A DNA stretch of 40,937 nucleotides. Source: Phycisphaerales bacterium. GTDB taxonomy: Bacteria; Planctomycetota; Phycisphaerae; Phycisphaerales; SM1A02. Position numbers and translations under genes: made by a program. The notes under the pieces are model-generated. The model was not told where the DNA came from. It made no database searches and saw nothing but the letters and a program-made list of their open reading frames with translations. Positions 1-40,937 of this stretch are shown in pieces. The stretch spans positions 65,166 to 106,102 of the forward strand of contig JAKVBX010000017.1 in NCBI GenBank assembly GCA_022446795.1, given 5' to 3'. Numbering within the stretch: the first letter of the stretch is position 1; each line of letters opens with the position of its first letter.

Positions 1-845
1 GCCGACCAGTGGCCCAGGTCCAGTGGTCGAGCGTGTCGGGTTTCAAACGGATCGCCCCCGGCGACGATGTGATCCATGTGCAGGCGGGCGGACGTGATGA
101 GCGTCCGTTCCATGGCATCGAGATCCCGTTGGCACAGGAGGGTGGCGTCGCGTTCGATCTGGTCAAGCAGGCCAGGGTCCTTCAACGCGGCGACCTTGAT
201 CGCTTCGCTGAGTCCACTTCGCCAATGCACGTCGTCCAGTGAGTCCAGGAGCGTCGTGTCGTTGACGACCGCGACCGGTGGACTGAAGGTCCCGAGGAAG
301 TTCTTGACGCCCATCGCATTGATGGCGTTCTTGACGCCGATGCCGGCATCGCCCTGCGCCAGGGTCGTGGAGGGAAATCGTATGACGCCCATGCCACGGT
401 GAGCCGTGGCCGCCGCGAAGCCAGCGGCGTCGAGCACGGCACCACCGCCGAAGATTACGACGATCGACCGACGGCAGAGATGCGATTCGGCGATGGCCTT
501 GATCGTGGTCTCGAATGCCTCCCAGCCGTTCTTGGACACCTCGCCACCGGGCAGGATCACCGGGGGGTGCCCGCCGCTGACGCGATCGGGATGCCGGGCG
601 ACCCATCCTTCCCAGTCCGACAGCAGTCCCGGGCGGGCGTTGATCAGTCCCTGGTCAAACACCGCCAGCATGCGGGTTGGTTCCGGGGCGTTCGGCAGCA
701 CCGATGCCAGGACGTCATTGCCCTCCCGCAGGGCGTGGCGGGTGAAGCGGAGCCGATGGGTCCACGACACCGAGAACTCGCCGTCCATCGAGACTCGGGC
801 GAGGTCCTGGTCCAGTTCCAGGGCATTAGGCGGGGTCGAGGCCAT
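1..845 (-). CDS. Sugar-phosphate cyclase, 3-dehydroquinate synthase-like (EboD type), partial
   Basis: The first 281 residues are present and the C-terminus lies beyond the left window edge. The protein belongs to the AroB-like sugar-phosphate cyclase fold: NAD-binding GGGAVLDAAGF at 133-143, PSTTLAQGDAGIGVKN at 158-173, SEAIKVA at 213-219 (metal-ligand Glu214), GGDPFE at 263-268 and GHW at 278-280. True AroB has DSSVGGKT where this has DAGIGVKN, a change I associate with the EboD/EEVS-like branch, so a sedoheptulose-7-phosphate-type or unknown sugar phosphate may be the substrate rather than DAHP. Function beyond cyclase is inference. The ATG at 845 lacks a Shine-Dalgarno, but TATAGT lies 6 nt upstream. 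It follows the SpoIIE phosphatase gene by 15 bp. Other ebo genes, if present, would lie left of the window. Confidence 0.82.
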   Translation of the reverse strand, partial: MASTPPNALELDQDLARVSMDGEFSVSWTHRLRFTRHALREGNDVLASVLPNAPEPTRMLAVFDQGLINARPGLLSDWEGWVARHPDRVSGGHPPVILPGGEVSKNGWEAFETTIKAIAESHLCRRSIVVIFGGGAVLDAAGFAAATAHRGMGVIRFPSTTLAQGDAGIGVKNAINAMGVKNFLGTFSPPVAVVNDTTLLDSLDDVHWRSGLSEAIKVAALKDPGLLDQIERDATLLCQRDLDAMERTLITSARLHMDHIVAGGDPFETRHARPLDLGHWS

Positions 846-851
846 GATTCG

Positions 852-857
852 ACTATA
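852..857 (-). promoter_or_regulatory. Putative -10 box TATAGT, leaderless start of the cyclase gene
   Basis: TATAGT read on the minus strand ends 6 nt before the ATG at 845, so transcription would begin at or next to the start codon. It fills most of the 15-bp gap after the upstream gene. No good -35 was seen. Confidence 0.45.
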
Positions 858-860
858 CGG

Positions 861-2813
861 TCAGCCCGTGCCTCCGGGCTCGGAAGAGTCGCCAGAAGGC
901 GCATCGGACGGGGTGGAATGTAGCCGATGCAGGTCCATCACGGTCACGTCATCGAAGAGGTTCCCATCCTGTACGGTCTCGGCGATGTCCGCGAGTTGAT
1001 CACAGACCTCCTTGGCGGACGGGGTACCAAGTGTCCTGAGGCGTTTGACCACGCCGTCGGTGTCCACCATCTTTCCGTCGGCGCCATGAGCCTCGACGAG
1101 GCCATCGGTATAGAGGATGAAGTGGTCCCCGGGTTCGATCTGCAGCGTCTCCGTCGTCCAGGTGGCGCCATCCAACGTGCCGAGGATCGTGCCCGTGGCG
1201 GCAGTCACGGAACGGGGTTCACCCACGGCCGGTTGCAGCAGGCCCGGATGGTGACCCGCGTTGGCGTACTTCAAGTTCCCGGTTCTCGTGTCATAGACCC
1301 CGAGGAAGAGCGTCACGAAGAGGCCCTGTTCGTTGTCGGCCTGGAGACGGTGGTTCACTCGCTTCAGGATGGCCGCGGGATCATGCTCGCGCGTGGCGAC
1401 CATGCGGAGAGTCGTTCGGGCGACACCCATGAAGATCGCTGCCGGGACGCCCTTGCCGGCGACGTCACCGAGCATGAAGGCCAGGTGGCGATCATCCAGG
1501 GCCCAGTAGTCGTAGAAGTCTCCGGCCACGTGATGAGCGGGGAGGTTCACGGCGGCGATTTCCACGTCGACGGGCCGCTCGAAGCGGGGGGCGACGTGGG
1601 GTTGCAGGGACTGCTGGATGTCGCGGGCGATATCCAGTTCGCGTTCCACGGAGAGGCGACTGGCCTCGGCCTGGGCCAGGGCGTCGACGTTGCTCTCCAG
1701 GGACTCGATCATCTGGTTGAACCCCCGGATCATCTGGGAGATCTCATCGATGCCGGAGCCGGTTTCCACTCGCACGGACAGGTCACCGGTACGGGCTCGA
1801 TCCATGGCGGCGTTCAATCGGCGAAGGCGATGGGTGAGCAGCAGGCCCATCACGATGATGACCACCACGATGACCACGAGACCGATGACGCCGATGAGGA
1901 TGTCGCGTTGAAACAGTGAGTACACCGGCTCGAGAATGGTCGACTCGGGCACGGCATCAAGCAGCAGCCACTGCGTTTCCTCGAGGACGGCCCAGGCGAT
2001 CCAGTAGTTCTCACCTTCGAAGTGGGTCGGCGCATGCGTGGCGTTGGAGGGCTTGCCGGATTCGCGTTCCGAGGTGATCACCTCGCGGAGTTGCGTCATG
2101 TTCGGCAGGTCCGGTGTATCCACGAGCGTGCTGACCGGCTTGCCGATGTCCTGCGGGTTCTCGGTGGACACGATGATCCAGGAGTCATCGACGATGACGA
2201 ATCGACTGTGCAGCGGCAACTCACGGGCGGCTTCGTTCTGGAGATCCTCCAGGCGGATACCCACCGCGATCAGGCCGACGACCTCATCGTTGATGACGAA
2301 GGGGTGGAAGTAGGCGCAGATCTTGATCTGCTCCGCCTCCGTGGTCCATGGCTCGGTCCACCCGCCATACGGGTTGTTGGCATCGAGGTATCGCTTGGCC
2401 ACCCGCTGGGCTTCAACGGTGGTCAACGCGGTCGACTTGATCCCGTCGGCCTCCCGGCGCGAACGCCATCCCGTGAGGGGTTCGGTCTTGGGATTGCCCC
2501 AGGCGATCGAGGCGCCGAACACGAGCGGCTCGGTCGTGAGGAGATTCTTGAGGAGACTGGCCTCGGTCGCCTTGGTCGCCTCGGGGTCCTTTTCGGCGAA
2601 GTCGGCCACGGTCCGGGCGACGGTTCCGATCCTGACCAGGCGGCTGTCGAGATAGTCCGCCACCATCTCGACCGCCAGGCGGGAACGCAGGGACCCATCC
2701 CGGCTGGCCAGGCGTCCCATTGAACGGAACTGGGCCAGGCAGATGAAGCAGTAGATCGCCAGCAGTGGGATGCCCACTGCCAGGATGAACTTCATGACGA
2801 TGTTGAGTCTCAC
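861..2813 (-). CDS. Membrane sensor SpoIIE/RsbU-type PP2C phosphatase
   Basis: 650 residues. An N-terminal membrane helix (about 8-28) is followed by a large extracytoplasmic sensor region of dCache type (about 35-290), a second membrane helix (about 304-328), a HAMP segment (about 329-383) and a C-terminal PP2C/SpoIIE domain that includes GDFYDYW and the GDVAGKGVPAA motif with its metal-binding Asp. The family dephosphorylates anti-sigma-factor antagonists (STAS proteins) in partner-switching stress control, here presumably in answer to a periplasmic ligand. The start is GTG at 2813, in a 4-bp GTGA overlap with the stop of the upstream lipoprotein gene, so the two are probably translationally coupled. 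A STAS protein is encoded separately at 8501-8881; whether it is the partner is unknown. Confidence 0.9.
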   Translation of the reverse strand: MRLNIVMKFILAVGIPLLAIYCFICLAQFRSMGRLASRDGSLRSRLAVEMVADYLDSRLVRIGTVARTVADFAEKDPEATKATEASLLKNLLTTEPLVFGASIAWGNPKTEPLTGWRSRREADGIKSTALTTVEAQRVAKRYLDANNPYGGWTEPWTTEAEQIKICAYFHPFVINDEVVGLIAVGIRLEDLQNEAARELPLHSRFVIVDDSWIIVSTENPQDIGKPVSTLVDTPDLPNMTQLREVITSERESGKPSNATHAPTHFEGENYWIAWAVLEETQWLLLDAVPESTILEPVYSLFQRDILIGVIGLVVIVVVIIVMGLLLTHRLRRLNAAMDRARTGDLSVRVETGSGIDEISQMIRGFNQMIESLESNVDALAQAEASRLSVERELDIARDIQQSLQPHVAPRFERPVDVEIAAVNLPAHHVAGDFYDYWALDDRHLAFMLGDVAGKGVPAAIFMGVARTTLRMVATREHDPAAILKRVNHRLQADNEQGLFVTLFLGVYDTRTGNLKYANAGHHPGLLQPAVGEPRSVTAATGTILGTLDGATWTTETLQIEPGDHFILYTDGLVEAHGADGKMVDTDGVVKRLRTLGTPSAKEVCDQLADIAETVQDGNLFDDVTVMDLHRLHSTPSDAPSGDSSEPGGTG

Positions 2814-4420
2814 GGTTTGGATTTCGCCTCGGGTGTGACTCGGAAGATTCGATGTCCTGTGTCGACCTGGCCGAACATGTCGGTGGATTCCACTTCGATC
2901 ACGTGACCGCCGGGGGCCAGGTCCGCGGGAAGCGTCGAGACCCAGACATGGGAGGACGGCGTCGCCTCGCCCAGCGGTCGACCGCGGGGTGTCCGGTTGA
3001 GCGACTCGTTCACGTACGCCAGTTCACACCAGGGGTCTGCCCGCGTCTCGTGCGTCATGTCGACCCAGGGACCATCGTCCACCCGCATGCGGACACGGGA
3101 TCGGGACGACCCCAGCCAGACATTGGCGATCACCGGGGTGTCACCGACACTGGACTCGGGGATGGAACCGGGTACGAAGAGATGCATCTGCTGATCGGGA
3201 TCCATCCTCGCGGCCACGAAACGCATGTCGTAGTCGAAGTTCTCGACGCCCAGCACGATGTGTCCGTTGGGTGCGCCGCACTGCATCATGGCGTGCGGGA
3301 TGCCGTACTCGTCCGGCTCACCTTTCCACCAGCATCCGCAGGCGGTGCCGGCGATCAGGTGGTGGTGCGGGGTGTCGCGACCGACGTCGGCGGGAAAGTC
3401 CATGAATTCGTGCCGCTGCTTGTGGTAGTGGGCCGAGATCGAGACGGTGTTGGGGCGATCCGCGATCAGTCGAAGCAGGTCGTCTGCATTCCGGGTGCCC
3501 GTCAGGGGGATGTGCATGACCAGGACGACCAGCGTCTCGCGTCCGATGTGCTTGAGGTCCTCTTCGATGAAGGTCAGGGTGTCTTCGGTGAATCCACCTT
3601 GGTACTTCCCATCACCGTTGTAGATGACATCATCGATCACGATGAAGTGCGCCGTCCCCCAGTCGAAGGCGTATGTCCCCGGCCCATACAGTCGCTGCCA
3701 GGTCTCGTCGGACAACTCGTCGCCGGGGACATCGAAGTTCATGTCGTGGTTTCCGTGGACGTTGAACCACGGGATGCCGGTGCGCCCCATCACCGCATTG
3801 TGCGCTGGAAGGACGTCGAGATTGTCGAACACGAGGTCGCCAAGCCCGATGCCGAACGCCGCGTCCGTTCCCACCATCGGTTCCACGACATCGCGGGCGA
3901 GATAGTCCACCTCGGTCAGGTTGCGCGACTGGGGATCACCGATGAGGATGACACTGAAGGGCCCATGTTCGTCTTGGCGTTGAAGCGGAAAGTCGATCGA
4001 CCCGGGGTCGGCCGGCGTCGGGGCCACGCCGGCGTACTTCAATGAGGTCGGTGAGCCCGCGGGGTTGTGGACCCGGTAGAACTGCGGCAGGCCGTTCTCA
4101 TCCAGTGGCGAGATCCAGTGCCGTGGCTTGATGACGAAGATCGTGTCCCCGGGGCGGGCATCGAGGAACCAGCGTCCGCGGACATCAGTCAGCACCACGT
4201 CGCGGCCATTGGAGACCCGGATGCGGGCCAGGCCCTTCTCCCGCTCGTCGCGGACACCGTTCCCATTCTCGTCCTCGTAGACGATGCCCTTGAGCGGCGT
4301 GCTGCCCGGGTCGGGCATGGCCTCGGTTCGGTTGCATCCGAGCAGGAGGATGCCTGTGACCAGCGACAACGCTGCTCGTCCCAGGATTCGGGTTCTACTG
4401 GCCTGGCCGTTTGTCTGCAT
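2810..4420 (-). CDS. Calcineurin-like metallophosphoesterase lipoprotein
   Basis: 536 residues. The signal peptide ends in a lipobox (LLGC, Cys29), so the protein is probably lipid-anchored outside the inner membrane. Residues 45-70 form an SdrB-like calcium loop (DENGNGVRDERE) with a beta-sandwich N-domain typical of this phosphoesterase subgroup. The metallophosphatase signature is complete: GDPQ (161-164), GDLVFDN (194-200), GNHD (223-226), His303 in VMHIPL, and the HYH motif at 331-333. A C-terminal Metallophos_C-like domain follows. The substrate is not evident; extracellular phosphodiester or phosphomonoester scavenging is plausible. It heads a minus-strand operon with the SpoIIE phosphatase and the cyclase. 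TACCCT lies 6 nt before the ATG and no Shine-Dalgarno is seen. Confidence 0.9.
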   Translation of the reverse strand: MQTNGQASRTRILGRAALSLVTGILLLGCNRTEAMPDPGSTPLKGIVYEDENGNGVRDEREKGLARIRVSNGRDVVLTDVRGRWFLDARPGDTIFVIKPRHWISPLDENGLPQFYRVHNPAGSPTSLKYAGVAPTPADPGSIDFPLQRQDEHGPFSVILIGDPQSRNLTEVDYLARDVVEPMVGTDAAFGIGLGDLVFDNLDVLPAHNAVMGRTGIPWFNVHGNHDMNFDVPGDELSDETWQRLYGPGTYAFDWGTAHFIVIDDVIYNGDGKYQGGFTEDTLTFIEEDLKHIGRETLVVLVMHIPLTGTRNADDLLRLIADRPNTVSISAHYHKQRHEFMDFPADVGRDTPHHHLIAGTACGCWWKGEPDEYGIPHAMMQCGAPNGHIVLGVENFDYDMRFVAARMDPDQQMHLFVPGSIPESSVGDTPVIANVWLGSSRSRVRMRVDDGPWVDMTHETRADPWCELAYVNESLNRTPRGRPLGEATPSSHVWVSTLPADLAPGGHVIEVESTDMFGQVDTGHRIFRVTPEAKSKP

Positions 4421-4426
4421 CGCTGG

Positions 4427-4432
4427 AGGGTA
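4427..4432 (-). promoter_or_regulatory. Putative -10 box TACCCT, leaderless start of the phosphoesterase gene
   Basis: TACCCT on the minus strand lies exactly 6 nt before the ATG at 4420. A plus-strand box (TATCCT, 4445-4450) lies just beyond it, so the 115-bp divergent gap appears to hold two diverging promoters. Confidence 0.45.
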
Positions 4433-4444
4433 GCCGCGAACGGC

Positions 4445-4450
4445 TATCCT
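4445..4450 (+). promoter_or_regulatory. Putative -10 box TATCCT for the 4536 gene
   Basis: TATCCT on the plus strand would give a leader of about 80 nt carrying AGGAGA (4525-4530) in front of the ATG at 4536. Alternatively it could serve an ATG at 4455 only 4 nt away, which would add 27 residues that do not look protein-like. Confidence 0.3.
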
Positions 4451-4535
4451 CGCGATGATCAGGGGGCGGGCCGGGTGGACAGCCGTTGTTGGCGAGGTTC
4501 AGGCCCGGTGGTGCCCCGGACGTCAGGAGATATCC

Positions 4536-5018
4536 ATGCATGAGTTGGAAGAACGTATTCGCCGCCTGGAAGGTGGCCGGGCCCGATTTCGCCTGGCGGC
4601 CGTGGCCCTCGTTCCGGCATTGATCGCGTTGGGGGTCCTGGCGGGTGCGGCCCTGGATCAACCTCACCAGTCGCCCATCAAGGACCAGGTCATGGCCCGG
4701 TCCGTGGTGATCGTTGACGATGAAAACCGTCCCCGGATCGACCTGGGTGTCGACGCGTCGCTGGGCAGCCGGATCTTCATCCGGGATGAGCAGGGGATTC
4801 CGGTGCTCACGTTCACCACCATGGGAGGCGGAGGTTCCATCACGGTGCTGGATCGAGCCGGTCTTCCCGTGGCGAGGCTGTCGGCCAGCACGACCGGCGA
4901 CGGGCTCCTGCGGTTGTCCGACAAGTCAGGTCACACCATCACCCGGCTCGGTCGCTGGGGCGATCGCAAGGCACCCGGCCTGGAGTTCTATCCGCAGGTG
5001 GATCAGCCCGGCGAGTAG
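4536..5018 (+). CDS. Membrane-anchored hypothetical protein with short beta repeats
   Basis: 160 residues, family not recognised. A charged coiled-coil-like start (about 1-20) leads into one membrane helix (about 22-40). The rest faces outward and is built of short repeats of the pattern V-x-D-x-x-G-x-P-R-x-x-L (VIVDDENRPRIDLG, FIRDEQGIPVLTF, TVLDRAGLPVARL, RLSDKSGHTITRL), which suggests a small beta-helix or beta-solenoid. ATG 4536 is chosen because AGGAGA sits 5 nt upstream; an in-frame ATG at 4455 is the alternative. The 3' end overlaps the convergent aminotransferase gene by 16 bp. Confidence 0.72.
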   Translation: MHELEERIRRLEGGRARFRLAAVALVPALIALGVLAGAALDQPHQSPIKDQVMARSVVIVDDENRPRIDLGVDASLGSRIFIRDEQGIPVLTFTTMGGGGSITVLDRAGLPVARLSASTTGDGLLRLSDKSGHTITRLGRWGDRKAPGLEFYPQVDQPGE

Positions 5019-6217
5019 GCCTTGAGTCCGGCCTCGAGGATCTTGACGCACCGCTTGATGACGTCCTTGTCCAGGACGTAGGCCATTCGGACCTCGTTCT
5101 GCCCGAGGCCTTCGGTGCTGTAGAAGCCGCCAAGCGGCGCCACGCAGACCGTCTCGTTATCGACCGTGAAGTCCGTCACCAGCCACTTGGCAAAGTGGTC
5201 GGCATCCTTCACTGGCAGCGGAACCGCCAGGTAGAAGGCCCCCTTGGGTGGCTGGACGTCGATACCGATCGCATTGAGCCCGGACACGAGCGTATCGCGG
5301 CGTCCCTTGTACTCGGTGACCACGTTGTGGAAGTACTCCGGCGGCGTGTCGAGGGCGGCCAGGCCGGCCTTCTGATCGACCGTGGGTGGAGACAGGCGGG
5401 CCTGTCCGAAGTGCAGGGCGGCCTTTCGGACCTCGCGGTTCCGCGTCACGAGGCAACCGATTCTCGCTCCACAGGCGCTGTATCGCTTCGACACCGAGTC
5501 AATCACGATGGAATGTTCAGCGGCCCCGGGGATCGAGAGTATCGACGTCGCCAGGCTGCCCTGCGGCTGGTCGTAGATGAACTCCCGGTAGACCTCATCA
5601 CAGATCAGGAAGATCCCGTGTCGCGCGCAGATGTCGGACAACGCGGCGAGTTCGTCCGCCGAGAGGACGACGCCGGTCGGGTTCCCCGGGGTGGGGAGGA
5701 CCAGGCCTCGGGTCTTGCCGGTGATGGCCGCTTCGACACTGGCCGGGTCGATGCGATACCCCTCGCTGGCGTGAGTGGTCACGGGTGCGGTCGTGATGCC
5801 GAGGATGTGGGCGTACCCGTAGTAGTTGGTGTAGTACGGCTCGCACACCAGGATCTCGTCGCCGGGATCCGTGATGGAAGCCATGGCAAAGAGCAACGCC
5901 TCGGAGCCGCCGACGGTGACGACGATGTCATCCGGGGTGACCGGGGGCTGATCCCCGACAACCCGGCTGTAGTACTTGCTGGCCAACGCTTCGCGGTACT
6001 CCACGTAGCCGTCGCTGGGGGCGTAGGCCAGGACGGTCTCGTCGTACTGCTGGTAGGCCTTGATCATGCCCGGCGGCGTGGCAATATCGGGCTGGCCGAT
6101 GTTCATGTAGTGGACGTTCGTCCCCTTGGCCGCGGTGTCCCGGGCGAGTGATGCCAGTGCTCGGATGGGGGATGAGGGTGCCTCAAGGCCCCTGCGTGAG
6201 AGCGTGATCGTGGTCAT
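5003..6217 (-). CDS. PLP-dependent class I/II aminotransferase
   Basis: 404 residues, normal length for fold-type I aspartate aminotransferase relatives. Visible PLP residues are Asn179 in GNPTG, Asp207 and Tyr210 in CDEVYREF, Lys244 in SVSKRYSACG (Schiff base) and Arg252 in GARIG. Substrate-carboxylate binding is suggested by NEVRMAY near the C-terminus. This subgroup transfers amino groups between amino acids and 2-oxoglutarate; the exact amino acid cannot be read from sequence. The ATG at 6217 is chosen because AAGGAG lies 10 nt upstream; a GTG four codons earlier overlaps that ribosome site and is unlikely. It overlaps the convergent 4536 gene by 16 bp. Confidence 0.92.
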   Translation of the reverse strand: MTTITLSRRGLEAPSSPIRALASLARDTAAKGTNVHYMNIGQPDIATPPGMIKAYQQYDETVLAYAPSDGYVEYREALASKYYSRVVGDQPPVTPDDIVVTVGGSEALLFAMASITDPGDEILVCEPYYTNYYGYAHILGITTAPVTTHASEGYRIDPASVEAAITGKTRGLVLPTPGNPTGVVLSADELAALSDICARHGIFLICDEVYREFIYDQPQGSLATSILSIPGAAEHSIVIDSVSKRYSACGARIGCLVTRNREVRKAALHFGQARLSPPTVDQKAGLAALDTPPEYFHNVVTEYKGRRDTLVSGLNAIGIDVQPPKGAFYLAVPLPVKDADHFAKWLVTDFTVDNETVCVAPLGGFYSTEGLGQNEVRMAYVLDKDVIKRCVKILEAGLKAYSPG

Positions 6218-6319
6218 GGCCGCCTGCACTCCTTGTCGGGTTTCACCGGATTCCGCCGGGGGGCTTGATCTTAGCAGCCCCCGGGGCCCGGGACGTGGCC
6301 CCGAGGGGCGTGAGGCCGC

Positions 6320-6325
6320 TATACT
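6320..6325 (+). promoter_or_regulatory. Putative -10 box TATACT upstream of the EF-hand secreted protein
   Basis: TATACT lies 80 bp before the ATG at 6406 in the divergent gap. No convincing -35 is visible. Confidence 0.35.
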
Positions 6326-6405
6326 CGTCCGCTCGTCCAGGCCCGAGGTGCCTCGGGGCTGGAGTCCGTATCCACTTATGCCAGTTGAATATCGAGGCCA
6401 CGACC

Positions 6406-7209
6406 ATGAGAAGGTTCTTCCTGATTCCCGCTGCCGCGACCGTACTTTCGCTCGCCGGACTTGCCGCTGGGCAGTCTGATGATGGGGCCCCGGATCCGGA
6501 TGCGGCTCATCGTGACATGAGCGCGCTGGAGACGGTGAACAACACCGCCGGCGACATGCTCGAGAACACGAACAAGCGAATCGCCCAGATGCAGGAATTC
6601 CTGAAGGAGAAGGGCGAGCTCCAGGACTATCGCAGTTCCGGCCACGGCGACATGAACAACGACGGCAAGTTGGACCAGTCCGACCTCTCCTGGAACATGT
6701 CCTTCGACCAGGCCCTGTCCATGACCAAGCAGCATGATGCGGCCATCGCCACCATGCAGGAGAAGGAGACGCCCGATCAGCGGCGCGTCGATGCCTACCG
6801 CAAGCTCGTGAAGTCGACCTGGGATGATCTTCACCAGAAGATGGCCGAGGTTCACGGCATGTCCGAGTACCTGTCCGCCAAGGGTCAGTTCAACGAGTAT
6901 CAGCAGTGGGCCCAGCAGCGCAATGCGGACGCCAACAAGGAACTCGTGGCCCGTCGGGCCCAGCAGTCCCAGGACGCCATCGCACTGGCCGCGGAGCGTA
7001 CCCACACCGCCGAGGATGCGATGAAGGCTCGCCAGGAAGCGATGAAGAAGCAGCACGAGCAGTTCGTCAAGAACTCCTGGCAGCAGTACAAGTTCAACCA
7101 GGAGCAGTACACCAAGCGGTTCAAGTACTCGGAGAAGTACAACCACGGGTACTGGAACGGTTACAACGACAACTACCCGGACGTCTACGGCTCCTACGGC
7201 ATGTGGTAG
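6406..7209 (+). CDS. Secreted helical protein with one EF-hand/dockerin-like calcium loop
   Basis: 267 residues, family not recognised. A signal peptide covers about 1-22 (ending LAAGQ). The mature part is charged, mostly helical and coiled-coil-like. Residues 82-93 form a textbook EF-hand or dockerin loop with Asp82, Asn84, Asp86, Gly87, Asp90 and Asp93 at the expected spacing. The last 40 residues are rich in Tyr, Asn and Gln (KYNHGYWNGYNDNYPD), as in adhesive or low-complexity surface proteins. The ATG at 6406 starts the signal peptide; the longer reading frame upstream is not protein-like. A short gap separates it from the DUF4286 gene, which may be cotranscribed. A calcium-dependent extracellular role is inference only. 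Confidence 0.75.
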   Translation: MRRFFLIPAAATVLSLAGLAAGQSDDGAPDPDAAHRDMSALETVNNTAGDMLENTNKRIAQMQEFLKEKGELQDYRSSGHGDMNNDGKLDQSDLSWNMSFDQALSMTKQHDAAIATMQEKETPDQRRVDAYRKLVKSTWDDLHQKMAEVHGMSEYLSAKGQFNEYQQWAQQRNADANKELVARRAQQSQDAIALAAERTHTAEDAMKARQEAMKKQHEQFVKNSWQQYKFNQEQYTKRFKYSEKYNHGYWNGYNDNYPDVYGSYGMW

Positions 7210-7248
7210 TCGCGGTCGGGTGGAGGTCCGCTGCAGCGGTATCCAACC

Positions 7249-7563
7249 ATGTTTCGCTACACCGTTTCCGCTGAGTTTCCCGACGAGTCACTGGCCTCGG
7301 AGTGGCTTCACTGGCTGCGTGATGGCCACATCGACGAGGTCCTGGCCGCCGGGGCGACGTCCGCAGAGATCGTCCGCTTGGACGAGGCCGTGACCGCGTT
7401 CGAGATCCGGTACGTCTTCCCGGATCGCGAGACCTTCAAGCGATATGAAGATGATCATGCGCCCCGCCTTCGGGCCGAGGGTGTTGAGCGATTCCCGGAG
7501 GCCCGCGGCGTGCAGTACGACCGCTCGACCGGCGTGATCGAGGCCACCTTCCCCGCCCCCTAG
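7249..7563 (+). CDS. DUF4286 family protein
   Basis: 104 residues, matching the DUF4286 family in length and pattern: an antiparallel alpha-beta small domain beginning FRYTVSAEF, with YVFPDRETFKRY in the middle and a terminal strand. The family is a ferredoxin-like fold seen next to many housekeeping genes and has no established function. It begins 39 bp after the secreted protein gene and ends 13 bp before the convergent folE2 stop, leaving little room for a terminator. No signal peptide, so cytoplasmic. Confidence 0.85.
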   Translation: MFRYTVSAEFPDESLASEWLHWLRDGHIDEVLAAGATSAEIVRLDEAVTAFEIRYVFPDRETFKRYEDDHAPRLRAEGVERFPEARGVQYDRSTGVIEATFPAP

Positions 7564-7576
7564 AACCGGGAACGAG

Positions 7577-8386
7577 TCAACGCTTGTCGCGGGTAATCTC
7601 GGCGTACGCGTTATGGCTGTGAATCGATTCGAAGTTCTCGCTTCGAACGTGGTACCACGTGATGCGGGAGTCCTCGTCGAGGATCAGTGCGAGGTCTCGA
7701 ACGATGTCTTCAACGAACTTGGGATTCTCAAAGGCCAGTTCCGTGACGAGCTTCTCATCGGGTCGCTTGAGCACGGAGTAGACCGGGCAGCTGGCGGCCG
7801 CTTCGATATGGCTGGCCAGTTCCTCGATCCACACCATGCCGTCGAATCGAATGTCGGCCGTGATCAGGCATCGCTGGTTGTGGGCGCCGTACTTGGCGAT
7901 TTCCTTCGAGCACGGGCAGAGGCTCGTGGCCGAGGCTGACACGCTCATGATGAAGTCCTCGCCGCGGTCGGAGGCTTCGCAGACGAATCGGCAGGGATAG
8001 TCCATCAGGCCCGGCAGACCGGTGACCGGTGCTTCCTTGGTGATGAAGTACGGGAAGTCCATCTCCACGTGGGCATCGGCCGCGTCCAGGTCGGTCCGGA
8101 GCTGACGGCACAGGTCGATGATCCGCTCCGGCTGGAGACCGGTTCGGTACTCGTTCAGGGCCTCGAGGAAGCGGCTCATGTGCGTGCCCTTCCGCTCGGC
8201 GGGCAGGGAGACGTACATGTTGATGCCGGCGACGGTCTCGACCAGTTCGCCATCAGGCCTGGCCAGCGTCACCGGGTACTTGATTTCCTTGACGCCCACC
8301 TTGTCGATGGCGACTCGACGGCGGTCCGGCTCGCTCTGGATGTCGGGCATCACGGCCTTGGTGGATTCGGTGCGGGCAGTGGTCAC
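7577..8386 (-). CDS. folE2: GTP cyclohydrolase IB, FolE2 type
   Basis: 269 residues. FolE2 converts GTP to 7,8-dihydroneopterin triphosphate, the first step of folate (and queuosine precursor) synthesis, and works with metals other than zinc. The family hallmark SLCPCSKEIAKYGAHNQR is at 155-172, with the catalytic Cys157 and conserved His169, and the N-terminal MPDIQSEPDRRR is typical. GTG at 8386 is taken as the start because GGGAG lies about 9 nt upstream; an ATG 12 codons later (MPDIQ) is also possible and gives the usual family N-terminus. The roughly 50-nt leader below a TACAAT box contains a GC-rich hairpin (8408-8426), which could be regulatory. Confidence 0.93.
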   Translation of the reverse strand: MTTARTESTKAVMPDIQSEPDRRRVAIDKVGVKEIKYPVTLARPDGELVETVAGINMYVSLPAERKGTHMSRFLEALNEYRTGLQPERIIDLCRQLRTDLDAADAHVEMDFPYFITKEAPVTGLPGLMDYPCRFVCEASDRGEDFIMSVSASATSLCPCSKEIAKYGAHNQRCLITADIRFDGMVWIEELASHIEAAASCPVYSVLKRPDEKLVTELAFENPKFVEDIVRDLALILDEDSRITWYHVRSENFESIHSHNAYAEITRDKR

Positions 8387-8439
8387 GAGTCAGGTACTCC
8401 CAGGAGGGGCGGCCCAGGGGGCCGCCGGCCAAGTCGTCC

Positions 8440-8445
8440 ATTGTA
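8440..8445 (-). promoter_or_regulatory. Putative -10 box TACAAT for folE2
   Basis: TACAAT on the minus strand lies about 54 bp before the GTG of folE2. Between them, 8408-8426 can pair as GGCGGCC/GGCCGCC around a 5-nt loop. No known riboswitch or Zur site was recognised. Confidence 0.35.
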
Positions 8446-8500
8446 TCGCCGCGGGGACGCTGCGAGCCGTGAAAATCACTGTCGCCGGGGCCGTGGGTGC

Positions 8501-8881
8501 TCAGCCGCCGGCGATGACCTTGTCCAGGTCGCCCGTGGTCGGGCAAACCGTGAAGACCCGGTCCAGTTTCAGGAAGCTCAAGGTCTCCACCAGCATCGGG
8601 GCCAGTTCCACCAGGATCAGCTGCCGACCTGCCGTCGCCAGCCGCTTGTGGATCACGATCAGGGCGCCAATAGCCGGGCTGGTGATCAGGGCGACCCCGG
8701 ACAGGTTCATGGCGACGGCGGTGATGCCCTCGCCCGCATCCCCCTCGAGCCGATGGCGGAGAAACTCCGAGAGTTCCCGGCCTTCTGGTTCATTGAGGAC
8801 GTCCTTGGTGCTGGTCAGGTGGAGGCACTTGCCGTCCACTCGCTCCTGGAGCCACTGCGGTGGTTGGAGTTCGGTACTCAT
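8501..8881 (-). CDS. STAS-domain protein, anti-sigma factor antagonist type
   Basis: 126 residues, a single STAS domain with an N-terminal extension of about 15 residues. Such proteins bind anti-sigma kinases and are switched by Ser phosphorylation and by SpoIIE/RsbU phosphatases. Where SpoIIAA has D-S-S-G-L-G, this protein reads T-S-P-A-I-G within SGVALITSPAIGAL, so the usual phosphoserine position is a proline. It may therefore not be phosphorylated in the standard way. A SpoIIE-type phosphatase is encoded at 861-2813, but a link is not shown. TATGCT lies 9 nt before the ATG and there is no Shine-Dalgarno. Confidence 0.85.
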   Translation of the reverse strand: MSTELQPPQWLQERVDGKCLHLTSTKDVLNEPEGRELSEFLRHRLEGDAGEGITAVAMNLSGVALITSPAIGALIVIHKRLATAGRQLILVELAPMLVETLSFLKLDRVFTVCPTTGDLDKVIAGG

Positions 8882-8890
8882 GATGCCCTG

Positions 8891-8896
8891 AGCATA
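8891..8896 (-). promoter_or_regulatory. Putative -10 box TATGCT near the start of the STAS gene
   Basis: TATGCT on the minus strand ends 9 nt before the ATG at 8881, implying a leader of only a few nucleotides. Confidence 0.4.
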
Positions 8897-8931
8897 GCAG
8901 CCCGGGGACTGGCCGCGTGATGGCGACGAAG

Positions 8932-9318
8932 CTACTTGGGGGGCCGTTCCATCGGGAAGCGGTCATTCGCCGGGATGGGAGGGCGGTATTCGACCACCTT
9001 GCCCTTGTCATCGAAGGCAACGACCCAGACCCCGTCGGGGGCGATATCAGGCCCCATGGCGGCGGACGCGGTTGTGCTCAGCGTGTCGCCGTAGTGCCAT
9101 CGCTGGGTCCAGTCGAGCGGTGGCTGGTCCGGCTGTGGCGGCGGTGCCGACCACCGCGATGATGGAGGCCCGAGGAGTTCGAGCACCTCGTCCTGGGTCA
9201 TGCCCCGGTGGACCTGGGAGAACGACGCGGCCTCCGGCGTGCGGCAGCCGGCCAGCAGGATCATTACCAGCCAGAGGCTGGTGAGCAGGGTTCCGGTTAT
9301 TCCGCCTGGTCGGGTCAT
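8932..9318 (-). CDS. SmpA/BamE-like small lipoprotein
   Basis: 128 residues. A signal peptide ends in a lipobox (LLAGC, about residue 25), so the protein should be lipidated. The motif RGMTQDEVLELLGPPSSRW is the G-M-T-x-x-E-V-x-x-x-L-G-x-P signature of the SmpA/OmlA (BamE) fold, and the C-terminal part (WVVAFDDKGKVVEYR) matches the last strand of that fold. BamE helps outer-membrane protein assembly, but many proteins with this fold have other envelope roles, so the function is open. ATG 9318 is chosen because GGTGGAG lies upstream and it directly begins the signal peptide. Confidence 0.8.
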   Translation of the reverse strand: MTRPGGITGTLLTSLWLVMILLAGCRTPEAASFSQVHRGMTQDEVLELLGPPSSRWSAPPPQPDQPPLDWTQRWHYGDTLSTTASAAMGPDIAPDGVWVVAFDDKGKVVEYRPPIPANDRFPMERPPK

Positions 9319-9443
9319 GAGTGGCTCCACCCTCGCTGTTGCCGAGGATATCGCCCACGGCATGTGGTTGCACCTGGTTCCGGCCGATGCTCACCCGTCA
9401 CGATCCACCGGGGGTCGCTGCACATGGGAACGGGGGTCGAACG

Positions 9444-9872
9444 ATGCCGCTGATGAACTCAATTGCTGCCGTGTTGTCCGCAGGCCTGATCGTGTCGCTG
9501 GTGGCCACGGGTGCCGGGGGTGGTGTTCCCGTGGAGCCGACGGTGTGCGTCGAGTCCATCCACCGGGTCCTGGACCAGCCACGCATTCAATCGGTGTTCA
9601 CCAACGAGGACTCGATCATGCTCGACCTGGAGTGGCCGTCACGATGGCGGGGCGGATCGGTCGAGGTACCCGGCTCGCTGTTCCTGGAACATGCGACGAA
9701 CCCGGCCGGCTGCGTCGTTGCCTGTCGCGTGGATCCCGCCGTTCTCGCCGACCAGGGGCGGTGGTCGCTCGTCATTCCCGTTGATGCGAATGACCCGGCA
9801 ATGGTCATGTTGCAGGAGGCGGCGCTGCAGGATCTCCGGGTCCGCTTTTCGCCGCGGCCCGGTTCACGCTGA
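9444..9872 (+). CDS. Small exported hypothetical protein
   Basis: 142 residues, family not recognised. A signal peptide (about 1-27) precedes a mature domain of about 115 residues with alternating strands and two or three cysteines (VCVES, GCVVACRV). It could be a small beta-sandwich. ATG 9444 and ATG 9453 are both possible; neither has a strong ribosome site. The gene overlaps the convergent acyltransferase gene by 9 bp. No neighbour gives a clue to its role. Confidence 0.55.
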   Translation: MPLMNSIAAVLSAGLIVSLVATGAGGGVPVEPTVCVESIHRVLDQPRIQSVFTNEDSIMLDLEWPSRWRGGSVEVPGSLFLEHATNPAGCVVACRVDPAVLADQGRWSLVIPVDANDPAMVMLQEAALQDLRVRFSPRPGSR

Positions 9873-11741
9873 ACTGCTGATATCCGGTGTGTCCGTCTGC
9901 TCGGGCGTTGACGGTTCGGGATCCTCCGGCAGATCACGTCCGTAGTACTGCAGGAACTCGGCGGCTTCTTCCTTGCCGAAGTACCAGTTGAGCATGCGGC
10001 GGTCCACGTCGAGGAAGTCGACCAGCATCAGCCCGTCGATGACGTCGGAGAATTCCTTGTCGACATTGAATACGGCGATCAGCTTGGCGTTCAACTTCAG
10101 GTACTGCTTGAGCAGGATCGGTACGCCCTGGCGCCCGTTTTCGATGTCCCTGACGAGTTCCTCGACGTCCTCGAGCTGGGTGCATACCAGGCGGAAGGGC
10201 TCGAGGTCCCAGTGCCGAGTCGGCTTGGGATGATGAGGGTTCTTGGGTGAGATCAGTCGCTCGTAGTCCTTCACCATTCGAGTCGATGACACGAAGTCCG
10301 TCATGAGTCGCTTGGAGGCGGTCGCGTAGTCGTTGCTGATGCTCACGACGCCGAAGAAGTAGCGATACTTGGGCTTGAGGCAGATGAAGCGGGAGATTCC
10401 CCGCCACAGCAGCATGAGTGGCTTGAAGTTCCGCTGGTACTCGGTCCGGATGAAGGACCGTCCCAGTTCAACGGCGGGGCCGAGCGATTCCATCAACCGT
10501 TCGTCGAAATTGAACAGGGTCGACGTGTACAGCCCCCGGACCCCACTGGTCCGCATGATCTCGTCGGTCAAGCCCAGCCGGTACGCACCGACGATCTCCT
10601 GGTCCTCGTGGTTCCAGACGAACAGGTGCCGGTAGGCCCGGTCGAACCGGTCCAGGTCCATGTCGTTTCCGGTCCCCTCGCCGATCGCCCGGAAGGTGAC
10701 CTCCCGGAGGCGGCCGATCTCCCGCAGGATGTTGGGGATCTGTTTGCTCTTGGCGAGGTAGACGGTGAGGTTGCCGCTGTCCACGAGTCGCTGGCGAGGT
10801 GCCAGGGCCATGACCTCATCGGCGCACCGATCGGCAGTCGTGATGGCCGGCAGCAGCGTCTTCGTCTTGGGCGGCGGAGCCGGAACGGATCGGGAGGTCG
10901 CGGACCGTTGTCGTCCGGCAAGCATGTAGACCCGTCCGCGGAGGTACTGGGTCAGCGTCTCGCGGTCCGGGAACTCGGCGATCTTCTCGGGTGTGATGGG
11001 ACGACCGACCGAGGCGTGAATGCACTTGCCCCGCTTGTTGGTCAGTTGTCGGGCCAGCAACACGGTTCGGAGCCTGGGGTGAATCAGGCCGGCGCACTGG
11101 AACAGGAGCGAATTACGCCCATGGAAGAAAATCGGGATGACGGTGGCCTTGCTGCTGGTGGCCATCAGGGCGACGGACTGCATCCACTCGGGATCGGTGA
11201 TCGACAGGTTGCGCCAGGTTCGATGCGAGACCTCGCCGGCCGGGAAGGTCATGACGACCTGCCCATCCCGCAGCCGCTTGATAGCGGTGCGCAACGTGGT
11301 CCGATTGGTTGCGGCATTGGGATCAAAGGCATCAAGCGGCAGGTAGTTTTCTCTCAATGCGGGCAGCGCAAACAGCATCTGGTTGGTCAGCAGGCTGAAG
11401 TCTGGACGAATACGGGCCATGGCACTGCACAGGACCAGTCCGTCTGCGCCACCAAAGGCGTGGTTCGAAGCGATCAGAACGGGTCCGGTCGTTGGAATGT
11501 GGTCCAGGTCGTCCGGGGAGATTTCCCAGTCGATGCCGAGGAAGTCCAACGAGCCTTGATGAGGGCATCGGGCCTTCGTCTGGATGACGTTGTCCACCAC
11601 ATCATCGATGGCATGGAGGTGGACCAGGTGAGCGCCGACGCGATAGATGATCCGCTTCGCCAGGTTCGGCGGCTTCGACGGGGCCGGGAGGTCAAGCGCC
11701 TTGAACTTCGGTGGGTGAACGAGCATCTGACTGTCACTCAT
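9864..11741 (-). CDS. Bifunctional acyltransferase, OlsF-like (PlsC domain + acyl-ACP N-acyltransferase domain)
   Basis: 625 residues. The N-terminal half is a PlsC/LPLAT acyltransferase: SNHAFGGADG has His94 and Asp100 (H-x5-D, the spacing seen in this hemolysin-like branch), followed by TFPAGEVSH. The C-terminal half (about 330-600) is a GNAT-fold domain like OlsB ornithine N-acyltransferases, including IVGAYRLG, VELGRSFI and a RYFFGVVSIS motif. This order matches bifunctional OlsF, in which the C-terminal domain N-acylates ornithine and the N-terminal domain adds the second acyl chain to make ornithine lipid. The amino acid substrate here is inferred, not shown. The ATG at 11741 starts the conserved part; its leader contains a strong intrinsic terminator (11821-11864), so attenuation is possible. 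Confidence 0.85.
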   Translation of the reverse strand: MSDSQMLVHPPKFKALDLPAPSKPPNLAKRIIYRVGAHLVHLHAIDDVVDNVIQTKARCPHQGSLDFLGIDWEISPDDLDHIPTTGPVLIASNHAFGGADGLVLCSAMARIRPDFSLLTNQMLFALPALRENYLPLDAFDPNAATNRTTLRTAIKRLRDGQVVMTFPAGEVSHRTWRNLSITDPEWMQSVALMATSSKATVIPIFFHGRNSLLFQCAGLIHPRLRTVLLARQLTNKRGKCIHASVGRPITPEKIAEFPDRETLTQYLRGRVYMLAGRQRSATSRSVPAPPPKTKTLLPAITTADRCADEVMALAPRQRLVDSGNLTVYLAKSKQIPNILREIGRLREVTFRAIGEGTGNDMDLDRFDRAYRHLFVWNHEDQEIVGAYRLGLTDEIMRTSGVRGLYTSTLFNFDERLMESLGPAVELGRSFIRTEYQRNFKPLMLLWRGISRFICLKPKYRYFFGVVSISNDYATASKRLMTDFVSSTRMVKDYERLISPKNPHHPKPTRHWDLEPFRLVCTQLEDVEELVRDIENGRQGVPILLKQYLKLNAKLIAVFNVDKEFSDVIDGLMLVDFLDVDRRMLNWYFGKEEAAEFLQYYGRDLPEDPEPSTPEQTDTPDISSSA

Positions 11742-12417
11742 TGTGCCATGAGCGGCGTGGTCATGGTGACCGGTACAGGCGGATTCCAGCCTCGAATCTG
11801 GCGATCCTCGGCTCCCGGGCCAAAAAGAAGTGGCCCCCGCCGACCGACTCGTGCGGCGGGGGCCATCCCCTCGATCTATCGTCGTGTTCGATTCGCTCAT
11901 GTCGGCCGAGGCAGGCCGGACCTGTTGGGCGTCGAGTGCCTCCCATTATGGTTTCGAGGCCAGTCTCCGATTCGCCCCGGAGGGCCCATGGTTGGGCGTG
12001 CTGTGGTGTCCCGTGACGGTCATGTTCCTCTGGTCACCGGCGGCTACACGCAGCTTTCATCCTGCCGTAATCATCGATCATGAGGCGCGTCTGGCGAGCT
12101 TCCGAGCATCGGGTGTACGTGGCGGTACAGTCGGGTGCATGTGATGTGGCTCGTGAGTCGTATGCGAGACGCGTAGATTCCAGGGGGTGTCGTGCTCCTT
12201 CATCAGTCAGTTCAGAACCTGTTCCCGCGGTTGGGTTCATCGTTGCCCGCGGGGCCCCGTGATGTGTTTCACGGCGGCGATGATGGGGGATGCAATCGCC
12301 GTGCCGAACCGAAATGGGGCCGGGAACAGGCCCTGGAGGGGTCTTGGCTTGCCACGGGCTGCCAGCATGGCATCATGTTTCCACTGTTGGCAGCGGATAC
12401 GACCGGGAGTTTCTCCA
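11742..12417. other. 676-bp region without a supported gene
   Basis: No reading frame here looks like protein. The one clear element is the minus-strand terminator at 11821-11864. Upstream of it on the minus strand are several potential short stems, but no RNA family was recognised: the tRNA, tmRNA, SRP and RNase P signatures I looked for are absent. On the plus strand TACAGT (12126-12131) could be a -10 box for the glycerophosphodiesterase gene. A minus-strand small RNA or a long regulatory leader is the best guess. Confidence 0.5.
11821..11864 (-). terminator. Strong intrinsic terminator on the minus strand
   Basis: A perfect 11-bp stem, GGCCCCCGCCG (11832-11842) with CGGCGGGGGCC (11854-11864), is followed on the minus strand by CTTCTTTTT. 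It lies about 80 bp upstream of the acyltransferase start. No minus-strand gene is seen between it and 14546, so it either ends a non-coding transcript or attenuates the acyltransferase mRNA. Confidence 0.85.
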
Positions 12418-13368
12418 ATGGGAGTTGGGTTGATCATGGGTGCATGGCTGTTCCTGTCGCCGGGGAGTGAACCCTCAGCGGCCGTTGCGGGTGACCGGGT
12501 TGGTGTCGTTGCCCACCGCGGGGCAGGAGGCGGTGCGTCCCCGGTTGATCGCCCCCCTGAGAACAGCCTGGCCGCCTGCCAGTGGGGCTGGGCCCGGGCG
12601 CCCTGGGTGGAATGTGACGTGATGCTGTCAGGTGATGGGGCGGTGGTCTCGACCCATGACTTTTCAACGAAGCGTTTCGCTGATCGTGATGTCGTCGTGA
12701 CGGAGTCAAGCCTGGAGACGCTGCAGGAACTCGACATGGGTTCCTGGAAGGACCCACGTTGGAAAGGCACCAGGATCTCGACCCTGGGAGAAATCCTGGA
12801 GGCGATGCCGGCGGATCGTGGGATCGTGATCGAGATCAAGAGTGGCCCGGAAGCGGCGGCGCCGGTGGCGAAGGCCATTGCATCTGCCGGTGTTCGGCCG
12901 GACCAGGTCATGATCATCAGCTTCAACCTCGACACCATGCGGGCGGTGAAACAGAAGTGCCCCGGCGTCTCGACCATGTGGTTGATGTCGTTCAAGCACG
13001 AAGTCCGGGGTGAAGACACGAAGACCTGGACCGTCTCCTGGCGTACCGGGCCGGGTCGTGGCGTCTCGCGGAAATCGGTCGCGGACATCGACGCGCTGGT
13101 CGCCACGGCCGTGCAGGAGGGATTTGATGGCCTCGATACCACGGTCGCCCAGCCACCCGGGCTGACGTCACGCCTGAGCGCCGCCGGTCTGTTCCACGGC
13201 GTTTGGACGATCAACGACCCCGGGGTCGCGGTCAGGCTCGCCCGCTCGGGCGTCAATGAGATCACGACGGATCACCCCGAGGCCATTCGCGAGGCCCTGG
13301 CCGACGCGGGATTCGAGGTTGGCCGCTGGAATCGACGTCGTGAGATTCCCCCGGGGACGGACGAGTGA
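12418..13368 (+). CDS. Exported glycerophosphodiester phosphodiesterase
   Basis: 316 residues. The GDPD TIM-barrel family hydrolyses deacylated phospholipids to glycerol-3-phosphate and an alcohol. Catalytic and metal residues are visible: His33 in VAHRG, PENSLAA at 47-53, Glu65 and Asp67 in ECDVMLSGDG, and His80-Asp81. EIKSG and the C-terminal VWTINDP and TTDHPEA motifs are also typical. A signal peptide spans about 1-25, so it acts outside the cytoplasm. ATG 12418 has GGGAG about 9 nt upstream; a longer reading frame from 12187 is not protein-like. The stop codon overlaps a TGATATCAT box that may drive the next small gene. Confidence 0.9.
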   Translation: MGVGLIMGAWLFLSPGSEPSAAVAGDRVGVVAHRGAGGGASPVDRPPENSLAACQWGWARAPWVECDVMLSGDGAVVSTHDFSTKRFADRDVVVTESSLETLQELDMGSWKDPRWKGTRISTLGEILEAMPADRGIVIEIKSGPEAAAPVAKAIASAGVRPDQVMIISFNLDTMRAVKQKCPGVSTMWLMSFKHEVRGEDTKTWTVSWRTGPGRGVSRKSVADIDALVATAVQEGFDGLDTTVAQPPGLTSRLSAAGLFHGVWTINDPGVAVRLARSGVNEITTDHPEAIREALADAGFEVGRWNRRREIPPGTDE

Positions 13369-13374
13369 TATCAT
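13366..13374 (+). promoter_or_regulatory. Putative extended -10 box TGATATCAT
   Basis: TGA-TATCAT fits a TGn extended -10 and lies about 53 bp before the small membrane protein ATG at 13427. The same 9-mer occurs upstream of the ankyrin gene (32021-32029). Confidence 0.35.
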
Positions 13375-13426
13375 GTCGGCCTGACGCCCTTCCGGGGCAT
13401 TTCGACTTCCGCTCCACGAGGCAGAC

Positions 13427-13570
13427 ATGATTCCTACGCTCGTCTCCAACATCCTCTGGCTGGCCTTCATGGCGTTCTTCTTCCTTCTGTGCATGGCCAG
13501 CACCCGTGGCTATCGCGCCGAGCTGCAGGAGACCGAGGAACGGATGCGGAAGATCATCCAAGAGGACTGA
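13427..13570 (+). CDS. 47-residue single-pass membrane protein
   Basis: A short gene: an N-terminal membrane helix (about 5-25, rich in Leu and Phe) is followed by a charged helix of about 20 residues (AELQETEERMRKII). It has the plan of small regulatory or complex-stabilising membrane peptides; the specific function is unknown. GAGG lies 5 nt before the ATG. A TGATATCAT promoter-like box upstream and an intrinsic terminator 22 bp after the stop make it a complete, self-contained transcription unit, which supports it being real. Confidence 0.7.
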   Translation: MIPTLVSNILWLAFMAFFFLLCMASTRGYRAELQETEERMRKIIQED

Positions 13571-13591
13571 GTCCGCCGGAAGCCCCTCGCT

Positions 13592-13611
13592 CGGGCTCCA
13601 AGCCCGTTTTT
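13592..13611 (+). terminator. Intrinsic terminator after the small membrane protein gene
   Basis: Stem CGGGCT (13592-13597) pairs with AGCCCG (13601-13606) around a 3-nt loop, followed by five T. The remaining bases to 13789 hold no gene and presumably carry the promoter of the PEP-CTERM-like gene. Confidence 0.75.
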
Positions 13612-13789
13612 AGACAGAACTTGCCCAATTTCAGCCCCTGCTGTGACAGTTCAGCGGTGGTCGTCGCAGAACTTGTTGACGAGCGACTGCTACCCGGTCA
13701 CCTCGTGCAGCGCTGTCGTCTGAGCGACACGCTCGCTGCCATTCGCGCATGGACCGGGTACTCACGGTCTCGACAACAGGAGCCTACAA

Positions 13790-14443
13790 ATGCTACGCAC
13801 GACTCTCTTCTCCCTGGTTTGCGCCATCACGACGGCCAGCACCGCACTGGGTGGCCTTCTCAGCCCCGGCAGCTCGGTCACGACGACCGGCACGAATGCC
13901 CTGTCATCGCCGCACGCCTACGGCACCCTGGTACACGCCCAGGTTGACGACTTCAATATCTTCAGTTCCTTCGGCGCCCTGCTGTACAACGGCAAGCTCG
14001 AGTCGATGGTCTTCCAGAACAGCGCCGGCGAACTGACGTTCGACCTGGCCGTGATCGACTCCGAGAGTGGTCTGAACGGCGTCATCGCGGAGATCGGCCG
14101 CAATGGCTTCTCCGGCTGGACGACCGACGTCGACTGGCGGGCGGACGCCCTGGGTCTGAAGGACCCGGCCATGGCCACCCGGACCTTCAACGGCGACAAG
14201 ATCGAGTGGAAGGGTCCCTGGAGTGGAACCTCGGGCATCTTCTCGGGCGAAACGTCCCGGATGATGTTCGCCTCGACCGATGCGACGGCCTTCATGCCGC
14301 AGTCCGCCATTGCCCGCATCACGCTCACGACCGGTGAGTTCGTCGATATCGAAGTGGCCGCCCCGATCCCGGGCCCCGGCGCCTTGGCGCTGCTCGGACT
14401 GGCCGGTTGCGTGGCTGGTGGTCGACGCCGCCGTCGCGGATGA
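13790..14443 (+). CDS. PEP-CTERM-like exported protein (paralogue A)
   Basis: 217 residues. A signal peptide (about 1-21) and a C-terminal sorting signal (PGPGALALLGLAGC followed by RRRRRG) frame a beta-rich domain of about 165 residues. PEP-CTERM proteins are cut and anchored by an exosortase and end up on the surface or in matrix. Here the motif is PxPGA, the form I associate with Phycisphaerae, and a Cys in the membrane helix is shared with paralogue B at 17882-18511. Shared blocks include AYGTL, NSAGEL, GPW and TDATA. The domain function is unknown. CAGGAG lies about 8 nt before the ATG. Confidence 0.82.
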   Translation: MLRTTLFSLVCAITTASTALGGLLSPGSSVTTTGTNALSSPHAYGTLVHAQVDDFNIFSSFGALLYNGKLESMVFQNSAGELTFDLAVIDSESGLNGVIAEIGRNGFSGWTTDVDWRADALGLKDPAMATRTFNGDKIEWKGPWSGTSGIFSGETSRMMFASTDATAFMPQSAIARITLTTGEFVDIEVAAPIPGPGALALLGLAGCVAGGRRRRRG

Positions 14444-14484
14444 CTGGAACATCCACGACGCCGATGCGTCTCGTGTTCAAGAAC

Positions 14485-14519
14485 CAACGCCCCCCGGTTG
14501 AATCAACCGGGGGGCGTTG
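14485..14519. terminator. Bidirectional intrinsic terminator
   Basis: A 15-bp perfect stem, 14485-14499 with 14505-14519 (CAACGCCCCCCGGTT and its complement), around loop GAATC. It sits between convergent genes ending at 14443 (+) and 14546 (-). It has no long T run, but the strength and position favour termination both ways. Confidence 0.75.
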
Positions 14520-14545
14520 TCATGTGAACCGTGTTGTCGCGAGTC

Positions 14546-15007
14546 CTAGAAGGGAATCTCTTCTTCCGCGATGGGCTTCGGAGTCGACTCGCTCGAGCCG
14601 GCGGGTTGCGTGGCGATGCCCTTCGGGGACGCACCACCAGTGACGTATTCCTGGATCGAGTTGCGATCGGAGTAGTTCTCACGGCCAGCCTCGATCTCGA
14701 TCTTGGCTCGCAGCTTCTTGCCAATGCAGTTATCTGCGGTGAGCCGCCCGGCCTTGAACTGCTCCGTGAGCCCCGCGGCATTGCAGAATTGCTCGATCTT
14801 GAAGGTCGCGGCGGCGACCGAGACCAGGTAGTCCCAGACCCGGACGGTGTAGCCGTCCGGATGATTGGCCTGCAGCGTCAGGGCGATCATCTCGTTGCCC
14901 TTCTGGCTGGTTCGCTCCTCGGCATCGATGACCTCGATGTCGTAGGTGCCCTCTGGGAGAAGTTCAAAACTGCTGGAGTTTCCGGAATCTGCTGGGTTGA
15001 AGTCCAT
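14546..15007 (-). CDS. DUF669-like protein with SSB-type C-terminal tip
   Basis: 153 residues. The start (MDFNPAD, then LLPEGTYDIEVIDAEE) and KGNEMIALTL resemble the phage-associated DUF669 family, which sits in replication and recombination modules and is thought to bind single-stranded DNA. Residues 1-115 appear to be the beta-rich domain and 116-147 a Gly/Ser/Pro-rich linker. The last six residues are EEEIPF, close to the DDDIPF tip by which SSB recruits replication and repair proteins. No other phage genes are nearby, so this looks like a chromosomal version. TACTAT lies 6 nt before the ATG. A role in ssDNA binding is inference. Confidence 0.72.
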   Translation of the reverse strand: MDFNPADSGNSSSFELLPEGTYDIEVIDAEERTSQKGNEMIALTLQANHPDGYTVRVWDYLVSVAAATFKIEQFCNAAGLTEQFKAGRLTADNCIGKKLRAKIEIEAGRENYSDRNSIQEYVTGGASPKGIATQPAGSSESTPKPIAEEEIPF

Positions 15008-15013
15008 GACTGG

Positions 15014-15019
15014 ATAGTA
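15014..15019 (-). promoter_or_regulatory. Putative -10 box TACTAT, leaderless start of the DUF669-like gene
   Basis: TACTAT on the minus strand ends exactly 6 nt before the ATG at 15007; there is no Shine-Dalgarno. Confidence 0.45.
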
Positions 15020-15067
15020 GCAGGCGCTGGAGCCCGGGCTGGAGATGTGGGCGAGTTGTCCACCGAC

Positions 15068-15073
15068 TATTCT
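15068..15073 (+). promoter_or_regulatory. Putative -10 box TATTCT for the glycosyltransferase gene
   Basis: TATTCT lies 5 nt before an in-frame GTG (15079) and 9 nt before an ATG (15083) that opens a 13-codon frame ending in TGA, which overlaps the ATG at 15121 as ATGA. Leaderless or coupled initiation are both possible. Confidence 0.4.
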
Positions 15074-15120
15074 GTCCAGTGGATGGAGCAGGTCCCGGCC
15101 CAGGGGGAGGCCTGCCCGAC

Positions 15121-16290
15121 ATGAGGTCCAGGTCCATGCGGATTGCGCAGTACATGTTCCGGGTCGACTTCGAGGACGGCGGTCCGCCCAGGGCCGTCGT
15201 GGACCTGTCCCGCGTGCTGCAGGACCGGGGCCATGACGTGACCCTGGTCACCACGGAGACCAAGGATGTTCCCCCGGGGTGGATGTCACCCGGCGAGGGG
15301 CCGGAAATCCTGGCCCTGCCCTCGCCGGCCCTGCCCGGGTCGCTGTATCGACGATCGCAACTGGCACCGGTGAAGGACCTGCTCAAGCGGATTGACGTCC
15401 TGCAGATGCACGGGCCCTGGGAACGGTCCAATGCCCAGTTCGCCTCGCTGGCGCGAGCCGCCCGCGTGCCCTACGTCGTCAGTCTCCGGGGCATGCTGGA
15501 CGATTGGTGCATGACCCAGGGCGGACTCAAGAAACGGCTCTACCTGAAACTGGCCGGTCGGAAGTTTCTCGAGGGTGCGGCCTATGTGCATTGCACCGCG
15601 GATGATGAACTGGCCCAGTCGGGCAAGTGGTTCCCACGGGGCCGCGGACGAGTGGTTCCCAACCTCATCGACCTGGCGCCCTACGCGACGTTGCCTGGCC
15701 CGGAGGAAGCACGGGAGGCCTATCCGTTTCTCGCGGAGGGTCATTCGCTTCTCTTCCTGAGTCGCATTCATGTCAAGAAGGGCATCGAGCATCTCATCCA
15801 GGCGGCCCGCTTGTTGATCGACAGCGGTCGTCCCGTGCACGTTGCCGTTGCTGGAAGCGGTGACGATGCGTACGTGTCCCGGCTGAAGAAACAGGTCGAG
15901 CAGACGGGACTCTCCGACCAGGTTCACTTCCTCGGCCACGTTGGTGGTTCGCTGAAGTTCTCCCTGTACGAGGCGGCGGATGTCTTCGTCCTGCCCACCA
16001 GCCAGGAGAACTTCGGCTTCGTCCAGTTCGAGTCCATGGGGTGCGGGACGCCCGTCATGACGACCAACCTGGTGGATACCTGGCGGGAGATCGTCGAGAG
16101 CGGGGGTGGGGTTGCGGTCGACCAGGATGCCCGGGCCATCGCCGCGGGACTGGAACCGATTCTCGATTCACCCGAAACGCGGGAGGTCATGGGCCGCCGA
16201 GGTCGCGAGTGGGTCCTGGAACACCTGGCCACCGACCAGATCGCATCGCGATTGGAAGCGATGTATACCGATGCCGCCTCAGGACGCTGA
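15121..16290 (+). CDS. Glycosyltransferase family 4
   Basis: About 389 residues with the two-Rossmann GT-B fold. The N-domain begins MRIAQYMFRVDFEDGGPPRA (from residue 6). The C-domain has LFLSRIHVKKGIEHLI, AGSGDD and the E-x7-E nucleotide-sugar motif (ENFGFVQFE). GT4 enzymes are retaining transferases that build exopolysaccharide, lipopolysaccharide or glycolipid; donor and acceptor are unknown. ATG 15121 has GGGGAGG 10 nt upstream; ATG 15136 and a GTG at 15079 are alternatives. The 3' end overlaps the transporter gene by 20 bp, so the two are probably coupled and may act in one pathway, for example envelope glycan recycling. Confidence 0.9.
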   Translation: MRSRSMRIAQYMFRVDFEDGGPPRAVVDLSRVLQDRGHDVTLVTTETKDVPPGWMSPGEGPEILALPSPALPGSLYRRSQLAPVKDLLKRIDVLQMHGPWERSNAQFASLARAARVPYVVSLRGMLDDWCMTQGGLKKRLYLKLAGRKFLEGAAYVHCTADDELAQSGKWFPRGRGRVVPNLIDLAPYATLPGPEEAREAYPFLAEGHSLLFLSRIHVKKGIEHLIQAARLLIDSGRPVHVAVAGSGDDAYVSRLKKQVEQTGLSDQVHFLGHVGGSLKFSLYEAADVFVLPTSQENFGFVQFESMGCGTPVMTTNLVDTWREIVESGGGVAVDQDARAIAAGLEPILDSPETREVMGRRGREWVLEHLATDQIASRLEAMYTDAASGR

Positions 16291-17689
16291 ACCAGGTCGA
16301 GTGGAACGATGGCCGGTCCTGGCCGAGTCGCCCATCCTGCGCCTGGTCACGCTCTGTGGGCTCTATGTCGCCCAGGGGTTGCCCTGGGGATTCGTCAGCG
16401 TGGCCATCGCCGCGACATTGGCCGCCCGTGGGATGGATGCAGCCGCCATCGCCGAGCTGACCGTGATGGCGACGTTGCCCTGGTCATTCAAATGGGTCTG
16501 GGGCCCGATCATCGATCGCTTCCGACTGCCCGCCATGGGGCGTCGTCGCCCATGGATCCTCCTGGCCCAGTCCGGCATGATCACCATGCTCGTGCTGCTG
16601 TCGATCTTCCCGGGGCTGAGCGAGGACTTCGATTCACTCAAGTACGCGGTCTTCTTCGTCAACTGTTTCTCGTCATTGCAGGATGTCTCGGTGGATGCGT
16701 TGGCGGTTGATCTGCTCAAGCCACACGAGCGAGGTCGAGCCAATGGCCTGATGTACGGCTCCAGCTATGGAGGCAATGCCCTGGGCGGTGCGGTGCTGGG
16801 TCTGATCGCAGCGACCGTGAGCCTTCAGTTCGCGTTCTTCGTCCTGGCGCTCGCCGTGGCGTGCATCATGCTGTTGCCGCTGCTGCTGCGTGAACGTCGT
16901 GGCGATCGATTCTTCGGTCTGAGTGGGGGCGCGGCATCCGACATGGTGGCGGATCTCTGCGGGAACTGCGGATACTCCCGCGCGGGCCTGCCGTCGGATC
17001 GACCCTGCCCCGAGTGTGGTGAGGACTTCAAGGCGCCCCCGGAGGGGCCCAAGTCGTTCCTCAAGCTGCTTCAGTTGTTCGTTCGGGCGTTTTCACTCGT
17101 CCCGACCTTCTCGGGTGTGATCCTGGCCTTGCTGGCCAGCATCACGACGGGTCTCCTGGGTGCCTTCATGTCGCCCTTGATGATCCAGGACCTGGGCTGG
17201 ACGCAGGTCGAGTACTCCAGCGTGATGGGAACGATCATCTTCGTCGGCCTCGGCGGTTCGATCGTGGGGGGCTTCCTGGCCGATGCCATCGGTGCCCGTC
17301 GGATGGCCGCGATGGCCGGACTGGGCATGGCCCTGATGTGGGTCATCTTTGCCATGACGCCACATCTCTGGACCGTTCGGACGTCGCTGATCACGTACCT
17401 GGTGATCGACACCGCCCTGGGCGGCATGTTCTCGGTGTCGTTGTTCGCCCTGTTCATGGGCGTGTCGTGGAAGAAGATGGCGGCTACCCAGTTCACGACC
17501 TACATGGCCATGTTGAACCTGTCTCGAATCATCGGCGCCGCGCTGGCTCGGGAGGTCGACGGTCAACTCGACTACACCGAGATCTTCCTGCTGTCATCCG
17601 GGGTGACGGTCCTCGCTGTGCTGGTCCTGCCCCTGGTGAGCCCGGCTCGGGCCCAGCGGATCTTCGAGCGGCTTGATCGCACGTCGTGA
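16271..17689 (+). CDS. AmpG-like (PAT family) MFS transporter with an internal zinc ribbon
   Basis: 472 residues. The major-facilitator fold resembles the PAT family (AmpG and acetyl-CoA transporter relatives): GLPWGF in helix 1, WGPIIDRF after helix 2, DVSVDALAVDLL before helix 5 and GRANGLMYGSSYGG. AmpG imports muropeptides; the substrate here is not known. Between the two six-helix halves the cytoplasmic loop (about 208-262) carries a zinc ribbon with Cys230, Cys233, Cys246 and Cys249 (CGNCGYSRAGLP and CPECG). This ribbon is common in planctomycete proteins but not in ordinary AmpG. The ATG at 16271 lies inside the end of the glycosyltransferase gene (20-bp overlap). Confidence 0.85.
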   Translation: MPPQDAEPGRVERWPVLAESPILRLVTLCGLYVAQGLPWGFVSVAIAATLAARGMDAAAIAELTVMATLPWSFKWVWGPIIDRFRLPAMGRRRPWILLAQSGMITMLVLLSIFPGLSEDFDSLKYAVFFVNCFSSLQDVSVDALAVDLLKPHERGRANGLMYGSSYGGNALGGAVLGLIAATVSLQFAFFVLALAVACIMLLPLLLRERRGDRFFGLSGGAASDMVADLCGNCGYSRAGLPSDRPCPECGEDFKAPPEGPKSFLKLLQLFVRAFSLVPTFSGVILALLASITTGLLGAFMSPLMIQDLGWTQVEYSSVMGTIIFVGLGGSIVGGFLADAIGARRMAAMAGLGMALMWVIFAMTPHLWTVRTSLITYLVIDTALGGMFSVSLFALFMGVSWKKMAATQFTTYMAMLNLSRIIGAALAREVDGQLDYTEIFLLSSGVTVLAVLVLPLVSPARAQRIFERLDRTS

Positions 17690-17881
17690 CGCTGACCTGT
17701 CAATTGAACAGCCCGAATCCGGCAACTTCTCAACATTGCCGTGAACCCGCCAAGTGAGCGCCTGTGGGGTGTGTTCCACCTCTTTCTTCAGTGCTCAAGC
17801 CTCTGATTGAATAGAACCACATGACACCGCGCCTCGAGGCGGCCAGAGCGATCGTGCGGCGTCCTGAAACGAGGAAGAAAC

Positions 17882-18511
17882 ATGTTCAACAAGATGATGA
17901 TGACTGCCACAGTCCTGGCGTGCGGAACGGCGTTGGGTTCGACCCGGCCCCTGCTCAATGCCGGTGATACGCATTCGCTGAGTGGAACCACGTCCTCAGC
18001 AGATGCTGATGCCTACGGCACGCTCCTCTACGGGCAGAATGACGCGATCTCGATTGGACCCGGTGTGTACGTCGGCACGTTGCTGACGCGCGTCATTGAG
18101 AACAGCGCGGGTGAGCTCGTCTTTGAGCTGGAGCTCATCGGTGACAGCCCGATCATCGGGCTCGATCGCATCACGTACAGCGGCTTCGCCGGCACCGATC
18201 TCTGGTCCGAGTGGAAGGTCGGTGCGGGCGACCTTAGCCCGGGTACGGTCTCGCGATCCAGCGATGGTGACTCAGTGGACTGGAGCGGTCCATGGGCGGG
18301 CAACATCTATCACCACAACTCGGAGTCGATGTTTGCCGTGACCGATGCGACGGCGTACTCCAGGACTGGCGGCGTGGTTCGGATCATGACGGACTGGGGG
18401 GCGTACCAGGATGTCGTGGTGGCCGCGCCGATGATCCCCGCCCCGGGTGCCATGGCACTCGTCGGCATCGCGGGTTGCCTGGCGGGATCCCGTCGGCGCC
18501 GACGCGGATGA
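17882..18511 (+). CDS. PEP-CTERM-like exported protein (paralogue B)
   Basis: 209 residues. Same plan as the protein at 13790-14443: a signal peptide (about 1-19), a beta-rich domain, then PAPGAMALVGIAGC and RRRRRG. Aligned blocks include DAYGTLLYGQ, NSAGELVFELELI, a GPWAG segment and TDATAYS. Identity is clear but modest, so the duplication is old. The Cys in the anchor helix is again present. GAGGAA lies about 6 nt before the ATG. The preceding 192 bp hold no gene. Both copies flank the DUF669/glycosyltransferase/transporter block. Confidence 0.82.
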   Translation: MFNKMMMTATVLACGTALGSTRPLLNAGDTHSLSGTTSSADADAYGTLLYGQNDAISIGPGVYVGTLLTRVIENSAGELVFELELIGDSPIIGLDRITYSGFAGTDLWSEWKVGAGDLSPGTVSRSSDGDSVDWSGPWAGNIYHHNSESMFAVTDATAYSRTGGVVRIMTDWGAYQDVVVAAPMIPAPGAMALVGIAGCLAGSRRRRRG

Positions 18512-18544
18512 GCCTCACGCGTACCGAACCCTTGCGCTGGACTG

Positions 18545-18577
18545 GGCACCTCTCGGCCACTGTGGCCGGGGGGTGCC
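18545..18577. terminator. Terminator-like hairpin between convergent genes
   Basis: GGCACCTCTCGGCCA (18545-18559) can pair with 18563-18577 over 15 positions, with two G-T wobbles and a 3-nt loop. There is no T tract. It lies between stops at 18511 (+) and 18610 (-). Confidence 0.5.
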
Positions 18578-18609
18578 TGGGCATTCAGGGGGAACGGATG
18601 TCGAGCGGA

Positions 18610-19335
18610 TCAGGAAGATCCGTCCCGCATGCGGTCGAGGCTGTCGGGGAAGGGATAGGTCGCGAAGACACCGGTTGGGGCCGTGTGCCACATCGCCAGG
18701 CTCGGATAGACGTCACCGCGGTAGCCTGCGTTGTACATGGATCTCAGCACGGTCTCGAACGGGGGCTCACTGCCATCTTCGTTACGGAGCTTGTTGGAGT
18801 GGGCGCCGAGGAAGCTGACGCTGGCCACGGCCTGCCGATCACTTCGCTTCTCAAGCATCTTCGAGATGGTTCGGAATCCCCGCTCCATATCGGCTGGCGT
18901 GAAGTGTTCCTTCCCGCGTGGCCGGAGGATGGCCAGGATCAGCAGGCTGTCGAGGTCGAACTTGAGGATGTACGGCTCGTTGTCACGTCGGTCGTGAAGG
19001 CTGATCGCATCCTGGAAGACCTTGGCGTAGGACGTTGCTGACTCGATGGTCCATTGGCTGGTCGTCACCATCTCCAGCAGCGTGCCGATGATGCCATGGC
19101 CGTTGTCGGTATCGTTGATGCCGCACACGACCGTCCGGTATCGACCCGCCAGAACGTCTCGAAGCAGGCTCTGTCCCCACTGGATTCGAATCTCACCGCC
19201 ACCAATGGTGGCCTGCCGGGGATCGTTGGCTGGGAGCAGCACGATGCGATCGGTGTGTCGATCGGCTTCCAGCAGTCGGTCCCCATCTCCAAGGTAGAGG
19301 CGTGGTCGTTCGTGATCGATGTGTGTCGAGCTCAT
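18610..19335 (-). CDS. Conserved-looking hypothetical protein
   Basis: 241 residues, family not recognised. There is no signal peptide or membrane helix, so it is probably cytoplasmic. Notable segments are RTVVCGINDTDNGHGIIGTL, a helical DLDSLLILAILRPRG, a basic helix FRTISKMLEKRSDRQ, and SFLGAHSN. Amino-acid composition and codon use are like the neighbours and the frame is clean, which supports a real gene. The ATG at 19335 is chosen because GGAG lies about 11 nt upstream; the longer frame reaching 19488 overlaps the divergent transporter gene. The divergent gap with that transporter is 116 bp. Confidence 0.7.
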   Translation of the reverse strand: MSSTHIDHERPRLYLGDGDRLLEADRHTDRIVLLPANDPRQATIGGGEIRIQWGQSLLRDVLAGRYRTVVCGINDTDNGHGIIGTLLEMVTTSQWTIESATSYAKVFQDAISLHDRRDNEPYILKFDLDSLLILAILRPRGKEHFTPADMERGFRTISKMLEKRSDRQAVASVSFLGAHSNKLRNEDGSEPPFETVLRSMYNAGYRGDVYPSLAMWHTAPTGVFATYPFPDSLDRMRDGSS

Positions 19336-19439
19336 GGTGGTTCGGACTCCTGTATTGACAGCATACGCCATCGCGAGACCCATGGATCCTGCGAATGGTC
19401 TGCCCAGTCGATGGCCCGCCCCGGGGCTGCGGGCTCCGC

Positions 19440-19445
19440 TAGGAT
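19440..19445 (+). promoter_or_regulatory. Putative -10 box TAGGAT, leaderless start of the MHS transporter gene
   Basis: TAGGAT ends exactly 6 nt before the GTG at 19452; no separate Shine-Dalgarno is visible. Confidence 0.4.
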
Positions 19446-19451
19446 CTGCCC

Positions 19452-20756
19452 GTGCCCACTGCCGCCGACCATTCCCCGGACAGCACACCGCCCAGGCGAT
19501 CTCGAGCCATCGCCGGCGGGGTCATCGGCAATCTCTTCGAGTGGTACGACTTCACCATCTACGGGTTCTTCGCACCGGTGATCGCTGTCGAGTTTTTTGG
19601 CGATGGTGATGGGACCGCCGGCCTGCTCAAGGCCTTTGCGGTCTTTGCCGTGGGGTATCTCGGGCGGCCCCTCGGGGCGGTCATCTTCGGCCTGATCGGC
19701 GATCGCCTGGGTCGGAAGGTGGCGCTGCTCGTGTCCCTGGCGGTCATGGCCGTTCCCACCCTGGGCATGGTGCTCATTCCGACGTGGCAGTCGGTGGGCA
19801 TCCTGTCGCCGATTCTCCTGGTGCTGTTCCGGCTGGTGCAGGGCATCTCGATCGGCGGGGAGTTCACGGGGGCCGTGTCCTACCTGTCCGAGCAGGCGGC
19901 CAGTCGTCATCGAGGGCTGTGCGGTGCGCTGACCGTGAGCACCGCCATGTTGGGCATCCTCATGGGCTCGCTTGTCTTCACCATCATGGAATCGACGATG
20001 TCCACCGAGGCGCTGCAGGGATGGGCCTGGCGGGTGGCATTCGGTGGTGGGTTGTTGATTCTCTTTGCCGCCGGTTGGGTGCGGTGGGGCATGCCGGTGT
20101 CATCGCATTTCCAGGAGGCAAAGGCCGCGGGCACGCTGGTCGCGCAACCGGTTCGAACCTGCTTCCGGTCGTATCGTCGAGAGATCGGTTACGCCATGCT
20201 CCTCATCGCCGTTCCGAGCATGATCTGTTACGCCGTGACGATTTCCATGGCGGAGTTCCTGCATCGTGAAGTGCACATGCCCCGGGCATCGGCCGGGCTG
20301 ATCGTCACGATCGCGATCGTGCTGTCGGTCGTCATTCCGTTGATCAGCGGGGCCCTCTCGGATCGATTTGGTCGACGACCGTTCATCCGGATCAGCTTCC
20401 TGGGGGTCGTGATCTGGGCCATTCCGATGTACGCCCTGGCCGGCACCGGCAACATGGTCCTGGTCTGGGTGGCCGTCCTTGTGGGGGCCGTGCTCCTGGG
20501 CATCATGCAGGGGGCCTATCCCGCGGCGTTGTCCGAGCTGTTTCCAACATCCGTGCGCTATACCGGCACGTCGATCGTCTACAACATCTGCTTCGCCGTG
20601 CTGGGTGGCACCTTCCCGCTGGCCGCCACGTGGTTGATCGATATCACCGGCCAGGTCACCGCGCCGGGGTGGTACCTCGGTGGCGTCTCCCTCCTGGTGC
20701 TGATCTTCATCTGGAGAATGCCCGAGACGGCGAAGTCGTCCCTGCGCTCCGATTGA
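19452..20756 (+). CDS. MFS transporter, metabolite:H+ symporter (MHS) family
   Basis: 434 residues, 12 predicted membrane helices. The MHS signature GNLFEWYDFTIYGFFAPV is at about 25-42, followed by GRPLGAVIFGLIGDRLGRK, the classic MFS loop 2-3 motif, and RLVQGISIGGEF in helix 5. The family (ProP, KgtP, ShiA, citrate carriers) takes up osmolytes or organic acids with protons; the substrate cannot be assigned. The start is a GTG. The stop lies 2 bp from the stop of the convergent peptidase gene. Confidence 0.9.
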   Translation: MPTAADHSPDSTPPRRSRAIAGGVIGNLFEWYDFTIYGFFAPVIAVEFFGDGDGTAGLLKAFAVFAVGYLGRPLGAVIFGLIGDRLGRKVALLVSLAVMAVPTLGMVLIPTWQSVGILSPILLVLFRLVQGISIGGEFTGAVSYLSEQAASRHRGLCGALTVSTAMLGILMGSLVFTIMESTMSTEALQGWAWRVAFGGGLLILFAAGWVRWGMPVSSHFQEAKAAGTLVAQPVRTCFRSYRREIGYAMLLIAVPSMICYAVTISMAEFLHREVHMPRASAGLIVTIAIVLSVVIPLISGALSDRFGRRPFIRISFLGVVIWAIPMYALAGTGNMVLVWVAVLVGAVLLGIMQGAYPAALSELFPTSVRYTGTSIVYNICFAVLGGTFPLAATWLIDITGQVTAPGWYLGGVSLLVLIFIWRMPETAKSSLRSD

Positions 20757-20758
20757 CG

Positions 20759-23146
20759 TCAGTCCTCGAGCAGGTTCTCCCGGAAGAGCTCGTCGATCCG
20801 GCGATACTCATCCAGCCAACTGGAATCCTCGCGGAAGCCATGCGGCTCTACCGGGTACATCGCAACCTCCCAGTCGACCTTCTCCAGTTCAATCAACCGC
20901 TGGGCCAGCCGGACCGAGTCCTTGAAGAGGACATTGTCATCCACCATGCCATGGCAGATCAGCAGGGCACCGTCGAGTCCCTCGGCGTGCTCGATGGGGG
21001 ACGACACACGGTAGGCCTCCGGGTCCCGCTCGGGTGTGTTGAGAATCGGCCGGGTGTAGCTGTCGTTGTAGTGCGCCCAGTCGGTCACGGGTCGCAGTGC
21101 GGCGCCGCAGGCGAGCAGCCCGGGTTCGGTGAACATCGCCATCAGCACCACGAAGCCGCCATACGAACCACCATACGCGCCGACACGAGCGGGATCGACG
21201 TCGTGGTTCGTGGCGAGCCAGTCAATCGCCACCGCGAGGTCCTCGACCTCGGGCGTGCCCATGTTCCGGTAGATGGCGGCCCGGAAGTCCCGTCCGTATC
21301 CGGACGAGGCGCGGTAATCCAGATCCAGGACGACATAGCCCTGGCGAGCCAGGTGCATGTTGAACAGTGCCTCACGTGCATAGTTGGACCACTGGTTGTC
21401 CGCGTTCTGCAGATACCCGGCGCCGTGGATGAAGACGACGGCTGGGCGTGGACCATCGGCGGGATCCGGGGGCAGGTAGAGCTTGGCCCACAGGTCCGCG
21501 CCGTGCGGCGAGGGAATGCGGACGATCCGTGGCTCCACGAGGGGTGTCGAGAGGTACTCGGGTGTTCGGGACTCGGTCAGCCAGTGTGGTGCGCCATCCG
21601 CCTGGACATCCTGTATCACGATTTCCGGCGGGTGCGTGGCGCTGGAGACCCGCATCAGCAGACGATCGCCAGCCGGTGACAGCGAGAAGGAATCCACCGA
21701 GCGGTCCAGGGACGTGACCTGTCGTATCTCACCAGTGGCCGGGTCGACGACGTGAACATCGCGGACCACCGGGCGTTCGCGTCCCGTCGTGAACCAGAGC
21801 AGTCCATCGCCCGGGCCCTCGCGGACCGAGCGGGCTTCCCACGGTCCATTCGTGAGGGCCGTGACCTCGTCCGTCTCGGGATCCCAGGCGTACACGTGTC
21901 CCCAACCCGATTCCTCGGACTGGAACCACAGGGCGGAGCCGTCATTCATCCAGTCCATGCCATTGAATGACCGTCCGATCCATGCTTCGTCGTAGAGATG
22001 GTGAATCGGTTCCAGGGACGGGGGATCCGAGGCCAGGTCGACCTCGGCGATCCAGCGGTCCTTGTTGTCCTGCGATCGCGCCTGGATGACCAGTCGCTCG
22101 CCATCGGGTGACCACTCCAGCGCGGTGTACCGGATCGCCCGGGTTGGTCCGTCCTCGGTCGCATTCTGGTTATCCGCCTCGGGTGCGGCGGTGGCGTTGT
22201 CATTGGCGGCGGCGTCCTGGTCCAGCCACGCCAGGGGATCGGTCCGGATGGTGGGCAGTACCGAGTGATCGAGTTTGTGGAAGGTGCCGGAGTCCAGGTC
22301 GACCAGGAGCAGGGTCTCCGTCGTGCGCTTGGGAACGCCCACCATGCTGCGGACCCGCTGGGTCCCGACGTATCCCGAGTCGGTGACGAAGCGCGGCATC
22401 GTGTCCTGTTCACCGCTGCGTCGACCGGAACCCGTGGACAGGATCAGCCACCGACCCGCCGGCGAGAACTCGATCAGGCGGGCGTTTCGGCCCGAGCCCA
22501 GTCGGACGTCTTCCGGCCGTCGCCGTGGGTCAGCCTCATCGATGGCATCTGACCAGGCTTCCCGCGTGTCCGATTGCTCCTCCCGTTTCCGGAGTGTTTC
22601 GAACAGGCGTTGCTGCTGGTCCGTCATGAAGTCGGACGTGTCCTTCTTGTCGTCCTCTTCCTCGTCCTGGAACACGATCCACCGCGGCTCGAATTCTGCG
22701 CCGGTGGCCAGGTTGCGGACCACGGTTCGACCATGCCGCTGGAACTGGATCGACTCGTCCCCGGCCATGAACCGTGGCCGGTACTCGCTGGTCGCCGTGT
22801 TCGTGAGCCGGATGACCTGGCCCGTGGTCACATCGGAGAGAAAGAGATCCCCATCGTGGGTGTGTACCCGCCGGGTCCGCGCGGTATCCCAGTCGCCTCC
22901 GGGCCGGTTGATGGTGGTTCGTTCCGCATCCGTCAGCACGGACTGGCCGCCGGTGGCGGGATCGAGTCGGACGATCTCGTCGGTGACGCCATCGGGTCGG
23001 TCACGGCGGAAGAAGATCTCCTGCCCGTCATCCGACCACCAGGCCTGGCGGGGGGCCAGGGCCATCCAGTCGGGATCCTGCATGATCTGCTTGAGCGTGG
23101 GAGGGCCGGAGGGGGCCGCCAGGAGCAGTGTCAGAAGGGCGAGCAT
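20759..23146 (-). CDS. Secreted S9 family prolyl-oligopeptidase-type peptidase
   Basis: 795 residues. A short signal peptide (about 1-12) leads into a long beta-propeller region (about 15-535) with WD-like strands and a low-complexity Asn/Ala/Glu stretch, then an alpha/beta-hydrolase domain. The triad is visible: Ser661 in GGSYGG, Asp736 or 737 in VDDNV, and His769 in EPHGF, as in DPP IV and acylaminoacyl peptidases. It should cut short peptides in the periplasm. TAGGCT lies 7 nt before the ATG without a Shine-Dalgarno. Confidence 0.93.
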   Translation of the reverse strand: MLALLTLLLAAPSGPPTLKQIMQDPDWMALAPRQAWWSDDGQEIFFRRDRPDGVTDEIVRLDPATGGQSVLTDAERTTINRPGGDWDTARTRRVHTHDGDLFLSDVTTGQVIRLTNTATSEYRPRFMAGDESIQFQRHGRTVVRNLATGAEFEPRWIVFQDEEEDDKKDTSDFMTDQQQRLFETLRKREEQSDTREAWSDAIDEADPRRRPEDVRLGSGRNARLIEFSPAGRWLILSTGSGRRSGEQDTMPRFVTDSGYVGTQRVRSMVGVPKRTTETLLLVDLDSGTFHKLDHSVLPTIRTDPLAWLDQDAAANDNATAAPEADNQNATEDGPTRAIRYTALEWSPDGERLVIQARSQDNKDRWIAEVDLASDPPSLEPIHHLYDEAWIGRSFNGMDWMNDGSALWFQSEESGWGHVYAWDPETDEVTALTNGPWEARSVREGPGDGLLWFTTGRERPVVRDVHVVDPATGEIRQVTSLDRSVDSFSLSPAGDRLLMRVSSATHPPEIVIQDVQADGAPHWLTESRTPEYLSTPLVEPRIVRIPSPHGADLWAKLYLPPDPADGPRPAVVFIHGAGYLQNADNQWSNYAREALFNMHLARQGYVVLDLDYRASSGYGRDFRAAIYRNMGTPEVEDLAVAIDWLATNHDVDPARVGAYGGSYGGFVVLMAMFTEPGLLACGAALRPVTDWAHYNDSYTRPILNTPERDPEAYRVSSPIEHAEGLDGALLICHGMVDDNVLFKDSVRLAQRLIELEKVDWEVAMYPVEPHGFREDSSWLDEYRRIDELFRENLLED

Positions 23147-23153
23147 GCCCGTG

Positions 23154-23159
23154 AGCCTA
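23154..23159 (-). promoter_or_regulatory. Putative -10 box TAGGCT, near-leaderless start of the S9 peptidase gene
   Basis: TAGGCT on the minus strand ends 7 nt before the ATG at 23146. The same hexamer lies 8 nt before the small membrane gene at 36744. Confidence 0.4.
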
Positions 23160-23286
23160 CCCGCTTATCGGTCCAAGCGATATCTGCTCGAAGCTCGATG
23201 CCTGCCAGGGGCGTCACCCCCAAACCCGTGCTAGTCTGAAATGTCGTGTCTGCGAGTTGATGTCCTGTTCCACGACAGGGGGAGGC

Positions 23287-24363
23287 ATGGGTAAAGCCAA
23301 GAAGCATGCCGGAGTCCAGCGAAATCTGCTGGCGACGGAACTGGGTTGGTGGTCCGTCCTGTTGACGACGCTGCTGCTCGGTGCGCTGGTCTGCAACATC
23401 TTCGCGCTGATGTACCCGTTCCTGGAGTTCAGTGCGGCCTTTGCCGGCAAGGAACTCTACAGCATCCCCCATACCATCCAGTTGATGTGGAGCTACAAGC
23501 TCTACGCCGTGGCGATCCTGGTGGTGGCCTTCTCGTTGACGTTCCCCTTCGTGAAGCTCGGGATGATGATCATCATCCTCTGGTTCCCATGGCCCCGGTC
23601 CGGCCGACATCGGACGTTGATGGTGCTGCGTCACCTGGGACGCTGGTCCCTGCTGGACGTCTTCATCGCCCTCATCATCCTGGTCCTGGCTGATGACCAG
23701 ATCTTCATCGGGGCCAAGCCGAGGGTCGGCGTGGCGCTTTTCCTGATCGCGATCTGCACCAGCATGTTGACCTGCGAACTGATGGAGCACCTCAATCACG
23801 GCCAGGTCGTGCCGAAGGTGGATCTGCTGGGTGGTCGACGCACGCCCATCTACTGGGCGTCCGGTTGGACGTTCTGGTTGATGGTGCCGCTCCTGGTGGT
23901 CGCCCTCCTGTCGCTCCTGGCAGCGGTGGGACTCCCGTACTTCCAGATCAACGAGTTCCTGCTCCGTCACAACGCCTACAGCGTCATCAAGAGCATCACA
24001 GCCCTGAGTTCGGCCGGGGCCCCCGGCTTCGCCATCACCATGCTGGCCTTCCTGGTCGTCCTGCCCATCGCTCGGCTCCTGACCATGGCGATCCTGGGAC
24101 TCCTTCCCATGAACCGGCGGTGGCGTCGCGGGCTCGACATGTGGTCCAGCATCATCGGTGCCTGGTCCATGCTGGATGTGTTCGGCCTGGCGTTGTTGCT
24201 GTTCCTCACCGAGGGTGCTCGACTCGTCAAGTTCGAGATCCATACCGGCCTGTACATGATCATCGTCGCGGTCGGCATCTACTACCTCACCCTGTTCGTG
24301 GGGACGCTCGCCATTCGCCGGGCGATCAGTTCGGGTGAGAAGGTGGAATCGGAGACCTCGTGA
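23287..24363 (+). CDS. PqiA-like integral membrane protein, two PqiA domains
   Basis: 358 residues from ATG 23287. It has two related four-helix modules (about 15-155 and 190-345), as in paraquat-inducible protein A. The zinc-ribbon cysteines found in E. coli PqiA are absent. PqiA proteins work with MCE proteins (PqiB) in envelope lipid transport, but no MCE gene is visible here. The start is uncertain: GGGGGAGG almost touches ATG 23287, while an ATG at 23260 and TTG at 23257 would add 9 or 10 residues. A TAGTCT box (23232-23237) precedes it. The stop overlaps the next gene in a GTGA junction. Confidence 0.82.
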   Translation: MGKAKKHAGVQRNLLATELGWWSVLLTTLLLGALVCNIFALMYPFLEFSAAFAGKELYSIPHTIQLMWSYKLYAVAILVVAFSLTFPFVKLGMMIIILWFPWPRSGRHRTLMVLRHLGRWSLLDVFIALIILVLADDQIFIGAKPRVGVALFLIAICTSMLTCELMEHLNHGQVVPKVDLLGGRRTPIYWASGWTFWLMVPLLVVALLSLLAAVGLPYFQINEFLLRHNAYSVIKSITALSSAGAPGFAITMLAFLVVLPIARLLTMAILGLLPMNRRWRRGLDMWSSIIGAWSMLDVFGLALLLFLTEGARLVKFEIHTGLYMIIVAVGIYYLTLFVGTLAIRRAISSGEKVESETS

Positions 24364-25094
24364 CCGTGACCAGCGTGGCCAAGGCGGTTCGTTCAATCTC
24401 CCGCGAATTGAGTGGCACGGTTTCGGCGTTGTCGTTCGGTCCGCCGGTGCACACGGTGTACAACCCGCTGGTGCATGCCCGCCGATCACATGAGGCCTAC
24501 CTGGATCGATACGCGCGAAGTGGCACCGAGGCGTTGCTGCTGGGCATGAACCCGGGACCCTGGGGCATGGTGCAGACCGGCGTTCCCTTCGGCGAGGTCG
24601 AGTTGACGCGTGATTTCCTCGGCATCGAGGAAACCGTCGATGTTCCGGCCAACGAGCATCCCCGCCGACCCGTGATGGGCTTCAACTGCCCACGGCGCGA
24701 GGTCAGCGGGCGACGACTGTGGGGCTGGGCCGAGGAACGCTTCGGCTCGGCCGATGCCTTCTTTGATCGATTCTTCGTCTGGAATCACTGTCCGCTGGCG
24801 TTCCTGGAGGAGAGTGGCCGCAACCGGACCCCCGACAAGCTCCCCGCGTCGGAGCGTGATGCCTTGCTGGAACCCTGTGACGAGGCCCTGGCCCGGCTGG
24901 TCGAGGTCCTGGAGCCTCGTCGTCTGATCGGTGTCGGTGGCTTTGCCCTGAAGCGGGCCACCGCCGTCTTCGGTACGGATGGGCCCGAGCTTGGTTCCAT
25001 TCTCCACCCGAGCCCGGCCAGTCCGGCCGCCAACCGGGGATGGGCGCCGCAGATCGAGAAGCAACTGCACGACATGGGAATCGAGCTGCCCTGA
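24360..25094 (+). CDS. SMUG1-type single-strand-selective uracil-DNA glycosylase
   Basis: 244 residues. This base-excision-repair enzyme removes uracil and oxidised pyrimidines such as 5-hydroxymethyluracil. Both SMUG1 motifs are present and close to the animal enzyme: GMNPGPWGMVQTGVPFGE at 62-79, with Asn64 as the water-positioning residue, and HPSPASPAANRGW at 216-228, with catalytic His216. SMUG1 is best known from animals but occurs in scattered bacteria. The GTG start at 24360 overlaps the PqiA-like stop (GTGA), so translation is probably coupled; a functional link between the two is not obvious. Confidence 0.92.
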   Translation: MTVTSVAKAVRSISRELSGTVSALSFGPPVHTVYNPLVHARRSHEAYLDRYARSGTEALLLGMNPGPWGMVQTGVPFGEVELTRDFLGIEETVDVPANEHPRRPVMGFNCPRREVSGRRLWGWAEERFGSADAFFDRFFVWNHCPLAFLEESGRNRTPDKLPASERDALLEPCDEALARLVEVLEPRRLIGVGGFALKRATAVFGTDGPELGSILHPSPASPAANRGWAPQIEKQLHDMGIELP

Positions 25095-25113
25095 CGCCTC
25101 CTGTGGTGGCCCC

Positions 25114-25119
25114 TATGCT
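25114..25119 (+). promoter_or_regulatory. Putative -10 box TATGCT for the GT4 gene
   Basis: TATGCT ends 11 nt before the ATG at 25131, which has no Shine-Dalgarno; a leader of only a few bases is implied. Confidence 0.35.
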
Positions 25120-25130
25120 ACTCCCGAGCC

Positions 25131-26243
25131 ATGAGCATTCGTCGCGTCCTCTTTCTTGTCCCTGACCTTCGGAACCCCGATTTCAAGGGGGGCATCCAGG
25201 TCTTCAATGCCTACGTTCTCCGGGCCCTGGAGGAACTGGGTATCGACGTGACCGTGATCGGGGTCAACGATCGTCCCGAGGACAAGGTCCCGGGCCTGAT
25301 CCCCTGCAACCGTGGGCCCCGGGCTCGGAAGATCCTCAGTGGTCTGCACCTGGCTCGTCGGGTCTGGCTTCATCGGCCGGACCTGGTCATCTGCGGTCAC
25401 CTCAACTATGCATCGATGTGTCGACGCGTCTGTCGCTCGGCCCGTGTTCCCTACATCACGATCACCCACGGCATTGAACTGCTCTGGGACATGGCGCCGT
25501 CCAAGATCCGTGGAGCGATGGCAGGCCAACGCGTCCTGGCCGTCAGTCGACACACCCGATCGCTCAACCTTGATCTCCTGAAGGGATATGACCCGGACAA
25601 GGTCGTCGTCTTCCCCAATACCTTCGACGAGGAACGGTTCAAGCCTGCGCCCGAGTCGGAGGCGTTTCGATCACAGTTGGGACTCGCCCCGGAGCACCGC
25701 ATGGTGCTGACGGTTGGTCGACTCTCCAGCGGTGAGCGGCTCAAGGGCTACGACGAGGTCATCGAGGCCATGGCCCGGGTGTGCCAGGAGATTCCCGAGG
25801 CTCGCTATGTGCTGGCCGGTCGGGGGGATGACATGGATCGACTGCGGGACCTGGCCCAGGAGTCGGGCCTCGGCGATCGGTTGATCATGCCTGGTTTCGT
25901 GGCCGAGGAAGACATCGTGCCGATGTTCAACTCATGCGACCTGTTCGTCCTGGCCAGCCGCAAGGAAGGATTCGGAATCGTGTTTCTCGAGGCCATGGGA
26001 TGTGGAAAGCCCGTGATCGGAGGAAACCAGGACGGATCGATGGAGCCCTTGTGTGATGGCACGCTGGGGACGGCGGTGGATCCGGAGGATGTCGATGCCG
26101 TGGCCGGTGCCATCCTGGATCACCTGCAGGGACGGGTGCCCGCGACTCGATCCGATCCGGAGCACCTCCGCCGCGAGGTGGTCGAACGGTTCGGATTCGA
26201 TCGGTTTCGGGAGCGTCTCCAGGGTGTCCTCGAGTCGCTTTGA
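25131..26243 (+). CDS. Glycosyltransferase family 4
   Basis: 370 residues, GT-B fold. The N-domain has GGIQVFNAYVLRAL (acceptor side). The C-domain has LTVGRLSSGERLKGYDEVIE, VLAGRGDD and the E-x7-E motif in KEGFGIVFLEAMGCGKPV, which binds the nucleotide sugar. It probably adds a sugar to a lipid-linked envelope glycan. It opens a plus-strand block with a flippase 37 bp downstream and an ArnT-like enzyme after that, which supports a shared surface-polysaccharide or glycolipid pathway. Confidence 0.9.
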   Translation: MSIRRVLFLVPDLRNPDFKGGIQVFNAYVLRALEELGIDVTVIGVNDRPEDKVPGLIPCNRGPRARKILSGLHLARRVWLHRPDLVICGHLNYASMCRRVCRSARVPYITITHGIELLWDMAPSKIRGAMAGQRVLAVSRHTRSLNLDLLKGYDPDKVVVFPNTFDEERFKPAPESEAFRSQLGLAPEHRMVLTVGRLSSGERLKGYDEVIEAMARVCQEIPEARYVLAGRGDDMDRLRDLAQESGLGDRLIMPGFVAEEDIVPMFNSCDLFVLASRKEGFGIVFLEAMGCGKPVIGGNQDGSMEPLCDGTLGTAVDPEDVDAVAGAILDHLQGRVPATRSDPEHLRREVVERFGFDRFRERLQGVLESL

Positions 26244-26280
26244 GACTTGTGCGGGCCAATCACCCGCGTCGGAATGAACC

Positions 26281-27999
26281 ATGAACACCCAACCCCAGAA
26301 TGCGGACGCGGCCCCGGCTGAACGCCGTCGCAGCGGTCCCCAGGGTACGGCCGGGAAGTTCGTCGTGTTCATCGGCTCCAACTGGGTGCGGACGCTCGCC
26401 CACCTGGTGGTGGGGTTCATCCTGGCCCCGTTGCTCCTGGGGTCCTTCGGCGTCGTTCTGTTCGGGCTGTACATGCTGATCGGGCTGTTCACAGCGGCGA
26501 TGGTGATGCCCATTCGCACGGCGTTGCAGCAACTGTTCGTCAAGACGATGACCGAGGCGACGGCCGAGGGTGACGAGAGGCGGATCGCCGAGGTCTTCAC
26601 CAACGTGGTGGCCATGACCTGGATGGTGGGCTTTGGCTTCATGGCCGTCGGCGGCATCCTGGCCTGGCTGGCGCCAGCCATCATCGAGTTTCCGGATCAC
26701 CATCTGATCAACGTGCGGGTAGCCTTGATTACCGAGTCGATGGCGATCGGTCTCCTGATCCTGCGCACGCCCTGGCTATGCCTGTTCATGGTCGAGCATC
26801 GCGTGATCTCGTTCAACTTCGACGTGATGATGCTTCGCTGGCTGGAACTGCTGGCCTTCGGGCTGGCCATGATCCCGCTCGGTCTCAACACGTTCCTGGC
26901 CTTCATCCTGTTCAAACTCGTGCTGGTCGCCATTCACTGCTTCATCCGGATTCTGCTCGGTCGTCGCCTGATCAAGGCCGCCCGTTTCCGTGTTTCGCTG
27001 CTGAGTCGCAAGGTCGCCCGGCAGTTGGCGAAGACCGGCGCCCTGTCAACGGCGCAGCCATTCAGCAGTTTCGCCTTCGACGTGATCGACCACTACCTGC
27101 TCAACATCACCTTTGGCCCGGTGTTCAATGCGATCTACGCGGTCGTGAATGCCCTGCGAAGCTACGCCCGTCGATTCGGACAGGAAGCATCAGTCGGTGG
27201 GGAGGCCATCAGTGCGGACATGCACGAGCGTGGCAGGCGCGACGCGATCGTGCGCTCACTGCTGGGCATCATGCGGCTGGTCTCGGGCTTGATGTTGATC
27301 AGTTCCGGTGTGGTTGCGCTCTTCTTTGGTCCGATTGTCGACGTCTGGCTGGGCAGCCGTCTGTCCGAAGATCCCGAACTGCTGGCCATCATGTCGTACG
27401 AGGAGGCGATCGACCTCGCCTGGATCTTCGTCCTGATGCTGCTGGTGGGCGGCGTCTTGATGGAGGTCAGCATCGCGGGTTCACGGTATCTCTACGGAAT
27501 GGGACTGATCGGCAAGTACTCCGGTCTCCTCTTTGCCGCGGCGCTGTGCAAGATCCTGATCGGCGTGAGCCTGGTGGTGCTGTTGTTGTCTCCCTGGGAG
27601 TTGAGTTTCCTGCCGGACAAGGGGTCCGCAGAGGCGACACTGCTCTTCCCGGGGGTGACCCTGTTGTGCCAACTCCTCTTCTTCGGGTTCCTCTTCCCGA
27701 GGCGGATCATCAAGCTGGCCAGGATCCCGTTCGGGCAGTACCTGGTGCAGGTGTGGGTCCGACCCCTTGGGGCCGTCTCCGTGCCACTGATCGGTGGCGC
27801 CGTGTTCATCTTCTTCATCGAGAGCTGGACCATCTGGCACCTGGCCCTGACGTTGATCGGTGTCGGGCTCCTGTTCATTCCGATGATCGGGTGGGTGCTC
27901 CTGACCCGGAACGAACGGGAGCGGCTCATGGGGATCCTCTTCCGAGTGCTTGGGCGGCTGCGAGGCCGGCGGTCCGAGCCGGATGCGGAGCCTTCCTGA
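26281..27999 (+). CDS. Polysaccharide flippase-like membrane protein (MOP/Wzx superfamily)
   Basis: 572 residues with about 12-14 hydrophobic helices and a charged N-terminal tail (about 1-30). The pattern, with SNWVRTLAHLVVGFILAPLLLG opening and paired helix bundles, fits the MATE/Wzx oligosaccharide-flippase superfamily; it is longer than most Wzx (about 420-480) because of an extended C-terminal part. It would move lipid-linked glycans across the inner membrane. Position between a GT4 and an ArnT-like gene supports this. Assignment is from topology and context rather than a strict motif. Confidence 0.75.
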   Translation: MNTQPQNADAAPAERRRSGPQGTAGKFVVFIGSNWVRTLAHLVVGFILAPLLLGSFGVVLFGLYMLIGLFTAAMVMPIRTALQQLFVKTMTEATAEGDERRIAEVFTNVVAMTWMVGFGFMAVGGILAWLAPAIIEFPDHHLINVRVALITESMAIGLLILRTPWLCLFMVEHRVISFNFDVMMLRWLELLAFGLAMIPLGLNTFLAFILFKLVLVAIHCFIRILLGRRLIKAARFRVSLLSRKVARQLAKTGALSTAQPFSSFAFDVIDHYLLNITFGPVFNAIYAVVNALRSYARRFGQEASVGGEAISADMHERGRRDAIVRSLLGIMRLVSGLMLISSGVVALFFGPIVDVWLGSRLSEDPELLAIMSYEEAIDLAWIFVLMLLVGGVLMEVSIAGSRYLYGMGLIGKYSGLLFAAALCKILIGVSLVVLLLSPWELSFLPDKGSAEATLLFPGVTLLCQLLFFGFLFPRRIIKLARIPFGQYLVQVWVRPLGAVSVPLIGGAVFIFFIESWTIWHLALTLIGVGLLFIPMIGWVLLTRNERERLMGILFRVLGRLRGRRSEPDAEPS

Positions 28000-28082
28000 G
28001 GCTCACCTTGCCAGCACGGCCTCGGCCTGTTCCAATTCACCTGTACCGCTCTGTACGTCCCCGTCGCTGACAGGACCGCTTC

Positions 28083-29750
28083 ATGTTCCGGCTCCTCGCC
28101 GTCTTCTGCATCATCTTCACCGTGATCTACCTGCTGCCACTGGGTGGCCGGCCGATCGTCACGCCGGATGAGTCCCGCTACGGCGCCATCCCGGCGGAGA
28201 TGCTCGAGACGGGAGAGTGGGTCGCACCGCGGCTCAACGGAATCCGGTACTTCGAGAAACCAGTGCTGGGGTACTGGGCCATCGCGGCCTCGCAGTGGCT
28301 CTTTGGTCCATCGCCCTGGTCGATTCGATTTCCATCCGCCGTGGCGATGGGATTCGCGGCCCTCTGTCTTGTTCTCCTGGCCCGGTGCATGGGGCTGCGC
28401 GAGGAAGTGGGGTGGTTGGCGGCGATCGTCTTCCTGACGATGCTCGGGGTGCTCATCATCGGGACGGTGGCGATTCTCGATGCGATGTTCACCGGGGCGG
28501 TGACCGGTGCGCTGACGTTCTTCGCCATGGCCTGGACGGCGCGGACACCCGGCGCCCGGTTCGGTTGGCTGTTGTTGTTCGGTGCCTTCTGCGGCCTGGC
28601 CTTCCTCGTGAAGGGCTTCCTGGGCCTGGCCATACCGACCATCGTGATCGGTCCCTTCCTGCTGTGGATGTGCCGATGGCGCGAGATCTTCGTGCTTCCA
28701 TGGGTTCCCATGGTGGCGGCCGCGATCGTGATCGCGCCGTGGGGCATCGCGGTCCACATGGCCGACTCGGAATACTGGCACTACTTCTTCTGGGTCGAGC
28801 ACATCCATCGGTTCACCGGTGGCGAGGAAGCCCAGCATCCGGAGCCCTTCTGGTTCTTCGGCCCGATCCTGCTGGCCTCGGCCATCCCGTGGACCTTTGC
28901 CGCCATCCTGGTCATCGTGGGCCTGGGTCGACGACGCCTGCGCGAGCCCTGGATGCGCTATGCCCTGTGCTGGGTGGTCGTCCCGCTCCTGCTCTTCTCG
29001 ATCTCCTCGGGCAAGCTTCCGTCGTACATCATCCCGTGCATGCCCGCGGTCGCCTTGCTCATTGCCGTCGGCCTGGTCGAGCGGTTCGAGTATCGACCGG
29101 AGCGCCGTACCGCGAAGTGGCTCTACCCGAGCGTGATCCTCATGCTGTTCGGCGTCGCCGCGTTCGTGGAGTGGGGTTTCGGTTTTGTCGATCCATCGCC
29201 CTGGGGCGAGGAAGGCGCCTGGCGTTTCGGCTTGATCGGTGCCGGCTTCTTCGCGTGGGCGGCCCTTGACCTGGCCGCGGTCTCGACCACACGGGCCAAC
29301 CGTCGCGTGTTGCTGATGGGGCTCTCACCGGTTCTGATGTTCGCCTTCGTTCCATTGCTGCTCCCGACGAACTGGATGAGTGGCTACAAGGCGCCCGAGG
29401 CGTTCCTGTCCGCGCACGGTGACGCCATGGCGGATCCAGAGGCCCTGGTCATTTCCGACTCGCACCTGATGCACGCGGTGAACTGGCTGTACGGTCGGTA
29501 TGACGTCGTACTCTTCGGTGGTCCTGGTGAAGTGGCCTGGGGCATCGTCGATCACGCGGATCGGTTGGTCGATGGGCCGGCGTTGATCGAGTTGATCTCG
29601 CGCGAATCCCGGGAACGCCCGGTGGTGCTGCTGTTGCGGGACACGGAGAATCTTCAGCACATCCTGGCGCATCCCGATGTCCCCGAGCCATGGCAGCTCG
29701 AGGTGGACCGAGGAATCGGCCTGTCCGTCTTCGGACCGCCGCCCTCCTGA
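28083..29750 (+). CDS. ArnT-like glycosyltransferase, GT39/PMT superfamily
   Basis: 555 residues. The family moves a sugar from a polyprenyl-phosphate carrier to an acceptor on the outer side of the inner membrane; ArnT does this with aminoarabinose on lipid A. The catalytic acidic pair Asp29-Glu30 is in TPDESRYG, followed by the conserved WVAPRLNGIRYFEKP segment in the first periplasmic loop. About 11-12 membrane helices precede a soluble C-domain of about 110 residues. AGGA lies 8 nt before the ATG. The context of GT4 plus flippase suggests it decorates an envelope glycolipid. Confidence 0.88.
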   Translation: MFRLLAVFCIIFTVIYLLPLGGRPIVTPDESRYGAIPAEMLETGEWVAPRLNGIRYFEKPVLGYWAIAASQWLFGPSPWSIRFPSAVAMGFAALCLVLLARCMGLREEVGWLAAIVFLTMLGVLIIGTVAILDAMFTGAVTGALTFFAMAWTARTPGARFGWLLLFGAFCGLAFLVKGFLGLAIPTIVIGPFLLWMCRWREIFVLPWVPMVAAAIVIAPWGIAVHMADSEYWHYFFWVEHIHRFTGGEEAQHPEPFWFFGPILLASAIPWTFAAILVIVGLGRRRLREPWMRYALCWVVVPLLLFSISSGKLPSYIIPCMPAVALLIAVGLVERFEYRPERRTAKWLYPSVILMLFGVAAFVEWGFGFVDPSPWGEEGAWRFGLIGAGFFAWAALDLAAVSTTRANRRVLLMGLSPVLMFAFVPLLLPTNWMSGYKAPEAFLSAHGDAMADPEALVISDSHLMHAVNWLYGRYDVVLFGGPGEVAWGIVDHADRLVDGPALIELISRESRERPVVLLLRDTENLQHILAHPDVPEPWQLEVDRGIGLSVFGPPPS

Positions 29751-29798
29751 CCGGGCGGTACCATGTCCGTCCCATTCACGGAGGCGGAAGGACCAACC

Positions 29799-30860
29799 AT
29801 GGAATGCGGTTTGATTGGATTGCAGGGCTCGGGGAAGACCACGCTCTTCCAGGCGTTGACGGCACATGCGGTCGAGGTGCAGGTGGGCTCGATGAAGCCG
29901 AACCTGGGCATTGCTGACATTCCCGATCCTCGCCTGGCTCGCATTGCCACCCATATCCCGACGCAGAAGATCGTTCCGGCCAACCTGCAGGTCGTCGACA
30001 TTCCCGGCGTTCCGGATGGTGGTGGTGCCGCGGCGCTCAATGCCGTCCTGTCGAGCATTCGCACGGTCGATGCCGTCTGCCAGGTAGTCCGCTGCTGGGA
30101 TGACCCGGGGCTCGGTGCCGCCGATCCGGGATCGCACATCGCCTCCCTGGAAACCGAACTGGTCCTGGCCGACCTCGTGGTGGCCGAGGGCGGTGTCGAC
30201 AAGGCCAAGCGGGCGGCTCGCAGTGGAGATCGTGACGCCAAGCAGCGACTCGAGGTCCTGGAAAAATCACACGCGATGCTGGGTGATGAGCAGCCGCTTC
30301 GCACCGGACAGTGGGATGAGTCGGAAGCGGCCCTGCTCAAGAGCTACGGCATGATCACGGCCAAGCCGATCATGTATGTCGCCAACGTGGGCGAGGACGG
30401 CGTGGCGGGCGAGTCCGCGGCGTCCATCGCCGTTGCCGAAGCCGCAGCGGCGCGCGGCGGCGTGTCCGTCACCTTGTGCGCCACGATCGAATCGGAGATT
30501 GCCGAACTGGATGAATCGGATCGCGGCGAGATGCTCGAATCGATGGGTATCGCCGAGCCGGCGCTGGGTGCGTTTGCCCGGGCGGCCAATGAACTGCTGG
30601 GCCTGAGTACCTTCTACACCGCGGGTGAGAAGGAAGTCCGGGCCTGGTCGATCGTCCAGGGCGCCACGGCGCCGGAAGCGGCGGGGGCCATCCACAGTGA
30701 CATCCAGCGTGGCTTCATCCGGGCCGAGTGCTATCACGTCGATGAGCTTGACGAATACAAGTCCGAGAAGGCCATCAAGGAAGCCGGCAAACTCCGCTCG
30801 GAGGGCAAGGGCTATACCATGCAGGATGGCGATGTCGTGCACTACCTGTTCAACGTGTGA
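29799..30860 (+). CDS. ychF: YchF/OLA1-type P-loop ATPase, divergent
   Basis: 353 residues, close to the usual 363. YchF is an Obg-family P-loop protein that prefers ATP and associates with ribosomes. The C-terminal TGS/DUF933 part is clear (YTAGEKEVRAWSI, then DIQRGFIRAE and MQDGDVVHYLFN), and the G4 position reads NVGE, the ATP-type N-x-x-E. The P-loop is GLQGSGKT rather than the normal GLPNVGKST and switch 2 reads DIPGVPDGG, so this is a divergent branch. ATG 29799 is used because GGAAGG lies upstream; an ATG at 29763 adds 12 residues. TACCAT (29758-29763) may be its -10. Confidence 0.85.
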   Translation: MECGLIGLQGSGKTTLFQALTAHAVEVQVGSMKPNLGIADIPDPRLARIATHIPTQKIVPANLQVVDIPGVPDGGGAAALNAVLSSIRTVDAVCQVVRCWDDPGLGAADPGSHIASLETELVLADLVVAEGGVDKAKRAARSGDRDAKQRLEVLEKSHAMLGDEQPLRTGQWDESEAALLKSYGMITAKPIMYVANVGEDGVAGESAASIAVAEAAAARGGVSVTLCATIESEIAELDESDRGEMLESMGIAEPALGAFARAANELLGLSTFYTAGEKEVRAWSIVQGATAPEAAGAIHSDIQRGFIRAECYHVDELDEYKSEKAIKEAGKLRSEGKGYTMQDGDVVHYLFNV

Positions 30861-30883
30861 CCACGTCGATGAGGAGTTGAGGC

Positions 30884-31963
30884 ATGAAGAAGATTCTCGA
30901 GGTACGCGGAGACCAGGCCCGGGACATCCTGGCCCTGCTCAAGTGCGTGGCCACGGCAGAAGACACCCTCGAACTCCACGAGATCCACCGCCAGACCCTG
31001 GAGGCCATTGCCCATCACCTGTTCCAGGCAGAGGTGGAGACCGATCGGCTGCAGGGCAGCATTGATGGGGCTGCTGAGACGGTCGAGGATCCCGAGTTGC
31101 GTCGGGAAGTCCTGAACATGGCGGGCATCCTGCCGTTCCTGGAGGAAGAGAACAAGGAACAGCGGATTGACGCCTTCGCGCACCTGGCCCGTGAATTCGG
31201 TTTCAGCAAGAAGTTCGCCAAGGAACTGCACGGCCTCTGTCACCACGCCATCATGGAACTCACGATCTGCATGCTGCGACCGGCCAGCGTGACGGCGAGC
31301 CGAAGTCTCGCGGGACTGACGCTCACGTTTGCGGAGAGCGCCATTCATGCTGATGGAAACAAGAAGACCCTGGAACGCTACCAGCGGTACGAGCAGATGG
31401 ATGACGGCATCTTCGGCAAGGTGCTCACGAAGTATTACCGTGACAACGACTTTGACCTGCCGGGAACGCCGCATGCGCCGTTTTCCAATGGACTGATGTA
31501 CCACGACATGCACCATGTCGTGCAGGGCTATCCGACCACGCCACTGGGTGAGACCTGCGTGCTGGCCTTCGATGGAGCGCTCGTCGACCAGGACCTCGGC
31601 AAGACCCTGATCGCCTACGTGGCCCAGTTCCAGGTCGGACTGCTGTTCGACAGCACGCTTCCCCTGTGGAAGAACCAGTTCAAGCCGGACATCGTGATGA
31701 GCGCCTACGAACGCGGCGGTCTCTGCAATACCAACTTCGTGGCGCCGGGATTCGACTGGTCCGAACTGCTGGAAAGACCACTGGACGAGGTCCGGGCGGG
31801 ATTCAACATCCCGCTGGAGGGCGCGATCGTCAAGGAACCGGGCGACCTCTGGTGCGGAGACATGGGGCTGGTCGGCCAGCGCAACAGCGAGGACATGGTC
31901 CAGCAGAAGATGAGATGGCTTCAGAAGGTCTTCACCAAGTTGAATGTCAAGCATGCTGAATAA
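30884..31963 (+). CDS. TerB-like helical domain fused to a Coq4-like domain
   Basis: 359 residues, no signal peptide. Residues about 10-135 are all-helical with repeated acidic stretches and resemble the TerB tellurite-resistance fold. Residues about 160-335 resemble Coq4: the metal motif HDxxHx11E is exact (His207, Asp208, His211, Glu223), in YHDMHHVVQGYPTTPLGE, and the end (DWSELLERPLDEVRAGFNIP) matches the Coq4 C-terminal helix. Coq4 acts in ubiquinone synthesis, where it oxidatively removes the C1 carboxyl group. No ubi or men genes are near. GAGGAGTTGAGGC precedes the ATG. The gene is 23 bp after ychF and probably cotranscribed. The TerB assignment is weaker than the Coq4 one. Confidence 0.7.
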   Translation: MKKILEVRGDQARDILALLKCVATAEDTLELHEIHRQTLEAIAHHLFQAEVETDRLQGSIDGAAETVEDPELRREVLNMAGILPFLEEENKEQRIDAFAHLAREFGFSKKFAKELHGLCHHAIMELTICMLRPASVTASRSLAGLTLTFAESAIHADGNKKTLERYQRYEQMDDGIFGKVLTKYYRDNDFDLPGTPHAPFSNGLMYHDMHHVVQGYPTTPLGETCVLAFDGALVDQDLGKTLIAYVAQFQVGLLFDSTLPLWKNQFKPDIVMSAYERGGLCNTNFVAPGFDWSELLERPLDEVRAGFNIPLEGAIVKEPGDLWCGDMGLVGQRNSEDMVQQKMRWLQKVFTKLNVKHAE

Positions 31964-32020
31964 CGTCGAGTTTGGCGTTTCATGCTTGAAACAATGCGTT
32001 TTCCGATCGCCTGGAGCGGC

Positions 32021-32029
32021 TGATATCAT
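32021..32029 (+). promoter_or_regulatory. Putative extended -10 box TGATATCAT for the ankyrin gene
   Basis: TGA-TATCAT lies about 70 bp before the ATG at 32100, inside a small palindrome (GCTGATATCATCAGC). A second inverted repeat, GTTTCA-TGCT-TGAAAC, lies about 30 bp upstream and could be an operator or the end of the previous transcript. Confidence 0.35.
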
Positions 32030-32099
32030 CAGCGCGAGGTGGCCTTAGTCCATGGCGTGATCCGGGGCCCGTCAAACCGGGGTTGCACTGGAGAATCAA

Positions 32100-34892
32100 A
32101 TGCGTATGAAGCTCATTGCCATCTTGAGCGTCCTGCTGGTGGACTTCAGCGGGAGTGAATCCAGGGCCCAGGCACAGGATGACCCGGTCCAGGACAAGCC
32201 GGTTCAGTCCCAGCCAGTCGATCCGGAGCAGCGGAAGTCCAGCTTCGATCAACTTAAAAAGTTGTGCGAGAATCCACGAACGACGGCAGCTCAGGTGAAG
32301 GCCTTGATCCAGGATGGGGCTGATGTCAACGCGCAGGACAATGTCCTGGCATATACACCATTGCATACCGTCGTTGATATGTATGGCCAGCCCGATGTCA
32401 TCATGGCACTTCTGGAGTCTGGTGCGGATGTCTCCTTGCGTGATGATGATGGGTTCACACCGTTGGGCCTGGCCGTGCAGAACTGGAGAGTGCTTCAAGA
32501 GCGGCAGCCGGAAGTCGTCGCCCTGTTGCTCAAGGCGGGGGCCGATCCGAATGGATATGAAGGATCGGAGCATTACTCGCCGCTGAGCCTTGCTGTCGGG
32601 CAATGTTCGCCCGAGACCATCTCGGTGTTGATCAAAGCGGGCGCTGATGTCGAGGCTCGCCGCGGAGAAACCTATACATCCACGCCGCTTGGGGTCGCCA
32701 TTCAATTCAACCGGGACCCCGAGGCCACCCGTTTGTTGATTCAGGCCGGTGTCGATGTGAATCGACGGTGTGTTGTCCACTACACGCCGCTGATGTTGGC
32801 GTGTGAGACTTCAAACCCCGAGATCGTGACGCTTCTGCTCCAGGCCGGGGCCAACGTGAATGCCAGGGACACGACTGGCCAGACCGCCCTGGACTACGCC
32901 CAGGAGAACAGGAAGCTCGCCGGGTCCCCGGTGCTCAGGCAACTGGAGGCAGCGACCAACTTACGGGCCTCAAACCATGGATTGAGGTCGAGTTCGGTTC
33001 CAGCAGCCCACCGTGGCGCGACGCAGAAGTTGCTGGACGCGTGCCGGGATCCGAAGACCACGGTTGCTCACATCCATCTGTTGATCGAGGAGGGGGCCCT
33101 GGTCTCGGGTCGGGACGAGGCCGGTCGGACGCCCTTGATGCTGGCTGCAGCCAGCCAGGCTGACCCCGAAGTCGTGGCCGCGATCCTCGAAGCGGGCGCG
33201 AATGTTGCGACCCAGGATGACTATGACCGGACGGCCCTGATGTTCGCGGCGGAGAAGAACACCAACCCATTCGTGTTGTCCGCGCTGCTTGAAGCCGGTT
33301 CCGATGTCGACCACAGGACGTTCACCACCTATCCCGAGTGGAGCACGGGTTGGACCCCATTGATGCTGGCGGCACGAAGCAACGCCAGTCCCGAGGTTGT
33401 TTCGATGCTTGTCGAGGCGGGTGGCGATCTCTCGGCTCGGGACCGTGAGGGCTTCAATGCGCTGATGGTGGCGGCTCGAAGCAACACCAGTCCCACCGTC
33501 GTATCTGCACTCCTGGAGGCGGGCGCAGACATTGACGCTCGGAACGAGAACGGCAGGACCGCACTGATGGACGCTGTGGATTGGAACCCCAATCACCAGG
33601 TGGTGTCGGTCCTGCTCGATGCGGGCGCCCAGGTCGACGCGACTGATGACAACGGCAAGACCTCGCTGATGATCGCACCCGGCAGGAACGCCAGTCACGA
33701 CATGCTCACGCTCCTGCTCGATGCCAATGCAGATGTCGACGCGACGGACAAGTACAGCAGGACAGCCCTGACCTACGCGGCAGAACGTGACCCCAATCCC
33801 GAGGTCCTGGTGTTGTTGCTCAAGGCTGGTGCGGATGTGAATGTCACGCCTCGAGTGGGTGGAGCCCCGCTGTACTACGCCGCAGCCAACCGAAACAGTT
33901 CACAACTCGTGCCGGTGCTGCTTGAGGCTGGTGCGATGGTCCACGCAAGGGGGGGGGCGGCTGGTCGAACACCGTTGATGCAGGCCGTGTCAGCTCGTCA
34001 GCCTGATCCAGCAACGGTGTCGCTGCTGCTCAATGCTGGTGCCGACATCCATGCCGTTGACGACAAGAGGTCGACACCGCTTCATCATGCAGCGGATCGC
34101 GGTGACCGGGATGTCGTCACGCTGCTGCTCAAGGCCGGTGCCGATGCCAATGCAACGGATGAAGATGACATGACGGTATTGCACCGGGCTGCACGTGGCT
34201 GGTGGGGAGACTCCGATGGCGACCTGGCGTCCGCTGATCCCGAGGTTATTGCCGCCCTGCTTGAAGCCGGGGCGGATGTCCATGCGCGGGCTGTGGTTGA
34301 TTGGACTCCGTTGATGTTGGCCGCCGGGACGCGGGACAGTTCCGCCGTGGTCGAGTTGCTGCTGGAAGCTGGTGCAGACGTCAATGACAGGGATGCCAAC
34401 CAGCAGACCGCCTTGCACGAGGCGGCGTCGAGCGATCCCAGTACGGTGGCACTGCTCCTGGAGCGTGGCGTCGATGTCGACGCGGCGGATGACAACGGAT
34501 GGACGCCGTTGATGGGTGCCTTGCAACAACGCAATCCCGAGGCCGTGCGTCTACTACTTGCGGCCGGTGCTGATGTGAACGCGACGAACAGCACTGGTGA
34601 TACGCCATTGCTGGTGGTTGCGGGTCGGGACGGCAGCCCGGCGATGGTTCCACTCCTGCGGAAGGCTGGTGCTGATGTGAACGCCATGAACAGGTATGGC
34701 CGGACGGCGCTGATCTCCGCAACCATGACCGAGGATCCGGCGCCCGCCATGGTGCTGGCCCTGCTCAAGGCCGGGGCCGACCCCAGCATGCAGGACAAGC
34801 AGGGAAAAACCGCCCTGGACTACGCTCGGGAGAACAGGGAACTGGTGGGAACCGAGGCGATCCGGAACCTAGAGGCGGCAAGCCGGCCCTAG
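32100..34892 (+). CDS. Large exported ankyrin-repeat protein
   Basis: 930 residues. A signal peptide (about 1-25) and a charged linker precede about 20 ankyrin repeats (T-P-L-M-x-A-A pattern plus V-x-x-L-L-x-A-G-A-D-V-x-A-x-D). The repeats form two unequal modules. Each opens with a similar helix (KKLCENPRTTAAQVKALI near 53; KLLDACRDPKTTVAHIHLLI near 310) and closes with DYAxENRxL...LEAA (near 265 and 905), so an ancestral array was duplicated and the second expanded. A G9 tract at 33949-33957 falls in one loop (HARGGAAGRTPL), making that repeat one residue long. Export suggests a periplasmic or surface binding scaffold; the target is unknown. GGAG lies 8 nt before the ATG. Confidence 0.9.
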   Translation: MRMKLIAILSVLLVDFSGSESRAQAQDDPVQDKPVQSQPVDPEQRKSSFDQLKKLCENPRTTAAQVKALIQDGADVNAQDNVLAYTPLHTVVDMYGQPDVIMALLESGADVSLRDDDGFTPLGLAVQNWRVLQERQPEVVALLLKAGADPNGYEGSEHYSPLSLAVGQCSPETISVLIKAGADVEARRGETYTSTPLGVAIQFNRDPEATRLLIQAGVDVNRRCVVHYTPLMLACETSNPEIVTLLLQAGANVNARDTTGQTALDYAQENRKLAGSPVLRQLEAATNLRASNHGLRSSSVPAAHRGATQKLLDACRDPKTTVAHIHLLIEEGALVSGRDEAGRTPLMLAAASQADPEVVAAILEAGANVATQDDYDRTALMFAAEKNTNPFVLSALLEAGSDVDHRTFTTYPEWSTGWTPLMLAARSNASPEVVSMLVEAGGDLSARDREGFNALMVAARSNTSPTVVSALLEAGADIDARNENGRTALMDAVDWNPNHQVVSVLLDAGAQVDATDDNGKTSLMIAPGRNASHDMLTLLLDANADVDATDKYSRTALTYAAERDPNPEVLVLLLKAGADVNVTPRVGGAPLYYAAANRNSSQLVPVLLEAGAMVHARGGAAGRTPLMQAVSARQPDPATVSLLLNAGADIHAVDDKRSTPLHHAADRGDRDVVTLLLKAGADANATDEDDMTVLHRAARGWWGDSDGDLASADPEVIAALLEAGADVHARAVVDWTPLMLAAGTRDSSAVVELLLEAGADVNDRDANQQTALHEAASSDPSTVALLLERGVDVDAADDNGWTPLMGALQQRNPEAVRLLLAAGADVNATNSTGDTPLLVVAGRDGSPAMVPLLRKAGADVNAMNRYGRTALISATMTEDPAPAMVLALLKAGADPSMQDKQGKTALDYARENRELVGTEAIRNLEAASRP
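33949..33957 (+). repeat. G9 homopolymer inside the ankyrin gene
   Basis: Nine consecutive G. Loss or gain of one base would shift the frame about two thirds of the way through the gene. It could be a phase-variation tract or a site prone to sequencing error. Confidence 0.9.
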
Positions 34893-34966
34893 CCGGGAGT
34901 GTCACCGGGTCTGCTTGAATCATGGTGGGCCATGAACCAGCGTCGGCCGCATGGCAGGAGGACTCC

Positions 34967-35218
34967 ATGTCCGACAAGCGGCTGTAGATCATCGCCTTTG
35001 CCATCACTATCTGCATGGGACTCGCGTGTACTCTCGGTGAGTTCCTGTGCGTAGACTGGCTGCTGCTCTGGGTACAGGGGATCTGGATGATTGGTAGCCT
35101 GATCTGCAATGTCATTCGATATGGTTTCTTGAAATGGCTACGTGAAGAGTCATCGAAACGGCGGCAAGGAGCGAAGCATGCAGTACACCACGACCATCGA
35201 GATCGATCAGCCCCGTGA
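34967..35218 (+). pseudogene. Small two-helix membrane protein gene interrupted by TAG at codon 7
   Basis: AGGAGG sits 6 nt before ATG 34967, an ideal start, but the frame reads MSDKRL then TAG (34985-34987) and continues openly to 35218 (83 codons counting the amber). The continuation is clearly membrane-like, with two hydrophobic stretches (IIAFAITICMGLACTLGEF and WLLLWVQGIWMIGSLIC) and a basic tail (KWLREESSKRRQ). CAG to TAG is the simplest cause. Either the gene is dead, the base is an error, or translation restarts at ATG 35015, which has no ribosome site. The 3' part overlaps the SRPBCC gene by 41 bp. The rest of the 285 bp before 35178 holds nothing else. Confidence 0.6.
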
Positions 35219-35618
35219 GCGTGTCATTGAGTTGATGCTGGACCCCGGGAACAGCAGCCAGTGGCAGCCGACGCTGATGAAGGCCGAGCGACTGGAGGGC
35301 GATCCGGGGCAGGAGGGCTCGCAGGTACGTCTTGTCCATAAGATGGGTGGGCGGGAGATCGAGATGATCGAGACGATTGTCTCGCTGAACCTGCCGGACT
35401 CCTTCGAGGCCAGCTACGAGGGCAAGGGCGTCTTCAACCTGAATGTCAATCGGTTCGAGGCCCTGGATGGTGGACGCACCCGCTGGGAACTGCACACGGC
35501 GTTCCGTTTCACCGGCCTGATGCGCCTGATCGGCAGGTTGTTCTCGGGCATGTTCAAGAAACAGACCGGGTCAATCATGAAGTCATTCAAGGATTTCGCC
35601 GAGTCCGTCGAGGCCTGA
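35178..35618 (+). CDS. SRPBCC superfamily protein (START/Bet v1-like fold)
   Basis: 146 residues. The pattern of an N-terminal strand (YTTTIEIDQPRERVIELML), a W-x-P-T-L segment, paired long strands and a C-terminal helix (FKDFAESVEA) is the SRPBCC hydrophobic-pocket fold. Such proteins bind lipids or polyketides or act as cyclases; the ligand here is not evident. The ATG at 35178 has AGGAG 6 nt upstream. It lies 4 bp from the stop of the convergent TPR gene. Confidence 0.85.
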   Translation: MQYTTTIEIDQPRERVIELMLDPGNSSQWQPTLMKAERLEGDPGQEGSQVRLVHKMGGREIEMIETIVSLNLPDSFEASYEGKGVFNLNVNRFEALDGGRTRWELHTAFRFTGLMRLIGRLFSGMFKKQTGSIMKSFKDFAESVEA

Positions 35619-35622
35619 GCGG

Positions 35623-36528
35623 TCAGGCCTGTGCCGGCCCGTCCGGCTCGCCAGTGGCGAGTGACTTCATGCGGGCCAGGGCCTCGGCATTGTTCGCGGC
35701 ATAGTTGACGTCTTCCGAGAGCAGTTCCCAGGCCCGGCCAAACTGCCGGCGAACGGTTTCGTCATCGCCGCGCACCAGGGCCAACTCACCCAGTTCCAGG
35801 TGCACGAATCCATCGGCTTCGCCGATGCGGTCCAGGTCTGCGGCCAAGGCCTGCTGTCGAGCAAGGGCTTCGTCATGGCGCTCCAGGGCGCGGAGGGCTC
35901 GGGCGACGCACCACTGGGCCTGGCGGGCCCGTACGTCATCTCCGGTTTCCACGCGAAAGGCGAGGCACTTCTCGAAGAAGTCCAGTGCCTTCGTGTATTC
36001 CCCCTGGTCATGCCAGTCCCAGCCCATGTTGTTGTAGAGAGAGCCTCGCCACTTCCCAGCCTGCTCATCGCCACATGATTCGGCATGGGCCAGCGCTCGC
36101 TCGTTCCACGCCATGGCGTGGGTCGGGTCGACGATCGCGAGCATGTGGGCGGCGTCGACCGCAAGGGCATGCTGTTCGTGTTGCGGCGCCAGGGTCCAGG
36201 CCTCCCGGAACAGGGTGATCGATTCTGCAGGCGATCCACCGCTGTTGAGGGCACGGCCGCGCTCCAGCAGGTACCGGATACGAGCCGCGGGTGTGTCGTC
36301 GGTCAGCATCGCCTCGACGGTGTCGAGGGTGGCGTGTGCGTCGTCGAACCGGCGTTGCAGGCCCTGTGTTCGGGCAACCTGTGTCAGCAACTGGGCGTGT
36401 TGGTCCACGTCACCGGAGGAAGCGACCGCCGGGAGCAGTTCACGGAACGCCCGTTCGGTTTCAGCCGGCTTGGCATGGTTCCAGAGGGCATCAAGATCCG
36501 TCGGGTCAGCCGCCATGGTTGTACTCAT
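35623..36528 (-). CDS. Tetratricopeptide-repeat protein
   Basis: 301 residues, cytoplasmic. Helical pairs of TPR type run through the whole length; the clearest repeat is SLYNNMGWDWHDQGEYTKAL with DFFEKCLAF, followed by ARQAQWCVARALRALERHDE. About six repeats are likely. TPR arrays are protein-binding scaffolds; the partner is not visible. It lies 33 bp downstream of a small membrane protein gene on the same strand and is probably cotranscribed with it. Confidence 0.85.
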   Translation of the reverse strand: MSTTMAADPTDLDALWNHAKPAETERAFRELLPAVASSGDVDQHAQLLTQVARTQGLQRRFDDAHATLDTVEAMLTDDTPAARIRYLLERGRALNSGGSPAESITLFREAWTLAPQHEQHALAVDAAHMLAIVDPTHAMAWNERALAHAESCGDEQAGKWRGSLYNNMGWDWHDQGEYTKALDFFEKCLAFRVETGDDVRARQAQWCVARALRALERHDEALARQQALAADLDRIGEADGFVHLELGELALVRGDDETVRRQFGRAWELLSEDVNYAANNAEALARMKSLATGEPDGPAQA

Positions 36529-36561
36529 TGGCGTTCAGTCGCGTGATTCGATCACCGGGCG

Positions 36562-36744
36562 TCAACGCCGCATGGCGAATCGCAGGGCTGTTGCAAAGAA
36601 GAACACCCCGGCGAGTCCGTACCCCACTTTCCACCACAGGCTTGTTCCGGGCTCGAACGATGCCAGCAGGCCATACAGGCAGAACACGGCCAGGAGGAAG
36701 AAGATGATGGCCAGGGCCACGGATGCAGGGCGGGAGGCAGTCAT
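36562..36744 (-). CDS. 60-residue two-helix membrane protein
   Basis: Two membrane helices (about 7-29 and 38-55) joined by a short loop, LASFEPGTSLWWK. The family is not recognised, but a degenerate second copy lies at 39374-39541 and the similarity covers the whole gene, which confirms that this frame was under selection. TAGGCT lies 8 nt before the ATG, with no Shine-Dalgarno. It precedes the TPR gene. The longer frame up to 36858 is not protein-like. Confidence 0.72.
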   Translation of the reverse strand: MTASRPASVALAIIFFLLAVFCLYGLLASFEPGTSLWWKVGYGLAGVFFFATALRFAMRR

Positions 36745-36752
36745 GCCCGAAG

Positions 36753-36758
36753 AGCCTA
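36753..36758 (-). promoter_or_regulatory. Putative -10 box TAGGCT, near-leaderless start of the small membrane gene
   Basis: TAGGCT on the minus strand ends 8 nt before the ATG at 36744, the same hexamer as before the S9 peptidase gene. Confidence 0.4.
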
Positions 36759-36841
36759 GCGGATGGCGTCCACCCCTGCGGCGGGATCGACTGACGGTGG
36801 AATGAACCGGGGTTCCTGGAGCGGGGTGGAGGCGGTCCGGG

Positions 36842-37648
36842 TCAGTCCCCGAAGGCACATTCGCCCCAGGCGTCGATCACGATCAGGAGATCGTTCACAT
36901 CCACGATGCCGTCCATATTGATGTCGGCCTCGGTGCCGGACTCGCCCCAGCGGGCCAGCACGACCAGGACGTCGACCACGTCAACCACGCCGGTGCCGTC
37001 GATGTCCGGCAGGCACTGGCACTCGTCAGGTTCGAGATTGCCGTCAACGTCTTCACTGGTTCCCATCAGCACGTCGGTCCAGTCGTCAATGCCGTTGCCG
37101 TTGCAATCGGGGAGATCCTCCCACTCCATGACGTACGAGTTGATCCGGGTACCGGCCTGCGGACTCTGGAGCGAATTCTTCCAGGCCTTGATGGCCCGGC
37201 CCTCGGTTGAGAAGTGACCGCTCCAGGGCACCAGTATCCCGCCGGTGGGATAGGGCGGGTACCACAGGGTCCAGCCGTAGGGGGCCGAGTCGGCCCAGTG
37301 CCAGTTGCCGGTGATCATGGCACCACCCGAGGGTCGCATGAGGCCGATCCACGGTCCTTCATCAAGCCAGAAGATGTCGTCGTCAATCAGTCCGAAGACG
37401 AAGTCGTTTTCCGCCGCGGAGTGAATGGTTGCAAGGGTACCGCCGCGGGCCTCGGCTTCAGCCTCCGCGAGCATCCACGAGATGGGACCATCCTTGAGGA
37501 TCGCCGCATACCAATGGCCGTTGCCACCTTCTTCGAGACTCCAGCAGACGGCCGGGACATGGAAGACGTCAGGCACCCAGCATCGTTCGCCGATGTCGCC
37601 ACGCGCAACGGCGGCAGCCAGCAGGATGATGGCCAGGCATCGTTTCAC
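36842..37648 (-). CDS. Exported C-type-lectin-like protein with dockerin-type calcium loops
   Basis: 268 residues. A signal peptide (about 1-17) is followed by a C-type lectin-like domain (about 45-177: HWYAAI, AEAEARGGTLATIHSAAEN, a WIGL strand and YVMEWE). From 181 on come calcium loops: DCNGNGIDD, DVDGNLEPDEC, then two dockerin-I repeats, DIDGTGVVDVVDVLVVLARWG and DINMDGIVDVNDLLIVIDAWG. This C-terminal part is common on planctomycete surface proteins and may dock or help export. GTG 37648 is the start, with GGAGG 6 nt upstream and a GTGA overlap with the oxidoreductase stop. Coupling suggests the two exported proteins work together, perhaps on a carbohydrate. Confidence 0.87.
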   Translation of the reverse strand: MKRCLAIILLAAAVARGDIGERCWVPDVFHVPAVCWSLEEGGNGHWYAAILKDGPISWMLAEAEAEARGGTLATIHSAAENDFVFGLIDDDIFWLDEGPWIGLMRPSGGAMITGNWHWADSAPYGWTLWYPPYPTGGILVPWSGHFSTEGRAIKAWKNSLQSPQAGTRINSYVMEWEDLPDCNGNGIDDWTDVLMGTSEDVDGNLEPDECQCLPDIDGTGVVDVVDVLVVLARWGESGTEADINMDGIVDVNDLLIVIDAWGECAFGD

Positions 37649-39252
37649 AGCAAGCCTCCAGTCGCGGGCGGAATGCTCTGCGGAAAGTGAAACACGTTGT
37701 CCGGATCGTAGAGCGCCTTGAGGCGGCGCAACTCCGGGAGGTTCGAGCCGTAGTACCGCTGGGCCCAGTTCTGCAGGTCGTTGTCGCAGTAGTTCTGGTA
37801 GGACTCGTTGGAGGCCCAGGGCCGCATGGCCTTGTAGAAGCCGCGAATCCACGACATGTTCTCATCGACGATGTGGCAGGGGGCATCCGGCTCCCAGAAC
37901 GCGAGGTACTGGGCGCAGCAGATGGAATCCCGGTGGACGAACGCCGTGTCGCCCTTGGGGACCTGGTTGATGGCACTGGCGGATCCGTACAGGTCGAACT
38001 GGATCTGACCCAGCAGGGGCAGGTCCGGGTTCTTGTACCGCCGGCGAAGCCAATGTTCCATGGCATTGAAGCCCGCGGTGGGAATCGGTTCCTTGTAGAA
38101 GTCCGACTTGGCCTTGTAGGTCCACTGCTGCAGCACGCCCTCGGGCCAGGTCGGTGACTGGATGTGGCAGTTTTCATACGGGTTGTCGAAGTCACTGCAG
38201 TCGCCAAACAACAGGGCCACATCAGCCCAGTCCCAGCCGCCCTCGTAGCGAAGCTTCGTCGGGACACCAACCGCAGGCTGCAGCAACGGTGCCAGCAGAT
38301 CCAGCATCTGGCCCTCGGAGCCGGTGCAGCAGGCTTCCATGCCGACCAGCAGATCATCATGCTGATCCAGGACCAGCGGCGTGCGGAACTTCAGTGACAT
38401 CGAGATCGACGGGTCGAGGGTGGGGGCCCAGTCCATCCAGAAGTCCATGATGTTCCTGGCATCGGTCCAGTCCCACTCGATCGAGGCCCAGGAGGCGGTC
38501 TCCTGCGGGAAGGTGCGGAAGGTCATCGATGTCACGATGCCGAAGTTCCCGCCCCCGCCCCCTTTCAGTGCCCAGAGCAGGTTCGCGTGGTTGTTCGCGT
38601 CGCAGGTCACGTTGTAGACATCGGTGCCGTCGTACAGCACCACCTCGGCCGCGAGCAGGTTGTCACTGGTCATGCCGTACTGCCGGCTGAGCATGCCCTG
38701 TCCACCACCGAGGGTCAGGCCCGTGAGGCCCACGGTCGGGCACGTCCCACCGGGTATGGCCCGCTGGAAATTCGTTCCCAGGTAGTGGTAGACATCAATC
38801 AGCTGCAGGCCGGCACCGAACGTCACCTGGCCGGTCTTGGCGTCGAAGCTCTTGTCCTGCAGGTCACCGACATCGATCACCAGTCCTTCGCACGATGACC
38901 AGCCGCAGTAGTTGTGCCCGCCGGCCCGGGCCACGAAGTGGATATTGTTGTCGATGCACCACTTCATGGACCGCTTGACGTCGGCCGTGTTCTTGCACTT
39001 GGCGATCGCCAGCGGACGGATGTCGTTGAAACGCGAGTTGAAGAGCTTGGCTACGTCCTCGAAGCTCGGGATGTAGTTGTTCTGCAGGATCAGCGTTCCA
39101 TCGAGCTCGCTCGAGAGCGCCATGATCGTCGAATCCGACAGGTTGTCATCTCCGATCGCGAACCGGAAGGCGGCCATGGCCGAGGAGGGCATGGCGGCGG
39201 CACCGATCGCGAACGCACCTGTTCGCATGAAATCTCGTCGATTGAGCGCCAC
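37645..39252 (-). CDS. Tat-exported bicovalent FAD oxidoreductase (BBE-like)
   Basis: 535 residues. A twin-arginine signal (NRRDFMRTG, Arg5-Arg6; cleavage near Ala28) shows export after folding. The FAD domain carries both flavin-linking residues of the berberine-bridge-enzyme family: His113 in RAGGHNYCG and Cys171 in GGTCPTVGL. GGGGGNFGIVT is in the FAD domain and the C-terminal BBE segment (RRLKALYDPDNVFHFPQ) is complete. Relatives oxidise sugars or alcohols, using oxygen or other acceptors. Linkage to a lectin/dockerin protein favours an oligosaccharide substrate, as inference. The GTG start has AGGGGGA upstream, and TACAGT may be its -10. Confidence 0.92.
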   Translation of the reverse strand: MALNRRDFMRTGAFAIGAAAMPSSAMAAFRFAIGDDNLSDSTIMALSSELDGTLILQNNYIPSFEDVAKLFNSRFNDIRPLAIAKCKNTADVKRSMKWCIDNNIHFVARAGGHNYCGWSSCEGLVIDVGDLQDKSFDAKTGQVTFGAGLQLIDVYHYLGTNFQRAIPGGTCPTVGLTGLTLGGGQGMLSRQYGMTSDNLLAAEVVLYDGTDVYNVTCDANNHANLLWALKGGGGGNFGIVTSMTFRTFPQETASWASIEWDWTDARNIMDFWMDWAPTLDPSISMSLKFRTPLVLDQHDDLLVGMEACCTGSEGQMLDLLAPLLQPAVGVPTKLRYEGGWDWADVALLFGDCSDFDNPYENCHIQSPTWPEGVLQQWTYKAKSDFYKEPIPTAGFNAMEHWLRRRYKNPDLPLLGQIQFDLYGSASAINQVPKGDTAFVHRDSICCAQYLAFWEPDAPCHIVDENMSWIRGFYKAMRPWASNESYQNYCDNDLQNWAQRYYGSNLPELRRLKALYDPDNVFHFPQSIPPATGGLL

Positions 39253-39373
39253 CCGCGTCCCCCTCTCTCTGGGTCCTACTGTACCGACGCCCGGCCCCGG
39301 GATGGAAGCATGGAATCAGAAATCAGCAGCGGACCCCGGGTTTCGCGTTCGGACGCGTGTTTCGGCCTCGAGT

Positions 39374-39541
39374 TCAACGCGGGGTGGCGCATCGAAGGGC
39401 GGCTGCGAAGACACGCACCAGGCCGCGGCCATGTCCCATCTTTCACCCCAGGCTGGTTCCGGGTTCGTACGAGGCCAACAGGCCGTACAGGTCGAACCTG
39501 GCCAGGAGCAAGACGACGGTGGCCAGCAGGATGGAGGTCAT
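39374..39541 (-). pseudogene. Degenerate duplicate of the 60-residue membrane protein gene
   Basis: On the minus strand, ATG 39541 to TGA 39374 aligns with 36562-36744 throughout: ARFDLYGLLASYEPGTSLG here against AVFCLYGLLASFEPGTSLW there. The frame is kept for 38 codons from LYG to the end, but codon 33 is TGA (39443-39445) where the intact copy has Trp38. Five N-terminal codons are missing. Nucleotide similarity runs about 18 bp past the stop codon. Because TGA is a normal stop in this genome, the copy is most likely dead. Confidence 0.72.
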
Positions 39542-39687
39542 CCAGTTGATGTCGTCATGGACACCTGTCCCAGGCAAGACAGCGGATCTTCAGCTCTCGT
39601 CATGGGGTGATGCACGATCTGCTTGCATCAGGGTCTGATCCGTCTTCTAATGGGCCACGTGACACCGCTTCGCATGGAAACACAATC

Positions 39688-40620
39688 ATGGACCTGCTGA
39701 TTCACGTCGGTCTTCACCGCACCGGGACGACGTGGATGCAGAAGGCGGTTCTGCCGGACCCGCGTGTTCCCCTGGTGGATGTCTGGCCGGACCGACCGGA
39801 CATCGGTCGGCGGCTCATCATGCCAGCGGATGATGAGTTGAACCTGGAAGACCTGCGTGGCGAACTGACGAAGCGGATCGAGGGTGCCGATCCGGGTGAC
39901 GATTGTGCCGCCATATCCCACGAGCGATTCAGTGGCAATCCGCACTCGGGTGCCTACGACATGCATCAGACCGCTTGCCGGCTCCACGCGGTGGCGCCCG
40001 ATGCCCGGATCTTCATTGCCGTCCGGGAGCAGCAGTCGATGGTGGAATCTCTCTGGTCACAGGGCGTTCGTACGGGGTTGTCGTATTCGATCAGCGACTA
40101 CCTGCGACCAATGGACGCCGAGGATTTTCGGATCCCCCGGTTCGAATCTCGATACCTGCTGTATCACCGGATCGTCCAGGCCTACATCGATCGGTTCGGT
40201 CGAGATCGGGTGCTCGTGATGGACTTCGAAGGCCTGAGGCACGATCCCATGGCGTACATGGAACGACTCTGCACGTTCGCCGGCGTTTCGGCGCCGAGCG
40301 GCCTGGATATCCAGTCTCGCTACGCGCGGCCGGCGGCGTTGGAGGCGGCCTGGCGGCGTCGCGGGAATCGTCTGTTTCGACGCACGAGTTTCAACCCGGG
40401 ACCACCGATGGAGTCCAGGGGGTTGTTCCGTTGCTGGGCCAGCCTGGGCGGACGTGTCGCTCGGCATGCACCCGGCTTCCTCCAGCGGCGAGCAGCGGCC
40501 AAGCTCAGCCGGGTGGTAGCGAGCTATCTGGATGAACACGACGAGACGATCCGGTCCAGCAACCGGACGTTGCGAGACGATCTTGGAGTCGAGTTCGTAT
40601 CAAGCGAGTGGCGTTGCTGA
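39688..40620 (+). CDS. Sulfotransferase-like protein
   Basis: 310 residues. The 5'-phosphosulfate-binding loop is HVGLHRTGTTWMQ (7-19), and a later VREQQSMVESLW segment gives the Arg and Ser that bind the 3'-phosphate of PAPS. These define the sulfotransferase superfamily, which adds sulfate to carbohydrates, lipids or small molecules. Sulfated polysaccharides are prominent in marine planctomycete biology, but the acceptor is not known. ATG 39688 starts the conserved strand; the longer frame from 39607 overlaps no better motif. The upstream 146 bp hold no gene. Confidence 0.85.
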   Translation: MDLLIHVGLHRTGTTWMQKAVLPDPRVPLVDVWPDRPDIGRRLIMPADDELNLEDLRGELTKRIEGADPGDDCAAISHERFSGNPHSGAYDMHQTACRLHAVAPDARIFIAVREQQSMVESLWSQGVRTGLSYSISDYLRPMDAEDFRIPRFESRYLLYHRIVQAYIDRFGRDRVLVMDFEGLRHDPMAYMERLCTFAGVSAPSGLDIQSRYARPAALEAAWRRRGNRLFRRTSFNPGPPMESRGLFRCWASLGGRVARHAPGFLQRRAAAKLSRVVASYLDEHDETIRSSNRTLRDDLGVEFVSSEWRC

Positions 40621-40653
40621 GTCGGTTGCCTGGTTCAGCGGCCGTGCTCCAAC

Positions 40654-40937
40654 TCAGGGACGGATCCGGGTCCCGGCGGCCTCGTCGATCGTCGGCAGGT
40701 CGTATCGGGGAAGCACACCTGGAATGATGATGGAAAACTGCTCCTGGGCGAGGCGATGGCCTGCCGCAGCATTGTCCGTGTTGAAGAACTCGCGATAGCT
40801 CCGCGGTGTGTTGGACACCAGCACGTCTTCGAACAGTGCTGGTTCCATGGCGGCAGCGATTCTCGCGGCAATCGCCGGTGGGCCCTTCGCCTCCAGGCGA
40901 ATGGGATGCGGTGACTCCAGCCAGTTGGCGGCGATCA
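40654..40937 (-). CDS. Partial hypothetical protein, start outside the window
   Basis: The last 94 residues of a minus-strand frame that stays open to the right edge, ending AAGTRIRP. No family is recognised. Composition is plausible (a helical EFFNTDNAAAGHRLAQEQ, then strand FSIIIPGVLPRYDLP), and an in-frame ATG at 40848 could start a much shorter protein. It converges on the sulfotransferase gene, 33 bp away. Confidence is limited because only the end is visible. Confidence 0.5.
   Translation of the reverse strand, partial: IAANWLESPHPIRLEAKGPPAIAARIAAAMEPALFEDVLVSNTPRSYREFFNTDNAAAGHRLAQEQFSIIIPGVLPRYDLPTIDEAAGTRIRP

Follow-up and report, generated by a model that had tools for sequence, protein, structure and literature searches.

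What kind of protein carries the metal motif of Coq4 behind a TerB-like helical front, and is the ychF gene just upstream of it a true partner? Both questions were raised by one locus in a 40,937-nucleotide stretch of a contig from a Phycisphaerales bacterium (JAKVBX010000017.1, positions 65,166 to 106,102; hereafter the window), whose genome comprises 3.54 Mb in 78 contigs. An initial annotation had pointed to a 359-aa ORF with His207, Asp208, His211 and Glu223 spaced as in Coq4, and had proposed that its product forms a unit with a divergent YchF encoded 23 bp upstream. The ORF was present as described, with the motif reading HDMHH-x11-E at residues 207-223, and the distance was also correct, with ychF ending at 30860 and the TerB-Coq4 gene starting at 30884. 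The observation that opened the analysis was confirmed as real. The parts of the locus are as follows.

29763..30860, + strand: ychF, divergent type (TIGR00092, PF06071)
30861..30883, + strand: 23-bp gap between ychF and TerB-Coq4, with GAGGAG at -13 to -8 relative to the ATG
30884..31963, + strand: gene of the TerB-Coq4 protein, 359 aa (ORF call; full-length relatives)
30884..31303, + strand: TerB-like helical domain, residues 1-140 (fold match to 2OU3; Pfam TerB matches in relatives)
31370..31819, + strand: Coq4-like, putatively catalytic half, about residues 163-312 (hhalign against five true Coq4 proteins; 3MSQ, 6E12)
31502..31552, + strand: HDxxH-x11-E metal motif, residues 207-223 (kept in 47/47 rows of alignment A4, described below)
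31829..31960, + strand: C-terminal tail with WCG (W323 C324 G325) (A4 alignment)

The window has 37 called genes. Of these, 22 were tested for quinone-pathway membership, and for these 22 the claim held that the window contains no further gene of that pathway. In a family scan of 20 window proteins at E <= 1e-5, four had no match at all; to our knowledge, none of the families matched by the scanned proteins at this threshold is a quinone-pathway family. An ankyrin-repeat protein of 930 aa (32100-34892) is encoded 136 bp downstream of TerB-Coq4 on the same strand, and a small Polyketide_cyc2 protein of 158 aa (35142-35618) about 3.2 kb downstream. A PqiA-like gene (23260-24360) lies about 6.5 kb upstream; a relative of it adjoins TerB-Coq4 in the Myxococcota-group genome L100 (282-1301), which could be chance.

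Relatives and alignments

The seven relatives that could be named came from Phycisphaerae or Phycisphaerales (six) and Myxococcota (one, L004), all of them metagenome assemblies. The phylum of the L004 genome, labelled as in its database entry, is referred to here as the Myxococcota group. Of the 235 genomes of this group that were searched, 83 had a match; 44 rows, from 23 genomes, reached E <= 1e-25. We took 40 of these 44 rows, a simple gene caller recovered 37 of them, and 36 entered alignment A4, which has 47 rows in all (8 Phycisphaerae, 36 Myxococcota-group, 3 other Planctomycetota). Four relatives stayed outside A4, three missed by the gene caller (L081, L084 and L098) and one that had lost the motif (L106). 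Most A4 sequences are 15-27% identical to the window protein. The smaller alignment A1 holds the window protein and its eight closest relatives (nine rows). Five true Coq4 proteins (A3) were chosen by their motif from seven loci (L054-L060), a choice that favours agreement at the motif and not elsewhere; these shorter proteins from the Myxococcota-group search matched Pfam Coq4 with E values of 3.4e-23 to 4.9e-38.

The C-terminal half is related to Coq4

The window protein alone scored 13.3 bits against Pfam Coq4 (PF05019; E 0.05), below the gathering score of 22.9 bits, and L004, the closest Myxococcota-group relative, reached 21.5 bits. Pfam Coq4 was matched at E <= 0.01 by 30 of the 47 A4 members (best 9.5e-6) and, with E values up to 10 allowed, by all nine members of A1 (best 1.6e-4). 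When A4 was compared with the five true Coq4 proteins by hhalign, the motifs fell in register at a probability of 99.3% (E 6.2e-21); A1 gave 98.5% (E 1.9e-15), and the C-terminal half of A4 against the C-terminal half of Coq4 gave 99.6% (E 1e-23). The Coq4 half is accepted in spite of the low score of the single protein because the alignment of its relatives matches true Coq4.

Searches of the PDB placed the A4 profile first with 3MSQ (E 4.3e-9), entered as a 'putative ubiquinone biosynthesis protein', and then with 6E12 (E 8.5e-9), the structure of Alr8543, which is described as a COQ4 homologue (PMC9774615). With the A1 profile nothing was significant, 3MSQ being third (E 0.52) under two rows of an unrelated protein, and the window sequence alone found no relative in the PDB. 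A model of the full protein built from nine sequences had a mean pLDDT of 53, and its first Foldseek row was 6E12 at E 0.11, which made it too weak to judge the Coq4 half. A second model, of residues 140-359 alone, had a mean pLDDT of 58; its first three Foldseek rows were chains of 6E12 and 3MSQ (best E 1.6e-3), and VIA-align gave Z scores of 5.9 and 4.5 for chains of these structures against 3.1 for the next row. Neither low-confidence model yielded a Foldseek row at E 0.001 or better. Such scores are low, as is the confidence of the model, and do no more than concur with the sequence comparisons. The Coq4-like end that had been claimed for the protein is thus borne out by the A4 and A1 profile comparisons, with weaker support from the fold and with the single protein under the Pfam cut-off.

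Could the motif have arisen by chance in an unrelated helical protein? The E value of 0.05 for the single protein would allow it, and the motif on its own is weak evidence, as 513 of 200,000 shuffles of the window protein contained it. The profile comparison with true Coq4 stands against this reading, as do the PDB profile and fold searches that put Coq4 structures first for this half; we take chance as refuted by them and leave it practically no weight. The motif is more than chance also because its four residues are kept in all 47 A4 members and in three further relatives (L081, L084 and L098).

Shorter Coq4-like proteins of roughly 190 aa, with uncertain starts and a hydrophobic C-terminal end, were seen in other Planctomycetota (L018-L022). 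Their motif is HDLHH-x11-E, and the two that were scanned (L018 and L019) stayed under the Pfam Coq4 cut-off.

The N-terminal half is TerB-like

Pfam TerB (PF05099, gathering score 24.4 bits) did not match the window protein. Among its relatives, 14 of the 47 A4 members matched at E <= 0.01 (best E 9.4e-11), and L015 scored 39.5 bits, above the cut-off. The A4 profile found the TerB structure 2OU3 (COG3793) with E 0.031. Residues 6-140 of the first model aligned to 2OU3 with a Z score of 11.0 (131 residues at 4.3 A), followed by 2H5N (PG1108, function unknown) with 8.0 and by the next row at 4.5; Z scores of helical bundles can be high by chance, and the block means of pLDDT were 50-91 for residues 1-120 and 27-33 for residues 121-140. 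The TerB-like helical front named in the initial annotation is therefore seen in the Pfam matches of the relatives and, more weakly, in the predicted fold, and a TerB-like N-terminal domain is well supported by these comparisons. The profile check that had been suggested for each half gave a divided answer: the window protein alone is under both Pfam cut-offs, the alignment of its relatives matches Coq4, and 14 of the 47 members match TerB.

The N-terminal half of A4 did not match the N-terminal half of Coq4 (hhalign against five Coq4 rows, probability 0.1%). Since the N-terminal halves do not match and the C-terminal halves do, the TerB domain takes the position that the N-terminal helices occupy in Coq4 itself.

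The metal motif is nearly invariant

Alignment A4 has seven invariant columns (G194, H207, D208, H211, E223, F229 and G278), and four of the seven are the residues of the motif. With the three relatives outside A4 that keep it, the motif is intact in 50 of the 51 members examined. The exception is L106 (4931-6319), in which the first His and the Glu are replaced; L106 is possibly a non-catalytic TerB-Coq4 paralogue. In Alr8543 the corresponding residues H120, D121, H124 and E136 are reported as Mg ligands, and the structure contains oleate and Mg (PMC9774615).

A protein of this kind might also be a non-catalytic scaffold or lipid carrier, its Coq4 half only binding lipid and metal and its TerB half assembling a membrane-bound complex. 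According to PMC12938788, COQ4 was originally considered a structural component of the CoQ complex; the TerB-like domain could serve for docking, and L106 lacks the intact motif. We consider a scaffold unlikely, given that the four metal residues are among only seven invariant columns in 47 mostly 15-27% identical sequences, a near-invariance that suits catalysis better than scaffolding. In addition, no partner gene was common to more than 3 of 40 Myxococcota-group loci among the 25 largest clusters of neighbours listed. The commonest Pfam family there accounted for 3 of 67 flanking proteins (five further listed proteins left out), and outside Phycisphaerae no conserved neighbour at the loci surveyed pointed to a pathway.

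Distribution and likely transfer

TerB-Coq4 has a patchy distribution and is open to loss. In the family of the window, 20 of 181 genomes had a match; 19 of them carry an intact gene, and G137 has a remnant (L012, about 1486-1622) in which roughly the final 37 codons persist immediately after a long, unrelated ORF. Sampling the class gave matches in 5 of 298 genomes, the window's genome and the G137 remnant included, and a search of the phylum in 12 of 392, among them the distant full-length relatives L014 and L015. In the tree, the eight Phycisphaerae rows formed one clade (97/93) with Myxococcota L073 as its sister (99/98), and five more Myxococcota-group rows stood next to Phycisphaerae and L073; the root was placed by midpoint only. 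This topology suggests that the gene was likely transferred between the Myxococcota group and Phycisphaerae, most simply into Phycisphaerae. The WCG tail was found in the eight Phycisphaerae rows and in the Myxococcota-group rows L073-L077 and in no other A4 row (L078 is incomplete).

Viral contigs searched with one Myxococcota-group member held no relative. A plasmid search returned one record only, a Coq4 family protein of the Sphingobium plasmid pF2. For 'Coq4 family protein', for Coq4 in Myxococcota and for TerB together with 'Coq4-like' we found no literature among open-licence papers. One apparent hit for TerB and Coq4 was rejected, as the letters occurred by chance in 'terbinafine'.

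The quinone setting of the carriers

COQ7 was not found in the window's genome. A PF05019 search of the same genome found no Coq4, a search that also misses TerB-Coq4 and is blind to divergent members. The carriers number 42 (19 Phycisphaerae and 23 Myxococcota-group), and UbiG was above its cut-off in one of them, the Myxococcota-group genome G865, and not in the window's genome; weaker UbiG matches, presumably other methyltransferases, occurred in 42 of 42. Of 14 genomes that served as controls, not named as such, two were above the UbiG cut-off. By these two markers, a ubiquinone pathway was not recovered in the window's genome. The window's genome did contain MqnC- and MqnE-like genes at 402 and 420 bits, slightly under the cut-offs of 428 and 435, so that there are indications of a futalosine route to menaquinone alongside the absence of the tested ubiquinone markers. 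As far as the markers tell, the Coq4 half would be at work outside ubiquinone synthesis.

The MqnC- and MqnE-like proteins raise the alternative that TerB-Coq4 acts in menaquinone synthesis itself, as a substitute for the decarboxylase or for the enzyme of another late futalosine step. COQ4 has been linked to decarboxylation of prenylated hydroxybenzoate, according to PMC12938788, which would suit such a role. We give the menaquinone reading little chance, since any trace of TerB-Coq4 is confined to 20 of 181 family genomes and a UbiD homologue is present over the cut-off in the window's genome and in two carriers of the same genus. Two genomes of that genus without TerB-Coq4 differed, G1020 having a UbiD homologue and G1019 no match.

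ychF is linked to the gene within one family

In the family of the window, ychF lies upstream on the same strand at 14 of the 19 intact loci, so the ychF-tied gene order anticipated from a single locus was recovered in the neighbour survey. The gap is short at eight loci from four genera (18, 18, 18, 23, 34, 44, 56 and 85 bp) and measures 482-1637 bp at six loci, all of one genus. Elsewhere in the genome and unlinked, ychF was found in three of the 19 (G182, G1021 and G924). Two further loci count neither as linked nor as unlinked: G1024, in which the contig breaks off 0.7 kb upstream of TerB-Coq4 and a ychF was not found, and G255, in which ychF stops 340 bp short of one contig end and TerB-Coq4 begins 287 bp into another contig, the two ends having no overlap. 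At the short-gap loci TerB-Coq4 is probably co-transcribed with ychF. When 12-14 kb of L134-L136 was compared with the window, ychF and TerB-Coq4 were all that matched its ORFs, which indicates that the pair outlives its surroundings. The link to ychF is real within one Phycisphaerae family. At the Myxococcota-group loci (L028-L060 and the 40-locus neighbour clustering) no ychF was seen, and the YchF cluster of neighbours consisted of the window, L001-L003, L006 and L007 only; the YchF partner is therefore not general.

The window YchF scored 301.8 bits against TIGR00092, above the equivalog cut-off of 279.2, and matched PF06071 at 6.1e-35. Its gene was called from the first ATG (29763), and the likelier start is the ATG of MECGLIG (29799). 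The protein has the P-loop GLQGSGKTT and shortened switch regions and lacks the NYPFCTIEPN stretch. It is 53-54% identical to the canonical YchF encoded before TerB-Coq4 in L002, L003, L006 and L007; those four proteins share 85-96% identity. Six genomes that were checked had one full-length YchF match each. The divergent YchF is the sole full-length match of the window's genome, as it is in L118, L134, L135 and L136.

Across the family the divergent type is common; it was represented by 36 full-length rows (at least 60% identity and <1065 bp), and the 36 genomes comprised 30 without a TerB-Coq4 match, five with an intact gene and one with the remnant. Two genomes of the window's own genus have the divergent ychF and no TerB-Coq4. 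Conversely, the 18 genomes with both genes had 13 canonical and five divergent YchF proteins. G255, G924 and G1021 were typed as canonical from the length of their YchF and its 55-56% identity to that of the window, G924 also from 86% identity to a canonical one. The divergent YchF type is incidental to TerB-Coq4, and we dropped it as part of a unit. Of the pair put forward in the initial annotation, the link to ychF extends beyond one genome, a place for the divergent YchF in the unit is not supported, and no result pointed to a sensing role. In genus g477, a divergent (G972) and a canonical (G973) ychF both lie directly before TerB-Coq4, as if one had been replaced in place.

A stress-response pair, in which YchF and the TerB-Coq4 protein work together, would draw on the upstream position of ychF at 14 of 19 loci with 18-85 bp in eight, on the pair as the sole thing common to L134-L136 and the window ORFs, and on the ties of YchF to stress responses described in PMC8779481. 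Joint action of this kind is nonetheless rather improbable: the genes are unlinked in three genomes and widely spaced at six loci, both YchF types occur, L028-L060 have no ychF, and shared inheritance of a single insertion behind ychF can account for some of the linkage.

Proposed activity

Our preferred reading, which we hold with about even confidence, is that the TerB-Coq4 protein is a metalloenzyme in which a TerB-type domain is joined to a Coq4 catalytic half, carries out lipid chemistry outside ubiquinone synthesis and is usually encoded behind ychF in one Phycisphaerae family. Within it, the domain assignments are well supported and the reaction is what we infer. The Coq4 half would coordinate a divalent metal beside a hydrophobic pocket and may modify an isoprenoid or acyl-tailed lipid, probably decarboxylating or hydroxylating a quinone-like head group in the manner of Coq4, and the TerB domain might hold the Coq4 half at the membrane or to a partner. 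By homology with COQ4, which in human cells is tied to the decarboxylation mentioned above (PMC12938788), the likeliest activity is a metal-dependent reaction at the head group of a tailed lipid. Around the Coq4 family protein of Sphingobium pF2 the gene row contains a P450, a 2Fe-2S protein, acyl-CoA dehydrogenases and an acyl-CoA synthetase, which suggests that bacterial Coq4 members need not serve quinone synthesis.

A broader picture, which we offer tentatively and regard as possible although doubtful, is that of a paralogue-rich TerB-Coq4 family centred on Myxococcota, its Coq4 site acting on non-ubiquinone isoprenoid or quinone-like lipids. One branch would have passed to Phycisphaerae and settled behind ychF, where its expression with ychF might tie a lipid redox step to translation control by YchF under stress.

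Comparison with known systems

COQ4 was at first assigned a structural role; more recently it has been connected with a reaction in the synthesis of ubiquinone, as described in PMC9774615 and PMC12938788. Like Coq4 (PF05019; 6E12, 3MSQ), the TerB-Coq4 protein has a C-terminal half of about 150 residues with HDxxH-x11-E in register and a PLxxVR-like stretch near its end. Unlike Coq4, it scores below the Pfam cut-off and has a TerB domain where the N-terminal helical half of Coq4 is not recognisable, and its setting differs in that the window's genome has neither COQ7 nor UbiG over the cut-off. It resembles TerB (PF05099; 2OU3) in the helical domain of residues 6-140, with Pfam TerB matched in 14 of 47 members, and differs in the fusion to a Coq4 half and in the window protein itself having no TerB match. 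The Coq4 family protein of pF2 is 37% identical over residues 207-309, the motif region included, and no quinone gene is among the surrounding annotated features shown; it differs in being encoded by a 798-bp CDS, in matching only the Coq4 half and in its catabolic-looking gene row. The window YchF agrees with canonical YchF in exceeding the TIGR00092 cut-off, and differs in its P-loop, its shortened switch regions and its identity of 53-54%.

Judged from its sequence relationships, TerB-Coq4 is best read as an undescribed two-part protein family that is related to Coq4 and stands outside Coq4 proper. Through it TerB would gain an enzyme-like partner domain, and a family with almost no tested ubiquinone marker offers a simpler place in which to ask about the chemistry and the substrates of the Coq4 site.
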